Below are positions 1 to 64,000 of a DNA stretch of 64,000 nt, one piece after another. Below the pieces are notes generated by a model. The model had not been told where the DNA came from. It was given only the letters and a program-made list of their open reading frames with translations, and did not search any database. Within the stretch, counting starts at the first letter, position 1; each line of letters opens with the position of its first letter. The stretch is from an uncultured Oscillospiraceae bacterium (GTDB lineage Bacteria > Bacillota > Clostridia > Oscillospirales > Ruminococcaceae). Position numbers and translations under genes: made by a program. The stretch covers positions 32,258 to 96,257 of the forward strand of contig CASEAH010000026.1 in assembly GCA_949285935.1 (NCBI GenBank), read 5' to 3'.

Positions 1-874
1 TGGAAAGCATCATCAGGCTCATGAGGATATTCATTACATAACTGAAGAGGCTGGTGAGCTGGCCGGGGGTCAGGGTTCCGCCGATAATCATATGGGCTCC
101 AAACCAGCTGAGGGCCATCATGCAGCCGTACATGGAGATCATCATGGCGGGGCTGTTGAAGCTGAGGAGCTTCTCCGCTTTTACAAACATGGTGTACATA
201 TTCTGTACGGCATTCTGAAATTTCTCTGTCTCAAAGCTCTCCCGCACAAAGGATTTTACCACCCGGATGGCCGTTACATTTTCCTGAACGCCTGCGTTAA
301 GCTCATCATATTTCCGAAAAACCTTTTCAAAGGCACCCATAGCATGTGCCACAATAAAGCCCAAACATAATCCCAAAAACGCGATGGCTGCTACAAAAAT
401 CATGCTCAGCCTGGCACTGATGGAAAAGGCCATAATCAAAGCAAATATCAGCATGACCGGCGCGCGCACACACATCCGGATGATCATTTGGTATGCATTC
501 TGAAGATTGGTGACGTCGGTGGTAAGGCGGGTGACCAATCCGGCCGTGGAATACTTGTCAATATTGGAGAAGGAATACCGCTGGATGTTTCGGTACATGG
601 CTTCCCGCAGGTTGCAGGCAAATCCCGAAGATGCCCGGGCCGCGTGCCGACCTGCCAGGATCCCCATGGTCAGGCTCACCGCCGCCGCAAGAAGCATCAG
701 CGCACCATAACGATACACGGCAGACAGATTTCCCTCATTGATGCCCTCGTCGATGATGCGGGCCATCAGCAGAGGAATGATCAGCTCCATAATAGACTCC
801 AATGTGGTAAACACCGGTGTGAGCAAAGAGTCCCGCTTATATTGCTTCACCTGGGACAACAGAATTTTCAGCAT
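1..874 (-). CDS. ABC exporter half-transporter, N-terminal part (runs off the window)
   Basis: The reading frame starts with ATG at 874 behind a good GGGAGG ribosome site and is still open at base 1, so only the membrane domain (about 290 residues, several hydrophobic helices, start MLKILLSQ) is visible. The nucleotide-binding domain should lie outside the window. The helices and the segment around RLTTDVTNLQ resemble type IV ABC exporters of the YheI/LmrC kind, which usually work as heterodimers exporting drugs or lipophilic compounds. It follows a MarR gene by 66 bases in the same direction, the usual arrangement for a drug-responsive exporter. The substrate cannot be told. Confidence 0.85.
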   Translation of the reverse strand, partial: MLKILLSQVKQYKRDSLLTPVFTTLESIMELIIPLLMARIIDEGINEGNLSAVYRYGALMLLAAAVSLTMGILAGRHAARASSGFACNLREAMYRNIQRYSFSNIDKYSTAGLVTRLTTDVTNLQNAYQMIIRMCVRAPVMLIFALIMAFSISARLSMIFVAAIAFLGLCLGFIVAHAMGAFEKVFRKYDELNAGVQENVTAIRVVKSFVRESFETEKFQNAVQNMYTMFVKAEKLLSFNSPAMMISMYGCMMALSWFGAHMIIGGTLTPGQLTSLFSYVMNILMSLMMLS

Positions 875-940
875 ACGCTTGCCTCCCGTAATCACAACTT
901 ATATCGAATTGCCTTGGACGTACTGCCGTCAGGTATCTGT

Positions 941-1378
941 TTAAAGCACTGCTTTCACCTTATCCAGCAGGTGCATCAGCTGGTCATATTCCCCTTCTGC
1001 CAGTGAGTCACGGATCAACTGATCGGTTTCCAGCAAAGAAGAATGTATCTTTTCCAGTGCCTCCCATCCTGCCGGGGTAACATCAATTCTCTTGAGGCGC
1101 GCGTCGTGGGAGACCCCTTCCCGGCGCAGGTAACCCTTTTTTTCCATCAATTTCAGCAGACTGGTAACGGTGGAACGGGCAATATCGAATTCCGCCTCAA
1201 TATCCCGCTGGTATACCGCTACCTGCTGTTTTTTTCTGCGGCTCAGATATCCCAGAAGCATCCCCTGCACGGGGGTGATCCCTTCCACACCGTTGGCGGC
1301 GGCAGTCATATTCATCCTGCGGTCCAAAAGATTGGATACAATATGTAGTTCTCTTCCTAAATTTCTCCTGTGCTCCAT
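941..1378 (-). CDS. MarR family transcriptional regulator
   Basis: A 145-residue winged-helix protein. The central segment (AVYQRDIEAEFDIARSTVTS, then LMEKKGYLRR) is the recognition helix and wing of MarR proteins. The start is ATG at 1378 because a GGAGGTG ribosome site lies just upstream; an in-frame start further upstream would lie in the leader. MarR proteins are dimeric repressors released by small aromatic ligands. As the first gene before an ABC exporter, it probably represses itself and the exporter. The ligand is unknown. Confidence 0.88.
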   Translation of the reverse strand: MEHRRNLGRELHIVSNLLDRRMNMTAAANGVEGITPVQGMLLGYLSRRKKQQVAVYQRDIEAEFDIARSTVTSLLKLMEKKGYLRREGVSHDARLKRIDVTPAGWEALEKIHSSLLETDQLIRDSLAEGEYDQLMHLLDKVKAVL

Positions 1379-1427
1379 GATGCACCTCCGGCTTGTATGT
1401 TCGTCTCTGAACAGTTCGATGTAAAAC

Positions 1428-1456
1428 AATATATCGTCGTTTCACCAAAAAGTCAA
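1428..1456 (-). promoter_or_regulatory. Promoter of the marR-exporter operon
   Basis: On the minus strand TTGACT (1456-1451) and TATATT (1433-1428) are separated by 17 bases, 50 bases upstream of the marR start. A good sigma-A match. Confidence 0.75.
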
Positions 1457-1504
1457 GCAATAATTTGTTAAAATAACCTGATTTTTTCTTTTCGGATTCC
1501 TACA

Positions 1505-1557
1505 CAAAAACACAGCGCCAAAAGCGGGTCGTTCCGTTCTTTTGACACTGTGTTTTT
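1505..1557. terminator. Bidirectional terminator after the glg operon
   Basis: The arms AAAAACACAG and CTGTGTTTTT, continued inside by CAAAAG/CTTTTG, form a long stem with A and T runs on the two sides. It lies just past the last gene of the leftward glycogen operon and upstream of the marR promoter. Confidence 0.8.
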
Positions 1558-1583
1558 TCCTGTGATTCTGATACAACAGCTAT

Positions 1584-2354
1584 CTATTCGTTTCGTTTCC
1601 GGTCCAGATGGTTGAGCAATGTTACCAAAACTGTATTGACCACAAAAGCTGCCGCCATCAATCCCGAAACCCATACCAACAGGTAAGACAAGGAGCTGAC
1701 TGGCATCTGAGAAAAATTCAGAAGCATGGATAGGACGCTGAGGACCACGCTTACCAGATTCAGTTCCGTTCTCCGGGGGTACACAATAAATAAGTACAGA
1801 CAAATAATCAGCATGGGCACCGCCAGGCATTGGACCAGAAAGGGGTCTCCGCCGCCGGGACCTGTCACCAGCCATACCGCCGCAAGAGCGGCTGCCAGCA
1901 ATCCTCCGCAAAGGAGCGCCGCTGCTTTGCGCACCGGTTTACGTTTTTCCAGCTCTTCCCGTTCTTCTTCTTTTACCACAGGGTCGGCCAACCGCTTGGA
2001 AAGGGGACCGCACCAGCCGCAATACAGCACAAAAGGTGCATACAGCACATTGGCAGGAACCAGATACAGCAGGCCCGCCAAAAGGAAGATCCCATATCCC
2101 CGCAGAAAACTCAGGGCAAATTGCTGCCGGGCTGCAGCCATCCACAGACACATCAGCCCAAGGACAGCTGTCGCTGAGGACATGGTCAGGCTGATCCACG
2201 CCATTAAATCGGGGAAGACCGCCAGGCCCCCAGCCTGCATCAGCTGCAGAAGGGTAAGCAGGGCGGCGCCCCGGCGGACCACCGCGACGCCAACCGTGAC
2301 GTACAGCAGATATGTCTGCCAGGGCTGTTTTTCCAAAGATGGATTTTTAGTCAA
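1584..2354 (-). CDS. Polytopic membrane protein of unknown function
   Basis: A 256-residue protein with about seven hydrophobic helices and a charged cytoplasmic stretch (KEEEREELEKRKPVRK) in the middle. A longer frame overlaps the end of glgA, but a clear AAGGAG ribosome site 11 bases before a TTG at 2354 makes that the likely start, giving a 56-base gap from glgA. It is the last gene of the glycogen operon, so it may be co-expressed with glycogen synthesis. I do not recognise the family, and no catalytic motif is visible. Confidence 0.7.
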   Translation of the reverse strand: MTKNPSLEKQPWQTYLLYVTVGVAVVRRGAALLTLLQLMQAGGLAVFPDLMAWISLTMSSATAVLGLMCLWMAAARQQFALSFLRGYGIFLLAGLLYLVPANVLYAPFVLYCGWCGPLSKRLADPVVKEEEREELEKRKPVRKAAALLCGGLLAAALAAVWLVTGPGGGDPFLVQCLAVPMLIICLYLFIVYPRRTELNLVSVVLSVLSMLLNFSQMPVSSLSYLLVWVSGLMAAAFVVNTVLVTLLNHLDRKRNE

Positions 2355-2410
2355 ATGCTTCGCCTCTCCTTGGCGGTAATCCGCCCATATTTTTCGGTTT
2401 TCACCGGTTG

Positions 2411-3832
2411 TCAGCTGTTCAATACCTTTTGGTACATTTCCATGTACTTTCTGGCCGACTGCTCCCAGCTGAAGTCGCAGCTCATGGCGCGCACTACCGC
2501 TTTGCGCCACAGCTCTTTATTGTGATACAGGCCCAATGCCCGCTTGATAGCTCCCAGCATGTCATGGGCATTATAAGTTTTGAATGTAAAGCCATTCCCC
2601 TTCTCACCGCCCAAGTCGATGACAGAATCCTTCAATCCGCCGGTTTCCCGCACAATGGGAATGGTGCCGTACCGAAGTGCCACCATCTGGCTCAGACCGC
2701 AGGGTTCGCTCTTACTGGGCATCAGGAACATGTCGGCCCCGGCGTAAATTTTCCGGGCTACATCGGGCAGGAAGCCTTTGCGCATGGCCACCGTACCGGG
2801 ATAGCGCCGGGCCATCTCCTCAAAGAAATTCTCATAAATGTAGTCGCCGGTGCCCAGCACCACAAACTGTACCTGTTCCGCAATGATGCTGTCGAAAATA
2901 TACCGGACCAGGTCCAATCCTTTCATTCCCACCAGTCGGGTAATCATAGCGATGACCGGCTTATCGGGATCCAGTTCCAACCCCATGCTCTTCTGGAGTT
3001 CCTGCTTATTTACTGCCTTTCCATCCAGGCTGCGGACTCCATAGGTTTTGAAAATTTCCATATCGGTTTTGGGGTTGTAGCTCTTGACGTCGATACCGTT
3101 GAGGATTCCGCACAGCTTATACTGCTTTTCCCGCAGAATACGGTCCAGGCCAAAACCAAACCAGGGATCCAGAATTTCTCCCGCATAGGTGGGGCTGACA
3201 GTGGTAACCATATCACTCTCTTCAATGGCGCCCTTCATCATGTTGACGTTATCGTCGTACCGGACCATATCAATGCCCGCGTTGGTCAATCCGCAGATGT
3301 CGGTAGCGATTTCCATACCATATTTGCCCTGATAAGCAATATTATGAATCGTAAAAACCGTACGGATGGACCGAAGCTTTTCCACATCCCGGTAGAAGAC
3401 ATTGAGGAAGACGGGGACCATTGCCGTCTGCCAGTCGTTGCAGTTGATGATGTCGGGCGTATAGTCGATCCGCACCAACATTTCCAGTACCGCCTTGGAG
3501 AAGAAGACAAAACGTTCTGCATCATCATAGAATCCATAGATTCCACTGCGTTTGAAGTAATATTCATTATCTACAAAGTAGTACTTAATACCATCCTGCT
3601 CGGCTTCAAACAGTCCGCAGTACTGGTTACGCCAGGACAGCGGCACATTAAAGTGGGTGATATACCGCATGGAGTCCTTCAGCTCCTGACGGATATCGGA
3701 ATACAGAGGCAGGACTACCCGGCATTCGGCGCCTTCCTTGCTGAGAGCCGCGGGAAGAGAGCCCGCCACATCGGCCAGGCCTCCCGAAGCAATAAAGGGA
3801 CGGGCTTCGCTTGCAGCGTATAAAATCTTCAT
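2411..3832 (-). CDS. glgA: Glycogen synthase (ADP-glucose type)
   Basis: A 473-residue GT5 glycosyltransferase that adds glucose from ADP-glucose to the non-reducing ends of alpha-1,4-glucan. The N-terminal Rossmann domain begins MKILYAASEARPF with the GGLADV loop at residues 17-22. The C-terminal domain carries MPSKSEPCGLSQ, the family's E-x7-E-like catalytic region. The start at 3832 has a GGAAGGTAGG ribosome site. At the position of the KTGGL lysine of E. coli GlgA there is ASGGL; I recall this in other Firmicutes, but it means the ADP-glucose contact differs. It is the fourth gene of glgB-glgC-glgD-glgA. Confidence 0.96.
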   Translation of the reverse strand: MKILYAASEARPFIASGGLADVAGSLPAALSKEGAECRVVLPLYSDIRQELKDSMRYITHFNVPLSWRNQYCGLFEAEQDGIKYYFVDNEYYFKRSGIYGFYDDAERFVFFSKAVLEMLVRIDYTPDIINCNDWQTAMVPVFLNVFYRDVEKLRSIRTVFTIHNIAYQGKYGMEIATDICGLTNAGIDMVRYDDNVNMMKGAIEESDMVTTVSPTYAGEILDPWFGFGLDRILREKQYKLCGILNGIDVKSYNPKTDMEIFKTYGVRSLDGKAVNKQELQKSMGLELDPDKPVIAMITRLVGMKGLDLVRYIFDSIIAEQVQFVVLGTGDYIYENFFEEMARRYPGTVAMRKGFLPDVARKIYAGADMFLMPSKSEPCGLSQMVALRYGTIPIVRETGGLKDSVIDLGGEKGNGFTFKTYNAHDMLGAIKRALGLYHNKELWRKAVVRAMSCDFSWEQSARKYMEMYQKVLNS

Positions 3833-3907
3833 ATTTCCTACCTTCCTTTCCATAGATGGGCGCCGCGGACGCTCCGGGGCTATGGCTATAATCCGGGATG
3901 GATCACG

Positions 3908-5023
3908 TCATACATGGGTCTGCTTGGGAATATACAGCGGGTAGGTGAGATAGCCGCCCAGCTTGCGGCCGTCCTTGATCAGGACGTCCTTATCCGTAAT
4001 GACATAGCTGAGCTCGGCATTATCTTCGATAACAGTGCCCTGCATCACGATGGAATTTCGCACGACTGTACCTTTGCCGATACGGACTCCACGGAAAATC
4101 ACGGAATTTTCCACCCGGCCTTCGATAATGCATCCATCAGCCACCAGACTGTTGGACACCGCAGCCTTGAGGCCATAACGGGCAGGGACCTCATCACGCA
4201 CTTTGGTATAGATGGGACGGCGGGGATCAAAGAGCTGCATCCGTGCCTCCCGATCCAGGAGCATCATATTGGCGCGGAAATAGCTTTCCATACAGTGGAT
4301 CCTGCAGCAGCTTCCCTCATAGCGGTAGCAGTTGACCTGATCCGCCTGCGCCTGCACCTGAAGAATATCCTGATAGAAAGAGTAGTGACCCCGGGACACC
4401 GCGTCGGTCACCATCCGGATCAACAGGTCTCTGTCGATGATGGCAGTGTTCAGGTAAAGATTCTGGTCTCCCTGAAGGTCAGGGTTGATCAGGACATCGT
4501 TGAGCAGGTCGTTTTTCCCAATGCTGAGCACCACGTTGTCCTGATCGTTTTCCTCGATTTCCCGTCGGGTATAGGCCACGGTGATCCCGACGCCCGCTTC
4601 CTTGTGGCTGCGGAGAATATCCAGATAGTCCACATTGGCCATTACATCACAGTCGCTGAGGATCACATACCGGGCATTGGAGGACCGGATATAGCCCATG
4701 ATCCCCCAAAGGGCTTCCAGGCTTCCCTTATACATACCGGACCCGGTGCGTGAAAAGGGCGGCAGGATGGTCAATCCTCCAATCTTGCGGGCCAGATCCC
4801 ATTCCCGTCCGGACCCCACATGATCCATGAGGGAATGATAATTGCTTTTGGTGACAATACCTACGTCCCGCACTCCGGAGTTGACCATGTTGGACAGGGG
4901 GAAATCTACCAGCCGGTAACGGCCTCCTACCGGAATGCTGCCCATGGTGCGGTGGAGGGTCAAGTCTCCCAGGGCCGTATCATGCATATTGGAGAAAATG
5001 ATTCCCAGCATCTTGTCAGCCAT
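3908..5023 (-). CDS. glgD: GlgD, regulatory subunit of ADP-glucose pyrophosphorylase
   Basis: A 371-residue paralogue of GlgC with an N-terminal nucleotidyltransferase-like domain and a C-terminal left-handed beta-helix (repeats near [19 protein letters not shown]). In Firmicutes GlgD pairs with GlgC and raises its activity, having lost key catalytic residues itself. Here the pyrophosphorylase loop is altered ([14 protein letters not shown] instead of the usual [13 protein letters not shown]). The ATG at 5023 has a GAGGAGGG site and overlaps the glgC stop by 8 bases, indicating translational coupling. Confidence 0.95.
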
Positions 5024-6257
5024 GATTCTTTCCCTCCTCTTCTGTCTCAACGGCCGGAATATTCTCCGATACCATGCCTTTGGGAGGTACCACAGCGCCC
5101 CGGCCTACGGTCAGGCCCGCGCCTACCACGGCCACGCCCCAGTCATCTTTGTTCTCGACCAATTCCGGTCGCTCGCCCACATGAGCGTTCTCTTCCACCA
5201 CTACATTCTCCGCCAGAATGGCGTACTGTACCGTAGCGCCGGATTTGATTACCGTGCCCGGCATGATGATGGAATCCCGGACCACCGCGCCTTTTTCCAC
5301 CACAACGCCGGCAAACAGCACGGAAAAATCGATCTCGCCTGAAATATCGCAGCCTTCGGTGACCATGGAATTCTCCACCTTACCGCAGGGCGCTACATAA
5401 TGAGGCGGCATGACCGGATTGCGGGAATAGATCTTCCAGCTGGGATCATACAGCTCCAAAGGCACATTGGGATCCAGCAGATCCATATTGGCCTCCCAGA
5501 GGCTGTCGATGGTACCCACATCCTTCCAGTATCCATCGAAGGCATATGTAAACATCCGCTCGCCCGCGGCCAGCATATTGGGAATGATGTTCTTTCCAAA
5601 GTCATTGCTGGAACCGGGAGTATTCTCATCCTCGATCAGATACTTGCGAAGCTTGTTCCAATTGAAGATATAAATGCCCATGGAGGCCAGATTGCTCTTG
5701 GGATTTTTTGGTTTCTCTTCGAATTCGTACACACTGGAATCAGGATTGGTATTCATGATGCCGAACCGGGACGCCTCCTCCATCGGCACCTCGATCACCG
5801 CGATGGTGCAGTCGGCGTTCATGTCCTTGTGGTGCTGGAGCATCTTGCGGTAATCCATTTTATAGATATGGTCGCCGGAAAGGATCACCACATATTCCGG
5901 ATCGTATCGCTCAATAAAGGGGATGTTCTGATAAATGGCATTGGCGGTGCCGGTATACCAATCGGAACCGGAGCTTTTCTGGTAGGGGGGCAGAGTAAAA
6001 ACGCCGCCGTTGAGACGGTCCAGATCCCAGGGCTGTCCGTTGCCTAGATACTCGTTGAGCACCAGCGGCTGGTACTGGGTCAGCACACCAACCGTGTCGA
6101 TGCCCGAATTGACACAGTTAGACAAGGGAAAGTCGATGATACGGTATTTGCCGCCGAAAGGAACCGCAGGCTTGGCCAGCTTCTGGGTCAGGGCATACAA
6201 TCGGCTTCCCTGCCCGCCTGCCAGCAGCATGGCCACCCACTCTTTCTTCATGGACAT
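5016..6257 (-). CDS. glgC: Glucose-1-phosphate adenylyltransferase
   Basis: A 413-residue enzyme making ADP-glucose from glucose-1-phosphate and ATP, the committed step of glycogen synthesis. It carries [10 protein letters not shown] (residues about 11-20), [17 protein letters not shown] and the sugar-phosphate segment EEKPKNPKS, followed by a C-terminal beta-helix. The start [10 protein letters not shown] follows AAAAGGAGGG. It sits between glgB and glgD and overlaps the latter by 8 bases. Confidence 0.97.
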
Positions 6258-6274
6258 GGTTTACCCTCCTTTTG

Positions 6275-8254
6275 TTATGCTTCCCCGGCCTTGGACCGTG
6301 CGGTCCGCGGTTTACGGGAAGCAGCCGGCCTGGCCCCGGGCTTTTTTTCGGCCTTTCCGGTATTTTGATCTTTAAATTTTGGCTTCAGGTACACGGTGCA
6401 GAGGGGCGGGATGGTGAGGGTAATGGACTGCTGGTACCCGTTGCATTCTTTTTTGCGGCAGGGGATCATTCTGCCGTTGAGGGTGCCCGTTCCGCCATAC
6501 CGAAGGCTGTCGGAGGTGAACACCACGTTGTAACCCGACGCTGCGGGGACGCCCACCCGATACGCTTTCCACTCCACCGGAGCAAAATTGCAGAGCACCA
6601 CAATCTGGTTGCCCGCTTCATCAATGCGCCGGTAAGAAATCAGATTGTGGGTATTGTCATCGGCATTGAGCCACTGGTAGCCATCCCAACTGTCCTCCAC
6701 CTGCCACAGGGCGGGAGTTTTCTGATAAAAGCGGTTCAGATCCCGTACATAGTCTTTCAACTGCCGGTGGCTCTCGTAGTCCAGCAGCATCCAGTCCAGC
6801 TGTTTTTGATAGTCCCATTCAATAAACTGGCCAAACTCGCTGCCCATAAACAGCAGCTTCTTGCCGGGGTAACTCATCATATACCCAAGGAACGCCCGCA
6901 CGCCGGCAAATTTCTGCTCATAGTCCCCCGGCATCTTATTGATCAGGGAGCATTTGCCATGGACCACTTCATCATGGGAGATGGGGATGACAAAATTCTC
7001 ACTGAACGCATAAAACATGCTGAAAGTCAGTTTGTCGTGGTTAAAGCTGCGGAAATAGGGATCCATGGACATGTAGCACAGCACATCATTCATCCAGCCC
7101 ATGTTCCACTTGAAGTTAAAGCCCAGACCGCCCACATAATCGGGGCGGGTCACCAGCGGCCATGCGGTAGACTCCTCCGCGATCATAGCCGTTTGAGGGA
7201 ACTGGGTCAGCACTGCGGCATTCAGCTTGCGCAGTAAAGACACTGCTTCCAGGTTCTCTTTGCCGCCGTTTTCGTTGGGAGCCCAGCGCCCATCCTGCCG
7301 GCCGTAGTCCAAGTAGAGCATCGAGGCCACCGCGTCCACCCGGATGCCGTCGATGTGATACAGATCCACCCAGAACATGGCGCTGGAGATCAGGAAACTC
7401 TGGACCTCGCAACGGCCGTAATCAAAGGCGCAGGTCCCCCATTCATAATGCTCCCGCTTCCGCTCGTCCTGGTATTCATAGCACCATCCGCCATCAAAGC
7501 GGTAAAGGCCGTTTTCATCCTTGGGAAAATGCGCGGGCACCCAATCCATAATGACGCCGATCCCTTCCCGGTGGCAGGCATCCACAAAATCCATAAATTC
7601 TTTGGGTGTTCCATAGCGGGAAGTAGGCGCGAAATATCCGGTTACCTGATATCCCCAGGAGCCGTCAAAAGGATATTCTGTCACCGGCATCAGTTCGATA
7701 TGGGTGTATCCCATCTCTTTCACATAAGGCACCAGCTCTTCGGCCATCTTCCGGTAGCTGAAGGGGTTGCCGTCCTCATAGGTGCGCCAGGAACCCAGAT
7801 GCACCTCGTAGATATTCACAGGGCCGCTGTGGAGGTCGCTCATGGCCCGTTTGCGCAGCCAGGCGGCATCTTTCCATTTATAGGCCTGAAGGTCATATAC
7901 TTTGGAGGCATTGCCCGGCCGGGTCTCGGTATGGAAGGCATAAGGGTCTGATTTGTACAGCTTGTCACCTTCCGGAGTGGTAATCAGGAACTTGTAGGAA
8001 TCAAATTCCTTGACGCCGCTGATTATGCACTGCCAGAGGCCTTCCTCTGAAAGGGGCACCATAGGATTACGTTCTCCGTCCCATTGGTTAAAATCCCCCA
8101 CCACGCTTACCGCTTTGGCGTGGGGAGCCCAGGTGATGAATTCCACAGTATCGTCCTGTGTAAAATGGGCGCCCATCATTTTATATGCCTGATAGTTGGT
8201 GCCCTGATGGAACAGATAGACGGGGACCTGTTTATCCTTCGGCTTCCTGACCAC
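6275..8254 (-). CDS. glgB: 1,4-alpha-glucan branching enzyme
   Basis: A 659-residue GH13 enzyme that creates alpha-1,6 branches in glycogen. A CBM48-type N-terminal module (VSVVGDFNQWDGERNPM) precedes the barrel with HIDGIRVDAVASMLY (nucleophile Asp), MIAEESTAW (acid/base Glu) and ISHDEVVHG. The C-terminus adds a basic Pro/Ala-rich tail (KPGARPAASRKPRTARSK). The start is taken as GTG at 8254 because AAAAGGAGGG lies 9 bases upstream; the upstream frame would overlap the -10 box. It is the first gene of the glg operon. Confidence 0.96.
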   Translation of the reverse strand: MVRKPKDKQVPVYLFHQGTNYQAYKMMGAHFTQDDTVEFITWAPHAKAVSVVGDFNQWDGERNPMVPLSEEGLWQCIISGVKEFDSYKFLITTPEGDKLYKSDPYAFHTETRPGNASKVYDLQAYKWKDAAWLRKRAMSDLHSGPVNIYEVHLGSWRTYEDGNPFSYRKMAEELVPYVKEMGYTHIELMPVTEYPFDGSWGYQVTGYFAPTSRYGTPKEFMDFVDACHREGIGVIMDWVPAHFPKDENGLYRFDGGWCYEYQDERKREHYEWGTCAFDYGRCEVQSFLISSAMFWVDLYHIDGIRVDAVASMLYLDYGRQDGRWAPNENGGKENLEAVSLLRKLNAAVLTQFPQTAMIAEESTAWPLVTRPDYVGGLGFNFKWNMGWMNDVLCYMSMDPYFRSFNHDKLTFSMFYAFSENFVIPISHDEVVHGKCSLINKMPGDYEQKFAGVRAFLGYMMSYPGKKLLFMGSEFGQFIEWDYQKQLDWMLLDYESHRQLKDYVRDLNRFYQKTPALWQVEDSWDGYQWLNADDNTHNLISYRRIDEAGNQIVVLCNFAPVEWKAYRVGVPAASGYNVVFTSDSLRYGGTGTLNGRMIPCRKKECNGYQQSITLTIPPLCTVYLKPKFKDQNTGKAEKKPGARPAASRKPRTARSKAGEA

Positions 8255-8282
8255 TGCACATCCCTCCTTTTTTCTAAGTTTT

Positions 8283-8311
8283 ATTCTACCATCCCCTTCC
8301 CTCTTTTGCAA
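8283..8311 (-). promoter_or_regulatory. Promoter of the glycogen operon
   Basis: TTGCAA (8311-8306), 17 bases, TAGAAT (8288-8283) on the minus strand, about 28 bases before the glgB GTG, leaving a very short leader. Confidence 0.8.
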
Positions 8312-8596
8312 GCACAAATTGTAATATTTTTAAATGCAGATTTAAATATGGAAGATCTATTTGTATATTTTACATAAATTTTATCCGATTATCTCCTTCC
8401 TGTCCCAAGGGGGGTGACTTCTTTTTTTCTCTTCTGTCCTTCTTCTGTCTTTTTCGTCAAAATTGGGGGATAAAATTTTATTTTTCTCCACATCCCGCAA
8501 AGGGGCGGATGCTTTTTTCTCTTTTTTGCGTTATAATGAGGTTACTTATTTTTCCGGGCGGTCTGTCTCGATCTTTTCTTTTAAGGAGGCGGTTTT
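8312..8596. other. Divergent intergenic region glgB / PHP gene
   Basis: AT-rich spacer without a gene. On the plus strand TATAAT at 8532-8537 could be the -10 box of the PHP gene, but no good -35 box sits at the right distance. The T-rich stretch 8420-8460 has no visible stem. Confidence 0.5.
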
Positions 8597-9457
8597 GTGT
8601 TTGCAGATCTGCATCTGCATTCCTGCTTTTCCGATGGTACCCAAACTCCACAAGAAATCGCCTGTCTGGCCCGCAGCGCGGGGATGGGCCTGATTGCTCT
8701 GGCCGATCATAATACCAGCGCAGGCTGGCCGGAACTGATGGAGGCCTGCCGGGATCAGGGCATCCGGTGTATTCGCGGGATGGAGATGGACTGCCTCTAT
8801 CTTCCCTGGGAGATCCATATTCTGGCGTATGGGTTTGAACCCCGGGAGGAATTGATGGCACTGGCGGACCGCAGCCGCCAGCTGCTGCTGGATATGAGCG
8901 ACCATCTGATAGAGCGGCTGCTTTTTGACTATCCGCAGCTGAGCCTGGAAGAATACAAGGCTTTCTGCTGGGATCCCCGGTCGGGAGGCTGGAAAGGCCT
9001 TCACTATCTTCATCACAAAGGGGTCACTGCCACGGTGGAGGATGGGATGAGGCTGTATGCCCAGTACGGCTGCGACTACCGGGACTACCCTTTCCCTCAG
9101 GCGGAAGAAGTGTGCGCTGCCATTCGGGCAGCCGGTGGCTCCGCGGTGCTGGCCCACCCCTGCAACTGGTTTGCCCCTTCCTGCCCCCGGGAGTTGTACC
9201 GGCATCTGGACGCTTTGCGGGAGCGGGGGATTCAGGGGATCGAATGCTATTATCCCGCCAATACCCCGGACATGACCCGCCTGTGTGTAGATTACTGCCA
9301 CAGCCGTCATCTCCTGATTACTGCGGGGAGTGACTCCCACGGCGGCTTTGGAAAGAATCACCACGGAGTCCGGTATTACCTGGGTGCGGTCCGGATTCCG
9401 GAAACGCAGCTGGTATTGGGGAGCCTGGCGGGGCCGGGCGACCTGTCCCAACTTTGA
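8597..9457 (+). CDS. PHP domain phosphoesterase
   Basis: A 286-residue metal-dependent phosphoesterase of the PHP/TrpH-like family. The metal ligands are visible in order: DLHLHSCFSDG (residues 4-14), ALADHNT, GMEMDCL, VLAHPCNW and GSDSHGG. Related enzymes hydrolyse 3'-phosphates of small nucleotides such as pAp or short RNA from the 5' end. The GTG start at 8597 follows AAGGAGGCGG. The next gene, mtnN, begins 38 bases downstream and is probably co-transcribed, hinting at nucleotide salvage. The exact substrate is not evident. Confidence 0.88.
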   Translation: MFADLHLHSCFSDGTQTPQEIACLARSAGMGLIALADHNTSAGWPELMEACRDQGIRCIRGMEMDCLYLPWEIHILAYGFEPREELMALADRSRQLLLDMSDHLIERLLFDYPQLSLEEYKAFCWDPRSGGWKGLHYLHHKGVTATVEDGMRLYAQYGCDYRDYPFPQAEEVCAAIRAAGGSAVLAHPCNWFAPSCPRELYRHLDALRERGIQGIECYYPANTPDMTRLCVDYCHSRHLLITAGSDSHGGFGKNHHGVRYYLGAVRIPETQLVLGSLAGPGDLSQL

Positions 9458-9495
9458 CCCTCACATTCTATTCATCTTAAAGGAGCAAAATCACT

Positions 9496-10179
9496 ATGAA
9501 AATCGGAATTATGTGCGCCACCATCCGGGAGCTGACTCCGGTTGTGGAGAAAATGGAAAATCCTGTGGTAAAACACGTTTGGAAACGGGAATATCACTGC
9601 GGGCGGCTGCACGGACTGGATGCAGTGGTCGTCATGGGCGGCGTTGGTAAGGTAAATGCCGCTGTTACCGCCCAGGAACTGATCAACCGTTTCGGGGTGG
9701 AAAAAATCTTTTTCACCGGTGTAGCCGGCGGCCTCAGCCCGCAGGTGCAGATCGGAGACGTCATCATCGGCCAAAGCATCCTGAACCATGATATCCCTTA
9801 TGAGCTGGTCAACGATCAAAATCAGTTCCCCGGCATGCCGGAGGAATTCTCCTCCGACCCTCAGCTCACGGACCTTTGCCGTGGAATTTCCCCCCGAATC
9901 CATTTCGGACGGATCATTACCGGAGACGCTTTTATCACCGGAGCCCAGCGTGATGATCTGATTTGCCGGTTCCATCCTCTTTGTGTCGATATGGAAAGCG
10001 CCGCCGTGGCCCAGGTGTGCTGGTTCTTCGACCTGCCCCTCCTGGTGATCCGCTCCCTTTCCGACCACGCGGATGACGATGCTCATGAGGTGTATGAGGC
10101 CAATGTAGCGTCCAGCAGCATTGGAGCCGTGGAAGTACTGGATCGGGTATTGCAGAAACTTTCCGGGACGGCAGAGTAA
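9496..10179 (+). CDS. mtnN: 5'-methylthioadenosine/S-adenosylhomocysteine nucleosidase
   Basis: A 227-residue nucleosidase that cleaves adenine from methylthioadenosine and S-adenosylhomocysteine in methyl-donor recycling. Key residues fit the family: Glu12 (CATIREL), the ribose-binding VDMES with Glu167, and SLSDHAD with Asp190 as the catalytic acid. Length is normal. It follows the PHP gene closely and precedes a tiny acidic ORF. Confidence 0.94.
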   Translation: MKIGIMCATIRELTPVVEKMENPVVKHVWKREYHCGRLHGLDAVVVMGGVGKVNAAVTAQELINRFGVEKIFFTGVAGGLSPQVQIGDVIIGQSILNHDIPYELVNDQNQFPGMPEEFSSDPQLTDLCRGISPRIHFGRIITGDAFITGAQRDDLICRFHPLCVDMESAAVAQVCWFFDLPLLVIRSLSDHADDDAHEVYEANVASSSIGAVEVLDRVLQKLSGTAE

Positions 10180-10254
10180 AATTTTTTCTTTATGCATCTT
10201 TTCTCCTTCCGGCGCATAGACTGGATAGTATCGCCGTGTAAAGGAGGATCAAAG

Positions 10255-10410
10255 ATGGACGATATTTTTTTAGGCTCCGGGGATTTGTACGGCTCCCAGC
10301 GGCAGGGGTACGCTTCAGACGGAGATTGGTTTTCTGTCCAGGGCGACCTGGATGACTTCATTTTTTACGACCCACTGGGTTGTGATTGGCCCTGCGGTTC
10401 TGACCTGTAA
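10255..10410 (+). CDS. Small acidic protein, 51 residues, unknown
   Basis: The ATG at 10255 sits 8 bases after a perfect AAAGGAGG site, which is why I accept this short frame. The product has 11 Asp, no Glu, no Lys and one Arg, so it is extremely acidic. Two Cys lie near the C-terminus (CDWPC, residues 43-47), with repeated DW/DF pairs. There is no signal peptide or membrane segment. It lies 75 bases after mtnN and 52 bases before a terminator, so it may be the last cistron of the PHP-mtnN unit. I do not recognise it. Confidence 0.55.
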   Translation: MDDIFLGSGDLYGSQRQGYASDGDWFSVQGDLDDFIFYDPLGCDWPCGSDL

Positions 10411-10462
10411 GTAAGTGATCCGGCCGCCTGAAAACAGGCCATTTGAAAATCGTACACAAAAA

Positions 10463-10510
10463 ACCTGCATCCTTTCTTCGTCTCAAACGTTCTGAAAGGA
10501 TGCTGGTTTT
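10463..10510 (+). terminator. Terminator after the small acidic ORF
   Basis: The arms AACCTGCATCCTTTC and GAAAGGATGCTGGTT form a 15-bp stem with a mismatch, followed by TTTTCG. It ends the rightward PHP-mtnN-acidic ORF unit. Confidence 0.75.
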
Positions 10511-10850
10511 CGCTTTCCCATATTTTATCCGTACATCACCGGGAATTTCGGGGCCATGGACTGCCTCGCCGGGATTTCAGAGTGTTCCCCGCCTTTCTTC
10601 TCTCCAAAAATCAAAGGGAAGCGTACTGCCTCTGATTTTGGTCTTATGCCGTCCCTCATCAAAGGGGTACACAGCAGGCAGGATTTCTTCCAAAGCGCGC
10701 GTCATTCCGGCGGCAGGCGTTTTTATAAAAACCCCGCCCGTCCTGGAAATTTTTCAGGTATCGCCATGCCGCTTTCAGGTAAGCGGATGAGGGGAAGTTC
10801 TTATCTTGGGCTGCTGCAAAATAGTCCCGCCCAAAATGTTTCTCAAAAAT
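10511..10850. other. Intergenic stretch without recognisable gene
   Basis: Open frames exist (about 10443-10790 and 10556-10969) but lack a ribosome site and family resemblance, and they run through the flanking terminators. I see no promoter or RNA structure here. Confidence 0.4.
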
Positions 10851-10890
10851 CGGTTCCCCAAGGAAGCAGAACTGCTTCCTTGGGGAACCG
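10851..10890 (-). terminator. Terminator of the sugar operon (perfect 19-bp palindrome)
   Basis: The left arm 10851-10869 and right arm 10872-10890 are perfect reverse complements around AA. Read leftward the stem is followed by ATTTTTG. It lies 107 bases past the last gene of the leftward sugar operon. A 9-bp stem at 10927-10953 (GCTGTTGCA / TGCAACAGC) lies between. Confidence 0.75.
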
Positions 10891-10996
10891 ATCTTCTTTG
10901 TATGTCTCTAATTCCTTGTGCAGATTGCTGTTGCATTTTCATTTTGCAACAGCCTCTTTACAGTCATAACCAAGGCTGTGACTCCCCTGCCCGGAA

Positions 10997-11941
10997 TCAG
11001 TTCTGTCCGTCCAGCTTCTGCTGCTTCACCAAGACCTGAGGGTAGATCCTGTCAAAATCTTCCTGCGCATAGTCCCCTGTCATAAGGGCACAGGCGCTGG
11101 CCGCAGAAATGGCCACCGCCAACCGGATGATTTCCGGTACGGGAAGCTTTCTCTGGAACCCCACTGCAAATCCTGCCATCATACTGTCGCCGCACCCCAC
11201 GGTATTGACCGTCTCGATCTGGGGCGGCACTCCATGGTAAAGTACATTTTCGTGCAGGACCAGGACTCCTTCCTTCCCCAAAGAAACCGCCACCAGGGGG
11301 ATTCCCTTCCGGGACAGTTTCTTCATGGCGCCGGGCAGTTCCCGGAGTGAAGGGGAAAAACCCAAAAGCTGGCTGATCTCATCACTGTTAGGCTTGATCA
11401 TAGTGGGCCCTGCCTCCAGCCCTTTTTGAAGGCAGGGGCCGCTGGTATCCAGCAGGACAAGCTTTCCACGCTCTCTGGCGCGGCGCACCATTTCGCCGTA
11501 CAGTTCACAGGGGACTCCCGACGGCGCGCTGCCCGACAAAACCAGGATATCGCTTTCATCCAGCAGGGAATCGTAATCCCGCCGGAAACGGGCCAGTGCT
11601 TCTCCGGAAATTTGAGGTCCCGGCTCAAGATATTCCGTATGCCGTCCAGTGGCCTTCTCCCGAATGTTGATACAGGTTCTGGATTCCCCGTCAGATTCCG
11701 TCAGCCTTACGCCGATCCCCTGATCCAGCAGGGCTTTTCTGATGAAGCCGCCGCTGTATCCCCCGGCAAAGCCGGCGGCCAGCACTTCTTCTCCTGTTTT
11801 TCGTACCACCCGGGCCACGTTCAGGCCCTTTCCTCCCGGGGTGGAGATACAGGTCCCCACCCGCTGAACCATATACGGCTGCATTTGGTCTACCAGATAA
11901 AGCTTATCCACAGCCGTGTTAAGTGTAACAGTGGCGATCAC
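10997..11941 (-). CDS. PfkB family sugar kinase (1-phosphofructokinase / tagatose-6-phosphate kinase type)
   Basis: A 314-residue ribokinase-fold kinase closest in look to FruK/LacC: N-terminal MIATVTLNTAVDKLY, substrate loop TPGGKGLNVARV, and the C-terminal anion hole NTVGCGDSMMAGF with the catalytic Asp (Cys replaces the usual Ala of GAGDS). The start is GTG at 11941 after GGGGGAG. Enzymes of this type phosphorylate fructose-1-phosphate or tagatose-6-phosphate to a bisphosphate that aldolase can split. Next to an AgaS-like SIS protein, tagatose-6-phosphate is the more likely substrate. It is the last gene of the operon. Confidence 0.85.
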   Translation of the reverse strand: MIATVTLNTAVDKLYLVDQMQPYMVQRVGTCISTPGGKGLNVARVVRKTGEEVLAAGFAGGYSGGFIRKALLDQGIGVRLTESDGESRTCINIREKATGRHTEYLEPGPQISGEALARFRRDYDSLLDESDILVLSGSAPSGVPCELYGEMVRRARERGKLVLLDTSGPCLQKGLEAGPTMIKPNSDEISQLLGFSPSLRELPGAMKKLSRKGIPLVAVSLGKEGVLVLHENVLYHGVPPQIETVNTVGCGDSMMAGFAVGFQRKLPVPEIIRLAVAISAASACALMTGDYAQEDFDRIYPQVLVKQQKLDGQN

Positions 11942-11969
11942 TTCTCCCCCGCCCCTTCTTTGGATCTGG

Positions 11970-13004
11970 TTATTTCAGGGTGATGTAGGCATCCAGCCCC
12001 TGGGGCTGGTCAGGGTTGGTGCCATTGGCCAGTGCTTTGAGAAGAGCCAGCAGCTGGCAGAAGCCCAACAGATAAAATCCAAATGTGGCAAAGCTGCCGT
12101 CGGGGCAGGGTACCACAAGGTCACAGGGATACTCTTCCTGATCCTTTTGCGGGCAAAGCACCGCCAGAGTACCGCCGCAGGCCTTCAGATCCCTGACCAT
12201 ATCCTGCTGGAGATGTCCTCCGCCGGGCTGCGTCACCGCAACGGTCAGTGTTCCGGAACCGTTAAGCACCTTGGGGCCATGGCGGTAATCCAGCAGATGG
12301 AAATACTTACCGCTGATGAGGGCAATTTCGGTAAAGGCCAGGGCCGCTTCTTCTGCGATCCCGCAAAGCACGCCGTCTGCCAGCACCACAACATCCTTAA
12401 AATCCCGCTGGGCCAGCTGCTCCAGAGGCGCGCGGTATTTCTCCAAAAATGCCCCGATGCTTCTGATGGTTCCGGACAATTCCTCCAGCGCCGTGTCGTT
12501 CTGCTCCAGAATGTCAGAGAGCATCAGCAGAATACCGTAGAAGTTGGAGACCGTCCGGGTCTGGCATACGCTGTTGTCATAGGCCCAGGGAAACACCAGG
12601 GAAAAATCGGAGAGAGGAAGCAGGTCGCAGCCTTCCTTCATGGTGACAGAAAAAATCAGGGCATTGGTGCGATCCTTCATGATTTCAACCGCCCGAATGA
12701 TCTCACTGGTCATTCCCGACCGGGAAAGGGCCACCACGATGCTGTCCTTCAGCGCCTCCTGATAGAAATCGGGGGCAATCAGATACTCCCCTCCGGCAAT
12801 GGCTTCCGCCGTCATGCCGGCCTTTGTACCGAAAATTCTCTGACCGGTTTTGGCCAGCATATAGCTGGAACCGCATCCCAAAAACACCAGCCGCTTGCGG
12901 CGGGAAAGAAACTCCCGGATCTTCTCTTTACCTTCCATAACCGCGTCAAATGTTTTTTCCAGGGCCTCCTGCTGGGCCAAAATTTCCTGTTCTGTCAAAT
13001 ACAT
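11970..13004 (-). CDS. SIS domain sugar-phosphate isomerase/deaminase (AgaS/FrlB-like)
   Basis: A 344-residue protein with two tandem SIS domains, lacking the glutaminase half of GlmS. The first domain has FLGCGSSYMLAKTG and ALSRSGMTSEII (the Ser-rich phosphosugar loop). The second ends with LDYRHGPKVL, much like the RHGPK motif of AgaS and GlmS. Relatives deaminate galactosamine-6-phosphate (AgaS) or cleave fructoselysine-6-phosphate (FrlB). The start at 13004 follows AAAGGA. It lies between the MFS carrier and the PfkB kinase, so its product may be the kinase substrate. Confidence 0.82.
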   Translation of the reverse strand: MYLTEQEILAQQEALEKTFDAVMEGKEKIREFLSRRKRLVFLGCGSSYMLAKTGQRIFGTKAGMTAEAIAGGEYLIAPDFYQEALKDSIVVALSRSGMTSEIIRAVEIMKDRTNALIFSVTMKEGCDLLPLSDFSLVFPWAYDNSVCQTRTVSNFYGILLMLSDILEQNDTALEELSGTIRSIGAFLEKYRAPLEQLAQRDFKDVVVLADGVLCGIAEEAALAFTEIALISGKYFHLLDYRHGPKVLNGSGTLTVAVTQPGGGHLQQDMVRDLKACGGTLAVLCPQKDQEEYPCDLVVPCPDGSFATFGFYLLGFCQLLALLKALANGTNPDQPQGLDAYITLK

Positions 13005-13029
13005 AACCGTAACATTCCTTTCTTGGTGG

Positions 13030-14232
13030 TCATTCCATACCGGATGATCCCACTGCCCTCGAAGAGGATCTGAGGATAAAAAGAACTGTCAGCCCTCCGG
13101 CGGTGATGAATAAAAGCGACGAAAAGAAAAAAGGAAGCGTGGGACCATAATCATATAAAAATCCTGCAAAGAGGGCTCCTGCAATCATTCCGAAAGATTT
13201 GAGAGAATTGTAGGCGCCCATCAGAACTCCCCGCTTTTCCCGGCCGCCCAGCTGGGCGCAGGCATCCTGCACCAGGGGGATATAGATGGCGTTACAGGCA
13301 AAAAATACCATATTGACCAGGACAAAGCCCACAATGGTCTTGCAGAAGGTCATCAGGATCAGAAAACACGCCCCTGCTCCCAATGTCGCCGCCAGGTATT
13401 GGTTGGCGCGCTTGCTGCGGATCATCCAGACGCAGATGGTGAGATTGGTCACCAGAGAAACTCCGCCTACCAGAGCTTTCATCAGCCCGTTGTAGGAGGG
13501 CTTGAAATTCAGCTGATCTTTCATATAGTAATTCAGGCACTGCTCATAAGCTGTGGAAGCAAAGCTGGTGATAAAAACGACAGCCAGCACCAGCACCGCT
13601 GAAACAGCCAGCAGTTCCCCGGCCCCCCGGCCAAACCCCGGCCGGGCCGCCGGGTTCCTTTTTTCACCCGGTCCCTGCTGGTCGGGGTGGAGGCAGAACC
13701 GGAACAACACGCCGCACAAAAGCAGCAGGATCACCTGGACCGCAAAGGTCAGGGGAATGGAATGATCGCCGATCACGCCTCCGGCCAGATACCCCAGCGC
13801 GCCGCCCACCGTGACCACCGTAGCGCACACCGTCAGATTTTTCCCCTGTTCTTCCTCCGGGGAAAAGGCGATCAGGTAGGTAAGGGTACAGACGCTGATC
13901 CCGCTTACAAAAGCGCCCGAAAGCATCCTTGCTGCTACAATGAGCGTTTGGTCACGGATAATGCCGAACAGCCCCTGACCCAGGGCATAGCCTGCACAGC
14001 AGAGGCCCAGAACATTTCGGCTTCCCACCTTCATGCCTGTGCTTCCCCAAAAGGGGGAAAACAAAAAATTGGTAAAGGCCATGCCTGCAAACAGTACGCC
14101 AAACATATAGCTGGGAAACTGCAGACGATCAATGAGGGTGGGCGTTACCGGGTGTACCAGGTTGGCCGCTACAGACTCCAACGCATAAATGGCGATCATA
14201 ACAGCCACTGTGGAATGGTTGTGAGATTTCAT
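13030..14232 (-). CDS. Major facilitator superfamily transporter
   Basis: A 400-residue protein with about 12 hydrophobic helices, no signal peptide and a central polar loop (HPDQQGPGEKRNPAARPG) between two six-helix halves. The loop between helices 2 and 3 (STGMKVGSRNVLG) is at the family's motif-A position. It starts two bases after the kinase stop, so it is coupled to it. An MFS carrier in an operon that already has an ABC importer may export a product or import a second substrate. Confidence 0.85.
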   Translation of the reverse strand: MKSHNHSTVAVMIAIYALESVAANLVHPVTPTLIDRLQFPSYMFGVLFAGMAFTNFLFSPFWGSTGMKVGSRNVLGLCCAGYALGQGLFGIIRDQTLIVAARMLSGAFVSGISVCTLTYLIAFSPEEEQGKNLTVCATVVTVGGALGYLAGGVIGDHSIPLTFAVQVILLLLCGVLFRFCLHPDQQGPGEKRNPAARPGFGRGAGELLAVSAVLVLAVVFITSFASTAYEQCLNYYMKDQLNFKPSYNGLMKALVGGVSLVTNLTICVWMIRSKRANQYLAATLGAGACFLILMTFCKTIVGFVLVNMVFFACNAIYIPLVQDACAQLGGREKRGVLMGAYNSLKSFGMIAGALFAGFLYDYGPTLPFFFSSLLFITAGGLTVLFILRSSSRAVGSSGME

Positions 14233-14234
14233 AC

Positions 14235-15194
14235 TTATACCTTTGCCAGATTCTTTCTGATCTCAGCGGTGATCTTTTTCCCGTCGTGGATCATGGCCAG
14301 GATTACTCCCCCCACTGAGGGGCCGAACTCCGGTTTTTTTACCACCGCGCCGGGCAGGAGCGCCTGAAAAAATGGTTTGAGTACATAATCCCCGCTGTTG
14401 AACACTCCCCCGCAGTAGGAAACGTCCACCGTATCGCCAAAATCGATTCTTTGGATGCAGGTATTGACCAGTTCCGCCAGCATCCGGCCCGCCTGCTCAA
14501 AAATCTCCACGCAGGCAGGGTCCCCCTGACAGGCCAGTTCATAGGCAAACTTGGATAAGGTGGCCACCTTGGAGCGGTTCATCTCCCATTTGTTGGTCAG
14601 CAGGTCCAGAATGTCAAAATCATCCCGGAACTGGTAATTGTCCTTCATCTGCTGGTACAAAAGCGTCCGGGGATCTCTCCCGTCACTCTGGCGGGTAAAG
14701 CGAAGCGCCAGCTGACTGCCGATCCAGTAGGCGCTGCCTTCGTCGCCCCCAAACCAGTGGCCCCAGCCTCCGCAGCGGGTCTCTTCTCCCTTTTCGTTGC
14801 AGCCGTAGGCAATGGAGCCGGTTCCGGCAATGATGATAACGCCGCTCTTCCCTCCCAGGCTTCCGCCCCAGCCGCATACATTGTCTCCGCCAATGCTGTG
14901 GGGGATGTGGAAAACTCCCTGGTCCACCGCTTTGCGGATCTTGTCCATATCCCCTTTGATCTCTCCGTAAGCAGCCAACCCCACAAAAATGTGGGCAATG
15001 TCTTCCCGGGAGACCCCTACCTGCTGCACCAGCTCTTCAATGCCGGCGTTCATGCTGTCCACCAGTCCGTCAAAGCCGCACTGCTGGTAATGGGTGGTCC
15101 CCATGCGGGAGTTGGCCACAATATTGCCTTTTTCATCGGCCAGGGTAAACTGGGTTTTGGTCCCGCCGCTGTCGATTCCCAAATAATATTTCAT
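14235..15194 (-). CDS. BadF/BadG/NagK-type sugar kinase
   Basis: A 319-residue ASKHA-fold kinase. Phosphate loop 1 is GIDSGGTKT (residues 6-14), the second loop is IIIAGTGSIAYG, and the adenosine region is CGGVFNSG. The segment CGGWGHWFGGDEGSAYWIG is typical of N-acetylglucosamine kinases of the BadF/BcrA family, so N-acetylhexosamine or glucosamine is a likely substrate. Its ATG shares one base with the stop of the upstream amidohydrolase (TAATG), showing translational coupling. Confidence 0.85.
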   Translation of the reverse strand: MKYYLGIDSGGTKTQFTLADEKGNIVANSRMGTTHYQQCGFDGLVDSMNAGIEELVQQVGVSREDIAHIFVGLAAYGEIKGDMDKIRKAVDQGVFHIPHSIGGDNVCGWGGSLGGKSGVIIIAGTGSIAYGCNEKGEETRCGGWGHWFGGDEGSAYWIGSQLALRFTRQSDGRDPRTLLYQQMKDNYQFRDDFDILDLLTNKWEMNRSKVATLSKFAYELACQGDPACVEIFEQAGRMLAELVNTCIQRIDFGDTVDVSYCGGVFNSGDYVLKPFFQALLPGAVVKKPEFGPSVGGVILAMIHDGKKITAEIRKNLAKV

Positions 15195-16027
15195 TACGAC
15201 TGCCCCTTCGGTGCTTCTTTTACAAAATTGAGAAGATTGCCGGAGAAAATCCCCTGAATCTGTTCCGGCGTCAGGCCCAGTTCATCATAGATCTTGGTAT
15301 CTGCAGCGATCCAGCTTTTTGCCCACTCCACATTGTAATCCCCGGTGGAATTGTCGGTGCCGAAAAAGAGATTGCCCAGGATATCATAGCCGGCAAAGAG
15401 CAGCCGGGTCAGGGCATCCCTGCGGTAAATCATGGGCGTTCCCGGAGTATTGTCCACAAACATCCGGCTTCCGATCTCCTTGCCGGTGTGGACCGCATTG
15501 TTAAACTTGCCGTAAACCGCGATACATTCATCGCACCAGGGCCAGGAAATATGGGCCAGGGCAAAGTCCAGACCGTCTACCGGCAGCAGGGGCTCAAACT
15601 CCGTGGGCTTGTTGTAATTCCCCGACGGATTTTTCCCGTCCCAAAGGATCCCCGAGTGGAACAGCACCGGCTTGCGGTAAGAAGCAATATGCCGGCAGGC
15701 TTCCACGCACCGGGGATCTCCGGGATAAAACCGGTTGCAGATAATCTTGAAGCCCGCGATCCCCTCTTCCACCGCCCGGTCGATCTGCTCCAGAACATCC
15801 TCCGCCACAGGGTTGATGAAGAAAAAGGGAAACAGGTATTTTTCATCCCGGCAAAAGGTCAGGATCTGTTCCAGCCGCGCTTCATAGGGCCGGGCGCCGG
15901 GGTCCATATTTTCCGGCATCGCCGAAAGGATCACGCCGCCGTCTACCCCGGCCGCATGCATCCTCTCCAGCATGGGCGCGGGGTCCTTGTCCTCCGCGCT
16001 GATATGGATATGCCCGTCCAGTATCAT
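15194..16027 (-). CDS. Amidohydrolase family TIM-barrel hydrolase
   Basis: A 277-residue protein of the amidohydrolase-2 type. It starts MILDGHIHIS, the HxH metal pair on strand 1, has a conserved HSG near the middle (KPVLFHSGI) and LAHISWPW, and ends with FFGTDNS, whose Asp would be the last metal ligand. Such enzymes hydrolyse or decarboxylate cyclic and acyl substrates; it is not the NagA deacetylase type. In this operon it may open or trim the imported compound. The start follows GATAAAGG. Confidence 0.8.
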   Translation of the reverse strand: MILDGHIHISAEDKDPAPMLERMHAAGVDGGVILSAMPENMDPGARPYEARLEQILTFCRDEKYLFPFFFINPVAEDVLEQIDRAVEEGIAGFKIICNRFYPGDPRCVEACRHIASYRKPVLFHSGILWDGKNPSGNYNKPTEFEPLLPVDGLDFALAHISWPWCDECIAVYGKFNNAVHTGKEIGSRMFVDNTPGTPMIYRRDALTRLLFAGYDILGNLFFGTDNSTGDYNVEWAKSWIAADTKIYDELGLTPEQIQGIFSGNLLNFVKEAPKGQS

Positions 16028-16044
16028 CCTTTATCACCACTTTG

Positions 16045-16896
16045 TCATTTTTTCAAATACCGGTCCAAAATATCGGAACTGGTCAGCAGGTCGTCCACGC
16101 CTTTATAATCCGTCTCCATGACCAGGGCACCTTCATAATGGATCTCCCGGAGGGCCTGGAACATCCGGTCGTAAGGGATGGTTCCTTCTCCCATCTGGGC
16201 GTGCAGATCACAGGTGGTATCGTTGTCGTTGATGTGCACGTGGCAGATCCGGTTTCCCAGGGTACGGACAAAGTCTCCTACATCCGCTTTCACCCGGTGG
16301 GCGTGGCCGCAGTCAAACAGCGCCTTGACATTTTCCTGTCCGCAGCTGTCCACGATGTTTTTCAGGTCCTCCGCCGTATGAGCCACTTCCTGAGGAAGCA
16401 GCAGATTTTCCAGGGCAATGGTCATGTGGTACTGTTTGGCATAATCGGCCACTTCCGACACCACTTCGGCGGTCATCCGCCGGGCCGCGTCCTTTTTCCG
16501 CTCACCCGCGGCAATCAGCCGCTTTTTGGTCTCGGAATCGGCGGAAGCAGGAATATCCATGGTCATGATGGTTCCGGGGTGGAGAGGCAGAATGGAAGTG
16601 CGCAGTTCGGAAGCGTAATCGATGCATTCCCGAATCTGACGGATCAGCTCCCGGCGCATTCCCAGGTTGGTCTGCCCCATGTCCAGGTTGGTGGGGATAT
16701 GGCAGGACACCGACACGGGATACCGTCGGATCAGTTCCCGGATCCCCCGCACATAAGAATCGCTGTCCATCCCCAGATAATTGCAGGGCCATTTGATTTC
16801 CACCCACTGATAGCAGCCGGTTTCAATCAGTTTAGCGCCCATTTCCAGAATTTCATCTTCTTTCCAGTGAAACGGAATATGGAAACCTTTCAGCAT
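16045..16896 (-). CDS. Sugar phosphate isomerase/epimerase (xylose-isomerase-like TIM barrel)
   Basis: A 283-residue AP-endonuclease-2/xylose-isomerase-like barrel. Candidate metal ligands are in IALENLLLP (Glu), LFDCGHAHRV (Asp, His), CHVHINDND (His, Asp) and MVMETDYKG (Glu), the normal set. Relatives include FrlC (fructoselysine 3-epimerase), hydroxypyruvate isomerase and ketose 3-epimerases. It follows the ABC permease by 18 bases, so it probably acts early on the imported substrate. The start has AAGGGGGAAA upstream. Confidence 0.85.
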   Translation of the reverse strand: MLKGFHIPFHWKEDEILEMGAKLIETGCYQWVEIKWPCNYLGMDSDSYVRGIRELIRRYPVSVSCHIPTNLDMGQTNLGMRRELIRQIRECIDYASELRTSILPLHPGTIMTMDIPASADSETKKRLIAAGERKKDAARRMTAEVVSEVADYAKQYHMTIALENLLLPQEVAHTAEDLKNIVDSCGQENVKALFDCGHAHRVKADVGDFVRTLGNRICHVHINDNDTTCDLHAQMGEGTIPYDRMFQALREIHYEGALVMETDYKGVDDLLTSSDILDRYLKK

Positions 16897-16914
16897 GAAT
16901 TTTTCCCCCTTGTT

Positions 16915-18606
16915 TCAGAACGTAAAGTCCCCGATCTTATCAACTCTCTTGGCCAGCGTAATCAGGGTCACGGTAATAGCTACCAGGAAGACACCGTAAA
17001 CCATGGCAAGACCTACATTAAAGTTGTTCATGGAGTTGGTCATGGCAATGGAAATGGGCATGGTGGAAACGGTGTACATCAAAACGGAAATGGTATATTC
17101 ACCGATGAGCGCCACAAAGCCCAGCATAGCGCCGGAAAGGATTCCCGGGGAAATAATGGGAACCAGAATCTTCAAAAAGGTCTGAAGCCAGTTGGCCCCC
17201 AGGCTTCTGGACGCCTCCTCGATGGAGTCATGGAGCTGATAGAGAGAGGCGTTGGTAGAACGGACGATCAGGGTCATCCGGGTAACGGCATAGGTAAGGG
17301 GCAGAAGCACGGAGGTACCTACCAGCACTTTGCCAAAGGCAAAGGGCGTGGGCTGGTTGAAGGCAAGAATCATGTTGACGCCTACGGTGCTGGCCGGAAG
17401 GGCCCAGGGCAGCAGCGCCAGAAGTTCTACCAGATAGCGGATCTTTACTTTTGTTTTCACAATCACATAGGAGGAAACAGTCCCCACCACGGTAGCGATG
17501 GTGATTCCGATTACCGACATGCGCAGGCTGTTGATAAAGGGCTCAAAGGTACGCTTCTTGGCAAAGAACTCCGTATAGTTCTCCAGGCTGAAGGTTTTGG
17601 GGAAAATGTCCACCGCCATAGCGCCCTTGGGAACAAAGGACAGGAATACGATGACGACGATGGGCAGGATGATGACCAGCAGCGCCAGGCTCATGCCGCA
17701 GAAGAAAAGTGCGTTTCCCTTTCTGCTGCGGATCACGATCCTCTCCAGGGGCTTGCCCTTCACGTCCATGATATAGTTTCTTCTGGTTTCATAATACCGC
17801 ATGACCAGCAGGAACACAATGGACATCATGGCCAGCATCAGTCCCTGGACCGCCACCAGATTGTAAAATCCATTGGTTTTGGTCATAAGGATCTGGACGC
17901 TCATCACCCGAAAGTCCCCGCCAATCAGGCTGGGGGCCGCAAAAGAACCTACGCCGGACATAAAGGTAAGGACGCCCGCTCCCACAAAGGCAGGAGTGAG
18001 AAGAGGCAGCGTGATGGTCCGGAAAATATGGAACCGGGAGGCCCCCAAACTTCTGGCCACCTCATATACGGAAGCATCGATCCTTTTGAGTGCAGAGGAG
18101 ACCATAACATAAAAGAAGAGGTATTGCGTGGTGGCGTGAACAAAAAGGATGCCCGGCAGGCCGTTTAGGATGCTGGGGGCGCTGTCCAGATGCAGCCACA
18201 GCTTGAGCAGCTGAGGAATGAATCCAGTCTCGCCATAAATCTGCATAAAAGCGATGGTAAACAGCACACCGGGGACCATCATGGGGATCAGCAGCATGAT
18301 ATCAAAGGTCTTTCTGCCAAAAAACTCAAACCGGGTCGTGATAAAGGCAAAGACCGTACCGATGGTGCCGCAGACCAGCACGGTGAGAATGGCAAGAATA
18401 AAGGTATTGCGATAGGCGATCAGATTTTTCTCATAGCCGAAAAACTCTTTATAGTAATCCAGGGTAAAGGCGCCCTGATCCAACCCAAAGCTGAGCTTGA
18501 TGGAATTGAAGGCCGGATAAAAAACCAGCCACATCAGGCACCACAGCAGCGGCAGCAGGCAAATGTATGTAAGGACAGTTTTACGGGTAATTTTGATTTT
18601 TTTCAT
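16915..18606 (-). CDS. ABC transporter permease, two fused domains (FbpB/AfuB type)
   Basis: A 563-residue inner-membrane protein with about 12 helices in two homologous halves, each with an ATPase-contact loop (EVARSLGASRFHIFRTITLP in the first, EEASRSLGANWLQTFLKILVP in the second). This fused layout is typical of the ferric/hexose-phosphate/2-aminoethylphosphonate importer group. I choose ATG at 18606, with GAGGTG six bases upstream, over a GTG six bases earlier that overlaps the stop of the ATPase gene. It forms an importer with the two upstream genes. Confidence 0.9.
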   Translation of the reverse strand: MKKIKITRKTVLTYICLLPLLWCLMWLVFYPAFNSIKLSFGLDQGAFTLDYYKEFFGYEKNLIAYRNTFILAILTVLVCGTIGTVFAFITTRFEFFGRKTFDIMLLIPMMVPGVLFTIAFMQIYGETGFIPQLLKLWLHLDSAPSILNGLPGILFVHATTQYLFFYVMVSSALKRIDASVYEVARSLGASRFHIFRTITLPLLTPAFVGAGVLTFMSGVGSFAAPSLIGGDFRVMSVQILMTKTNGFYNLVAVQGLMLAMMSIVFLLVMRYYETRRNYIMDVKGKPLERIVIRSRKGNALFFCGMSLALLVIILPIVVIVFLSFVPKGAMAVDIFPKTFSLENYTEFFAKKRTFEPFINSLRMSVIGITIATVVGTVSSYVIVKTKVKIRYLVELLALLPWALPASTVGVNMILAFNQPTPFAFGKVLVGTSVLLPLTYAVTRMTLIVRSTNASLYQLHDSIEEASRSLGANWLQTFLKILVPIISPGILSGAMLGFVALIGEYTISVLMYTVSTMPISIAMTNSMNNFNVGLAMVYGVFLVAITVTLITLAKRVDKIGDFTF

Positions 18607-18608
18607 GT

Positions 18609-19661
18609 TCACACCTCAAGAAGCGTGACGGCTTCGGGGCTGATCTGCACCCGCACCCGCTCTCCGGCCTGGAAAATAGGCGCCAGACCGTTGTTGGGCG
18701 CTGTAACATTCAGTTCATTCCTGCCGATTTTTACTGTATAATAGGTGACCATGCCGTTATACTGGCTGGAGGTCACTTCCGCGTCAAAAATATTTTCGTC
18801 TCCCAGGGGTCCCAATTTTCCCAGAATATGAACATACTCGTTGCGGATGGAGACGTACCGGAAATTTTCCATGGGGCGGGCGGTTTTCAGCTGTGTTCCA
18901 TCCGGCAAGGCCACTGTATCCGGCCCTGCGGGAACCGCCTCGATCAGATTGGTCTGGCCCACAAAACCCGCTACAAAGCTGTTGCGGGGCTGTCCGTAAA
19001 TTTCCATGGGGGTGCCGATCTGCTGGATCTTCCCTTTGGAAAAAACTGCAATCCGATCCGACATCATCAGCGCCTCATTCTGGTCGTGGGTAACATACAG
19101 CATGGTGATTTTCAGTTCATGCTGGAGCCTTTTCAGCTCAAACCGCATCTCGTCGCGCATTTTGGCGTCCAGGTTGCTGAGTGGTTCATCCAGCAGCAGG
19201 ATCTTGGGCTCTGTTGCCAGGGATCTGGCCAGTGCCACGCGCTGCTGCTCGCCGCCGCTCAGCTGATTGATTTTTCTGCTTCCGTAACCCTTCAGGCCTA
19301 CCAGGGTCAGGTAATGCTCCACCTGCTTCTGGATTTTGTCCTTGGGCATTTTTTTGATTTTAAGGCCGTAAGCCACATTTTCATGAACCGTCATATGGGG
19401 AAAGAGAGCGTAGTTCTGAAACATCATGCCGATTTCCTTGGCCTCGGGAGGCAAATAAGTAATATCCTTTCCGTCCATGAGGATCTTGCCCTCAGTGGGA
19501 GTCTCAAACCCCGCGATCATCCTCAGAGTGGTCGTCTTACCGCATCCGGAAGGCCCCAAAAAAGTAAAAAACGAACCTTTCTCCACTTCAATGTTGGCAT
19601 CCGATACCGCGCATACTTCGCCAAATATTTTGGTTAAATTTTTGATTTCCAGATAAGCCAT
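18609..19661 (-). CDS. ABC transporter ATP-binding protein (PotA/FbpC/UgpC type)
   Basis: A 350-residue ATPase with Walker A GPSGCGKTT, signature LSGGEQQR, Walker B LLLDEPLSNLD and switch YVTHDQ. The C-terminal 110 residues form a TOBE-like domain. The start MAYLEIKNLT at 19661 is preceded by AAAGGATCGG; the longer frame upstream lacks a ribosome site and runs toward the stem-loop region. It energises the fused permease. The stop lies next to the permease start. Confidence 0.93.
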   Translation of the reverse strand: MAYLEIKNLTKIFGEVCAVSDANIEVEKGSFFTFLGPSGCGKTTTLRMIAGFETPTEGKILMDGKDITYLPPEAKEIGMMFQNYALFPHMTVHENVAYGLKIKKMPKDKIQKQVEHYLTLVGLKGYGSRKINQLSGGEQQRVALARSLATEPKILLLDEPLSNLDAKMRDEMRFELKRLQHELKITMLYVTHDQNEALMMSDRIAVFSKGKIQQIGTPMEIYGQPRNSFVAGFVGQTNLIEAVPAGPDTVALPDGTQLKTARPMENFRYVSIRNEYVHILGKLGPLGDENIFDAEVTSSQYNGMVTYYTVKIGRNELNVTAPNNGLAPIFQAGERVRVQISPEAVTLLEV

Positions 19662-19701
19662 TTCCGATCCTTTCACCTTTCGGGCTCCATAATGCAAGGG
19701 G

Positions 19702-19729
19702 ACCCCCGGAGAAGCAGTTCCCCGGGGGT
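19702..19729 (-). other. Intercistronic stem-loop between binding protein and ATPase genes
   Basis: The arms ACCCCCGG and CCGGGGGT form an 8-bp GC stem with a 12-base loop and no T run. Such stems after binding-protein genes usually stabilise the upstream message or lower read-through, giving more binding protein than ATPase. Confidence 0.6.
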
Positions 19730-19745
19730 ACGGCCCCTTTGGTTC

Positions 19746-20843
19746 TTATTCAGACTTGGAAGCGTCCACGATCACGTCGTTGTAGTACTGCATCCAGTCA
19801 GCCTGCTTCTCGGTCAAAGTCTCCCAGTTGACATCCATAGCCTTATACTCCATGCTTCTCATCCACTCGGGAGCTTCGGCAACGGCGGAGGGCAGGGTGG
19901 GCATACGGTCAAATTCCTCAGCCAGACGGAGCTGTACTTCCTTGCTGCCGGCAAATTCCATAAACGCCTGGGCATTGGCCTCGTTCTTGGCGCCTTCGAT
20001 TACGGCGATGCCGTCGCTGATGACTACCGCGCCGGACTCAGGAGCAACAATGGTAAGGGGCATATTGTTGTCCTTGATATTGGTGGTAATGCCGTCCAGA
20101 GTCCAGAAGCCCACAGAAGCTTCGCCCTTGGCGATTCCCTGGAACATGAGGTTGGAATCGGTAACGTATTTCTTGGTGTTGGCGTCCACCTGCTTGAGGA
20201 ACTCCCAGCCATCGGGATCCAGCTTGCCCTGCTTGTCATACTGCTCGATCAGGGCGGAGAAGGTGGCTCTGCTGGCAGCGGAGGTGACGCTTCTGAAGAT
20301 CAGCTGGTCCTTGTACTCCGGCTTGGCCAGGTCTGCCCAATCCTTGGGAGCGGATGCCTCATCCAGCAGGGTGTTGTTATAGAACAACATCACAGGAGTC
20401 TGGATGGTTCCGTAAAAATAGCCGTCGGCATCCACAAAGTTGCTGTCCAGCTCCTGGGCCCAGCTGGGGCTGGAAGGCGCCAGGAGGCCTTCCTGCTTCA
20501 TCTGCTCAAAAACATTGGAAGGGTTACCGTAAATGATGTCGGCCTGGGGGTTGCTCTTTTCAGCGCGGATCCGGTCCACCAGTTCAGCACCGCCCAGGTA
20601 GAGGTACTCCACTTCCACGCCGGTCTCTTCCTCAAACCACTCGGAGATGGCGTCCATGATGTCCTCGCCGTGGCAGGAATAGACCACCACTTTTCCGGAA
20701 AGTTCTGCTGCCTCTTCTGCAGGGGTGCTTTCGCCGGAAGCGGGAGAAGAAGCATCTTCAGGCTGGCTGGCAGGCGCGCTGGAACAGCCCACAACACCCA
20801 GCAACATGGTCATGACCAATAAGAGACTCAATAACTTTTTCAT
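19746..20843 (-). CDS. ABC transporter substrate-binding lipoprotein (FbpA/AfuA-like)
   Basis: A 365-residue lipoprotein with a lipobox ending at Cys20 (LLGVVGC), a Ser/Glu/Pro linker to about residue 48 and a periplasmic-binding-protein fold starting GKVVVYSCHGEDIMDAI. It resembles type II binding proteins of the iron/hexose-phosphate/phosphonate cluster. The obvious YY iron-ligand pair of FbpA near the C-terminus is not evident, and every later gene in the operon is a sugar enzyme, so a sugar phosphate or modified sugar is a better guess than iron. The start follows CAGGAGG. Confidence 0.88.
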   Translation of the reverse strand: MKKLLSLLLVMTMLLGVVGCSSAPASQPEDASSPASGESTPAEEAAELSGKVVVYSCHGEDIMDAISEWFEEETGVEVEYLYLGGAELVDRIRAEKSNPQADIIYGNPSNVFEQMKQEGLLAPSSPSWAQELDSNFVDADGYFYGTIQTPVMLFYNNTLLDEASAPKDWADLAKPEYKDQLIFRSVTSAASRATFSALIEQYDKQGKLDPDGWEFLKQVDANTKKYVTDSNLMFQGIAKGEASVGFWTLDGITTNIKDNNMPLTIVAPESGAVVISDGIAVIEGAKNEANAQAFMEFAGSKEVQLRLAEEFDRMPTLPSAVAEAPEWMRSMEYKAMDVNWETLTEKQADWMQYYNDVIVDASKSE

Positions 20844-20906
20844 GATAACCTCCTGTTAATCACACATTTTCAGTTTTTTCATTTGGTTGGCAAGCCGGTC
20901 CAGTTT

Positions 20907-20930
20907 GGCAACTGGTACGTACCTGTTGCC
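20907..20930. promoter_or_regulatory. Likely GntR operator (24-bp palindrome)
   Basis: GGCAAC-t-GGTACGTACC-t-GTTGCC is palindromic except at the two T positions, with core GGTACGTACC. It begins three bases downstream of the operon's -10 box, over the expected transcription start, where a bound dimer would block initiation. The gene facing away from it encodes a GntR/UTRA repressor. Confidence 0.75.
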
Positions 20931-20933
20931 TGT

Positions 20934-20962
20934 ATTGTAGCATATACCCTTTAAGGTTGCAA
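20934..20962 (-). promoter_or_regulatory. Promoter of the sugar operon
   Basis: TTGCAA (20962-20957), 17 bases, TACAAT (20939-20934) on the minus strand. Transcription would start near 20927, inside the palindrome, about 85 bases before the binding-protein ATG. Confidence 0.82.
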
Positions 20963-21088
20963 GGGCTTTTTAAACAATTTGTCGTAAAATTTCATAAAAG
21001 TAAAGAAAAAAATATGTAAAAAGGCATTTTTGTGGGCCCGTTTTTGCAGGATCTTCTTTTTTTCCTGCGCTGAGAAGGGATCCAAACA

Positions 21089-21117
21089 TTGAGCCTTTTC
21101 CCAAATTATGCTATACT
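21089..21117 (+). promoter_or_regulatory. Promoter of the gntR gene
   Basis: TTGAGC (21089-21094), 17 bases, TATACT (21112-21117). The longest possible reading frame of gntR begins at its first base, so that start cannot be real if this promoter is used. Confidence 0.75.
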
Positions 21118-21139
21118 GAACAAAAGCAAGTTAGAAAGA

Positions 21140-21880
21140 ATGGGGCAAATGGACATTAAGTTTGACAAGGTGAGCGATATCCCCCTCTATAAGCAATTGG
21201 CAGACGGAATTATTAAGGCGATCCAGTCCGGAGAGCTTCCCATCAATTCCATGATTCCTTCCGAGCGCACGCTGATGGAAACCTATGATATTTCCCGCTC
21301 CACGGTTCGTCAGGCCTTTGACCGGCTGACCAAACTGGGGTATCTCCGGAAAGAGCATGGCCGGGGATCCTTTATTGAAATGCCCTGTATCGAGCATCAG
21401 TTGGGAAGCTTTGTAGATTTTAAAAAAGAAATGAATATGCTGGGAAAGGAAGCCGAAACAAAGGTACTCTTTTTCCGGATTATCCTGTGTTATCCATGGC
21501 TTGCCCCCATTCTCAGGCTTACCGCCAAGGATTATGTGTTCAAATTCGTGCGCCTCCATCTGGCAGACGGCGAACCCCTTTTACTGGAAACCACCTATCT
21601 TCCTTACAGCCGCTTTGAAGGATTGATCCGTCAGGATCTGGAGCGGGACAGCCTGCACGAAATCATCTCCACCTGGTATCGTACCCCTATCACCCGGTCC
21701 GTGGAATCATTTGAGATCTATCACCTCACTCCCAATGAAGCAGAACAACTGCAATGCTGCCCGGAAGATCCCGCCATCTGTAAAAAGCGTATCTCTTTTT
21801 TCGGAGACATTGTCGTGGAGCACACCGTCAGCATTACACCCAATAACCGGCTGATTTTCCGAACTGTTATGGAAAAGTAA
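21140..21880 (+). CDS. GntR family regulator with UTRA ligand domain
   Basis: About 246 residues. The N-terminal winged helix has PLYKQLADGIIKAIQSGEL, MIPSERTLMETYDISRSTVR and LGYLRKEHGRGSF; the C-terminal UTRA domain has LLLETTYLPYSRF. The start is ATG 21140 or ATG 21149; neither has a strong ribosome site, and both are downstream of the promoter. UTRA-type GntR proteins (NagR, FrlR, TreR) bind phosphosugars and repress sugar operons. Divergent orientation and the nearby palindrome make it the regulator of the operon at 10997-20843. Confidence 0.88.
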   Translation: MGQMDIKFDKVSDIPLYKQLADGIIKAIQSGELPINSMIPSERTLMETYDISRSTVRQAFDRLTKLGYLRKEHGRGSFIEMPCIEHQLGSFVDFKKEMNMLGKEAETKVLFFRIILCYPWLAPILRLTAKDYVFKFVRLHLADGEPLLLETTYLPYSRFEGLIRQDLERDSLHEIISTWYRTPITRSVESFEIYHLTPNEAEQLQCCPEDPAICKKRISFFGDIVVEHTVSITPNNRLIFRTVMEK

Positions 21881-22170
21881 TCTGAAAATTTTTGTTGTGC
21901 GTCATTGGCTTTTAAGGATTTCCTTACACAAACCAGCTGCCATGCCCCGCCACATCATAACATAAGCGGTTGTTTCTATGGCTTTATTGGGACATGTTCC
22001 CGTCCTCCCAATCTCATTGGCATGGAGAGGCTCGCTGTCACTCCACCACAACAGCAGGTTGCTCGCTCCTACCGCTGCCTTCGATATTTTATACCAGCCT
22101 CTCCTGCCACTTCCATCCTGCTGCTCCCTGTTCCACCCGGATATTTGCAGGCAAAGCAAAAGCCTTTTAG
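21881..22170. other. Gene-free stretch downstream of gntR
   Basis: Short frames in several phases but no ribosome site, promoter or family resemblance. Two terminators for the flanking genes follow at its right end. Confidence 0.4.
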
Positions 22171-22196
22171 ACCACCGGCACTGCCGGTGGTTTTTC
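22171..22196 (+). terminator. Terminator of gntR
   Basis: ACCACCGGC-act-GCCGGTGGT followed by TTTTTCTT. Confidence 0.85.
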
Positions 22197-22205
22197 TTAT
22201 GCAAT

Positions 22206-22242
22206 CAAAACAGCGCCCTGCCTTCGTAATGGCAGGGCGCTG
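22206..22242 (-). terminator. Terminator of ftsZ
   Basis: CAGCGCCCTGCC and GGCAGGGCGCTG form a 12-bp stem with an 8-base loop; read leftward it is followed by TTTTG. It lies 78 bases past the ftsZ stop. Confidence 0.82.
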
Positions 22243-22319
22243 TCAAATTCCAGGATGTCCGGCAGGGCAGGCTGCAAGAATTGGGAGTCCACCCGTGACC
22301 AGCGACTATTTTCTATCCA

Positions 22320-23528
22320 TCAGCGGCTGTTGAGGATCCTCAGAATATCATCAATGTTGATGTCGTCATCCTTCTTTTCCAGGTTGTCAAAAAAGTTGGG
22401 AGCGGAAAAATCGCTTTTTTCCTGGCGGGACGGCTCCGAGGCGGCCGGTGCCGGCTGAGAAGGAGCAGCTGCAGACTGATTGGAAGCAGACACTCCGGCA
22501 GAGGCGCTGGCCGCAGCGGTCGCAGCTACCTTGGGGCTGACATAGGTGGGAATGCTGTAGCCGGATTCATGGTCGAAATCTGTAGCGATCACGGTAATGC
22601 GGATCTCATCCTCCATGGATTCGTCAAAGGCGACGCCCCAGATCAGGTTGACGTCCTCATGGGCGGCGTCGTGGATCATGCTGGAAGCCAGGTTGATATC
22701 TGCCAGATCAATGTTGGGAGACGTAAGGAAGTTGACGATTACGCCCCGGGCACCATTAATGGAAGTTTCCAGCAACGGAGAGGTAATGGCTTCCTTGGCT
22801 GCTTTTTCAGCCTTATCGGGGCCGGTAGCCCGACCGATACCCATGTGGGCGTAGCCAGCACCCTTCATAATGGCAGTGACGTCGGCAAAGTCCAGGTTGA
22901 TGACACCCTGGATATTGATCAGATCGGAGATGCTCTGCACCGCCTGCATCAGCACTTCATCCGCCGCAGCAAAGGCGTTGAAGAGGGTGATCTTCTCTTC
23001 GGAGATATACCGCAGCCGCTCATTGGGAATCACCAGCAGCGCGTCCACGTTTTCCTTCAGAGCGGCAATACCCATATCCGCCTGGCTCATCCGGCGCTTG
23101 CCCTCAAACTCAAAGGGTTTGGTGACCACACCGATGGTAAGGATCCCCATGTCGTGGGCAATCCGGCCCACCACCGGCGCAGCGCCGGTTCCGGTGCCGC
23201 CGCCCATACCGGCGGTGATAAAGACCATATCCGTCCCCTTCAGGGCCGCGGTGATCTCATCCTTGCTCTCTTCGGCTGCCTTTTCACCCATGGTGGGGTC
23301 GCCGCCGGCACCCTGGCCCTTGGTAAGCTTGTCCCCAATATGCAGCTTATAGGTGGCGTTGGAAAAGCGCAGTGACTGGATATCTGTATTCATGGAGATA
23401 AACTCCACGCCGCCCATACCGGAATTGGTCATGCGGTTGACAGCATTGCCGCCGCCGCCGCCCACGCCGATCACTTTGATGGCAACAACTCTTTCAAAGT
23501 TGTTATCCAGGTCAATGTTCATTTTCAT
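22320..23528 (-). CDS. ftsZ: Cell division protein FtsZ
   Basis: A 402-residue tubulin-like GTPase that polymerises at mid-cell to form the division ring. It has GVGGGGGNAVNRM near the N-terminus, the tubulin signature GGGTGTGAAP and the T7 catalytic loop NLDFADV. A low-complexity Ser/Ala/Pro linker follows, and the C-terminal tail is DDILRILNSR, the likely partner-binding peptide. I choose ATG 23528 with a GGAGGAG site; a longer frame crosses the promoter region. FtsA is not encoded nearby, so the membrane tether must be elsewhere or different. Confidence 0.97.
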   Translation of the reverse strand: MKMNIDLDNNFERVVAIKVIGVGGGGGNAVNRMTNSGMGGVEFISMNTDIQSLRFSNATYKLHIGDKLTKGQGAGGDPTMGEKAAEESKDEITAALKGTDMVFITAGMGGGTGTGAAPVVGRIAHDMGILTIGVVTKPFEFEGKRRMSQADMGIAALKENVDALLVIPNERLRYISEEKITLFNAFAAADEVLMQAVQSISDLINIQGVINLDFADVTAIMKGAGYAHMGIGRATGPDKAEKAAKEAITSPLLETSINGARGVIVNFLTSPNIDLADINLASSMIHDAAHEDVNLIWGVAFDESMEDEIRITVIATDFDHESGYSIPTYVSPKVAATAAASASAGVSASNQSAAAPSQPAPAASEPSRQEKSDFSAPNFFDNLEKKDDDINIDDILRILNSR

Positions 23529-23620
23529 TGCACATTCTCCTCCGATATGTTTGGACGCATCCAGTCCATTCTGCGTCGTGATTTTTGTCAATCGTAATAA
23601 ATCATAATTATTCAACCTAT

Positions 23621-23649
23621 ATTTTAGCAGATTTATTACACGGAATCAA
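23621..23649 (-). promoter_or_regulatory. Promoter of ftsZ
   Basis: TTGATT (23649-23644), 17 bases, TAAAAT (23626-23621) preceded by TGC, an extended -10. It gives ftsZ its own promoter separate from the dcw operon. Confidence 0.75.
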
Positions 23650-23697
23650 CAAGCAATTGGTTCCAAACTTTGGGAACTTGTGCCCTGGAAAAATGGG

Positions 23698-24552
23698 TCA
23701 GTACGCGTTCCAGTAATCCTGGTTCACCAGCGATGCAATGCTCTGTTCCAGAGTATAGGCTCTGGGCGGGACGGTCAGATCCACCGTCCCTTCAAAGCTT
23801 TGGGGAAGCTGATTTTTCAAAACCTCATCGGCCATGGTCAATTTGTAACTCAGCTCCAGCTCGCTGCCGATCTGCAGCAGCGCCCGGTCCTCATAAAGCA
23901 GCACCGTACAAAGCTCGTCGCTGACGTCGATATAATTGATGCCGCTGAACCCGGTAACGTCCACCGCTTCCGCCACCCTGCGGATGGTGGTCATAATCTC
24001 CTCGCACCTCTCTGCACGGCGCGCTGCCTCTCCGTCAGTATCCGCCTCTTCCTCTGCTTCTGTCAGGCGGTGGGGATAGCTGCCCACTGGAAAGCCGGAA
24101 TAATCCGCTCCCACCACCAGGGGCAGCCCCTCTTCACAAACTCCGTCTCCCTGCTCCAGAACCCGCCCCTCTTCACTCAGGAGGGTGTAGCTTTCCTGGG
24201 AATTGACAATGGCTACCGCCGGCTCCGTCTCTGTTACCAAGATTTCCACCGAGGTGGGAAGCACCCTGGAAATCTCCACCTCGCCGATATAGGCAAACTC
24301 CTCCTTGAGTTTTTCCTCGATCCGGCCGGTATCCATGGCGAAAATATTCTGCCCCACCACGATCCCTGTGGCTTCCTCGACGGCATCAGGTGTATACCGG
24401 GAGACGCCGATCACTTTGATCTCAGCAATATTGAAAAACATGGCCAGGCAGATGACCGCCGCCGTGGTGAGCACCACCAGCATGAAGGAGGCGGCGGCTA
24501 TAATTTTTTTTCGTCGCCGCTTGCGGCGCTTTGGTCTGTATTCCCGTTCCAT
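23698..24552 (-). CDS. ftsQ: Cell division protein FtsQ/DivIB
   Basis: A 284-residue membrane protein with a basic cytoplasmic tail (KRRKRRRKK), one transmembrane helix at about residues 18-40, a POTRA domain (IAEIKVIGVSRYTPDAVEE) and a beta domain. FtsQ/DivIB links FtsL and FtsB to the septal synthases. The start at 24552 has a strong GGGAGGAAG site and lies inside the murA frame, giving a 55-base overlap. An acidic insertion (LTEAEEEADTDGEAAR) is unusual for the family. Confidence 0.88.
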   Translation of the reverse strand: MEREYRPKRRKRRRKKIIAAASFMLVVLTTAAVICLAMFFNIAEIKVIGVSRYTPDAVEEATGIVVGQNIFAMDTGRIEEKLKEEFAYIGEVEISRVLPTSVEILVTETEPAVAIVNSQESYTLLSEEGRVLEQGDGVCEEGLPLVVGADYSGFPVGSYPHRLTEAEEEADTDGEAARRAERCEEIMTTIRRVAEAVDVTGFSGINYIDVSDELCTVLLYEDRALLQIGSELELSYKLTMADEVLKNQLPQSFEGTVDLTVPPRAYTLEQSIASLVNQDYWNAY

Positions 24553-25811
24553 TCCGCTTCCTCCCGCCTGATATCCGCCCCCAGGGCCCGCAGGCTGCCC
24601 GAAAAATCTTCATATCCACGGTCTATATGCCGGATCTCCCGGATCACACTGGGTCCCTGGGCTGACAGCGCCGCCAGTACCACTGCAGCGCCCCCCCGCA
24701 GGTCGGTACACCGCAGTTGGCCTCCGTGGAGTTCGGGCACGCCGGTGACCACGGCCACCCGGTCCAGGACCCGGATGTCCGCCCCCAGCTTCAACAACTC
24801 GCTGACATGGCGGTACCGGCCGTCAAAGATATTTTCCACAAACACGGATGTCCCCTTTGCCCCGGCGGCGGCAGCCATCAGCACTGCCTGCATATCAGTG
24901 GGGAATCCGGGATAGGGCAGCGTCTTAACGATTCCCAGTTCATTGAGGCGTTCCGGTCCTCTCAACAGCACCGAATCGATGCGGGTCGTTACGGAGCAGC
25001 CTGCATTATTCAGGTAAGCCAGCGTAGAGAGCAAATGACCCGGGTTCACGTCCTGCACTTCCACGCTTCCTCCCGTTATGGCCGCCGCGCACAGGAAGGT
25101 CCCCGCCGCGATCCGGTCAGGAATAACCCGATGGGTGACGCCATGGAGTTTTTCCACTCCCTGGATGGTAATGGTCCCATCCACTCCGCAGGTGATCTGG
25201 GCGCCGCAGCCGTTGAGAAACGCGATAAGGTCCCGAATCTCCGGTTCCCGGGCCGCGCCGGTGATCCGGGTAGTTCCCCGGGCCGTAACCGCCGCGATAA
25301 TGATGTTTTCGGTGGCTCCCACACTGGGAAAGGGCAGCGCCAGCTCTGTTCCCTGTAAGCCCCTGGGGGCGCTGCAGACCAGAGTACCGCTTCCTTTTTC
25401 CCGAATACGGACCCCCATCCGCCGCAGAGCGGCCAGATGAATGTCAATGGGCCGTTTACCCAGTTCGCATCCTCCGGGAAGAGTCACCTCCGCCTTACCA
25501 TGCCGGGCAATAATACCTCCCAAAAAGACGATGGACGAGCGCATGGCGCTCATCAGGGCGTCAGGGATGCAGTGGTCGCCTCCCTCCAGCCGGTGGGTAT
25601 AAACCGTTCCGCCCTCCCGCACAACGCGGCAGCCCAGGTGCTGCAGAATATCCAGAGCCACCGCTACATCGGTCAAGTCCGGACAGTTCTCAATAACACA
25701 GTCCCCGCAGATGACTGCCGCTGCCAGAATGGGCAGCGCGGCATTTTTGGCGCCGTGAATCCGGACGCTCCCTCCTATTCTGCTTTTTCCTCCCACTATG
25801 TAAACGGCCAT
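24498..25811 (-). CDS. murA: UDP-N-acetylglucosamine 1-carboxyvinyltransferase
   Basis: A 437-residue EPSP-synthase-fold enzyme transferring enolpyruvate from PEP to UDP-GlcNAc, the first committed step of peptidoglycan synthesis. The catalytic, fosfomycin-targeted Cys115 is present in LPGGCELGKRP. The start MAVYIVGGKS at 25811 has AAAGGGTG upstream. A longer frame reaches the murG stop but has no ribosome site. Its C-terminal tail overlaps ftsQ by 55 bases. In B. subtilis murB occupies this place in the cluster. Confidence 0.96.
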   Translation of the reverse strand: MAVYIVGGKSRIGGSVRIHGAKNAALPILAAAVICGDCVIENCPDLTDVAVALDILQHLGCRVVREGGTVYTHRLEGGDHCIPDALMSAMRSSIVFLGGIIARHGKAEVTLPGGCELGKRPIDIHLAALRRMGVRIREKGSGTLVCSAPRGLQGTELALPFPSVGATENIIIAAVTARGTTRITGAAREPEIRDLIAFLNGCGAQITCGVDGTITIQGVEKLHGVTHRVIPDRIAAGTFLCAAAITGGSVEVQDVNPGHLLSTLAYLNNAGCSVTTRIDSVLLRGPERLNELGIVKTLPYPGFPTDMQAVLMAAAAGAKGTSVFVENIFDGRYRHVSELLKLGADIRVLDRVAVVTGVPELHGGQLRCTDLRGGAAVVLAALSAQGPSVIREIRHIDRGYEDFSGSLRALGADIRREEAEWNGNTDQSAASGDEKKL

Positions 25812-25922
25812 AAATCTGCACCCTTTCCCCCAAGCTGGGCGGCAGTTTCGGGGCATTTTCATGAAATGCCGCTGCTGTCGCCTGCAAACGTATCCTATGC
25901 CGCGGGGGAAAAATGGGTTCAT

Positions 25923-27050
25923 TTATTTTTGAGGCAGGAGGGGCAGGATTTCCCTCAGAATTTTTTCATTGGCGTCTGTAATGGCCATTTTTCGGGCATT
26001 CCGGCCCAACTGCTCCAAACGGCCCCTGTTCTCGCACAGTTCCCGTACCATTTGGGCAAGGCGCTGGCCGGTGAGGTCCTTTTCCTCCAGGACCAGGGCA
26101 GCCTCATGATCCACCAGCACCATGGCATTGTGATATTGGTGGTTCTCTGCCACATTGGGGGAAGGGATGAGGATGGACGCCCGGCCTGCCGCCTGCAGTT
26201 CACTGAGGGTAATGGCTCCTGCCCGGCAGATCACCAAGTCCGCCGCCGCCAGACAGGCGGGCATATCGTTGATGTATTCCCGGATATCCAGCTGGGGATC
26301 GTTGCGATAATTCACCTTTCTCTCCTCCAGCAGACGGGGCAGCAGCTCCACGCCGTACTGTCCGGTGGCATGGATGTGCCGGATCTTCCCGGTGCCCGAA
26401 TGCCAGGCCATCACGTCCGCAATCGCTTCATTGACCCTCTGGGCCCCCAGGCTGCCGCCAAAGGATAAAAGGCACAGCTGTTCGTCCGGGATTCCCATTT
26501 TTCTGCGGGCCTCCGCCCGGTCTGCCGTCAGCACCTGCGGCCGGATGGGATTGCCGGTCACCGTCCATTTGGCACCGGGGGGCAGATGCTCTGCGGCCTT
26601 GTCCACCGCCAAAAGGACCTTGTCCACATGCCGGGCCAGCAGCTTGGTAGTTACTCCCGGAAATGCATTCTGCTCCTGGGTGGCTGTGGGGATCCCCATT
26701 TTGGCCGCCTTCAGAACGATGGGGCCGCTGACATATCCGCCTGTACCCATGACAAAATCCGGTTGAAAGTCCCGGATAATCTTTGCCGCTCTCCGTTGGG
26801 CCGTCATCAGCAGTCCCACCGATTTAACGTTGCGGTAAATGTTGTAAGGGGTCAGCCGGCGCTGGATTCCCATGGCCCGGAAAGGTACAAACTCAAAGCC
26901 CGCGGCCGGTACCAACCGCGCCTCCATGCCATCGGGATTTCCGGCAAAGCGGATGACCGCCTGGGGATATTTTTGCCGGAGGGCTGCGGCTACCGAAAGA
27001 CCGGGGTTAATATGCCCGGCCGTTCCGCCGCAGGCAAATAAAATTCTCAT
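25923..27050 (-). CDS. murG: UDP-GlcNAc:lipid I GlcNAc transferase
   Basis: A 375-residue GT28 enzyme making lipid II at the inner face of the membrane. It has the N-terminal GGTAGHINPG loop, the C-terminal GGSLGAQRVNE loop and CRAGAITLSEL in the UDP-GlcNAc site. The ATG at 27050 follows AAAAGGAG; the longer upstream frame overlaps ftsW. Only 7 bases separate it from ftsW. Confidence 0.97.
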   Translation of the reverse strand: MRILFACGGTAGHINPGLSVAAALRQKYPQAVIRFAGNPDGMEARLVPAAGFEFVPFRAMGIQRRLTPYNIYRNVKSVGLLMTAQRRAAKIIRDFQPDFVMGTGGYVSGPIVLKAAKMGIPTATQEQNAFPGVTTKLLARHVDKVLLAVDKAAEHLPPGAKWTVTGNPIRPQVLTADRAEARRKMGIPDEQLCLLSFGGSLGAQRVNEAIADVMAWHSGTGKIRHIHATGQYGVELLPRLLEERKVNYRNDPQLDIREYINDMPACLAAADLVICRAGAITLSELQAAGRASILIPSPNVAENHQYHNAMVLVDHEAALVLEEKDLTGQRLAQMVRELCENRGRLEQLGRNARKMAITDANEKILREILPLLPQK

Positions 27051-27057
27051 GGGAGAA

Positions 27058-28209
27058 TCACTCCTTTTCAAGGGCCGTTTGACGTGATATGGATAAAATA
27101 ATTCCCATCTGTGCCAGAAGCATGGCCAAAGCCGTTCCGCCATAGGAAAAGAACGGAAGGGGGATACCGGTGTTGGGGATGGTATTGGTAACCACCGCAA
27201 TATTCAGCACTGCCTGAATTCCCACCTGAGCAGTCAACCCCGCAGCCAGGAGGGTGCCGAACCGGTCTCTTGCTTTGATGGCGATGGTAAATCCCCGCCA
27301 TACCAGAAGGACAAACAGGAGAATCACCACCACAGCTCCTACGAAGCCCAGTTCCTCGCATACTACGGAAAAGACAAAGTCATTCTGCGGTTCGGGCAAA
27401 AACAGGTACTTTTGCCGGGAGTTACCGATACCGGCGCCCAGCAGTCCCCCGGAACCGATGGCATACAAAGACTGGATGGTCTGGAAACCGGAAACCTGAG
27501 GGTCAATAAAAGGGTCAATCCATACATTGATGCGGTACATGGCCCGATCCCGTATGGCAGGGATGAGCATAGCTATTCCCGCAAAGGCAGCTCCTCCCAC
27601 TCCCGCCAGAGCAAACCATTTGAGACTGGCGCCTCCGATAAAAATCATGACAGCGCCGATAAGAATGATCAGGACCGTACCGGACAGGTGCGGCTCCATC
27701 AGAAGCAGGACAGCCAGCACTCCCAGAATCATGCCGAAGGGCAGGATCCCGTACCGGAAAGTCTTCATTTTATCATGATTGATGGAAATGATGTGGGCAA
27801 ACAGCAGTACCACCGAAAGCTTTGCAATCTCCGAAGGCTGAAAGGACTGATTGCCGATGAAGATCCACCGTCGGGCATTGTTGACCGCCGGCTGGGTAAA
27901 AACCGCCAGCAGCAGCACCACCGACGCTCCCATGGACAGCCAGGCGAACCGGTGCCAGATATGGTAGTCCCAGGTGGAAAGGATGACCATGGCGATCAGT
28001 CCCAATACGGCAAACACCAGCTGCCGGGTAATAAAATGGAAGCTGTTGTTTTCGTAATAGTAAGCATAAGCATAACTGGCGGAAAACATCATCACCAGCC
28101 CAAAAACCAGCAGCAGCAGGACCAGCACCAGAAAGGTGAGGTCGATGCTGCCTTTGGCCCGCTTAATAGGGATCCTTCCCGTTTTTTTCCCCTCGCTGCG
28201 TCCGGTCAA
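27058..28209 (-). CDS. ftsW: SEDS peptidoglycan polymerase FtsW/SpoVE
   Basis: A 383-residue protein with about ten membrane helices and the SEDS family segments RRWIFIGNQSFQPSE, FVFSVVCEELGF and IPNTGIPLPFFSYGG. SEDS proteins polymerise lipid II with a partner PBP, here probably the PASTA transpeptidase in the same operon. The start is a TTG at 28209 with GGGAGG seven bases upstream; the longer frame overlaps mraY. It directly follows mraY, where murD usually sits. Confidence 0.94.
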   Translation of the reverse strand: MTGRSEGKKTGRIPIKRAKGSIDLTFLVLVLLLLVFGLVMMFSASYAYAYYYENNSFHFITRQLVFAVLGLIAMVILSTWDYHIWHRFAWLSMGASVVLLLAVFTQPAVNNARRWIFIGNQSFQPSEIAKLSVVLLFAHIISINHDKMKTFRYGILPFGMILGVLAVLLLMEPHLSGTVLIILIGAVMIFIGGASLKWFALAGVGGAAFAGIAMLIPAIRDRAMYRINVWIDPFIDPQVSGFQTIQSLYAIGSGGLLGAGIGNSRQKYLFLPEPQNDFVFSVVCEELGFVGAVVVILLFVLLVWRGFTIAIKARDRFGTLLAAGLTAQVGIQAVLNIAVVTNTIPNTGIPLPFFSYGGTALAMLLAQMGIILSISRQTALEKE

Positions 28210-28271
28210 GCCGCCGCCTCCCTTCACTGTTCCGGTGGGGACAGGCGCACCGGCCTGAGACCGGCGCACTG

Positions 28272-29285
28272 TCAAATAAGTACCACTGCCAACACCGCCG
28301 CCGCGGCGCCAACAAAAGTCACAATGGAAAACATCACCACGATCTGCACTTCGGTATATCCGGAAAGCTCAAAGTGATGATGGATGGGGCTCATTTTGAA
28401 GATCCGCTTGCCATGGGTGATCTTGAAATAGGTCATCTGGATCACCACCGAAGCCATTTCCACCACATAGATCACACCGATCAGGAGGATCAGCAGGGGC
28501 ATTCCGGTGCCGAAGCAGAGGGCGATCACCAGTCCTCCCAGGAAAAGGGAGCCCGTATCTCCCATAAAAACCTTGGCGGGATAGAAATTCCAGATCAGGA
28601 AGCCCAGGCATCCGCCTGCCATGGCCGAGGCCATGATCCCCATTTCCCACATACCCAGCAGGGAGGTAATGACCATGTAGGCGATCCCCACCACAAAGGT
28701 AACAGAGGAGAGCAGTCCGTCCAGGCCGTCGGTAAAGTTGACGGCATTGGCCAAAGCCAGCATGGCCAGCAGCGCAAAGGGGTAATACAGCACCCCGATG
28801 TCCAGAGAGCCACCAAAGGGGATCAGAAGCGTGGTGCTTCGGTCGCCGCTTATGTAAAGCAGCGCCAGGTAGCTAATCCCAAAAACCACCTGCAGCAGCA
28901 GCTTCTGCCGGGGGGTGAGGCCCTCGTTCTGCTTGCGGACGATTTTCAGGTAATCATCCACAAATCCGATCAGGCCGTAGGCAAGAGCCAGCATCAGGCC
29001 ATAAAGAAGCCGCGCCTTGATCAATTCGCTGTCCGGCCTGGCGCCCAGGCTGGAGTTGAATTTCAGGATCATATACCCCGCCACTACGGCGATCACAATA
29101 CCAAAAATAAACATCACGCCACCCATGGTGGGGGTTCCCTGTTTATTCTTGTGCCATTTGGGCCCAATTTCCAGAATCGTCTGCCCAAACTTTAATTTTC
29201 TCAAAATCGGCAGCAGCCAGAGACCCGACGCGGAGGTGATCCCAAATGCCAATACCACCGTTGTCACAATCCAGATACCATCCAT
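28272..29285 (-). CDS. mraY: Phospho-N-acetylmuramoyl-pentapeptide transferase
   Basis: A 337-residue membrane enzyme that forms lipid I from UDP-MurNAc-pentapeptide and undecaprenyl phosphate. About ten helices, with the conserved DDYLK, NFTDGLDGL (catalytic Asp) and HHHFELSG near the C-terminus. ATG at 29285 is preferred for its GTAGGA site. It lies between murF and ftsW. Confidence 0.97.
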   Translation of the reverse strand: MDGIWIVTTVVLAFGITSASGLWLLPILRKLKFGQTILEIGPKWHKNKQGTPTMGGVMFIFGIVIAVVAGYMILKFNSSLGARPDSELIKARLLYGLMLALAYGLIGFVDDYLKIVRKQNEGLTPRQKLLLQVVFGISYLALLYISGDRSTTLLIPFGGSLDIGVLYYPFALLAMLALANAVNFTDGLDGLLSSVTFVVGIAYMVITSLLGMWEMGIMASAMAGGCLGFLIWNFYPAKVFMGDTGSLFLGGLVIALCFGTGMPLLILLIGVIYVVEMASVVIQMTYFKITHGKRIFKMSPIHHHFELSGYTEVQIVVMFSIVTFVGAAAAVLAVVLI

Positions 29286-29368
29286 ATTCCTACATCCCAT
29301 CCGCCGGTGTCCGGCTTCTAATCATACGGCTCCGGGGTTCAAAAAGCAGTCGAAACCCGGTGCCTGGG

Positions 29369-30763
29369 TCAAATTTTACCTGATGCGCCTGATTCTGCCG
29401 GCGCGCCAAGGGTGTGATACAGCTGCTGAATCACTTCCTCCAGCTTCATTCCCCGGCTGGCTTTGAACCAGACCAAATCCCCCGGTTCCAGGGCTTCTCC
29501 CACGGCCCGGGCCAGTTCTTCCTTCTTTTCAAAATAGCGGACCCGTTCCATTCCGGCTTCCCGAGCGCCCGCAGCGTACTCCCGGGCCTGGTCTCCCCAA
29601 GCCATCAGCAGGTCCACCCCCGACCGCGCCGCCAGCCGCCCTGTTTGGCGATGGCTCTCCCGGGAAACGGCCCCCAGTTCCAGCATATCAGAAAGCACCA
29701 GGACCCTTTTCCCACGGCAGGGGAAGGTCCCCATGGTTCTGATGGCAGCCGCCATGGAGTCCGGGCTGGCATTGTAGCAGTCCTCCACTACGGTAATACC
29801 GCCGGCCTCCACCACCTTCTGGCGCATTCCCGAAGGACGGTAGTTTTCCAGCGCCTCCACAGCCGCCTCCGGCGAGATGCCCCAGGAAACGCCAATGGCG
29901 AAAGCCGCCAGGGCATTGCATACCAGATGTTCTCCGCAGCCTGGTACAGCAGCGGCATACTCTTTTCCCTGCCACTGGATCATAAACTCCGTGCGGGCAG
30001 GGGTACTGTTCATGATTTGCCCACGCACCTGGCAGCAGGGGTCGTGGATCCCGTAAAAGACCACGTTGAGCCGGGGAATCCGCACCTGGCGCAGCAGGTC
30101 GTTATCACCGCACAGCAGCAGCATGGCTCCATCCGGCAGACACTCCGCCAGCTCCAGCTTGGCCCGGAGGATATTTTCCCGGGAGCCCAGCAGTTCCATG
30201 TGGGATACGCCGATGTTGGTAATGACTCCCACCTGGGGACGGGCGGCCATGGCCAGATCCCGGATCTCTCCAAACCCGGACATCCCCATTTCAATAACCG
30301 CAGCCTGGGTTTCAGCCCCAATGGAAAGGATGGTGCGGGGAGCGCCGATTTCATTGTTTTGATTTCCAATGGTCTTGATGGTACGGAACCCCGCCTCCAG
30401 GACCGCCGCAATCATATCTTTGGTTGTGGTCTTCCCCACGCTTCCGGTGACCCCGACCACCCGCAGATCAAACAGGCTCCGGTACCAGGCGGCAATGTCC
30501 AAAAGTCCCCGGAGTGTGTCAGGTATCCGCAGTACGCGATCAGAGGGCCAGGGGCCTTCCTGGCTGGCCAGGACGCATTCCGCTCCCCGCTCCAGCGCCT
30601 TTTCTATGAACGTATGTCCGTCAAACCGCTCTCCCCGGATGGCCACAAACAGGCTGCCGGGGCCTGCCTCCCGGGAGTCGGTGCAAATTTCCCGTATCTC
30701 ACCTTCCCGGGGGCATGGGATCCCCAATGCCCCGGCAAGCTGACTGATTTTTATCGCTTCCAC
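29369..30763 (-). CDS. murF: UDP-MurNAc-tripeptide:D-Ala-D-Ala ligase
   Basis: A 464-residue Mur ligase adding D-Ala-D-Ala to complete the pentapeptide. It shows GVTGSVGKTTTKD (P-loop), the Mg-binding GNQNNEIGAPRT region and DCYNASPDSM in the C-terminal domain. The start is GTG at 30763 with AGGGTGG upstream. It follows murE by 27 bases. B. subtilis keeps murF outside this cluster, so the order here is the Clostridia form. Confidence 0.96.
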   Translation of the reverse strand: MEAIKISQLAGALGIPCPREGEIREICTDSREAGPGSLFVAIRGERFDGHTFIEKALERGAECVLASQEGPWPSDRVLRIPDTLRGLLDIAAWYRSLFDLRVVGVTGSVGKTTTKDMIAAVLEAGFRTIKTIGNQNNEIGAPRTILSIGAETQAAVIEMGMSGFGEIRDLAMAARPQVGVITNIGVSHMELLGSRENILRAKLELAECLPDGAMLLLCGDNDLLRQVRIPRLNVVFYGIHDPCCQVRGQIMNSTPARTEFMIQWQGKEYAAAVPGCGEHLVCNALAAFAIGVSWGISPEAAVEALENYRPSGMRQKVVEAGGITVVEDCYNASPDSMAAAIRTMGTFPCRGKRVLVLSDMLELGAVSRESHRQTGRLAARSGVDLLMAWGDQAREYAAGAREAGMERVRYFEKKEELARAVGEALEPGDLVWFKASRGMKLEEVIQQLYHTLGAPAESGASGKI

Positions 30764-30790
30764 TTGGTTCGACCCACCCTAAGCTGAATT

Positions 30791-32248
30791 TTATGGTTTC
30801 CGGTGTTTACGCTTTTCCAGCAGCTCCCGGACCACTACTTTTTCATCAAAATAAATGGTCTCATCATGGAGCACCTGGTAATCCTCGTGGCCCTTCCCTG
30901 CCAGAAGGAGGATATCTCCCGGCCGGGCGTTGTCCAGTGCCCAGGAAATGGCCTCGTACCGGTCCGGAATGATCCGGTAGGGAGTGTCATACCGGTCCAG
31001 ACCCGGCTTTGCGTCGTTGATGATACGGATCGGGTCCTCATCCCGGGGATTGTCGGAGGTAAGGATCACAAAATCCGAATATTTGGCTGCCATTTCTCCC
31101 ATCTGGGCCCGTTTGGTGCGGTCCCGGTTCCCGGCGCAGCCAAAGAGGGTCACCACCCTGCCCGTGGCATATTCTTTCAGGGCGCTGATCATTTTTTCCA
31201 GGCCATCGGCCGTATGGGCATAATCCCGGATAATCGTATAGCCTTCATCACAGGGAAGGACCTCTGCTCTTCCGGCCACACCGGGACAGTCCCGGAGGCC
31301 TTTGGCGATCTCCGCAGTAGAAAGCCCCAGCAGCAGGCACGCCCCCGCCGCCCCCATGGCGTTGGAAACAGAAAACCGTCCCGGCTGTCCGATGCGGATG
31401 CGCTCGATCATATTCTTCCCCACCAGGATAAAACTGGTGCCCCGGGCATCAAAGGTAATATTTTTTGCGGTAAGGTCTGCGTCGTTGCGGTCCAGGGAAA
31501 CGGTCAGGGCCTTATCCCCCAATTCTTCCGCCAGCTGGCAGCCATGGGGGTCATCCACATTGATTACCGCCCGACGGCTCATGGAAAACAGGCGTTTTTT
31601 GGCGGCAAAATAGTTTTCCATGGTTTTATGATAATCCAAATGATCCTGGGTCAGGTTGGTAAAGATCCCCACTTCAAACTCGCATCCGTCCAGCCGGTGC
31701 TGATCCAGCGCGTGGGAGGATACCTCCATCACCACATACTCACATCCTGCTTCCGCCATTCTGTCCAGCATGGCATGAAGCTGATAAGGATCGGGAGTCG
31801 TATACTTGGCGGGCAGCTCCATGTCCAGGATCTCGTTGTGAATGGTTCCCATAAGTCCTACCTTCCGTCCCGCAGCCTGCAGGATGCTTTTAAGGAGGAA
31901 GGTTGTGGTGGTTTTGCCGTTGGTACCGGTGGTGCCGATGAGCTTGAGACGCCGGGATGGATTGTTAAAATGATTGGCGCACAGAATGGCATAGGCGCTG
32001 CGGCTGTTTTCTACCAGAATCTGACAGGGCAGCCCCACGTCCCGTTCCGCCACCACGGCAGCCGCACCGTGAGCGGCCGCCTGGGCAGCAGCGTCATGGC
32101 CGTCAAATTTTCCGCCTTTGATGCAGACAAAAATGCAGCCCTTTTTGATCTGCCGGGAATCGTTGGTCACCCCTGTAATGGTGATTTGGTCCAGGCCGGT
32201 AAGGTCCGTGGTGTAAGAAATGTCTTTTAAATATTCTTGCAATGTCAT
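30791..32248 (-). CDS. murE: UDP-MurNAc-L-Ala-D-Glu:meso-diaminopimelate ligase
   Basis: A 485-residue Mur ligase adding the third stem-peptide residue. P-loop GTTGTNGKTTTT lies at residues 105-116 and DNPR at 399-402; DNPR is the known marker for meso-diaminopimelate rather than lysine, so the organism should have DAP-type peptidoglycan. The carbamylated-lysine region (DYHKTMENYFAAKKRLF) is normal. It has its own promoter in the 171-base gap from the PBP gene. Confidence 0.96.
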   Translation of the reverse strand: MTLQEYLKDISYTTDLTGLDQITITGVTNDSRQIKKGCIFVCIKGGKFDGHDAAAQAAAHGAAAVVAERDVGLPCQILVENSRSAYAILCANHFNNPSRRLKLIGTTGTNGKTTTTFLLKSILQAAGRKVGLMGTIHNEILDMELPAKYTTPDPYQLHAMLDRMAEAGCEYVVMEVSSHALDQHRLDGCEFEVGIFTNLTQDHLDYHKTMENYFAAKKRLFSMSRRAVINVDDPHGCQLAEELGDKALTVSLDRNDADLTAKNITFDARGTSFILVGKNMIERIRIGQPGRFSVSNAMGAAGACLLLGLSTAEIAKGLRDCPGVAGRAEVLPCDEGYTIIRDYAHTADGLEKMISALKEYATGRVVTLFGCAGNRDRTKRAQMGEMAAKYSDFVILTSDNPRDEDPIRIINDAKPGLDRYDTPYRIIPDRYEAISWALDNARPGDILLLAGKGHEDYQVLHDETIYFDEKVVVRELLEKRKHRKP

Positions 32249-32328
32249 AGCCGGACACCATTCCCTTTCCTGGTTATATTTTGAGGGAGCGGAACGCCGC
32301 TCCGGGGCGCTGGGAAAGCGCCGGGGAT

Positions 32329-32357
32329 ATTATAGCACAAACGAAGGAGTTTGAAAA
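32329..32357 (-). promoter_or_regulatory. Internal promoter before murE
   Basis: TTTTCA (32357-32352), 17 bases, TATAAT (32334-32329). Two GC hairpins lie between it and murE (CGCT..AGCG, and GGAGCGG-cgtt-CCGCTCC) and may affect the leader. Confidence 0.6.
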
Positions 32358-32419
32358 ATCAGCCCTCTGTCGTTCTATTATGATTCCAAAGAACTTCCAT
32401 ATTCTTCTCCAGGCGTGGT

Positions 32420-34666
32420 TCAGTAAATATTCTGAATGGAGGTATCGGCGAAATCTACCGTAATCACCGTTCCCCGCATCACCTCGGTGCCTGGTTCAAT
32501 GGATTGCTTGGCGGCAACGGCGTTGGCATTATCTGTTCCCACACCTGTCACCTTGATGTTCAGGCCGGCGTTCAGGATCATTTTGTTGGCTGCCAGTCCG
32601 GTCTTTCCCACCACGTCAGGAACAGTTACCTTCTCCTGTTCCGATTCCTCGTCGGTAAACAGGATGACCGTGCTGCCCTGGGGCACCGAAGAGCCGGGGG
32701 CAGGCATTTGGGAAAGGACCCGTCCGCCGCCACCCATGATCTTGGCATTGAGGTTTTTGAGAGCAATGCTCCCCTGTACATCATGAGGGGCGCTGCCCAC
32801 ATAGTTGCCCACCGTTACATCGGCGTTTTTCAGCTCCTGTTCCGTGTAGACCTTTTCCACCCCCAGGTAGGGCAGGATATCGGCAAAGATCGCCCCTACC
32901 ACCGGTGCGGCAATGGTGGAACCATAGGCATTGGTAAGGGAAGGCTCATCCAGCAGGACCAGTACCGCGTACTGGGGATCATCCATGGGTGCTACGCCTA
33001 CAAAGGACAGAATATTTTCGTCCTCACCCGTCTGGAACTTCAGGTCCAGCTTCTCGGAGGTACCGGTCTTGCCTCCGATGCGGTAGCCGGGGATATAGGC
33101 ATTTTTACCGGAACCCTGGGTGACCACGCTTTCCAGCATCTGGCACACGATGCGGGACGTTTCCTCCGAAATCACCTGCCGTTTCATATTGGGCTGGGTG
33201 GTGGAAATAATGTTTCCATCCGGATCCAGCACCTGTTTGACCAGATATGGCTCGTACAGGTATCCCCCATTGACCGCAGCCGCCACCGCGGTGATCATCT
33301 GAATGGGAGTCACCTTGATGGTCTGGCCGAAGGCAGAAGTAGCCAGATAACCCTCCGAAAGCTTTTCCAGCTGCTCCAGGGAATGGTGGATTCCGTTGGC
33401 CTCACCGGGCAGGTCGATACCGGTGGGTTCTGCCATTCCAAAACTGTCGTAATAGTTATAGAAATTTTGCGGACCAATGGCTTCGCCGATCATCATGAAG
33501 GCGGGGTTACAGGAATTCTGCACCGTCTGCTCCAGGGTTTGCAGGCCATGCCCCCCGGCCTTCCAGCAGTGCTTTTTTACACCGCCCACCACATAATAGC
33601 CGGGATCATTGTATGTATGGTTGACGTCGGTAGCTCCCGTCTCCAGGCCGGTCGCCAGAGTAAAGATCTTGAAAACCGATCCCGGCTCATAAGGCTCGGA
33701 TACGCACTTGTTGTTCCACTGCAGGAACTGCGCCTCCTCCTTGGCCTTGCGGTAGGCAGCCTCTTCCTCTTCGGTCCCCCGGGGCAAAGCTTCCACTGCC
33801 TCCCGTGTCGCTGTATCCGCAATGGTAAGGGGATCGTTGGGATCAAAATCCGGCATGGTGGTCATTCCCAGAATCGCACCGGTTTTGACATCCATTACAA
33901 TGCCCGCCGCGCGGTTTTTTACCCCATGCTCAATTACTGCGGTACGCACATGCTTATCCAGCATATGCTGTACCGTTTCGTCAATGGTAAGTACGATGCT
34001 GTTGCCGTCCTGCGCCTCGTACATATCGGTGTATTCCAGGGGCATATCGGTCCCCTGGGCATTCTTGGCAGAAACCATCTTGCCGGGAGTACCGCTGAGG
34101 ATATTGTTATAATAGGCTTCCAGGCCATAGGATCCCTGATTTTCGTCATTGACGAACCCCAGCACCGTGGAAGCCATGGTGCCGTAAGGATAATACCGTT
34201 TGCTGTCCTCCACCAGGTAGACGCCGTTGATCTTGTTCTCACTGGCAAAGGCAAGAACCTGATCGGCCACTTCCTTTTCCACCTTTTTCTTTACAATCTG
34301 GTGGTAGTTTTTTTTGTTTTTGGCTTTTTCAATGACAAAATCCCGGTCAACATCCAGGATCTCTTCCAGGCCGTCCGCCAAAATCTCCGCCTGCTCATCC
34401 GTAATATCAGCCGGGGAGAATACCACTGTCCACACAGTGGCGGAAACCGCCAGCTTCTTCATGTTGGTATCGTAAATGGTACCCCGGTTGGCTGTAATGG
34501 CGGTGGTCCGAAGCTGCTGGGAGATGGCCTTTTGCTGGTAAAAATCCCCCTGCACGATCTGGATCTTATAAAGGCTGTGGATCACGGCCCCAAACCCCAC
34601 TACGGTCAGGATGACCGCCGCTGCCAGCAGGCGGATACGCATACTGTTTTCCGGCAATTTGGACAT
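32420..34666 (-). CDS. Class B penicillin-binding protein with PASTA domains (SpoVD/PBP2 type)
   Basis: A 748-residue transpeptidase that cross-links septal or spore peptidoglycan. It has one N-terminal membrane helix (about 13-32), a dimerisation domain to about 220, and a transpeptidase domain with S330-VF-K333, the S385-C-N387 motif and K533-TGT. Two PASTA repeats follow (about 635-745), the second beginning VTVPDVVGKTGL. PASTA domains are typical of SpoVD and of PBP2x-like division PBPs. The lone class B PBP of this cluster may serve vegetative division as well as sporulation. Confidence 0.94.
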   Translation of the reverse strand: MSKLPENSMRIRLLAAAVILTVVGFGAVIHSLYKIQIVQGDFYQQKAISQQLRTTAITANRGTIYDTNMKKLAVSATVWTVVFSPADITDEQAEILADGLEEILDVDRDFVIEKAKNKKNYHQIVKKKVEKEVADQVLAFASENKINGVYLVEDSKRYYPYGTMASTVLGFVNDENQGSYGLEAYYNNILSGTPGKMVSAKNAQGTDMPLEYTDMYEAQDGNSIVLTIDETVQHMLDKHVRTAVIEHGVKNRAAGIVMDVKTGAILGMTTMPDFDPNDPLTIADTATREAVEALPRGTEEEEAAYRKAKEEAQFLQWNNKCVSEPYEPGSVFKIFTLATGLETGATDVNHTYNDPGYYVVGGVKKHCWKAGGHGLQTLEQTVQNSCNPAFMMIGEAIGPQNFYNYYDSFGMAEPTGIDLPGEANGIHHSLEQLEKLSEGYLATSAFGQTIKVTPIQMITAVAAAVNGGYLYEPYLVKQVLDPDGNIISTTQPNMKRQVISEETSRIVCQMLESVVTQGSGKNAYIPGYRIGGKTGTSEKLDLKFQTGEDENILSFVGVAPMDDPQYAVLVLLDEPSLTNAYGSTIAAPVVGAIFADILPYLGVEKVYTEQELKNADVTVGNYVGSAPHDVQGSIALKNLNAKIMGGGGRVLSQMPAPGSSVPQGSTVILFTDEESEQEKVTVPDVVGKTGLAANKMILNAGLNIKVTGVGTDNANAVAAKQSIEPGTEVMRGTVITVDFADTSIQNIY

Positions 34667-34784
34667 CAGTCCGGCGCCTCCTTTCGACTGTTTCCCCGGG
34701 CGCCCCCAAAAAGTGCCCTAACAGAAAACTAAGAGCTAAGAATCATCCTCTTACCTCTCAGTCCCCTCATCATCACATTATATT

Positions 34785-35288
34785 TTACCCAACATTCAGG
34801 TATTCCACAACCTCCTGCAGCCATTTGATCAGCTGCTGCTCAGGCGACCTGTCCGGCGCCTTATCCGTCTTTTCAATCCTGTCATGTTCGCTCAGCTGCA
34901 CATACGTGACCTGGTACTGGTCCAGCTTGCCCATTCCCAGATTGTTGGTGGCATATTGTTCCACCGCCTTAATGGACGTGGCGCTCTCCAGCTTGGATTC
35001 CAGCAGTACCGTTTCGCTCTTCAGCAGTTCCAGCTCCGCGTTGCCCTGGCTCAGCTGGTCCCCCAGCTCGATCATCACCACATTGGTGTAGATGGAAAGA
35101 GAAACCAGCGCCACCGTCAGCGCAATGCAGCACGCCATCATAAAAGGGGAAACCCGGCGCTGGGGACGGCTGGTGCGTACAGTAAGCGTGGGCCTCTGGT
35201 GTACCTCGGCTTCCTCATATCGGCTCAAATCATAGAGCCGGGCCTGGTTCTGATTCAAATCCAGTTTTTCGGCGGCATTGCTTTGCAT
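34785..35288 (-). CDS. ftsL: FtsL-like division protein
   Basis: A 167-residue bitopic protein: cytoplasmic tail with basic VRTSRPQRR, one helix at about residues 53-73, then a leucine-rich coiled coil (LGDQLSQGNAELELLKSET) and a final acidic/basic tail. Sequence conservation is low, as usual for FtsL; the call rests on position between rsmH and the PBP gene and on topology. The start at 35288 has AAAGGAG upstream. It would form the FtsQLB complex with FtsQ. Confidence 0.8.
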   Translation of the reverse strand: MQSNAAEKLDLNQNQARLYDLSRYEEAEVHQRPTLTVRTSRPQRRVSPFMMACCIALTVALVSLSIYTNVVMIELGDQLSQGNAELELLKSETVLLESKLESATSIKAVEQYATNNLGMGKLDQYQVTYVQLSEHDRIEKTDKAPDRSPEQQLIKWLQEVVEYLNVG

Positions 35289-35360
35289 AATGGGCGTGCT
35301 CCTTTCCCTTGTGGGTTCTATCATTCGGCGCGTCGCCTGCGGGCGGCGCCCACAGGGAAA

Positions 35361-36290
35361 TTACAGCTTTTCCAGTACCCGCAGCTTGGCCGAGCGGCTG
35401 CGGCTGTTTATCTCCTGCTCCTCCGGAGAAGCCTCAATGGGTTTGCGGTTCACCAGCTTTGCCTTCGGCTTGTTGCCGCAGACGCAAACCGGAAAATCAG
35501 GTGGGCAGGTACAGCCCCTGCACAGGGCTGCAAATTTTTGTTTGACCATCCGGTCCTCCAGCGAATGGAAGGTGATAATGGCGAACCGCCCTCCTGGGGC
35601 CAGTCTGTCAAAGGCGCTGTCCAGGCATCGTGACAGGTTGTCCAGTTCGCTGTTGACCGCAATGCGGATGGCCTGGAAGGTTCTTTTGGCGGGATGTCCT
35701 CCCTCGTATCTGGCCCCCGGCGGAATCGCCTGCCGGATCAGCTCCACCAGTTGTCCGGTTGTTTCCACCGGTGCCTGCTGGCGGGCATAGTTGATTTTTT
35801 TTGCAATGGCGAGGGCGTATTTTTCTTCTCCAAACTCCCGGATGATCCGCGCAAGGGAACTGACATCATAGCCATTCACAATATCGTAGGCGCTGGTCCC
35901 CTTTTGGGTCATCCGCATATCCAGCGGCGCGTCGCTCATATAGGAGAAGCCCCGCTCCGGTGTATCCAGCTGATAGGAGGACACCCCCAGATCCAGAAGG
36001 ATCCCATCCACATACTGGATTCCCAGACGGTCCAGCACCGCAGGGATCTCGGCAAAGTCACTCTCCACCACCTGTGCCCACGGGTACGGCTCCAGCCTTT
36101 TGGAGGCGGCGGCAACCGCATCAGGATCCTTATCCAGGGAAATCAGACGCCCCCCCTGAAGCAGCTGAGCGGCGATTCTGCTGGAATGGCCCCCGCCTCC
36201 CGCGGTGCCATCCACATAAATTCCATCCGGCCGGATCTTCAGCCCTTCCATACATTCTTCCAGAAGCACTGGAACGTGATGGAATTCCAT
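35361..36290 (-). CDS. rsmH: 16S rRNA m4C1402 methyltransferase
   Basis: A 309-residue class I methyltransferase. N-terminal HVPVLLEECMEGL and VDGTAGGGGHS (SAM loop), ILLDLGVSSYQLD and SFHSLEDRMVK are all family marks. It modifies C1402 in the ribosomal P site. A Cys-rich strip (CRGCTCPPDFPVCVCG) near the C-terminus is also typical of RsmH. Second gene of the cluster, 37 bases after mraZ. Confidence 0.97.
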   Translation of the reverse strand: MEFHHVPVLLEECMEGLKIRPDGIYVDGTAGGGGHSSRIAAQLLQGGRLISLDKDPDAVAAASKRLEPYPWAQVVESDFAEIPAVLDRLGIQYVDGILLDLGVSSYQLDTPERGFSYMSDAPLDMRMTQKGTSAYDIVNGYDVSSLARIIREFGEEKYALAIAKKINYARQQAPVETTGQLVELIRQAIPPGARYEGGHPAKRTFQAIRIAVNSELDNLSRCLDSAFDRLAPGGRFAIITFHSLEDRMVKQKFAALCRGCTCPPDFPVCVCGNKPKAKLVNRKPIEASPEEQEINSRSRSAKLRVLEKL

Positions 36291-36327
36291 AGTCGCTCAC
36301 CTCTTCTCCATCGGAGCTTGTCCGCAA

Positions 36328-36750
36328 TTAAAAGTCCTGCATCTCATCAATGGCTTCCGCCATCATTTCAGCGGTGAGGCTGTCCGTGCAGGCCTGCCAT
36401 CTGGCCTTGTCCCAAATTTCGGCCCGTTCCGAAGCGCCGGTGACGATCACGTCTTTTTCCAGATGCGCGTATTCCCTCAGATGTCCGGGGATTACCACAC
36501 GCCCCTGCTTGTCCGGCTCCACCTCCACGGCGCTGGCAAAAAAGAACCTTTGCAGGAACCTGGCTTTGGAGACTGGCTGGCGGTTGATCTTTTCCTCCAG
36601 GTGCTTCCACTGTTCAAAGGAATAAACTGCCAGACATTCATCCAACCCTTTGGTGACAATGAACCTTTCCCCCAAGTCTTCCCGGAGGCGTGCGGGAAAA
36701 TTCAGCCGGCCTTTTGCGTCAATGCTGTGTTCAAATTGACCCAGAAGCAT
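36328..36750 (-). CDS. mraZ: Transcriptional regulator MraZ
   Basis: A 140-residue protein with two SpoVT/AbrB-like halves, each with a DxxGR motif (DAKGRLNFPARLRE and DKQGRVVIPGHLRE). MraZ binds direct repeats in front of its own operon and represses it. ATG at 36750 follows GAAAGGAGG. Three matching repeats lie just upstream. Confidence 0.97.
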   Translation of the reverse strand: MLLGQFEHSIDAKGRLNFPARLREDLGERFIVTKGLDECLAVYSFEQWKHLEEKINRQPVSKARFLQRFFFASAVEVEPDKQGRVVIPGHLREYAHLEKDVIVTGASERAEIWDKARWQACTDSLTAEMMAEAIDEMQDF

Positions 36751-36776
36751 TTTCCCGCCTCCTTTCTCAGGGGTAA

Positions 36777-36804
36777 TTAACCACTATTCACCACTTTTAA
36801 CCAC
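36777..36804 (-). promoter_or_regulatory. MraZ box: three GTGG repeats at 10-bp spacing
   Basis: On the plus strand TTAACCAC, TTCACCAC and TTAACCAC begin at 36777, 36787 and 36797, exactly one helical turn apart, between the promoter and mraZ. This matches the known mode of MraZ binding to spaced direct repeats. Confidence 0.8.
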
Positions 36805-36814
36805 CAGTGCTTAA

Positions 36815-36843
36815 ATTATACCCCATAGTCGCTCCAATTGCAA
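36815..36843 (-). promoter_or_regulatory. Promoter of the dcw cluster
   Basis: TTGCAA (36843-36838), 17 bases, TATAAT (36820-36815). The MraZ box lies just downstream, over the expected start of transcription. Confidence 0.85.
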
Positions 36844-37123
36844 GGAATTTTTCTTGAGATCAGACGACAAATTTCACTTGCAAAGCCGCAGAAGCAAAGG
36901 ATTTACACCACATTGTCACAGTTTGTTCCAAAGGTTTCCAGCTGCAGCCAAAAATGGTTTTCCTTGCCCCTTTTTCTTTTTTCTGTTCTTTTGTTTTGGG
37001 GGCAGGCCGATATCTTTCTGCCCTAATTGGGGGTATGTTTCTGCGATTTTTTTACAGCACACTCAAAACAGCTTACACCTCTTTGCATGAAGATTCGTGG
37101 CACCTGGCAGCGTTTTGATCTAT
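36844..37123. other. Gene-free stretch upstream of mraZ
   Basis: AT-rich sequence with short frames lacking ribosome sites. No further promoter, repeat or RNA fold recognised. Confidence 0.4.
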
Positions 37124-37153
37124 AAAAAATGCCCTCCCCACATGGGGAGGGCA
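37124..37153 (-). terminator. Terminator of the coaD-coiled-coil gene unit
   Basis: TGCCCTCCCC-acat-GGGGAGGGCA; read leftward it is followed by TTTTTT. It lies about 400 bases past the last leftward gene, so that message has a long 3' tail. Confidence 0.85.
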
Positions 37154-37553
37154 CAGCAAAACTTATCTAAATGGGATGTTTAAATCATGATAAATGCCAA
37201 AGCATAAGGCTGATTTTATTTCTTTGTCACCCGCCGGCAGGATGAGAACGCACAGAACGATCTCCAAGTCCTTCCGGAGCCGGCGCCATGACCCTGAGAA
37301 TATCGGATATCTGCCAAAGCATGTCCAGTTTTCCTGCGTGCGCCGGAATTTTTACGAAATGGAGATCCAGGCAGCATTCTGGTAAAAAAGAATCGCTGCC
37401 CTGCTGATGCAGACGCGTTGCAAGGAAGGGCGCCTGTATTTTACAAAGTTATTTCCCTGCTGGCAACCGGCCGCACAAAATCGCCGTATTTTGGAGTGTC
37501 TCTCGCAGCCCCGGTGGGCAGGGGGCCACACCCGGGCAGGATATACCCCAAAC
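37154..37553. other. Untranslated 400-base stretch downstream of the coiled-coil gene
   Basis: It lies between the stop at 37554 and the terminator at 37124. Two overlapping small frames at 37407-37672 lack a ribosome site. I see no RNA family. Confidence 0.4.
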
Positions 37554-38177
37554 TCAGAATTTTGGATTTTCCGATCTGTTGGGCCGAACCGGCTCAGGCC
37601 GCACCTTGGAGCCCCGGGCTGATTCCTGGGCAGAATTTTTCAAAGCCTGGCGGGTGGTGCGCACATCCGTAAGAGAACGCTCCAAAGCCTCTTCGGTGGA
37701 CCGAAGCATGTTTTCGGAAAAATCATAAGCCGCCTGCTTCATCTCCCGGGCACGCAGGTTGGCCTGGGTAAGGGCCTCTGTAGCACGGGAGGTGGAACTG
37801 CTGGTCAGTTCGTTGGCCTGAGCGGTGGCACGGGCAATGATGTCACTGGCTTTCTGGTTGGCTTCGTTCAACATGGAAAGGGCTTTGGCATTGGCCTGGC
37901 GGACAATGGTGTCCTGATCCACCAGCATTTTTGCCCGTTCCTCCGCTTTCCGGATCAGCTCTTCCGATTCTCTTTTGGCAAGAGCCAGGATCTCGTTGCG
38001 GTCGGCCACCACCGCCTTGGCTTGTTTGATCTCAGTGGGCATATTCAGACGGATGTCGTCGATGAGGTCCCGCACCTTGTCGGCGTCCACCACGCAGCGT
38101 CCGCCGGACAGCGGCAGGCTCCATGAGTTTTCCAGCAACTCATCCAGGTTGTTGAGGATCACATCTATATTTGCCAT
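37554..38177 (-). CDS. Coiled-coil protein next to coaD (DivIVA-like appearance)
   Basis: A 207-residue soluble protein. After an N-terminal stretch with LPLSGGRCVVD, residues about 35-175 are an almost unbroken charged, Ala-rich coiled coil (KRESEELIRKAEERAKML); the tail is basic. Similar proteins beside coaD in Clostridia are usually labelled ATPase or V-ATPase subunit H-like, but no nucleotide site is visible. The LSGGR-like start and coiled coil resemble DivIVA/SepF-type scaffolds. The start has GGAAAGGA upstream, and it follows coaD by 18 bases. Confidence 0.75.
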   Translation of the reverse strand: MANIDVILNNLDELLENSWSLPLSGGRCVVDADKVRDLIDDIRLNMPTEIKQAKAVVADRNEILALAKRESEELIRKAEERAKMLVDQDTIVRQANAKALSMLNEANQKASDIIARATAQANELTSSSTSRATEALTQANLRAREMKQAAYDFSENMLRSTEEALERSLTDVRTTRQALKNSAQESARGSKVRPEPVRPNRSENPKF

Positions 38178-38195
38178 ACGTCTCGTCCTTTCCTG

Positions 38196-38678
38196 TTATT
38201 TTTTCCGCAGCTTTTCCCGGATCTCATCCAGGATGCACGCCGGCACAAAGCCGGAAATATCCCCTCCCAGGCCTCCTACCTGCCGGACAATACTGGAACT
38301 CAGGTACATGTTCCTGGGGCTGGGAGTAAAGAAAATAGTCTCGCAGTGGGGGTACAGCTTATGGTTGGTCAGGGCCATCTGGAACTCGTATTCAAAGTCC
38401 GAAACCGCCCGCAGGCCTTTGATAATGGCACAGGCGCCCTGCTCCCGGACATAGTCTACCAGCAGCCCGCTGAAGACGTCTACCTCCACGTTGGGCAGAT
38501 CCCGGGTGACCTTGCAGATCATCTCCCGGCGCTCTTCGGGAGTAAAATAGTTCTTCTTTTCCTGATTGGCCGCCAGCAGCACGATAACCCGGTCAAACAG
38601 TCCGCTGGCCCGCTGAATGATATCCAGATGGCCGTTGGTGACAGGATCAAAGCTGCCGGGACAGATCACGGTTTTCAT
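38196..38678 (-). CDS. coaD: Phosphopantetheine adenylyltransferase
   Basis: A 160-residue nucleotidyltransferase making dephospho-CoA from 4'-phosphopantetheine and ATP. GSFDPVTNGHLD (residues 8-19) has the (T/H)xGH motif, and YLSSSIVRQV is the ATP-binding SSSxxR loop. Length is standard. Its ATG overlaps the rsmD stop (ATGA), the common rsmD-coaD pairing. Confidence 0.97.
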   Translation of the reverse strand: MKTVICPGSFDPVTNGHLDIIQRASGLFDRVIVLLAANQEKKNYFTPEERREMICKVTRDLPNVEVDVFSGLLVDYVREQGACAIIKGLRAVSDFEYEFQMALTNHKLYPHCETIFFTPSPRNMYLSSSIVRQVGGLGGDISGFVPACILDEIREKLRKK

Positions 38679-39226
38679 GCCTGTTCCTCCTCAGGTCTGC
38701 GGTAAGCAGTCAGTTTGATCTTTCCATAGCGATATTCCTTCTTGCGGGCAAACGCTCCCACCTGTTCCGGCAGCTCCTCTTCCCGGGCGGTTTCGCACAG
38801 GATGATGCCTCCCGGGCTCATCCGGGGCACTACCAAAGGCAGGGCGGCCTGAGTAAGCCCCTTTTTGTAGGGCGGGTCCATCAGAACAATATCAAAGGTA
38901 TCCGAGGAAGATCGCAGGAAAGCGGCAAAATCCATCGCCGCTACCCGGCTGTTTTTGGCCAGACCGGTGGTCTGGAGATTCTGGCGGGTCACATCCTGGG
39001 AATCTCGGGACTGGTCCACAAAAACACAGTACCGGGCCCCTCTGCTGAGGGCTTCGATCCCCAGCTGTCCGGAACCGCAGAACAGGTCCAGAACAAAAGC
39101 GCCTTCCACTTCAAACTGGATGATGCTGAACATGGCTTCCTTAACCATATCGGTGGTGGGGCGGACATCCAGCCCCTCCAGGGTAACCAGCTTGCGGCCG
39201 CGGGCCGTACCGGTAATTACTCTCAA
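38675..39226 (-). CDS. rsmD: 16S rRNA m2G966 methyltransferase
   Basis: A 183-residue methyltransferase with VLDLFCGSGQLGIEAL (SAM loop) and VLMDPPYKKG (catalytic NPPY-type motif). The family begins MRVIxGxARGRKL; here LRVITGTARGRKL begins with TTG at 39226, and AGGAGG lies eight bases before it, so I prefer this to an ATG seven codons upstream. Confidence 0.94.
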   Translation of the reverse strand: MRVITGTARGRKLVTLEGLDVRPTTDMVKEAMFSIIQFEVEGAFVLDLFCGSGQLGIEALSRGARYCVFVDQSRDSQDVTRQNLQTTGLAKNSRVAAMDFAAFLRSSSDTFDIVLMDPPYKKGLTQAALPLVVPRMSPGGIILCETAREEELPEQVGAFARKKEYRYGKIKLTAYRRPEEEQA

Positions 39227-39291
39227 TACAGGGTCCTCCTGATTCATTGATTGGATTCTCTTATCATCTTAAAGAGTGTGGCCCCATGCTG

Positions 39292-41136
39292 TCAATCACT
39301 TTCGTGCAAAAAGGCATATAATTTTTCCGCCGCGTCCCGGTTCATCCCCTTCACGGCAGCCAGTTCCTCCTTGGTGGCAGCTTTCATGGCCTTATTGGTT
39401 TTAAAGTGACGATAGAGGGCTGTCACCCTTGCCTCTCCGATCCCGTCCACCTCCAACAGCCGGGCGGTCAGGCTGTTTTTCTTGTGGCTTTGGCGGGAAA
39501 AGCTGATGGAATACCGGTGCACCTCATCCTGAATGGCAGTGACCAAAGCGAAAACACTGCGGTTGGCCGCAATAGCGATCTCCCTGCCTTCCCCGGCCAC
39601 GGCGCGGGTACGGTGCCGGTTATCCTTCACCATGCCGAAAACCGGGATGGTCACATCATACCGGCGCAGCACCTCCCGGGCCACCGCCACGTGTCCCGCG
39701 CCGCCGTCGATGAGCCACAGGTCAGGGAGCCGTTGGAAGCCGTCCTCTGCGCCACCCTTTTCCTGGTGCTCCAGATACCGGAGGATCCGCCGGGAAAGCA
39801 TCTGATCCATGGCAGCATAGTCATCCGGCTGGTGCTGCTCCCGGATGGTAAATTTTTTGTACGCCTTCTTTTCGGGGCGGCCGTTTTCAAAAACAACCAT
39901 CCCCCCCACAATGGTCTGCCCGCCATAGTTGGAAATATCAAAGGCCTCGATGTAAACGGGAGGTTTTTCCAGCCCCAGCAGCCGTCCCAATTCATCCACT
40001 GCCGCCACCTCCCGGCCGGTGCGCCGGGTTTTGAGGGAAAGGCTCTGGGCGGCGTTGTTCCGGGCCATCTCCACCAGTTGAAGGCTCTGTCCCCGCTGGG
40101 GTACGGTAATGGTCAGCTTCCGGCCGTTTTTTTCCCAAATCAGCCTGGAAACCAGCTCCGTATCCGGCAGAGGAGTATCCAGAAAGATCTCAGAAGGCGG
40201 ATCTTCGGCGCCCAGGTAGCGGCTGAGAATAAATTCTTCCATCATTTGTTCCGGGCTGTCCAAAGAATCAAAGCTGTAGTCCCGCTTGTCCCGCAGCCGG
40301 CCTTCCCGGAACACCAGCACCGACAAATACACGGTATCCGGGCTCTGGACGGCGGCGATGACATCCAGGCTCTTATGGTTATAAGCAATGACTTTCTGCT
40401 GCTGGGTCACCTTGTGGATGGCGGCGATCCTGTCCCGGTAACGGGCCGCCCGTTCAAAATCCAGTTCTTCAGCGGCCTGCTCCATTTTTCGCGTCAGCTC
40501 TTCCACCGACTGGATCCCACCGGTCCGGATAAATTCCACTGCCTCTCCCAGCGCCTCGCGGTAGGCCTCCTCGGAAATTTTCCCGGTGCAGACCCCCATA
40601 CACTGCTTGATGTGATAATTGAGACAGGGGCGGCCTTTCCGGAAGTCCTGGGGGAAGCGCCGGCTGCAGGTGGGCAGAAGGAAAGCCTTGGTAGCCTCAT
40701 CCACTGTTTCCTTGGTCACCATGGAGGAAACGTAGGGGCCCAGATACAGGGCATCCTTGTCGTTTTTCTGTTTTTCCGCGGTGATTCGCCCATAGGGCTT
40801 CTGTTCGATGCGGATGTAATGGTAGCCCTTGTCGTCCTTCAGCAGGATGTTGTACTTGGGGGTATGGAGCTTGATCAGACTGCACTCCAACACCAACGCC
40901 TCAAACTCGCTGTCGGTGACGATGTAATCAAAGTCCGCCACATTTTCCACCATTCTGTAAACCTTGGGCAGATGCTTTTCCACCGACCGAAAATAGGAAG
41001 AAACCCGGTTTTTCAGGTTTTTTGCCTTTCCTACATAGATGATCTTGCCATCCTTGTCCTTCATGATGTAGACCCCGGGCTCCTGGGGAAGAAGGCTGGT
41101 TTTTTTTCGCAGCTGCCCCAGTCGATGCTCGTCCAT
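39292..41136 (-). CDS. uvrC: Excinuclease ABC subunit C
   Basis: A 614-residue nuclease of nucleotide excision repair making both incisions around UvrB-marked damage. The N-terminal GIY-YIG domain has PGVYIMKDKDGKIIYVGKAK (about 20-39); the UVR segment is near residue 205 (SVEELTRKMEQAAEEL). The C-terminal RNase H-like nuclease includes EAFDISNYGG and LIDGGAGH, and helix-hairpin-helix repeats end the protein (LEVDGIGEARVTAL). The start follows TAGGGAGG. Confidence 0.97.
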   Translation of the reverse strand: MDEHRLGQLRKKTSLLPQEPGVYIMKDKDGKIIYVGKAKNLKNRVSSYFRSVEKHLPKVYRMVENVADFDYIVTDSEFEALVLECSLIKLHTPKYNILLKDDKGYHYIRIEQKPYGRITAEKQKNDKDALYLGPYVSSMVTKETVDEATKAFLLPTCSRRFPQDFRKGRPCLNYHIKQCMGVCTGKISEEAYREALGEAVEFIRTGGIQSVEELTRKMEQAAEELDFERAARYRDRIAAIHKVTQQQKVIAYNHKSLDVIAAVQSPDTVYLSVLVFREGRLRDKRDYSFDSLDSPEQMMEEFILSRYLGAEDPPSEIFLDTPLPDTELVSRLIWEKNGRKLTITVPQRGQSLQLVEMARNNAAQSLSLKTRRTGREVAAVDELGRLLGLEKPPVYIEAFDISNYGGQTIVGGMVVFENGRPEKKAYKKFTIREQHQPDDYAAMDQMLSRRILRYLEHQEKGGAEDGFQRLPDLWLIDGGAGHVAVAREVLRRYDVTIPVFGMVKDNRHRTRAVAGEGREIAIAANRSVFALVTAIQDEVHRYSISFSRQSHKKNSLTARLLEVDGIGEARVTALYRHFKTNKAMKAATKEELAAVKGMNRDAAEKLYAFLHESD

Positions 41137-41168
41137 TCCGCAGCCTCCCTACGCATTTTGGCTGTACA

Positions 41169-41207
41169 TAAAAGAAGGCGCGCCGCCCCCCGGGACCACG
41201 CACCTTC
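41169..41207 (-). terminator. Terminator of ptsH
   Basis: GAAGGTGCG and CGCGCCTTC (one G-T pair) with a 16-base loop, then TTTTATG in the leftward direction. Confidence 0.7.
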
Positions 41208-41266
41208 TCAAAAAACCTGGCAAAAACCGTTTCTGCGCCGCACACCTGCAGTCGAGAAAAACCGTT

Positions 41267-41530
41267 TTACTCGGCAAAGCCCGAATCAATCAGCTTAACC
41301 AAAGATTCTACTGCCTGCTGCTCGTCGCTGCCGTCGGCAATCACCTTGATGGAAGTGCCTCCCACGATTCCCAGAGACAGAACGCCCAAAAGGCTCTTGG
41401 CGTTAACGCGGCGCTCTTCTTTTTCCACCCAAATGGAGGACTTGAACTCATTGGCTTTCTGAATGAAGAACGTGGCAGGGCGGGCGTGCAGACCTACATG
41501 ATTCTGAACCATAACCTCTTTCACGTACAT
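41267..41530 (-). CDS. ptsH: Phosphocarrier protein HPr
   Basis: An 87-residue PTS phosphocarrier. His15 in GLHARPA takes phosphate from Enzyme I; Ser46 in NAKSLLGVLSLG is the HPr-kinase site used for carbon catabolite control in Firmicutes. Both are present, so it can serve transport and CcpA co-regulation, unlike Crh, which lacks His15. It is monocistronic with its own promoter and terminator; ptsI is not adjacent. Confidence 0.96.
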   Translation of the reverse strand: MYVKEVMVQNHVGLHARPATFFIQKANEFKSSIWVEKEERRVNAKSLLGVLSLGIVGGTSIKVIADGSDEQQAVESLVKLIDSGFAE

Positions 41531-41585
41531 AAATCATACACTCCTATGCAAATGTAATGTCAAAAATGTCTTTTGGGATAGTTAA

Positions 41586-41614
41586 ATTATACTCAGACGC
41601 GGGAAATCCGTCAA
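41586..41614 (-). promoter_or_regulatory. Promoter of ptsH
   Basis: TTGACG (41614-41609), 17 bases, TATAAT (41591-41586), giving a leader of about 50 bases. Confidence 0.85.
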
Positions 41615-41744
41615 TGAAATTTCCTGTCCGCAAGGGGCTTCCCAGGCATTTTCTGCTTGTTTTCTATATATTGCCCCGTTCCCGAATCGTTATTTATGCA
41701 AATTCCCTACAATGTTTTCAACAACCTTAGCAAGTTGCACACTA

Positions 41745-42476
41745 TCAGGCAAACAGCCACTGGACAAGACTCTCCCAGACCGGCACCAAAGCCGGCAGCA
41801 GCAGGGCGGGAAGCAGGTTCGCGGTACGGATCCGCACCACACCGAAAAAATTGATGCCGATGCACAGCACCACAGCGTATCCCACCATACAGATATTGTC
41901 CCGCAGAACACCGGTAAGCACGGGAGCCAGCAATCCGGCAGACAGGGTCAGGGCACCCTGATAGACCAGCACCGTCGCCGCCGCGAACAGCACTCCCCAC
42001 CCCAGGGTAGAAGCCAGAATAATGGCGGCGATAAAGTCCAGGGCACTTTTTACCAGCAGGACGCTGCTGTCGCCGTACAGGCCGTCATTCAACGATCCAA
42101 TGATGGTCATAGCGCCCACACAAAACAGAATGGATGCGCTTATAAAGCCTCTGGAGAAATCGCCGGCATGGAGCCGCTTTTCGATCCTCTCTCCCAGGCC
42201 TCCCAGCCATTCTTCGATCCCCAGAGCTTCGCCAATAACACTCCCCACCGCCAGACAGACCAGCAGAAGAAGCTCTCCCGATGAGCTGAGCCGCCCGGTA
42301 GCGGGGTCCGTGGAAATCATGGTGGTAATCAGGCCATTAGCGCCGATGACGCAGGTTGCCACTCCCAGCATGGCTGTAACGGTCTTTTCCATCCGTTCAC
42401 TCAGGCCCCGCTTGAGCAGCAGGCCGATGCAGCCGCCCGCTGCCACCGCTGCCGTATTCACAAAAGTGCCCGTCAT
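41745..42476 (-). CDS. DUF554 family membrane protein
   Basis: A 243-residue protein with about seven helices. The start MTGTFVNTAAVAAGGCIGLL and the SASILFCVGAMTIIGSLNDGL segment match the DUF554 (YdfK/YqgA) family, whose function is unknown but is presumed transport-related. Its ATG overlaps the trmD stop (ATGA), so it is the last gene of the ylxM-trmD operon. Confidence 0.88.
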   Translation of the reverse strand: MTGTFVNTAAVAAGGCIGLLLKRGLSERMEKTVTAMLGVATCVIGANGLITTMISTDPATGRLSSSGELLLLVCLAVGSVIGEALGIEEWLGGLGERIEKRLHAGDFSRGFISASILFCVGAMTIIGSLNDGLYGDSSVLLVKSALDFIAAIILASTLGWGVLFAAATVLVYQGALTLSAGLLAPVLTGVLRDNICMVGYAVVLCIGINFFGVVRIRTANLLPALLLPALVPVWESLVQWLFA

Positions 42477-43246
42477 GGCTCCTGCCCCCCTTCCCCCAGG
42501 GAGCGGGCTGCGTCCTCTTCCTTCAGCTTTTCCAGGTAAGCCAGGTCTTTTTTATCCAACTGAGCCTGTTCCAGCAAATCAGGACGTTTGTAATAGGTGT
42601 TGCGCAGCGACTGTTCCCTGCGCCACTGAGCGATGTTGCCGTGATGCCCGCTCAAAAGGATCTCCGGCACCTCACGCCCATGCCACACCGCCGGCCGGGT
42701 ATACTGGGGATACTCCAGCAGGCCGTTCCAGTGGCTTTCCTCAGTAAAGCAGGATTCGTCCTTCAGGACCCCTTCACAAAGGCGGCCCACACAGTCCACC
42801 ACCGTCAGGGCAGCCAGTTCCCCGCCTGTAAGGACAAAATCGCCGATAGACAGTTCCTCGTCCACGATCTCGTCCAGCACCCGCTGATCCACACCTTCAT
42901 AATGGCCGCAGATGAGCAAAATATTCTCCATTTTTGACAGCTGCCGGGCTTTTTCCTGGGTCAGGGGCTTCCCCTGGGGGGACATGTAAATAACATAAGG
43001 GTTTTTGGGAAGGTCCAGGCAGATATCCTGGTAGCATAAGTAAATGGGGTCCGCCTGCATCAGCATCCCCATGCCGCCTCCGTAAGGCGTGTCATCCACC
43101 CGGTTCCATTTGTTAAAGGCAAACTCCCGGATGTTGTGGACATGGACCTCCAGCTTTCCGGCCCGGATGGCGCGACCGATGATGCTTTCGTTCACCACCG
43201 TGCGGCACATATCCACAAACAGCGTGGCAATATCAAAGCGCAGCAT
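42473..43246 (-). CDS. trmD: tRNA (guanine37-N1)-methyltransferase
   Basis: A 257-residue SPOUT methyltransferase that makes m1G37 and prevents frameshifting. PYGGGMGMLMQ, LICGHYEGVDQRV and GDFVLTGGELAAL form the trefoil-knot SAM site. I choose ATG 43246 (MLRFDIATLF), which fits the family N-terminus and overlaps rimM by 14 bases; the longer frame lacks a good site. Confidence 0.96.
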   Translation of the reverse strand: MLRFDIATLFVDMCRTVVNESIIGRAIRAGKLEVHVHNIREFAFNKWNRVDDTPYGGGMGMLMQADPIYLCYQDICLDLPKNPYVIYMSPQGKPLTQEKARQLSKMENILLICGHYEGVDQRVLDEIVDEELSIGDFVLTGGELAALTVVDCVGRLCEGVLKDESCFTEESHWNGLLEYPQYTRPAVWHGREVPEILLSGHHGNIAQWRREQSLRNTYYKRPDLLEQAQLDKKDLAYLEKLKEEDAARSLGEGGQEP

Positions 43247-43748
43247 CGTCAAACAGTCCTTCCAATGGCCGGATCTCCATCCTGGCGGCTTCCACATCAA
43301 CAGAAATCACTACCTGGGGAATGGCAGGGATCAGCCGCACCTTTCCGTCCGCAAAGCGGATATGATATACATCGTTGGCGCCGGTTTCCGTCACATCCAC
43401 CAGCTCTCCATACAGCGTTCCGGTATCCGCGTCCCGTACCTCCATACCCAACAGATCCTGGATATAGTAGACGCCCTCCTCCAGTTCTTCCATGGTGCGG
43501 TCCAGATACAGGATCCTGCCCCGCAGCAGCTGGGCGTCTTCCACCCGGTCCACACCAGCCAGTTTCAGGATCACCATGTTTTTCTGCACCCGTGCCCGTT
43601 CCACCGTCACTTCCGTGTCGCCCTTGTCCAGATAGAGCGTCTCCCACTCCGCCAGTTCCTCCGGCGAGTCGCACCAGGGCTGGACCTTCACTTCTCCCCG
43701 CAGGCCGTGGGTGGTGACAATCTTCCCGCATTCCAAGAACCGTTTCAT
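43233..43748 (-). CDS. rimM: Ribosome maturation factor RimM
   Basis: A 171-residue 30S assembly factor that binds S19. The N-terminal barrel is MKRFLECGKIVTTHGLRGEVKV and the PRC-barrel half is YYIQDLLGMEVRD. The start at 43748 follows AGAGGGATG; the longer frame enters the khpA-rimM spacer. Usual place between khpA and trmD. Confidence 0.95.
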   Translation of the reverse strand: MKRFLECGKIVTTHGLRGEVKVQPWCDSPEELAEWETLYLDKGDTEVTVERARVQKNMVILKLAGVDRVEDAQLLRGRILYLDRTMEELEEGVYYIQDLLGMEVRDADTGTLYGELVDVTETGANDVYHIRFADGKVRLIPAIPQVVISVDVEAARMEIRPLEGLFDDAAL

Positions 43749-43829
43749 ATCCGCATCCCTCTTTTCAAGAAGGCCGCCGTAAAAGGCGAAACGATCTTCG
43801 CCCTTTCCAGCGGCCCCTTGCATTGTTTC

Positions 43830-44063
43830 TCAGTCGATTTCCACCGCGGCCTTGCCGCCCACCTTGCTGGCAGCGGCCCGCACTACGGTGCGGATCGCCT
43901 TGGCGATCCGTCCCTGTTTGCCGATGACCCGCCCCATATCGTCGGCGGCTACATGAAGATGATACACAACGGTACCTTCCTCATCAGGCTCGTCGGCAGA
44001 GACAGTCACCGCGTCCTTGTCGTCCACAAGGCCGCGTGCAATGGCAACAATGAGTTCTTCCAT
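43830..44063 (-). CDS. khpA: KH-domain RNA-binding protein KhpA
   Basis: A 77-residue single KH domain with the RNA-binding GxxG loop in VIGKQGRIAKAIR. In Firmicutes KhpA (YlqC) partners KhpB to bind small RNAs and messages and affects cell elongation. The start follows TGGGAGG. It sits between rpsP and rimM, its standard place. Confidence 0.95.
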   Translation of the reverse strand: MEELIVAIARGLVDDKDAVTVSADEPDEEGTVVYHLHVAADDMGRVIGKQGRIAKAIRTVVRAAASKVGGKAAVEID

Positions 44064-44111
44064 AGGTTGCCTCCCACTCTTTCCTTACCGGGCTTGTCCG
44101 GAGACAAACTC

Positions 44112-44354
44112 TTAGAGGATACCCTCAGCCTTGAAGATGGCCTTAACGGTATCGGTGGGCTGAGCGCCGGTAGAGATCCACTTCTTGGCCTTATCGGCGT
44201 CCACCTTGACCACAGAGGGGTTCTTGGTGGGATCGTAGTAGCCTACTTCCTCGATGAAGCGGCCGTCTCTGGGGTAACGGGAATCAGCCACAACAATGCG
44301 GTAGAAGGGAGCCTTCTTCGCACCCATGCGGCGGAGTCTGATCTTAACTGCCAT
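44112..44354 (-). CDS. rpsP: 30S ribosomal protein S16
   Basis: An 80-residue protein beginning [20 protein letters not shown], the family signature. It helps assemble the central 30S core. GGAGGTG lies nine bases before the ATG. It follows ffh. Confidence 0.98.
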
Positions 44355-44446
44355 GGTGATTGCACCTCCAAAAATTGTGTATAAATGTATGCTTAACCGA
44401 AATGCTTCGGGTAAGTCCCTGTTGTCTCACGCACCGGTCCGGTGAT

Positions 44447-45787
44447 TCATCCGGGCAGACCGGGGAAGCCTCCGAAAGGCATTCCGCCCTTGCGGCGCTT
44501 GAGAGAACCCATCTTTTTGACCATTTTCTGCATCTGCTCCAGCTGCCGCAGAATCCGGTTCACATCCTCTACCTTGGTGCCGCTGCCCGCAGCGATCCGT
44601 CGTTTCCGGGAAGGGTTGATGAGGGAGGGCTTCTGCCGTTCCGCGGGAGTCATGGACAGGATGATGGCCTCCACCCGCTTCATCTGTTTTTCGCCTTCCT
44701 GGGCCTGTTCGTCGGTAACCTTGGCCCCGGGGATCATATTGAGGACCGATGCCAGAGAACCCATTTTTTTCATCTGGGCCATCTGCTCCAGCAGGTCGTT
44801 GAAATCAAAATTTTTGTCCTTCAGCTTTTTGGCGGCCTTCAGCGCCGTTTCCTCATCCAATTGGGTCTGGGCTTTTTCAATGAGAGTCATCACATCTCCG
44901 AAGCCCAGGATCCGGGAGGCCATACGGTCCGGGTAGAAGGGTTCCAAATCGCCGATTTTTTCGCCGGTACCCACAAATTTTACCGGCTTGCCGGTAGCAG
45001 CCCGCACCGAAAGGGCAGCGCCGCCCCGGGTGTCGCCGTCCAGCTTGGTCAGAATCACTCCGTCCACTCCCAGCTCCTGATCGAAGCTCTGGGCCACGTT
45101 GACAGCGTCCTGGCCGGTCATGGAGTCGATGACCAGAAGAATCTCATGGGGATGAACCGTTTCCTTGACCGCCTTCAGCTCGTCCATCAGCGCCTGGTCA
45201 ATGTGCAGCCGGCCGGCGGTGTCGATGATGACAATATCGTTACCGTAGTCATTGGCATGGCTCAGGGCCTTGCGGCAGATGGTAACCGGATCGGTCTGAC
45301 CCATTTCAAAGACCGGCACTCCCGCTTTGGCGCCCACCACCTTCAGCTGATCGATAGCGGCAGGACGGTAAATATCACAGGCTACCAGCAGCGGACGCTT
45401 CCCCTGGTTTTTGAACATATAGGCCAACTTGGCGCTGTGGGTGGTTTTACCGGAGCCCTGAAGTCCGCACATCAGGATAATGGTGGGAATCCGGGAGGAA
45501 AGATTGATACGGCTGTGTCCCGAACCCATCAGGGCGGTCAGCTCGTCGTTGACGATCTTGATGACCTGCTGCGCCGGAGTCAGGCTGGAAAGGACCTGCT
45601 CCCCTACCGCTTTGGCAGTGCAGCTGGCCACAAAGTCTTTGGCCACCTTGTAGTTGACGTCCGCCTCCAGCAGAGCCAGACGGACCTCCCGCATGGCCTC
45701 CTTGACGTCCGATTCGCTGAGCTTGCCCCGGTTTTTCAGCTTTTTAAATGTGGCAGCCAGCTTTTCCGAAAGTCCTTCAAAAGCCAC
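44447..45787 (-). CDS. ffh: Signal recognition particle protein Ffh
   Basis: A 446-residue SRP GTPase that delivers membrane proteins to FtsY. N domain, then G domain with [23 protein letters not shown] and [10 protein letters not shown], then a Met-rich M domain; the tail ends [13 protein letters not shown]. The start is GTG at 45787 after AGAGAGGTG. It follows ylxM by 44 bases, the classic pair. Confidence 0.97.
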
Positions 45788-45831
45788 GGCGGAACACCTC
45801 TCTTCTTAAAATTCCCTGGAAACAGGGCCGA

Positions 45832-46200
45832 TCATTCTTCGTTTTTCAGTTCCCCTGCCAGGTCGATGATCCTGGCGGTGCAGTTATGGATCTCAGCCGA
45901 GGAAGCAAAGCGGTCATTGTACCGCTGGATCTCCTGGGCCAGGGTGACGATTTCATCCAGGGATTCCCGGATCCCCCGGAAACGCTGCGCAAGCTTGAGG
46001 CGGCTTTCATATTCCAGCAGCTGGGCTTCGGCCCGCTTGATGGAATCCCGAACACCCTGACGGGTAATCCCGCTGTGAGCGGCGATTTCAGCCAGGGAAA
46101 GATCCTCGTTGTAGTACAGTTCCACCACATCCCGCTGCTTATCCGTCAGCATGTCGCCGTAAAAATCCAGCAGGAAGGAGATCTCCAGATTCTTGGGCAC
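45832..46200 (-). CDS. ylxM: YlxM family HTH protein of the SRP operon
   Basis: A 122-residue sigma-like helix-turn-helix protein (UPF0122): LLDFYGDMLTDKQRDVVELY, then LSLAEIAAHSGITRQGVRDS as the HTH. It is thought to tune the SRP pathway. The start is GTG at 46200, just after a G-rich site; the upstream frame runs through the palindrome and promoter. Because it has a DNA-binding fold and a strong palindrome lies directly in front, autoregulation is possible but not shown. Confidence 0.88.
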   Translation of the reverse strand: MPKNLEISFLLDFYGDMLTDKQRDVVELYYNEDLSLAEIAAHSGITRQGVRDSIKRAEAQLLEYESRLKLAQRFRGIRESLDEIVTLAQEIQRYNDRFASSAEIHNCTARIIDLAGELKNEE

Positions 46201-46214
46201 ACCGCCACCCCCAC

Positions 46215-46237
46215 TTGTAAAGTTTTTTTCTTTACAA
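46215..46237. promoter_or_regulatory. Palindromic operator candidate in the ylxM leader
   Basis: TTGTAAAG, seven T, CTTTACAA: perfect 8-bp arms centred 26 bases before the ylxM GTG. A degenerate copy, TGTCAAGG-T6-CTTTACAG, lies at 46275-46296 over the -35 box. Two copies at promoter and leader look like protein binding sites; a weak RNA hairpin is the alternative. Confidence 0.55.
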
Positions 46238-46251
46238 CACTTACCTGTGTT

Positions 46252-46280
46252 ATTATACCGGCTCCCCAAGCCTGTGTCAA
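46252..46280 (-). promoter_or_regulatory. Consensus promoter of the ylxM-ffh-rpsP-trmD operon
   Basis: TTGACA (46280-46275), 17 bases, TATAAT (46257-46252): a perfect consensus, fitting a highly expressed translation operon. Confidence 0.9.
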
Positions 46281-46330
46281 GGTTTTTTCTTTACAGTTGT
46301 CAAAAAAATTTATATTTCTTCCCAAAGCAG

Positions 46331-46362
46331 CAAAAAGCGCCCCGGGGGGAACCCCCGGGGCG
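46331..46362 (-). terminator. Terminator of mazF
   Basis: A 12-bp GC stem (GCGCCCCGGGGG against CCCCCGGGGCGC) with a tiny loop, followed leftward by TTTTTG. It separates mazF from the ylxM operon. Confidence 0.85.
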
Positions 46363-46390
46363 CAGCGTTTTCCCTTCAACTTCCGGCCTT

Positions 46391-46753
46391 TTATGTAGTC
46401 CTTCCCTTGTCGTCCAACCCGAAGCTGATGGACAGCGCCCGGTCGATCTGGTGCATGGCCGGTTCATCCAGCCGCCCCATCTTTTCCTTCAGGCGCTTTT
46501 TGTCCAGTGTCCGGATCTGTTCCAAAAGGACTACTGAATCCTTGGCCAAGCCGCAGCGGTGCGAGTCCAGCTGAATATGAGTAGGCAATTTGGCTTTCTC
46601 CTTCTGGCTGGTGATGGCCGCGGCAATGACGGTGGGGCTGTACCGGTTGCCCACATCATTCTGGACGATGAGCACCGGACGGATTCCTCCCTGTTCCGAA
46701 CCCACCACCGGACTCAGGTCGGCATAGTATATCTCACCACGTTTGACGGTCAT
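46391..46753 (-). CDS. mazF: MazF/PemK family mRNA interferase (EndoA type)
   Basis: A 120-residue toxin-fold endoribonuclease. [23 protein letters not shown] with RPVLIVQND, and LPTHIQLD, match B. subtilis EndoA/NdoA, which cuts single-stranded RNA at short sites. ATG 46753 is preferred over a GTG five codons upstream. In B. subtilis the order is acpS-ydcC-alr-ndoAI-ndoA; here alr and the antitoxin gene are missing and no small antitoxin frame precedes it. A terminator separates it from the lipoprotein gene, so it should have its own promoter. Confidence 0.93.
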
Positions 46754-46870
46754 CTGTTCACTCTCCACCTTTAAAGTTTCTCTGATGATATTGTGTCCCG
46801 CATCCGGGGTCTCTAATCATCAGCACTCAAGGCTTTGTTCTCATTTTATTCATCAGGCGGAGAAGTGACA

Positions 46871-46911
46871 AAAGGCCGCCTGTCCTCCCACAAGGGAAAA
46901 CAGGCGGTCCG
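46871..46911 (-). terminator. Terminator of the acpS-nnr-lipoprotein operon
   Basis: ACCGCCTGT and ACAGGCGGC with one G-T pair, followed leftward by TTTTG, right at the end of the lipoprotein gene. Confidence 0.7.
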
Positions 46912-46912
46912 C

Positions 46913-47443
46913 TTACAAAAACTCGAATTCCGATACCTGGATCTGCGCATCCAAATCGGGAATTAAAATTTCCTTGATTTCCATGGTTTCTTTTTCCAGG
47001 ATGATTTGGAAAGCAGCCGTATAAAAGCTGCCCTCCGCCGTTACCGTCTCCTCCTCTTCCCGGACGGAAAGGCCTTCCCATCCTCCGGTAAAGAGCAGCT
47101 GCCGCAGAACCGGGAGGATGGACTGAGCCGGGATATCCGTACCTTCCAGAGGCATCTCCATCCCCCGGTACTCGATCCGGGCCTCTTCCTCCGAAAGAGT
47201 TACGGAAAGGCCCTCCAGCAATTCCGGGCTGTCAAAAGCCAACTGCATACTCCCGTCCTCCCCTTTTTCCACAAAGGCGGACGCTTCCATTTCTTCCCAC
47301 TGGATATCCGCCCGGAAAGAGAAGCTCCGGTTCAAAGTTTCCCGCATCATGGCCTCATAGTCCACAGGAGGCTCGGCTGCGGAGCCGCATCCCCCCAGCA
47401 AACAGCAAAAAAGACAGATACAAAGGGCGCAACGTTTGAGCAT
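46913..47443 (-). CDS. Putative lipoprotein
   Basis: A 176-residue protein with signal peptide and lipobox CLLGGC (Cys at about 19), then an acidic beta-rich domain (AFVEKGEDGSMQLAFDSPE). The position matches B. subtilis ydcC, a LolA-like lipoprotein between acpS and alr, but similarity cannot be judged by eye. It starts 15 bases after nnr and ends in a terminator. Confidence 0.75.
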   Translation of the reverse strand: MLKRCALCICLFCCLLGGCGSAAEPPVDYEAMMRETLNRSFSFRADIQWEEMEASAFVEKGEDGSMQLAFDSPELLEGLSVTLSEEEARIEYRGMEMPLEGTDIPAQSILPVLRQLLFTGGWEGLSVREEEETVTAEGSFYTAAFQIILEKETMEIKEILIPDLDAQIQVSEFEFL

Positions 47444-47458
47444 GGCGAAAAAACCTCC

Positions 47459-48985
47459 CTATTGTCCGGCGCTCTCCAGAAAAGCCTTTCCCAGTGAGCC
47501 CGCCACGTCGGAGGGCTGCATGGATTCCACGCCCCACTCCGCGGCGGCCAGTTCCGCGGCCCGTCCGTGAAGCCATGTGCCGGCCCGGGCCGCCTGGGGC
47601 AAGGCAAGTCCACGCACTGTCATGGAACCCAGGATCCCCGCCAGAACGTCTCCGCTGCCTCCCCGGGCCAGTCCGCTGTTTCCCCGGAAGCTCCCCCATA
47701 CGCTCCCGTCCGGCGCGGCAATGGCAGTCAGAGGCCCTTTGAGGAGCACCGTGATGGAATATTGCCGGGCGGCTGCCCCCGCCGCGGCGCAGACATCCTT
47801 CCCTGTTTCATCCATATGCGCGCCAAAGAGCCGTGAGAACTCCCCGGGATGGGGGGTAACCAACACCGGGCAGCGGGTGCGTTTCAGCAGCTCCGGCTCC
47901 CCCGCCAGCACGTTAAGGGCATCCGCATCCAGCACAAGGGGAAGATCCGCCCGCTCCAAAATCCCACGCACCAGAGCGGCCGTATCGTCACAGGCAGTGA
48001 GGCCGCAGCCCACCACTGCCCCGTCGCATCCTTTCAGCGCCTCCAGTACCCGATCCAGCTCCCATGCAGGGAGACTTCCGCGGGAATTTTCCCGGCAGGG
48101 GGTGTACAGGACCTCCGGCAGCCGTCCCGCCGCCAGTTGGCATACAGAGCCGGTGGAAATCAGATGTACATACCCCGCCCCGGACCGGAGCGCCCCCATG
48201 GCAGACAGTTGGGCCGCCCCGGGAAACCGCCGGGATCCGCACACCAGTCCCAGCCGTCCGTTGGTACCCTTGTGGCCCCAGGGAAGACGCCTGGCAGGAA
48301 GATCCCATGGGCCCACAGTGGTCAAGACACATCCTTCCCGGTTGTCGGTCAGGGAAAACTTCGCCGTTTCCAGCTTATCCATATAGTCCCCCCGCCAGGG
48401 CACCAAATGCGCCGGTTTGGGATAGCCCATGGCTATGCACAGGGCGCAGGGCAGGCAGGCTTCATACCGCCCTGTATCCGCCTCCACACCGCTGGGAAGG
48501 TCCAGCGCCACAGTCGTCTCTCTTCCCCATGCACAGCAGGCAAAAAGGCCCTCGTCCCGGGAGGACGGCGCGCCCCGGAATCCCGCGCCGTAAAGAGCGT
48601 CTATTGTCAGGTGAGGCGGATCCTTCTCCAGTTCTGCCAGTACGCCGGCCTCCTGCTCCGGAGTTCCGCAGTCCAGCACCTTTACATTGGGCGGCAGAGT
48701 TCCAAAGGCCTGCCGTGCCGTTTCCGTTGCGGGCGCTCCCTTCCACAGGACCACCGTAACCTCCCCCCCGGCCCCAGCCAATTCCCGGGCAGTCACAAAG
48801 CCGTCGCCGCCGTTGTTTCCCCGTCCGCAGAGGACGACCACCCGGCAGCCGGCCACAGGAAATCGTTCCAGAATGATGCGGGCTGCTTCCCTTCCCGCTT
48901 CTTCCATCATCCGGTCATAGGAAACCCCTTCTTCCGCACTTCGCCGCTCCAGTTTTTTCATACCCGCGCTGGTGACAAATTCCAT
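47459..48985 (-). CDS. nnr: Bifunctional NAD(P)HX epimerase/dehydratase
   Basis: A 508-residue metabolite-repair protein that restores hydrated NADH/NADPH. The N-terminal epimerase (to about 210) has VVLCGRGNNGGDGFVTA; the C-terminal ribokinase-like dehydratase has GVGCGLT-type turns and GNSGLARGGSGDVLAG. The ATG at 48985 has GGGAGG upstream and begins two bases after the acpS stop. The upstream-extended frame overlaps acpS and is not used. Confidence 0.94.
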   Translation of the reverse strand: MEFVTSAGMKKLERRSAEEGVSYDRMMEEAGREAARIILERFPVAGCRVVVLCGRGNNGGDGFVTARELAGAGGEVTVVLWKGAPATETARQAFGTLPPNVKVLDCGTPEQEAGVLAELEKDPPHLTIDALYGAGFRGAPSSRDEGLFACCAWGRETTVALDLPSGVEADTGRYEACLPCALCIAMGYPKPAHLVPWRGDYMDKLETAKFSLTDNREGCVLTTVGPWDLPARRLPWGHKGTNGRLGLVCGSRRFPGAAQLSAMGALRSGAGYVHLISTGSVCQLAAGRLPEVLYTPCRENSRGSLPAWELDRVLEALKGCDGAVVGCGLTACDDTAALVRGILERADLPLVLDADALNVLAGEPELLKRTRCPVLVTPHPGEFSRLFGAHMDETGKDVCAAAGAAARQYSITVLLKGPLTAIAAPDGSVWGSFRGNSGLARGGSGDVLAGILGSMTVRGLALPQAARAGTWLHGRAAELAAAEWGVESMQPSDVAGSLGKAFLESAGQ

Positions 48986-48987
48986 TT

Positions 48988-49350
48988 CTATTCCTCCCAT
49001 GCCACTGCAAACGCTGTGGCCGTGTCCCGTGTATGGGTGATGCTCAGACTCAGGCGCCGTCTGCCGCACAGTTCCCTTGCTTTGCCGGTAAGGTGATACT
49101 CCGGCCGCCCCAACGAGTCGCGGATGATCCCCACTTCCCGCAATTCAAAGCCTCGCAGGCCGGTACCCATGGCTTTGGAGAAGGCTTCCTTGGCTGCAAA
49201 GTGCCCTGCTACTGTCTGCGGGGCGTTTCCCCGCAGGACAAAATATTCCAGCTCTTCCGGTGCGAAATACCGCTCCAGAAAGCCTTTTCGCTCCATGCTT
49301 TTGGCGATCCTCTCAATTTCCACCGAGTCCACGCCCGTCCAAAGTTCCAT
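48988..49350 (-). CDS. acpS: Holo-[acyl-carrier-protein] synthase
   Basis: A 120-residue phosphopantetheinyl transferase that activates ACP with CoA. GVDSVEIERI (Mg site Asp), FAAKEAFSKAMGTG (catalytic KEA) and SITHTRDTATAFAV are typical. The start follows GGAAAGGA. First gene of acpS-nnr-lipoprotein. Confidence 0.96.
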   Translation of the reverse strand: MELWTGVDSVEIERIAKSMERKGFLERYFAPEELEYFVLRGNAPQTVAGHFAAKEAFSKAMGTGLRGFELREVGIIRDSLGRPEYHLTGKARELCGRRRLSLSITHTRDTATAFAVAWEE

Positions 49351-49413
49351 GCTTTACGTCCTTTCCCCCACAAATCCATTTTTCAGGTATCCCCGGATCT
49401 TCATTCTATCCAG

Positions 49414-49419
49414 ATTATA
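49414..49419 (-). promoter_or_regulatory. -10 box of acpS
   Basis: TATAAT preceded by TGC, an extended -10, with no clear -35. It faces away from the pheST promoter, whose -35 begins 12 bases further right. Confidence 0.55.
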
Positions 49420-49430
49420 GCACCAATCAG

Positions 49431-49459
49431 TTGCATTGGGGAGAAATTTGTGCTACAAT
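49431..49459 (+). promoter_or_regulatory. Promoter of the pheST T-box transcript
   Basis: TTGCAT (49431-49436), 17 bases, TACAAT (49454-49459), start of transcription near 49466. Confidence 0.82.
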
Positions 49460-49469
49460 GTGAAACAAA

Positions 49470-49748
49470 TCCATCAAACGCTGAGATCAAGAGAGTAGTC
49501 TTTACGAAGCTGTCCAAGAGAGGCGCTGCCATGGGCTGGGAGCGGCGTTGTCGGCTGTGAGGATGAAGTTCACTTGGGAGCGGCGCTGCTGAAACCGGTT
49601 TTCCGGCGGTAGGCGACGACGGAATCGGCCCCGTTAAAAAGCCGGGAAAGTGCCTGTTCTTTTCAGGAACAGGAAGCTGGGTGGTACCGCGGAAGTGTCC
49701 ATGCGCCTTTCGCCCCTTTTGCCGGGGCGGAGGGCTTTTCTTTTTGTC
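49470..49748 (+). promoter_or_regulatory. T-box leader of pheST, phenylalanine specifier
   Basis: A T-box riboswitch that senses uncharged tRNA-Phe. The AGAGTAG loop strand near 49490 pairs across to TGAAGTTCA, with specifier TTC at 49569-49571 followed by A; TCTTTAC/GTGAGGA form the stem above and CAAG/CTTG the stem below. The antiterminator T-box GGGTGGTACCGCGG is at 49678-49692, and the terminator CGCCCC..GGGGCG with TTTTCTTTTT lies at 49704-49746. Confidence 0.95.
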
Positions 49749-49803
49749 CCGGCCGCAGGCCGCAGATCACCATGATAACCAAAACGCAGGAGGTAGCAAC
49801 GCG

Positions 49804-50823
49804 ATGAAATCGGCATTGGAAGCCATTGGCGCGGCAGCCAGAGAGCAGCTGGCCGGCGCCGCCGACCTGAAAGCTCTGGAAGAGCTGCGCATCAAATTCC
49901 TGGGCAAAAAGGGCGAACTGACCGCTCTTCTCAAGCAGATGGGCGGACTTTCCCCCGAGGAGCGCCCCATTATCGGCCAGCTGGCCAACCAGGTGCGGCA
50001 GGAAATTGAGGAGGAGATCGCTCAGCGGCAGCAGGCCCTTAAGTCTGCTTTGGCTCAGCAGAAGCTCCGGGAAGAAGCTCTGGATGTGACCATGCCGGGC
50101 AAACAGCTTCCCATGGGCCACCAGCACCCCCTCTCTCTGGTACTGGACGAATTCAAGGAAATCTTCCTGGGAATGGGCTTTGATGTGGTCCAGGGTCCCG
50201 AAGTGGAGTTGGATTACTACAACTTTGAAGCCCTCAATATCCCCAAGGATCATCCTGCACGGGATACCCAGGATACCTTTTATATCAACGACAACATTGT
50301 TTTGCGGACCCAGACCTCTCCCGTCCAGGTCCGCACTATGGAGCAGCGCAAGCCCCCCATCCGCATTATTTCTCCCGGACGGGTCTACCGTTCTGATGCG
50401 GTGGACGCCACCCATTCCCCCATTTTCCATCAGATTGAGGGCCTGGTGGTGGACAAGGGCATCACCATGGCCGACCTGAAGGGCTGCCTGGAAACGGTGG
50501 TCAAGCGGATCTACGGCGACGACGCGGTGGTCCGCTTCCGCCCCCACCATTTCCCCTTTACCGAGCCCTCCGCCGAGGTGGATATCCAGTGCTTTAACTG
50601 CAAAGGGGAAGGCTGCCGCCTCTGCAAGGGCGAGGGCTGGATCGAGATCCTTGGCTGCGGAATGGTCCATCCCAAGGTGCTCTCCGGCTGCGGCATCGAC
50701 CCGGAGGTATACAGCGGCTTTGCTTTCGGCATCGGTCTGGAGCGTCTGGTAATGCGCCGGTTCAATATTGACGACCTGCGGTTGTTCTACGACAATGACC
50801 TGCGGTTCCTGAGCCAGTTTTAA
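49804..50823 (+). CDS. pheS: Phenylalanyl-tRNA synthetase alpha subunit
   Basis: A 339-residue class II synthetase subunit. N-terminal coiled coil (about 1-85), then motif 2/3 regions [34 protein letters not shown] and [28 protein letters not shown] is the Cys-rich turn seen in bacterial PheS. The start at 49804 has AGGAGG 8 bases upstream; an upstream frame would begin inside the T-box. It works as an alpha2-beta2 tetramer with PheT. Confidence 0.97.
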
Positions 50824-50844
50824 GGAAAGAGGGAGGAAACAACA

Positions 50845-53232
50845 ATGGATCTTTCAATGAGATGGATGCGTGATTTTGTCGCGCTGGATGAAATGCCTCC
50901 CCGGGCCTTCTGCGAAGCTTTGACCATGTCCGGTTCCAAGGTGGAAGGCTACAAGGTGGAAGGCTCCGATATCAAAAACGTGGTAGTGGGACAGGTGACC
51001 GCCATGGAGCGGCACCCCGACTCCGACCATCTGTGGATCTGCCAGGTGGATGTAGGGACCGAGTCGGTTCAGATCGTCACCGGTGCCCAAAACGTTCACC
51101 AGGGAGACTATGTTCCCGTTGCCAAGCACAACTCCCTGCTGCCCGGCGGCCACAAGATCACCAAGGGTAAGCTCCGCGGCGTGGAAAGCTGCGGCATGCT
51201 CTGCTCCCTGGGAGAGCTGGGACTGACCGCCCATGATTTCCCTTATGCCATCGAGGACGGCATCTTCATTCTGGGCGAGGACTGCGACCGGACTCTGGGC
51301 AAAGAGATCCAGTCCGCTATCGGGCTGAACGACACCTGTGTGGAATTTGAGATCACCTCCAACCGTCCCGACTGCCTTTCTGTTACCGGGTTGGCCCGGG
51401 AGGCCGCCGCTACCTTCGGCGTGCCTTTTACCCTGCCCAAACCGGAGGTTACCGGGTGCGGCGACGGCGACTCCATCGAAAACCACCTGAAGGTGGACGT
51501 GCTCAACGGCGACCTGTGCCTGCGGTACATGGCCGCAGTGGTCAAGAACGTCAAAATCGGTCCTTCTCCCCGCTGGATGCGGGAGCGGCTGCGGGCCAGC
51601 GGCGTCCGCCCCATCAACAACATTGTGGACATCACCAACTATGTCATGCTGGAATACGGCCAGCCCATGCACGCTTTTGACCTGAAGTACGTCAAGGACA
51701 ACCATATTGTGGTCCGCAACGCCGCTGCCGGAGAGCACATCACCACCCTGGACGGGGTTGAACGTGCCCTCTCCCCCGAAATGCTGGTCATCGCGGATGC
51801 CCAGTCTCCCTCCGCCGTTGCGGGCGTCATGGGCGGCGAGTACTCGGGCATTCAGGACGATACCCAAACCATCGTCTTTGAATCCGCCTGCTTCCAGGGC
51901 AGCAGCGTCCGTCTTACCGCCAAAAAGCTGGGGATGCGTACCGAATCTTCCGGCCGCTTTGAAAAGGGCCTGGATCCCAATACCTGCCCCCTGGCACTGG
52001 CCCGGGCCTGCCAGCTGGTGGAGCAGTTGGGGGCCGGCGACGTGGTAGCCGGCGTCATCGACCGGGATCACTCCTGCCATGAACCCCGGAAGATCCCCTT
52101 CGATTCTCATTGGATCAACTCCTTTATCGGTATCGACATTCCTGAGTCCCAGATGGTGGAGTATCTCCGCCGGCTGGAGGTGGAGGTAAAGGACGGTTTC
52201 GCCATTCCTCCCACCTACCGGGCGGACCTGGAGCACAAGGCCGACATTGCCGAAGAAGTGGCCCGCCTTTATGGTTACGACAAAATCCCCACCACTGCTC
52301 TGCGGGGCCTGGCGGAGGGTCGGCCCACCCCTCGCCAGCAGTTTGACCGCAAAGCCTCCGCTCTCTGCCGGGCCATGGGCTATTCCGAGATCTGCACCTA
52401 CACCTTCATCAGCCCCAAGCTGTATGACAAGATCAACCTTCCCGCCCAAAGCCCGCTGAGACGCTCGGTGGTCATCTCCAACCCTCTGGGTGAGGATACC
52501 AGCATCATGCGCACCACTGCCCTGCCCTCCATGCTGGATGTGCTGGCCCGCAATTACAGCAACCGCAACCTGGATGCCGCTCTGTATGAACTGGCGGTGG
52601 AGTTCCTGCCCACCTCCGACAATGAGCTGCCTCAGGAAAAGCCCGCCATCGTTCTGGGAGCCTACGGGAAGGACTGGGATTTCTACGCCCTGAAAGGCTC
52701 GGTGGAAACCCTCCTGACCCAGCTGGGTGTGGAGGATGCGGAATTTGCCCCCTGCCAGGATAACCCCAGCTATCATCCCGGCCGGTGCTCGGTGCTGACC
52801 GCCGGCGGTCAGGTTCTGGGCGTTTTGGGCGAAATCCATCCTGCCGTGTGTGAAAACTACGGTATCGAAGTCCGGGTCTATGCTGCTCAGCTGGATGCGG
52901 ATGCCCTCTTTGCCCTGCGCAGCCCCGAAAAGAAGTATGTCCCCCTGCCCAAGTTCCCCGCCTCCACCCGGGATCTGGCCGTCACCTGTGATGACACCAC
53001 ACCGGTGGCCCAGCTGCGGAAGGTGATCCGTCAGCGGGCAGGCAAACTTCTGGAACAGCTGGAGCTTTTTGACGTCTACAAGGGCGCTCAGATCCCCGAA
53101 GGCAAAAAGAGCGTCGCCTACTCCCTGGTGCTCCGGGCAGCCGATCACACGCTCACTGTGGAGGAGTGCGATAAGGTCATGGCCTCCATTTTCCAGGGCT
53201 TGGCAGAGGTAGGCGCTGAGGTTCGCCGGTGA
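50845..53232 (+). CDS. pheT: Phenylalanyl-tRNA synthetase beta subunit
   Basis: A 795-residue subunit with an N-terminal tRNA-binding OB domain (about 40-150), B3/B4 editing domain (IVDITNYVMLEYGQPMHAFD), B5 domain, catalytic-like core and a C-terminal FDX-ACB anticodon domain (from about 700: PLPKFPASTRDLAVTC). It edits Tyr-tRNA-Phe and binds tRNA. It follows pheS by 21 bases with GAGGGAGG upstream. Confidence 0.97.
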   Translation: MDLSMRWMRDFVALDEMPPRAFCEALTMSGSKVEGYKVEGSDIKNVVVGQVTAMERHPDSDHLWICQVDVGTESVQIVTGAQNVHQGDYVPVAKHNSLLPGGHKITKGKLRGVESCGMLCSLGELGLTAHDFPYAIEDGIFILGEDCDRTLGKEIQSAIGLNDTCVEFEITSNRPDCLSVTGLAREAAATFGVPFTLPKPEVTGCGDGDSIENHLKVDVLNGDLCLRYMAAVVKNVKIGPSPRWMRERLRASGVRPINNIVDITNYVMLEYGQPMHAFDLKYVKDNHIVVRNAAAGEHITTLDGVERALSPEMLVIADAQSPSAVAGVMGGEYSGIQDDTQTIVFESACFQGSSVRLTAKKLGMRTESSGRFEKGLDPNTCPLALARACQLVEQLGAGDVVAGVIDRDHSCHEPRKIPFDSHWINSFIGIDIPESQMVEYLRRLEVEVKDGFAIPPTYRADLEHKADIAEEVARLYGYDKIPTTALRGLAEGRPTPRQQFDRKASALCRAMGYSEICTYTFISPKLYDKINLPAQSPLRRSVVISNPLGEDTSIMRTTALPSMLDVLARNYSNRNLDAALYELAVEFLPTSDNELPQEKPAIVLGAYGKDWDFYALKGSVETLLTQLGVEDAEFAPCQDNPSYHPGRCSVLTAGGQVLGVLGEIHPAVCENYGIEVRVYAAQLDADALFALRSPEKKYVPLPKFPASTRDLAVTCDDTTPVAQLRKVIRQRAGKLLEQLELFDVYKGAQIPEGKKSVAYSLVLRAADHTLTVEECDKVMASIFQGLAEVGAEVRR

Positions 53233-53282
53233 TGCTTTTCCCGGCTCCCAGCCTCGTTTTGGACAAAAAACGCAAATTTACC

Positions 53283-53311
53283 TTGTATTTGCATGCAAAA
53301 TAGGGTAAAAT
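53283..53311 (+). promoter_or_regulatory. Promoter of ireB
   Basis: TTGTAT (53283-53288), 17 bases, TAAAAT (53306-53311). Confidence 0.72.
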
Positions 53312-53365
53312 GAAGATACGTGGAGTTCTCCTTCGTTGTCATAAACAAAACAAGGGGGTGTAGCT

Positions 53366-53617
53366 TTGGCAACACATGAACCAACCATATCCTTCTCCAT
53401 TGCCGAAGATAAGGAAAAAGAGGTCAAGGAGATCCTGACTATTGTATACGATGCGCTGCGCCAAAAGGGTTACAACCCAATCAACCAGATTGTAGGTTAC
53501 ATCTTGTCCGAGGACCCCACCTATATCACCACCTACAACAATGCCCGCAGTCTGATCCGTCATATCGACCGGGATGAACTGCTGCAGCTGCTTGTCAAAT
53601 CGTATCTGAAGGATTGA
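53366..53617 (+). CDS. IreB family regulatory phosphoprotein
   Basis: An 83-residue UPF0297 protein ([37 protein letters not shown]). In Enterococcus IreB is phosphorylated by the PASTA kinase IreK at N-terminal threonines and lowers cephalosporin resistance; Thr3 and Thr7 are present here. The start is TTG at 53366 after AAGGGGGTG. In Firmicutes it commonly precedes ruvX and a UPF0473 gene, which are not here. Confidence 0.93.
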
Positions 53618-53625
53618 TACTGGCC

Positions 53626-53660
53626 ATCGCCCGGTCGCTGACGACTGGGCGATTTCCTTT
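53626..53660 (+). terminator. Terminator of ireB
   Basis: ATCGCCC..GTC and GAC..GGGCGAT form an interrupted stem followed by TTCCTTT. Confidence 0.7.
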
Positions 53661-53689
53661 CTCCATCCTTTCTGCTTCCCTGCTTAAGG

Positions 53690-53718
53690 TTTACAACTTT
53701 TGCCCAATATGGTATCAT
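53690..53718 (+). promoter_or_regulatory. Promoter of the 97-residue gene
   Basis: TTTACA (53690-53695), 17 bases, TATCAT (53713-53718). Confidence 0.7.
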
Positions 53719-53759
53719 AAATAGTTAGTAAATACTTTCATTGATATAGGAGGACGCTT

Positions 53760-54053
53760 ATGGCTGAAAACAAGTTACCTCTCTACAAGGGCAAGCCCTT
53801 GGTCCGCTGCGGCAATACCGTTTATTATGGCCACCCGGCCGAAGCCTATGTGGCCATGCTCCAAATTCTCAGCACCAAACCCGGGCCGGATGGAAATCCT
53901 GCTGCACAAAAGGTGATGGTCCAGATCCTTTCTACCGACGAGAGCCTGAGTCCCAAGGACCGCATCATCAAAAAGACTGAGAAAAACAGTTTGTTTGAGG
54001 CAATCAGCATTGCTTCCATCTGGCTGGAACGGAGCCTCAGTTCTGCGGAATAA
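53760..54053 (+). CDS. Small conserved-looking protein, unknown
   Basis: A 97-residue soluble protein with its own promoter, an AGGAGG site and a strong terminator, so a real gene. It begins MAENKLPLYKGKPLVRCGNT; residues 28-60 (EAYVAMLQILSTK) and 85-97 (SIASIWLERSL) look helical. No membrane segment or known motif. I do not know its function. Confidence 0.7.
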   Translation: MAENKLPLYKGKPLVRCGNTVYYGHPAEAYVAMLQILSTKPGPDGNPAAQKVMVQILSTDESLSPKDRIIKKTEKNSLFEAISIASIWLERSLSSAE

Positions 54054-54102
54054 AAGCAGATGCTCCCACCGGATCCCAGGATACGGCGGCGGTACCTGAC
54101 TC

Positions 54103-54148
54103 AAAAAATCCATCCTGATGCCAGGAAGAGCATCAGGATGGATTTTTT
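54103..54148. terminator. Bidirectional terminator after the 97-residue gene
   Basis: AATCCATCCTGATGC and GCATCAGGATGGATT with AAAAAA before and TTTTTT after. Confidence 0.9.
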
Positions 54149-54506
54149 ACAGGCTGCTGATATCGCCATCTTTTCGCCATTGGGCTTCTTCCGGTAAATC
54201 ATACACCGCAGACCAAGCTGTTTCAGATCGTTCCGATTCCGCCGGTATCTGTTCTCCTGGTTTCAGACGGGGATGAAGTCGCTCCCGGCAACATTATACC
54301 AGCCTCCTGTGCCAAGCCTGCGAAATAAAATCCGGGTTTTTCCTTTTTTTCTCCCATATCGGTCAAATCGAAAGTATCATGCTGTTGACGGGCGGAGGCA
54401 GAATCTTCCGGCGTAAGGGGCTGAAAATTATTCTCCCTCCTTGTTCTGCCAAGACTGCTGCAAAATAAAAACGCAGCGTGATTGCGCATATATCTCTTAT
54501 GATGAC
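54149..54506. other. Gene-free stretch with a short imperfect repeat
   Basis: No ribosome-site-bearing frame. Two segments near 54305-54335 and 54445-54475 share TGCCAAG.CTGC..AAATAAAA, a possible small duplication. No promoter seen. Confidence 0.4.
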
Positions 54507-54557
54507 AAAACCCGGGATCTTTTGGGGGCTGAACCGCTCCGCAAAATCCCGGGTTTT
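54507..54557. terminator. Bidirectional terminator of the acyl-CoA synthetase gene
   Basis: AAAACCCGGGAT and ATCCCGGGTTTT form a 12-bp stem with A/T tracts on both sides, about 180 bases past the leftward gene. Confidence 0.82.
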
Positions 54558-54739
54558 ATTATATGATTTGGGAAGGACGATTTTTAGCACCCTCAAGCGT
54601 GATGCAAGCCCTTCTGTTCCCCACTGGCACCCCTGTCCCCATAATGTGGTCTGGGGGGCTGGGATCATGGTTCTGTGCAGCCGTTTAAAAGCATGAGGTT
54701 TGATTCAAGGAAATTCCGATGAAACCCCTCTGGGCTTTT

Positions 54740-56377
54740 TTACCGCAGCTTGTGTCGGATGATCTTCCCCGAGGTGGTCTTGGGCAGCTCTGCCACATAT
54801 GCCACCACCCTGGGATATTTGTAGGGAGCAGTCATCCTCTTAACATAATTCTGGATTTCCTTGGTCAGTTCCTCACTGGGGGCATATCCCGCTTCCAGAA
54901 CGATAGTAGCCTTAACCACCTGCCCACGAATAGGATCGGGCGCACCAGTAATGGCACATTCATGCACCGCAGGATGGGTCATCAGAACAGATTCGATCTC
55001 AAAAGGACCGATTCGATAAGCCGAGCATTTGATCATGTCGTCGTTGCGGCCTACAAACCAGTAGTATCCGTCTTCGTCCATCCAGGCGATATCCCCGGTA
55101 TGGTACACGTGGTTCTCATCATAGGCGGAAACCACTTTCCCGTCCTTCCAATAGCCCCGGATGAGACCTTCCGGAATATACCGGTCCAGATTCCGCACCA
55201 CCAGTTCTCCCTCTTCTCCGGCCCGGCAGACGTTGCCTTCCCCGTCTACCAGAGCGATGTCATACAGGGGAGACGGTTTCCCCATGGAACCGGGCTGCGG
55301 GGGAAACCATCCGAAGTTGGCCACCAGGACGCTGCTCTCCGACTGTCCGAAGCCTTCGTGGATCGTAAGCCCCGTAATGTCCCGGAACTCCCGGACGATT
55401 TCCGGAGACAGAGGTTCGCCCGCGGTGCAGCAGTGCTGGACCGAAGCAAATTCCGGACCAGTCAGGCCCTCCCGCATCATAAAGCGGTACATGGTGCCGG
55501 GAACACAAAGGGTGGTGGGTTTGTATTTGGCGATGGCGTCAATCAGGTGCCGCGGATTGAATTTATTGTCCATATCATAGCCCAACACGGCGCTGCCGCA
55601 GAGCCATTGCCCGTAAATGCACCCCCAGCCGAACTTGGCCCATCCGGAGTCGGTGACGGTCAAATGCAGACCGTTATCCCACACCTGCTGCCAGTAGCCG
55701 GCCGTGACGATATGCCCCAGAGGATAGGTAAAATCATGGAGGACCATTTTGGGCATACCGGTGGTTCCCGAGGTAAAATACATCAGCATCATGTCGTGGG
55801 CTCTGAGGGTATCATCCCGGATAAAATCCGGCCCGGCCTCCCGGATGCCCGCCGAATAATCCAGCCAGCCCTCACGGGGCTCTCCCGCCAATGCTGTTAC
55901 CAATTCCGGGCATTCTTCCCGGGCCATCTCCACCTGTTGGATGATCCAGGGGTCCTGGGCAGCGATGAGCATTTTTGCCCCGGCTGCCTGCACCCGGTAG
56001 CTGATATCATGGGCTGCCAGCTGATAAGAGGCCGGAATGAGAATGGCCCCCAACCGATGCAGGGCGACGGCGGTCACCCAGTATTCCCAGCGCCGTTTCA
56101 GCTGGAGCATCACCCGGTCGCCCTTTCCTATCCCCTGCGCTTTGAGCCAGGTGGCTGCCTGACGGGAAAGACGGGAGATCTCCGCAAAGGTGAAAGTCCG
56201 TTCCCCTCCATGATCGTCAAACCACACCAAAGCCCGACGCTGCGGGTCCTCTTCCGCCCAGGCGTCCACCACATGGACGGCAAAATTAAAATCCTCCGGA
56301 TACTGCACCCGGTAGTTTTCTTTAAAATCCTCATAGGATTCGTACTGTGTACGGCCAATGAATCTTTCCAGCAGCAT
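54740..56377 (-). CDS. AMP-forming acyl-CoA synthetase (medium/branched-chain type)
   Basis: A 545-residue adenylating enzyme joining a carboxylic acid to CoA via an acyl-AMP. It has the P-loop YFTSGTTGMPKM, the A5 motif EGFGQSES, YHTGDIAWMDEDGYYWFVGR (hinge), and the catalytic Lys in LPKTTSGKIIRHKLR. It looks like the ACSM/MACS subfamily, which includes a branched-chain-preferring methanogen enzyme. ATG 56377 has AAGGGGA six bases upstream; another ATG two codons earlier is possible. It is monocistronic behind a T-box, so it responds to an uncharged tRNA. Confidence 0.9.
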   Translation of the reverse strand: MLLERFIGRTQYESYEDFKENYRVQYPEDFNFAVHVVDAWAEEDPQRRALVWFDDHGGERTFTFAEISRLSRQAATWLKAQGIGKGDRVMLQLKRRWEYWVTAVALHRLGAILIPASYQLAAHDISYRVQAAGAKMLIAAQDPWIIQQVEMAREECPELVTALAGEPREGWLDYSAGIREAGPDFIRDDTLRAHDMMLMYFTSGTTGMPKMVLHDFTYPLGHIVTAGYWQQVWDNGLHLTVTDSGWAKFGWGCIYGQWLCGSAVLGYDMDNKFNPRHLIDAIAKYKPTTLCVPGTMYRFMMREGLTGPEFASVQHCCTAGEPLSPEIVREFRDITGLTIHEGFGQSESSVLVANFGWFPPQPGSMGKPSPLYDIALVDGEGNVCRAGEEGELVVRNLDRYIPEGLIRGYWKDGKVVSAYDENHVYHTGDIAWMDEDGYYWFVGRNDDMIKCSAYRIGPFEIESVLMTHPAVHECAITGAPDPIRGQVVKATIVLEAGYAPSEELTKEIQNYVKRMTAPYKYPRVVAYVAELPKTTSGKIIRHKLR

Positions 56378-56417
56378 AGCCATTCCCCTTCCGGTCTGGT
56401 GATGGGCCGGACGGCAG

Positions 56418-56700
56418 CAAAAAAGCACGTCCGGCTGCTTACGCAGCAGGACGTGCTCCAAGGCACGCGGTACCACCTGCATTCCCGCCAGAAAAGGCGG
56501 GCACTCTGCCGGGACGGAACAGGAGAACCCTCTTCGATCCCGCTCCCCCTGTAACGTAGGGGCATACGTCGGAGCCTACTGAGGGAGATCCCCGTTGGGT
56601 CCGCAACTCCAAGGCTACTTCTGCAAGCTTCCGACACGGCATTTCCACCATCCAGCCGCTCTCTATGCTCCTGAACGCTTGCCTACTACTCCTTTTCACA
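56418..56700 (-). promoter_or_regulatory. T-box leader of the acyl-CoA synthetase gene, probable valine specifier
   Basis: Read leftward: AGTAGTAG loop strand (about 56690-56683), stem GCAAGC/GCTTGC, opposite loop AGAAGTAG, lower stem AAGG/CCTT. Aligned with the Phe leader at 49470, the triplet before the final purine of the loop is GTA (56618-56616), a valine codon. The T-box GCAGGTGGTACCGCG is at 56480-56466; the terminator AGCACGTCC/GGACGTGCT with TTTTTT is at 56457-56418. The class is certain; the amino acid is inferred. Confidence 0.88.
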
Positions 56701-56737
56701 GTCTTTGCATTTGTGGATTCAATTTGATTTGATACAA

Positions 56738-56766
56738 ATCATATCATGTCTCAGGCCCCTTGTCAA
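56738..56766 (-). promoter_or_regulatory. Promoter of the valine-type T-box transcript
   Basis: TTGACA (56766-56761), 17 bases, TATGAT (56743-56738). Confidence 0.85.
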
Positions 56767-56782
56767 CGGTTTCTTTATCCTT

Positions 56783-57664
56783 TTACAGCTGTACCTTGGT
56801 GAAAATCCAGGGCCAGAGCCCGGTAGCCGTCACTCCTATGCAGGCATACCGCAGCCCTTCAAAAAACAGTCCAGGGGGCAGCAGCAGCTTCAGGCCCATG
56901 CGGAGAGCCATCAAAAGCGCGCCGCCAGTCACCAGACGAATGATCCGGCTGAAAGCTGTACCTTCCACCGAAAAGGGGTGGCCCTGCTCCCACCACAGTC
57001 CGGCCAGGGCCCCCACTCCTACGCCCACTGTTTTGACTGTATCAGGAGAGGGGTGCACCAGCAGCCCCAGTGCCGTCATTGCCGCTGCACCGGCAAAAAC
57101 CCACAGCTTTTGACGGGGAAACTTCTCCAGCAGCTGCCAGCCGGCCCAGGCAGCACCCACTCCCAGAGCGCCGCCCACCAGTACATCCGTGGGGAAGTGT
57201 ACCCCCAGATAAACCCGGGAGATCATCACCAGCAGCACCGCCGCCCCGCAAAGGACTGCTGTTTTTCTTCTGCGGCTCCAAAGTGCCAGAGAGGTAAAAA
57301 AAGCGCCGGCGCACTGGGAATGCCCGCTGGGGAAGGAAAATGAATTTCCCAGACGGGCCGTATCCACCAGAAAATGGCGGATGATGACATACCGTCTTTC
57401 TTCAAATCCCGGGGTCAGGAAGGGGCGAGGGCGGCGCACCAGGTCTTTAAGCAGTCCGTTTGCCCCCAGACTGATAAACAGGGAAAGCAGCAGCTGTTCT
57501 CCCAGGGGCTTGCTGAAGCACCAGTACACGCCCAGAACCGCTACAAGAAGAAAGGTTTCTTCCCCCAGAAAAGTACAGCAGACAAAGAAAAAGTCCATCA
57601 CACCCCGCCCCAGCAGGTGCAGAGCCTGTACCAACTCCATAATCCGTAAATCCAAACCCGCCAT
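56783..57664 (-). CDS. PAP2 family phosphatase (membrane)
   Basis: A 293-residue protein with about eight helices and the three PAP2 motifs: KDLVRRPRP, SFPSGHS and SRVYLGVHFPTD. Such enzymes dephosphorylate lipid pyrophosphates such as undecaprenyl pyrophosphate or phosphatidate on the outer face. ATG at 57664 has AGAGGTGG upstream. The C-terminal third adds extra helices beyond the core domain. It ends about 17 bases before the T-box promoter region of the next leftward gene. Confidence 0.9.
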   Translation of the reverse strand: MAGLDLRIMELVQALHLLGRGVMDFFFVCCTFLGEETFLLVAVLGVYWCFSKPLGEQLLLSLFISLGANGLLKDLVRRPRPFLTPGFEERRYVIIRHFLVDTARLGNSFSFPSGHSQCAGAFFTSLALWSRRRKTAVLCGAAVLLVMISRVYLGVHFPTDVLVGGALGVGAAWAGWQLLEKFPRQKLWVFAGAAAMTALGLLVHPSPDTVKTVGVGVGALAGLWWEQGHPFSVEGTAFSRIIRLVTGGALLMALRMGLKLLLPPGLFFEGLRYACIGVTATGLWPWIFTKVQL

Positions 57665-57807
57665 ACCACCTCTACTTTTCCCGGTTGTATTTACTATTCT
57701 ATAAAACTGATTCCAACAGTTGAGCCAATCGTTTTTCCCATGATACGGAGATTGGCACAAAATGTCAAGGGATATTTCAGGAACAAACTGGGAATGATTT
57801 CCCCAAT

Positions 57808-57836
57808 TTGCCTTTACGCATCAGCTGTGGTATCCT
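57808..57836 (+). promoter_or_regulatory. Promoter of the M23 peptidase gene
   Basis: TTGCCT (57808-57813), 17 bases, TATCCT (57831-57836), 25 bases before the ATG. Confidence 0.55.
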
Positions 57837-57860
57837 GATAATCAGAAAGGAGTTCTGGAC

Positions 57861-58919
57861 ATGAGATTTTGCAAATCCGCTGCGTTACCATTGGCCGCCT
57901 CCCTGGTGCTGGCACTCTCGGCCTGTGCTCAGGAAACTCCCGGATCCTCCCCTGCTATTCTGGAAGAGCAGCAGGTCATTTCCGCTTCTTCCTCCTCAGA
58001 GGCTTCTTCCGATCCAGCACCGCCCATGCCGGAATCGCCTCCCGCTGTATCCGATCCTCCGCCGGTTTCTTCTGTTCCATCTTCCTCTTCTTCCTCTTCC
58101 TCTTCGGAACCTTCCAAAGAAACGGAAGTTGTATTCTCCCTAAGCACCGATACGGTAAAGGCCGGCGATAACCTGTTTCTTTTCGCCCAGGGAATTCCCG
58201 ATGAAAACCCGGAAATTTCCGCCCAATCGGATCTGGAGTTCGATCCGGTTTTTTATCTCTATGACGATAAATGGGTGGCCGCCATGCCCATCCGCTACAC
58301 TCTGACTCCGGGAGAGTACCAAATCACGCTCAGCTGGGAACAAACCTCTCAGACCTTCCCCATCACCGTTACCGATGGCGGCTTTGAAGTGGAATCCTTC
58401 ACCGTAGACCAGTCGGTTGCCGATGCCACCATCAACGACAATGGCGCCAACGCCGAATACGAGGAGATTACCCGCCCTCTCAAAAACATGGGCGATCCCG
58501 AAAAATACTGGTCCGGAAAATTCGTCATGCCCCTGGAACAGGAAACTCTCCGTATTTCCAGTTCTTTCGGCTATACCCGGATCGTCAATGGCGTGGCCTC
58601 TATCCACGGCGGTGTGGATTTTCCCGCTCCCCAGGATACCCCTGTTACCGCTCCCAACCGCGGGCGGGTTCTCTATGCAGGCTATTTGCAGCTGACAGGC
58701 AATACCGTAGTGGTCGAGCATGGCTTTGGGCTCAAAAGCTGGTATTACCACATGAACAGTCTGGACTGCCAGACGGGAGATATGCTGGAAACTGGCGATC
58801 CCATCGGCAAGGTGGGAACTACCGGCTTTTCCACTGGCAATCACCTCCATTTCGCCATGTCCGTCAATAATGTTTATGTCAACCCATGGCAATATCTGGA
58901 AAACGATATGCTTCCCTGA
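57861..58919 (+). CDS. M23 family metallopeptidase lipoprotein
   Basis: A 352-residue lipoprotein: lipobox LALSAC with Cys22, a Ser/Pro/Glu-rich spacer (about 25-85, with a run of nine Ser), a beta-rich middle domain and a C-terminal LytM/M23 domain. Zn ligands are in IHGGVDF (His, Asp) and NHLHFAM (HxH). Such enzymes cut peptidoglycan stem peptides or act as activators if inactive; all ligands are present here, so it should be active. The start follows AAAGGAG. Monocistronic with its own terminator. Confidence 0.92.
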   Translation: MRFCKSAALPLAASLVLALSACAQETPGSSPAILEEQQVISASSSSEASSDPAPPMPESPPAVSDPPPVSSVPSSSSSSSSSEPSKETEVVFSLSTDTVKAGDNLFLFAQGIPDENPEISAQSDLEFDPVFYLYDDKWVAAMPIRYTLTPGEYQITLSWEQTSQTFPITVTDGGFEVESFTVDQSVADATINDNGANAEYEEITRPLKNMGDPEKYWSGKFVMPLEQETLRISSSFGYTRIVNGVASIHGGVDFPAPQDTPVTAPNRGRVLYAGYLQLTGNTVVVEHGFGLKSWYYHMNSLDCQTGDMLETGDPIGKVGTTGFSTGNHLHFAMSVNNVYVNPWQYLENDMLP

Positions 58920-58979
58920 CTCGCCTTTCAGCAAGCTTACCGTGAGGGCGTCAAAATTTTGTTGTCGTTTTATAAAGTA

Positions 58980-59022
58980 CCGGAGGCTTTCCCAATAAAC
59001 CCAGGAAGCCTCCGGCGCTTTC
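58980..59022 (+). terminator. Terminator of the M23 gene
   Basis: CCGGAGGCTT and AAGCCTCCGG form a 10-bp stem with a 16-base loop, followed by CGCTTTCC, a weak T tract. Confidence 0.6.
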
Positions 59023-59494
59023 CGTTATACGCTTTTGCACCATGCAACTTGCAGCTCTGCTGAAGAAAATAAAAAGTTTTTGGATTCAATGGACAGAGGG
59101 AGAGAGAAGCAAATCAAAATTTTGCTGCACCGAAAAAGCTTTTTTCGGATGTAAACACCCGTTACAAGCTGTAGAGCAGGTAATCCAAACAGCAAAATTT
59201 TGAGAAGCTTGTCCGGGTGATGCCTTTATAGGGCTTAGCTGTACCATTTGGATCAGGAGAGCCGCCGGTTCTTCCTGAAGGGACAAAAAGACTTTGCGGC
59301 AACCTTCCGTCAAAACACTCTCGCCATCTGCAAAACCCTGCGATGGATGCCGCAGCGGCTATCACCTGCTTGCAGGCTGCCGGAAACGGCATCATGGGGA
59401 AATATGACGTATCTTCCGGGGTGTGTTCCGGTACAATATCCTTTCAGGGTCTATCTGTGCTTCAGGCAAAAATCCACTTCCAAATGTTGCCCCA
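59023..59494. other. Gene-free stretch before the dehydrogenase gene end
   Basis: Several short overlapping frames on both strands (for example 59248-59526) without ribosome sites or recognisable families. It may be decayed coding sequence. Confidence 0.4.
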
Positions 59495-60541
59495 TCACAC
59501 CTTCTGGTTTTCAATGGCCACTTTAATGACCCCATCTTCCCGTCCCTCAAAAAGCTGATAGGCCCTCTGGATTTCTTTCAGAGGGAAGGTGTGTGTAATC
59601 AGCGGCGTGGTATCCAGTTTGCCTTCCCGGATCAGGCGAAGCGTCTCGTCGCAGTCACAGCCGTCTACGCCGCCGGTTTTGAAAATAAGGTTTTTCCCAT
59701 ACATATCGGGAAGCGGCAGAGTCTGGGGGCCGTCGTACAGCGCCACCACCGTTACGATGGCATTGGGTCGGGCACATTGCCAGGCCAGCTGAAAGGTTTG
59801 GGGAACCCCGGCTACTTCCAGGACCCGGTCCGCCCCCCCATGATCGCTGTTTTTGCGTACAAACTCCAGCGCCTGCTCCGGCTCCACTGTCAGGACCTGA
59901 GGATAATGCTCCCGTACAAAGCGCAGCCGTTCCGGGTCTTTCTCGCAAACGATCACCCTCTTGGGCTGCCGCAGCAGTACGCACAGCAGGGTGCAGATTC
60001 CTGTAGGGCCAGCGCCGATAATCAGCACCGTATCCTCAGGCCCGATTTCCGAAGTACGGGCTGCCCAGTATCCTGTGGCCAGTACATCTCCCACCAGAAG
60101 CGCCTGCCGGTCGGTCACTCCGTCAGGGATTTTGTTCAGTCCCTGGTTGGCATAGGGTACCCGCACATATTCTGTCTGGCCGCCGTCGATACGGCAGCCC
60201 AGCGCCCAACCGCCGTTGGGATCGGTACAGTTGTTGACAAAGCCATTACGGCAGAAAAAGCATTTTCCGCAGAAGGTTTCTACGTTTACCGTAACTCTGT
60301 CACCCGGCCGGACCGCAGTAACCTCCGCTCCCACCTCTTCCACTACTCCTACCATCTCATGGCCTACGGTAATTCCCGGGACCGCCCGGGGGACGGAGCC
60401 ATGCTTGATGTGCAGATCGCTGGAACAAATGCTGGAAAGGGTTACCCGAACAATGGCATCCTGTGGATCCGCCAGGGCCGGTTTGGGTTTTTCCATCAGT
60501 TCGAACCTGCCTTTTTCCACATAAGTATATGCCAGCATCAT
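59495..60541 (-). CDS. Zinc-dependent alcohol/polyol dehydrogenase
   Basis: A 348-residue MDR-family enzyme. Catalytic Zn ligands: Cys in SSICSSDLH, GHEMVG (His, Glu); structural Zn Cys cluster CGKCFFCRNGFVNNC; NAD-binding GAGPTGICTLLCV. The acidic residue after the Rossmann strand (VCEKDPERLRF) suggests NAD rather than NADP. Relatives oxidise sorbitol, threonine or short alcohols; the substrate is not evident. ATG 60541 has AGGAGG six bases upstream; the longer frame extends through the promoter. Confidence 0.9.
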   Translation of the reverse strand: MMLAYTYVEKGRFELMEKPKPALADPQDAIVRVTLSSICSSDLHIKHGSVPRAVPGITVGHEMVGVVEEVGAEVTAVRPGDRVTVNVETFCGKCFFCRNGFVNNCTDPNGGWALGCRIDGGQTEYVRVPYANQGLNKIPDGVTDRQALLVGDVLATGYWAARTSEIGPEDTVLIIGAGPTGICTLLCVLLRQPKRVIVCEKDPERLRFVREHYPQVLTVEPEQALEFVRKNSDHGGADRVLEVAGVPQTFQLAWQCARPNAIVTVVALYDGPQTLPLPDMYGKNLIFKTGGVDGCDCDETLRLIREGKLDTTPLITHTFPLKEIQRAYQLFEGREDGVIKVAIENQKV

Positions 60542-60658
60542 ACAGAGCCTCCTTCTGGAATTTCTTTTTTGCAGACCTCTTGCGGGCGAATCCGCTGTCG
60601 GGGTCCCTCCCGATTTCTGCAACAAGGATAATCGGACGGGTCCATCCTTCTCATCTCC

Positions 60659-60687
60659 AGTATAGGCAAAAAAATACAGCCGGTCAA
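60659..60687 (-). promoter_or_regulatory. Promoter of the alcohol dehydrogenase gene
   Basis: TTGACC (60687-60682), 17 bases, TATACT (60664-60659); leader about 110 bases. Confidence 0.82.
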
Positions 60688-60756
60688 TCCGTTCTTCAAG
60701 GCTCGCTGGTGAAGCAATGACCCGCAGAACTTTTCTCCTGTTTCGGCGGCCAGAAT

Positions 60757-60784
60757 AAGAGCGCATAAAAGGCCGCCTCAAACG
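60757..60784 (-). terminator. Terminator downstream of the small LexA-boxed gene
   Basis: AGGTCGCC-gtttga-GGCGGCCT with one mismatch, followed leftward by TTTTATG. It ends leftward messages from the 61090-61597 region before the dehydrogenase promoter. Confidence 0.65.
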
Positions 60785-61089
60785 GCGACCTTACGCTGTT
60801 TAAAATTCTGTTTTGCCCAAACTGTATTATTTACCGCCGACCAATAGGAACATGCCGCTTTCTTTAAACTGCGCACATATGCACAGTTCCGCACACAGCC
60901 CGCACCTACAAACATTCATATGCCGCTTCTAATGGTTCAAATATCCACAGACTTCTGAACCGGAAAGCGGAGGGAACTTTTTCCGGATCCCCCTTCGGCA
61001 GGTAGCAGGCATTCCTTCCCTCAGCTGCACGCCCCTGCTTTCCTGTTTACCGGGCATGTTTTCCTTAACCATACGAATCGGCCATAGGC
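60785..61089. other. Untranslated stretch downstream of the small gene
   Basis: About 305 bases between the small gene's stop and the terminator. A frame at 60929-61189 overlaps the gene in another phase and lacks a ribosome site. Possibly a decayed second cistron. Confidence 0.35.
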
Positions 61090-61374
61090 TCATCCAAACC
61101 GGAACATCCTTTTCCCGGAGGCCGCAGCAGCTTTCCCCTCCAAAAGGAACCTGTTGCGGGTAAGGGCAAGGGGCATTTGCGGCCCACACTCCATTGACGC
61201 AACATATTTTCCCTGGATTTCATCCTGGGCAGGATGAAAAACTCCCATCAGCACCGCGCCGCTTTGGAGGGATCTCTCCAGCGGAATTTCCCGGGTAATG
61301 GCACAGCCTTTTCCCAAAAGACGTCCGTCCTGAATAAAATTAAGCGCAGTCAAAGTTAAAAATTGTTCTTTCAT
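61090..61374 (-). CDS. Small unknown protein, possibly SOS-regulated
   Basis: A 94-residue frame with GGAGG 11 bases before ATG 61374. It begins MKEQFLTLTALNFIQDGR; the central part (SGAVLMGVFHPAQDEIQGKY) looks beta-rich, with no signal or membrane segment. A consensus promoter about 190 bases upstream carries two LexA-like boxes. I do not recognise the protein, and the frame could be a short remnant. Confidence 0.5.
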   Translation of the reverse strand: MKEQFLTLTALNFIQDGRLLGKGCAITREIPLERSLQSGAVLMGVFHPAQDEIQGKYVASMECGPQMPLALTRNRFLLEGKAAAASGKRMFRFG

Positions 61375-61544
61375 GGCTTTCGATCCCTCCGTTTTCCGTC
61401 TTCTTGCGTTTCCTTCTGCCTATACAGTGTCTTTTTTATCTCAAAAAAATCCCTGTCTTCCTGTTTCCAGGAAAATCATTTTCCACCGGACAAGCTTATC
61501 TTATTTCTATGTTTGATACCTGATAAAAAGACCTGCTCATTTCA

Positions 61545-61585
61545 AAACATACGTTCTTTTCGTTTTCTATTATAAACAAATGTTC
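61545..61585 (-). promoter_or_regulatory. Two LexA-like boxes flanking the transcription start
   Basis: On the minus strand GAAC-ATTT-GTTT (61585-61574) overlaps the -10 box and GAAC-GTAT-GTTT (61556-61545) lies just downstream of the start. Each differs at one base from the Gram-positive LexA core GAAC-N4-GTTC; their centres are 29 bp apart. Confidence 0.55.
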
Positions 61586-61597
61586 TTTTTCTGTCAA
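61569..61597 (-). promoter_or_regulatory. Consensus promoter of the small LexA-boxed gene
   Basis: TTGACA (61597-61592), 17 bases, TATAAT (61574-61569), a perfect match, which makes sense if tightly repressed. Confidence 0.85.
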
Positions 61598-61624
61598 GAA
61601 CAAATTTTCTTTTCTCTTCTTCCC

Positions 61625-61649
61625 AATAAAATAGCCGCCCTGAGGGCGG
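61625..61649 (-). terminator. Weak terminator-like stem
   Basis: CCGCCC-tca-GGGCGG followed leftward by ATTTTATT. No intact leftward gene lies upstream, so it may be left over from earlier content. Confidence 0.45.
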
Positions 61650-61697
61650 TCACTCACAGGTACAAAAAGTGAACTATGGGCGCCGGTACGGTGCAAC

Positions 61698-61730
61698 AGA
61701 GGCTCGGAGTAGATCTCCGGGCCTCTTTGC
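61698..61730 (+). terminator. Rightward terminator at the edge of the AT-rich island
   Basis: AGAGGC.CGGAG-tagat-CTCCG.GCCTCT followed by TTGCTATT. No rightward gene precedes it within the window, suggesting loss of a gene. Confidence 0.5.
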
Positions 61731-62031
61731 TATTCCAAGGAACTGTTACATAAAGCATAATTGCATTGCATTCTCAGCTTCGCTGTGTGTTGTTATCTAA
61801 CTGGATATTCCCAGCATCAGCATACGTTGAGTGGATATAAAGCAAGCTTGATGAGAAAACACTTGCCTCGTTGTTGGTTATTTTCGATGTTTGTAGTAAA
61901 TGAGTCCCCTGAACAGATAATACCGTTGCTTGCATTTAAAACCTTTTCAGTTTCGCAACTAACGGTTTGCTTCATTATATTTTAGTTCTTCGAGATCTTA
62001 AATAATTTATTCTCAAATTCAAAGAAATATA
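61731..62031. other. AT-rich gene-free stretch at the start of the restriction-modification island
   Basis: Composition drops clearly compared with the left side. One 74-codon frame (61761-61985) lacks a ribosome site. No inverted repeats that would mark an insertion sequence were recognised. Confidence 0.45.
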
Positions 62032-62060
62032 TTGTAGATGCCAAGTCTTTCTGCTACAAT
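62032..62060 (+). promoter_or_regulatory. Promoter of the Cro-type regulator
   Basis: TTGTAG (62032-62037), 17 bases, TACAAT (62055-62060). Confidence 0.75.
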
Positions 62061-62109
62061 GTAAATAGTATTTTACCTGCCACAAACCCCAATATAAGGA
62101 GCGTTTTGA

Positions 62110-62316
62110 ATGAGAATAAGCTACAAGAAATTATGGGTGCTGCTCATCCAAAAAGATATATCTAAAGCTACGCTGCGCAAGGATGTAGGGCTATCCACAG
62201 GAACTATGAGCAAACTCAACAAGGGAGAAGAAGTCGCTCTATCTGTTTTAATTCGTCTTTGTGATTACCTTGACTGCGATATTGGAGATATTTGCGAAGT
62301 GTTGCGCGGCGAATAA
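62110..62316 (+). CDS. Cro/C1-type HTH regulator
   Basis: A 68-residue XRE-family protein consisting of just the DNA-binding domain: ISKATLRKDVGLSTGTMSKL with RLCDYLDCDIGDICEV at the end, as in YozG-like proteins. The start has AAGGAG upstream. It lies 85 bases before the hsdR gene in the same direction; small XRE regulators of this kind often sit in front of type I restriction-modification genes and may delay restriction. Confidence 0.9.
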   Translation: MRISYKKLWVLLIQKDISKATLRKDVGLSTGTMSKLNKGEEVALSVLIRLCDYLDCDIGDICEVLRGE

Positions 62317-62401
62317 AGAGATCCCCATATTCAAATGCAGAAAGATAAAATCCGGGGATTGGCAAACAGCAAAATGATCCTCAAGTAATGGAGATGAAGA
62401 T

Positions 62402-63400
62402 ATGGCCTACCAAAGCGAAGCAGAGCTTGAACTGCAATTCATAGGTCAACTGAACAGGCAGGGTTATAGCACCGTTTCCGTTCCCGATTATGATGCGTTA
62501 GTCGAGAACTTCAAGGTGCAATTTGAGGCGTTCAATGCGGATAAGCTGGACAAACCACTCACAGATAAAGAATGGGAACGCATACTCAATCTGATGCTGG
62601 GTAAATCCGTTTTCCAGAGTGCGAAAATTCTTAGAGACAAGTTTGTCTTGGAGCGCGAAGACGGGACTAAGGTGTATCTTTCATTTTTCGATAGCGATCA
62701 CACCAAAAACATTTTCCAAGTTACACACCAGACCACAGTTATCGGAAAATATGTCAATCGCTATGATGTGACTATCCTTGTCAACGGGCTTCCGTTGATC
62801 CAAGTGGAATTGAAACGGAGGGGCATTGACATCCGAGAAGCGGTCAATCAGGTGATGCGCTATAAAAAGCATTCCTACAACGGCCTGTACCATTTCATTC
62901 AGATATTCGTTGTTTCACACGGTGTAGACACGAAGTATTTTGCCAACTCGGATCGGGAGATGCTGCACAGTCTCGCGTTCTTTTGGACAGACTTCGACAA
63001 TGTGCGGCTTACCAATCTGAAGGATTTTTCGATTACCTTCCTCGCCCGTGATCACATTATTAAGATGCTGACACGGTATATGATCTTAAACGATACAGAT
63101 AAGCTGCTTATGGTCATGCGGCCTTATCAGGTGTACGCCGTTGAAGCCCTTGTCCGGCAAGCTACTCTGACCAATCGCAACGCCTATGTTTGGCATACAA
63201 CAGGAGCGGGAAAGACTCTGACTTCTTTCAAAACAGCGCAGATACTCGCAGCCAATCCCAACATCAAGAAGGTGATTTTCCTCGTTGACCGAAAGGACTT
63301 GGACTCTCAGACTACGGAAGAGTTTAATAAGTTTGAAAATGGCTCGGTGGATGCGACTGACCGCACCGATGTCCTTGTGAAGCAAATGCAGGATAAAGCG
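62402..63400 (+). pseudogene. hsdR: Type I restriction enzyme subunit HsdR, truncated by insertion
   Basis: The first about 333 residues of an HsdR subunit, normally near 1000. The N-terminal PD-(D/E)xK nuclease is intact (YDVTILVNGLPLIQVELKRRG), followed by SF2 helicase motif I HTTGAGKTLTS and motif Ia FLVDRKDLD. After VKQMQDKA the sequence stops resembling HsdR, and the frame drifts on to a stop at 63709 through GC-richer foreign DNA. The motor and C-terminal regions are missing, so it cannot work as a translocating enzyme. hsdM and hsdS are not in the window; the remainder may lie beyond the inserted element. Confidence 0.88.
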
Positions 63401-64000
63401 GTGGCATCACCGCCCCCACACCGGCCCGCGACGCGGACCGGAGAAACGGCTAAAACACGGGGTTTTACCGCAAAAGGTTTGAAATACGGATATGGCATCA
63501 TCAAAAGCCTTTTGCCATCACTTCCGACATCAACCCGGCGAAAAGTCCCGATGGAAAGCCATTTTTCGATAGCGACAAATGACATTCCAAACGAAAGAGG
63601 AGGTTGTTTACATGGAACAGAAAGTCCGATTCCAGATGCGCATTTCAGAGAAAACCGATCAGGCAGTCAAGGCAGCAATCCCCCTCGCCAACTGCCGCAG
63701 CCAGAATGAATTTGTAGAGAAGGCGCTTCTCCACTACTGCGCCTATCTGCAAAGTGGAGAGGTAGCGAATATCCTGTCCCCGATGTTAGTCTCCGCGTTC
63801 CGGGGAACGGTACAGGATTCGGAAAACCGTACCGCCCGCCTGCTCTTCAAGCTGGCGGTGGAGGTGGATATGATGATGCACCTCTTCGCCACCGCCATGG
63901 AGATTGATCCGGAACTTTTGGAAAAACTCCGGGCCCTCTGCGTCCGGGAGATCAAGAAAACCAACGGCAGCATCTCCCTGAAGGATGTGGTGGAATACCA
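63401..64000. mobile_element. End of a conjugative-type element inserted in hsdR (partial)
   Basis: The junction near 63396-63405 is where HsdR similarity ends and composition changes. An imperfect GC palindrome (CCGG.CCGC..GCGG.CCGG, 63422-63442) lies just inside, followed by a 170-base gene-free strip and then a gene type familiar from integrative conjugative elements of gut Firmicutes. The other end, integrase and target duplication are outside the window. Confidence 0.6.
63612..64000 (+). CDS. Ribbon-helix-helix-like protein of an integrative conjugative element (partial)
   Basis: Starts with ATG at 63612, eight bases after a perfect AGAGGAGG site, and is still open at the window end (129 residues seen). 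MEQKVRFQMRISEKTDQAVK with SQNEFVEKALLHYC has the short-strand-plus-two-helices look of ribbon-helix-helix DNA-binding proteins. I recall close relatives in Clostridia conjugative elements next to relaxase and coupling-protein genes. The precise role is unknown. Confidence 0.75.
   Translation, partial: MEQKVRFQMRISEKTDQAVKAAIPLANCRSQNEFVEKALLHYCAYLQSGEVANILSPMLVSAFRGTVQDSENRTARLLFKLAVEVDMMMHLFATAMEIDPELLEKLRALCVREIKKTNGSISLKDVVEY

Follow-up and report, generated by a model that had tools for sequence, protein, structure and literature searches.

The closest described regulatory systems are the T-box leaders found on genes for aminoacyl-tRNA synthetases and for amino-acid synthesis (RF00230; TBDB, PMC7778990). 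The leader reported here shares their structural marks and their transcriptional terminator design, but the gene that it controls encodes an acyl-CoA synthetase (ACS1). The closest described chemistry is the reductive carboxylation of branched-chain acids in rumen ruminococci and methanogens (Allison and others). Passages of PMC7356843 give isovalerate as precursor of leucine, 2-methylbutyrate of isoleucine and isobutyrate of valine, the second being also found in an excerpt of PMC2812497, and a 1962 title among the references of PMC7356843 indicates that ruminococci were known to use branched short-chain acids as early as the 1960s. The chemistry proposed here is the same; what differs is that particular genes and a tRNA-dependent control are put forward for each acid, while the excerpts of the literature searched did not tell which genes serve which branched acid. 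As to the enzymes, the nearest counterparts are Macs and the MbcS of Staphylococcus aureus; ACS1 has its best structure match in 3etc and keeps a Trp motif of the latter, yet does not reach the cut-off of the MbcS family model (NF047394).

The case is therefore one of a known switch on known chemistry, the combination of which was not found in print in the literature searched. A T-box, an acyl-CoA synthetase and a specifier were not found together in any paper of that literature, supplementary regulon tables lying outside the search, and no term that starts with 'acyl-CoA' occurs in the main text of PMC7778990, PMC2494555 or PMC3766115, although supplementary regulon tables may list such genes. 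In the excerpts at hand, T-box, acyl-CoA and isovalerate come together in a paper on Geobacter leuA, and T-box riboswitch and CoA ligase in one on Staphylococcus epidermidis.

Here, I propose that branched-chain amino acids are made by reductive carboxylation under tRNA control, by means of a valine T-box on ACS1 and of sister switches for isoleucine and leucine. Given the gene and leader sequences, the probability of this reading is about 0.85. The arrangement suggests that branched short-chain acids taken up from outside serve to build valine, isoleucine and leucine.

The T-box leader of ACS1 and its specifier codon

The window, a stretch of 64,000 nucleotides from an uncultured Oscillospiraceae bacterium, belongs to a genome (G000) of 2.44 Mb in 110 contigs, 89% complete. 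By family matches, ACS1 (54740..56377, minus strand; 545 residues, with a further in-frame ATG at 56383) is an AMP-forming acyl-CoA synthetase of the Macs/MbcS/ACSM type. The initial annotation had described it as a lone gene preceded by a complete T-box. Lone it is as far as seen, the next downstream open reading frame of at least 90 residues on the same strand encoding 101 residues (54363-54668). The T-box is confirmed as well: from stem I to the antiterminator (56444..56708, minus strand) the leader scores 113.2 bits with the RF00230 covariance model (gathering score 93, E 2.9e-24), which places it within the family. The T-box bulge UGGU (56472..56475, minus strand), complementary to the ACCA end of tRNA-Val, is followed 3' of the antiterminator by an intrinsic terminator (56418..56456, ends approximate, minus strand), a stable hairpin with a U run that is predicted to form as the alternative to the antiterminator; the region 56415-56480 has a folding energy of -36.6 kcal/mol (z -4.3). 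A simple terminator scan did not return this hairpin, in my opinion owing to a stem mismatch. Upstream lies a sigma-70-type promoter, TTGACA-N17-TATGAT (56738..56766, minus strand), with 11 of 12 consensus letters and a TG before the second hexamer; it is a consensus match only, the scan having found 2 promoter-like sites against 1.2 in shuffled sequences. As folding stem I from a single sequence gave no information (z 0.49), an alignment-based pair count was taken instead. Across nine orthologous leaders, compensatory (double) changes occur at 9 of 14 pairs, and pairing is kept in 92.7% of 123 cells, against 29-45% in slid controls.

That GUA, a valine codon, stands in the reading position had been proposed by comparison with a Phe leader of the same window, which is indeed present upstream of pheS (49474..49720, plus strand; 89.9 bits, just under gathering), carries UUC and serves as a reading control. 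The covariance alignment suggested beforehand as a check (made with Infernal) sets GUA (56616..56618, minus strand), and no other codon, on the codon positions. The specifier loop reads ...GCAGAA-GUA-G-CC..., with one gap relative to the consensus GAA-a-uuc-a-CC, and an ungapped 8-nt loop likewise yields GUA. Throughout, the same reading rule was used, namely the codon, usually a purine, five bases, then GAG. Applied to the six aminoacyl-tRNA synthetase leaders found in G000, it gives a codon that matches the gene in all six (tyrS UAC, valS GUA, pheS UUC, alaS GCC, thrS ACC and cysS UGC; gene names by eye), the GAG anchor being absent from the cysS leader. Other T-boxes of the genome carry AUG on a metN-like gene and UGG on an ABC transporter gene (names by eye). 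Many leaders were read by eye, by a reader to whom the expected amino acid was known; among those that the regular expression failed on or misread are L157, L160, L163, L166-L168, L171, L172, L179, L201 and L205, as well as L137, L140, L295 and L298, read from the printed sequence.

The tRNA complement agrees with this reading. The tRNA-Val(UAC) of G000 ends in A-CCA, and so a single tRNA fits both the UGGU bulge and GUA. For comparison, the bulge is UGGC in the serS leader of G140 (L238, whose specifier is outside the set read) and UGGA in thrS leaders; the cysS row prints CGGC and breaks the pattern, being either a wrong motif match or a true exception. In a tree of 46 leaders, the nine ACS1 leaders given and four valS leaders form one clade (100/97, in a bootstrap not quite settled), so that the ACS1 and valS switches probably have a common origin. 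Two frame-shifted specifiers, AGU (serine; disfavoured by the UGGU bulge) and UAG, were considered and rejected, as the bulge, the leader tree and the orthologues all point to valine.

Sister switches and gene clusters

What the initial annotation missed are the parallel isoleucine and leucine T-box/synthetase units of the same genome, and the multi-unit clusters found elsewhere. Rfam reports 11 T-boxes in G000, 4 of them above gathering; six lie on aminoacyl-tRNA synthetase genes and three on acyl-CoA synthetase genes, with GUA on ACS1, AUC on ACS2 and CUC on ACS3. On contig 102 the AUC (Ile) T-box is followed by an XRE/cupin gene and then by ACS2, and on contig 82 the CUC (Leu) T-box stands ahead of ACS3. 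A tRNA-Ile(GAU) was not seen among the tRNA hits scanned in G000, perhaps owing to an assembly gap. The same trio occurs in three further genomes (G060, G140 and G029; of their 41 T-box matches, 30 were available as loci and examined), GUA being on ACS1, AUC on ACS2 and CUC or CUG on ACS3.

The codons hold within each synthetase group. Among the best 30 ACS1 loci, 10 have a T-box (next to the synthetase gene in 8 and separated from it by an XRE/cupin gene in 2), and together with a named Angelakisella locus (L067) all 11 read valine (9 GUA, 2 GUC). The T-boxes of ACS3, present in 17 of its best 30 loci (L169, whose motif lacks AGAGA, not being counted), are all for leucine, 15 with CUC, 1 with CUG and 1 with CUU or UUA. 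ACS2 has a T-box in 5 of its best 30 loci and in 9 of 80 named loci; 12 of these 14 are readable and all carry AUC, the other two (L141, L146) being cut by contig ends. The specifier changes seen inside each group are synonymous. Rfam supports every locus submitted to it, i.e. 10 of 10 for ACS1 (8 over gathering), 15 of 15 for ACS3 (9 over) and 10 of 10 for ACS2 (3 over; L141 at only 40 bits), a set from which L167, L142, L145, L146 and L298 were left out. Within 1.5 kb, no T-box was found in 20 of the 30 best ACS1 loci, 13 of 30 for ACS3 and 25 of 30 for ACS2, so the T-box is one control of these genes and not the only one; upstream of many ACS1 relatives, an XRE/cupin gene stands in its place. 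The XRE/cupin regulator that lies between T-box and ACS2 at many loci (L042, 6155-6766, is an example) is sometimes fused to the synthetase, and might act as an additional sensor of the acid or of its CoA ester.

Two further elements were also recorded. A Leu T-box (CUC, by eye) precedes a gene for a transporter-like membrane protein (L216, G060:C4:7734-7987), and near ACS2 a TPP riboswitch (59.6 bits; L004, 559-668, minus strand) precedes a transporter-like gene on the other strand (gene by eye).

A case in point for the coupling of these units concerns eight stretches from eight genomes of the order, two of them near kin, which were chosen for tandem synthetase matches. All eight hold an AUC T-box/XRE-cupin/synthetase unit, a GUA T-box/XRE-cupin/synthetase unit, a gene for a CobQ/ParA-like ATPase, a leuA-like gene and an ACS3 with a TIM barrel. 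The genes of a branched-chain 2-oxoacid:ferredoxin oxidoreductase (VorABC) are present in seven, the stretch of L297 ending before them; a CUC T-box is present in all seven clusters whose stretch reaches it, and ilvE in five of eight, none being found within the stretches of L292 and L293. Rfam confirms all 20 T-boxes of seven of the stretches, and those of L298 rest on motifs. The aminotransferase of L295 passes the ilvE_II model, and its leuA-like protein is below the leuA cut-off. The order Ile-synthetase, Val-synthetase, ATPase, Vor is found in two named records, L130 (Candidatus Ruminococcus equi) and L140, and Vor genes adjoin the synthetase in 10 of 80 named loci, three of which are in methanogens. 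Of all the evidence, this gene neighbourhood speaks most strongly for the putative pathway. In a synthetase tree (midpoint root), the valine-controlled enzymes from the clusters branch within the isoleucine-controlled ACS2 clade, far from ACS1, which suggests at least two origins of valine control for such a synthetase. A xylose-isomerase-like TIM barrel, fused to ACS3 or near it, was seen in L165, L170 and L291-L298, as well as in L043 (5487-6305).

Pathway genes and the proposed mechanism

The initial annotation had linked the valine switch to isobutyrate, which would be turned into isobutyryl-CoA and then, by reductive carboxylation, into valine; it had also predicted ketoisovalerate:ferredoxin oxidoreductase genes and missing ilv genes in the genome. 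The gene content of G000 agrees with both predictions. Contig 82 carries VorABC as three genes, about 11 kb from ACS3. The alpha subunit reaches 543 bits with the VorB model (NF005507; 3-methyl-2-oxobutanoate/2-ketoisovalerate), over the cut-off of 399, and the adjoining beta and gamma subunits are above Pfam and below NCBIfam cut-offs; by the alpha score and the adjacent genes, the complex is placed with branched-chain Vor. IlvE scores 415 bits with the ilvE_II model (cut-off 250). Neither ilvC nor ilvD has a match in this 89% complete genome, and hence the IlvC plus IlvD pair that would mark de novo synthesis of branched-chain amino acids was not found there.

The same trend is seen among other genomes, which were of my choice and are mutually related: ilvC is over its cut-off in 0 of 8 genomes with a T-box directly on ACS1 against 12 of 22 others (Fisher 0.010), and ilvD in 0 of 8 against 13 of 22 (Fisher 0.004). 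Weak ilvC matches below the cut-off of 226 bits occur in G064 and G133 (22 and 19 bits), the latter also having a partial ilvD below cut-off. G114, whose valine T-box lies behind an XRE/cupin gene, holds both genes; if it and G067 are counted as T-box genomes, the figures become 1 of 10 against 11 of 20 for ilvC (Fisher 0.024) and 1 of 10 against 12 of 20 for ilvD (Fisher 0.017). That T-box control of a synthetase is always paired with loss of ilvC fails for leucine: ilvC is kept in 7 of 16 Leu T-box genomes, against 10 of 13 ACS3 genomes without that T-box (Fisher 0.13), so the leucine switch is not tied to the loss of de novo synthesis. In the Ile T-box genomes ilvC is found in 0 of 2. As G000 has a leuA over cut-off, and a citramalate-synthase-like gene as well, leucine could arise there from isovalerate, from 2-ketoisovalerate, or from both.

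T-boxes, codons, enzyme families, VorABC with IlvE, the missing ilvC and ilvD matches and the clusters of other genomes are read directly from the DNA; from them I infer which acid each synthetase takes, that Vor works reductively and that the leaders do switch, as follows. At valine shortage, uncharged tRNA-Val(UAC) would pair with the GUA of stem I and the UGGU of the antiterminator; with this tRNA bound, the terminator would not form and ACS1 would be made. ACS1 would then convert isobutyrate and CoA into isobutyryl-CoA, from which the ferredoxin-dependent VorABC, using CO2 and reduced ferredoxin, would yield 2-ketoisovalerate, and IlvE would transaminate the latter to valine. Along the same line, the AUC/ACS2 switch would lead from 2-methylbutyrate to isoleucine and the CUC/ACS3 switch from isovalerate to leucine.

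Aromatic acids may be handled in a similar way. In G029, a Phe T-box (UUC, by eye) stands directly before iorA, which encodes an aryl-2-oxoacid oxidoreductase (L218, G029:C6:26153-26403), likely a phenylalanine-controlled reductive carboxylation of phenylacetyl-CoA. In G140, a T-box with UAC (Tyr, by eye) that groups with tyrS leaders (99/91) precedes a gene for another AMP-binding protein (L234, G140:C5:412428-412664), and in G000 an IorAB operon lies between two paaK-like genes on contig 57 (names by eye). It is likely, judging from these gene arrangements, that many bacteria of this order possess a complete and separately regulated alternative to the ilv route, in which each amino acid has its own T-box/synthetase unit and VorABC and IlvE are shared, the Phe T-box/iorA and Tyr T-box/AMP-binding protein units extending it to aromatic acids.

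The same genes bear on the possibility that isobutyryl-CoA from ACS1 is mainly a primer for branched-chain membrane lipids, in which case valine control would just report a shortage of the primer's source. Such lipid priming is exactly the use made of MbcS in S. aureus, according to passages of PMC10026030, and MbcS is related to ACS1 (family match below cut-off). Nevertheless, three amino-acid-specific switches, the Phe T-box on iorA and the clusters with Vor (and with ilvE in five of eight) point to amino acids, as do ilvC and ilvD, without match in G000, so that lipid priming as the main role is improbable.

Enzyme family and candidate acids

Amino-acid synthesis from branched acids being the preferred reading, the acid used by each synthetase is the next point. 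ACS1 matches the AMP-binding domain of Pfam (PF00501, 224 bits) and its C-terminal domain (80 bits), both over cut-off. Its best NCBIfam family is the MbcS equivalog model (NF047394), with 406 bits against a cut-off of 850; ACS1 is thus a relative of MbcS and not a member. Its best match of known structure is 3etc (residues 2-545, E 1.9e-191), which I take to be Macs of Methanosarcina acetivorans, and the Trp of the AKYWQ motif of 3etc is retained in ACS1 as AGYWQ. This residue probably corresponds to Trp259 of PMC10455477, a numbering deduced by comparison. ACS2, 51% identical to ACS1, likewise has 3etc as best solved structure and MbcS as best NCBIfam model, below cut-off; ACS3, 27% identical to ACS1, is on another branch, of PRK12583 type and just below the cut-off. 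In the excerpts available, Macs prefers 2-methylbutyrate (PMC10455477), and MbcS uses 2-methylbutyrate and isobutyrate, the former being bound best and isovalerate being a poor substrate (PMC10026030). The valine- and isoleucine-labelled enzymes would accordingly sit on a branch for alpha-branched acids and the leucine-labelled ones on another, which fits this biochemistry.

The preference of Macs for 2-methylbutyrate and the fact that MbcS binds that acid best (same passages of PMC10455477 and PMC10026030) would also suit a valine-specific T-box on an enzyme whose main substrate is a different acid (propionate, butyrate or 2-methylbutyrate), the product feeding another valine route or another amino acid. 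I regard this as slightly less probable still than lipid priming, as ACS1 and ACS2, at 51% identity, keep different codons over many genera, which fits different acids. Weakest, and very unlikely, is an oxidative fermentation of amino acids in which Vor would turn keto acids into acyl-CoA and the synthetase, reversed, would give free acid and ATP: Vor enzymes do run from keto acid to acyl-CoA in peptide fermenters, but T-boxes turn genes on when charged tRNA is short, and AMP-forming synthetases normally run towards acyl-CoA.

If amino-acid synthesis from branched acids is indeed the role of these units, the T-box codons act as labels, by which isobutyrate, 2-methylbutyrate and isovalerate can each be matched, ahead of any assay, with one of three enzyme groups, and they would predict which bacteria depend on external branched acids. 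Acyl-CoA synthetases also join the range of T-box-controlled genes.

Elsewhere in the window, an open reading frame at 62402-63709 resembles the start of a type I restriction HsdR subunit and, by eye, seems to leave the frame near its end.
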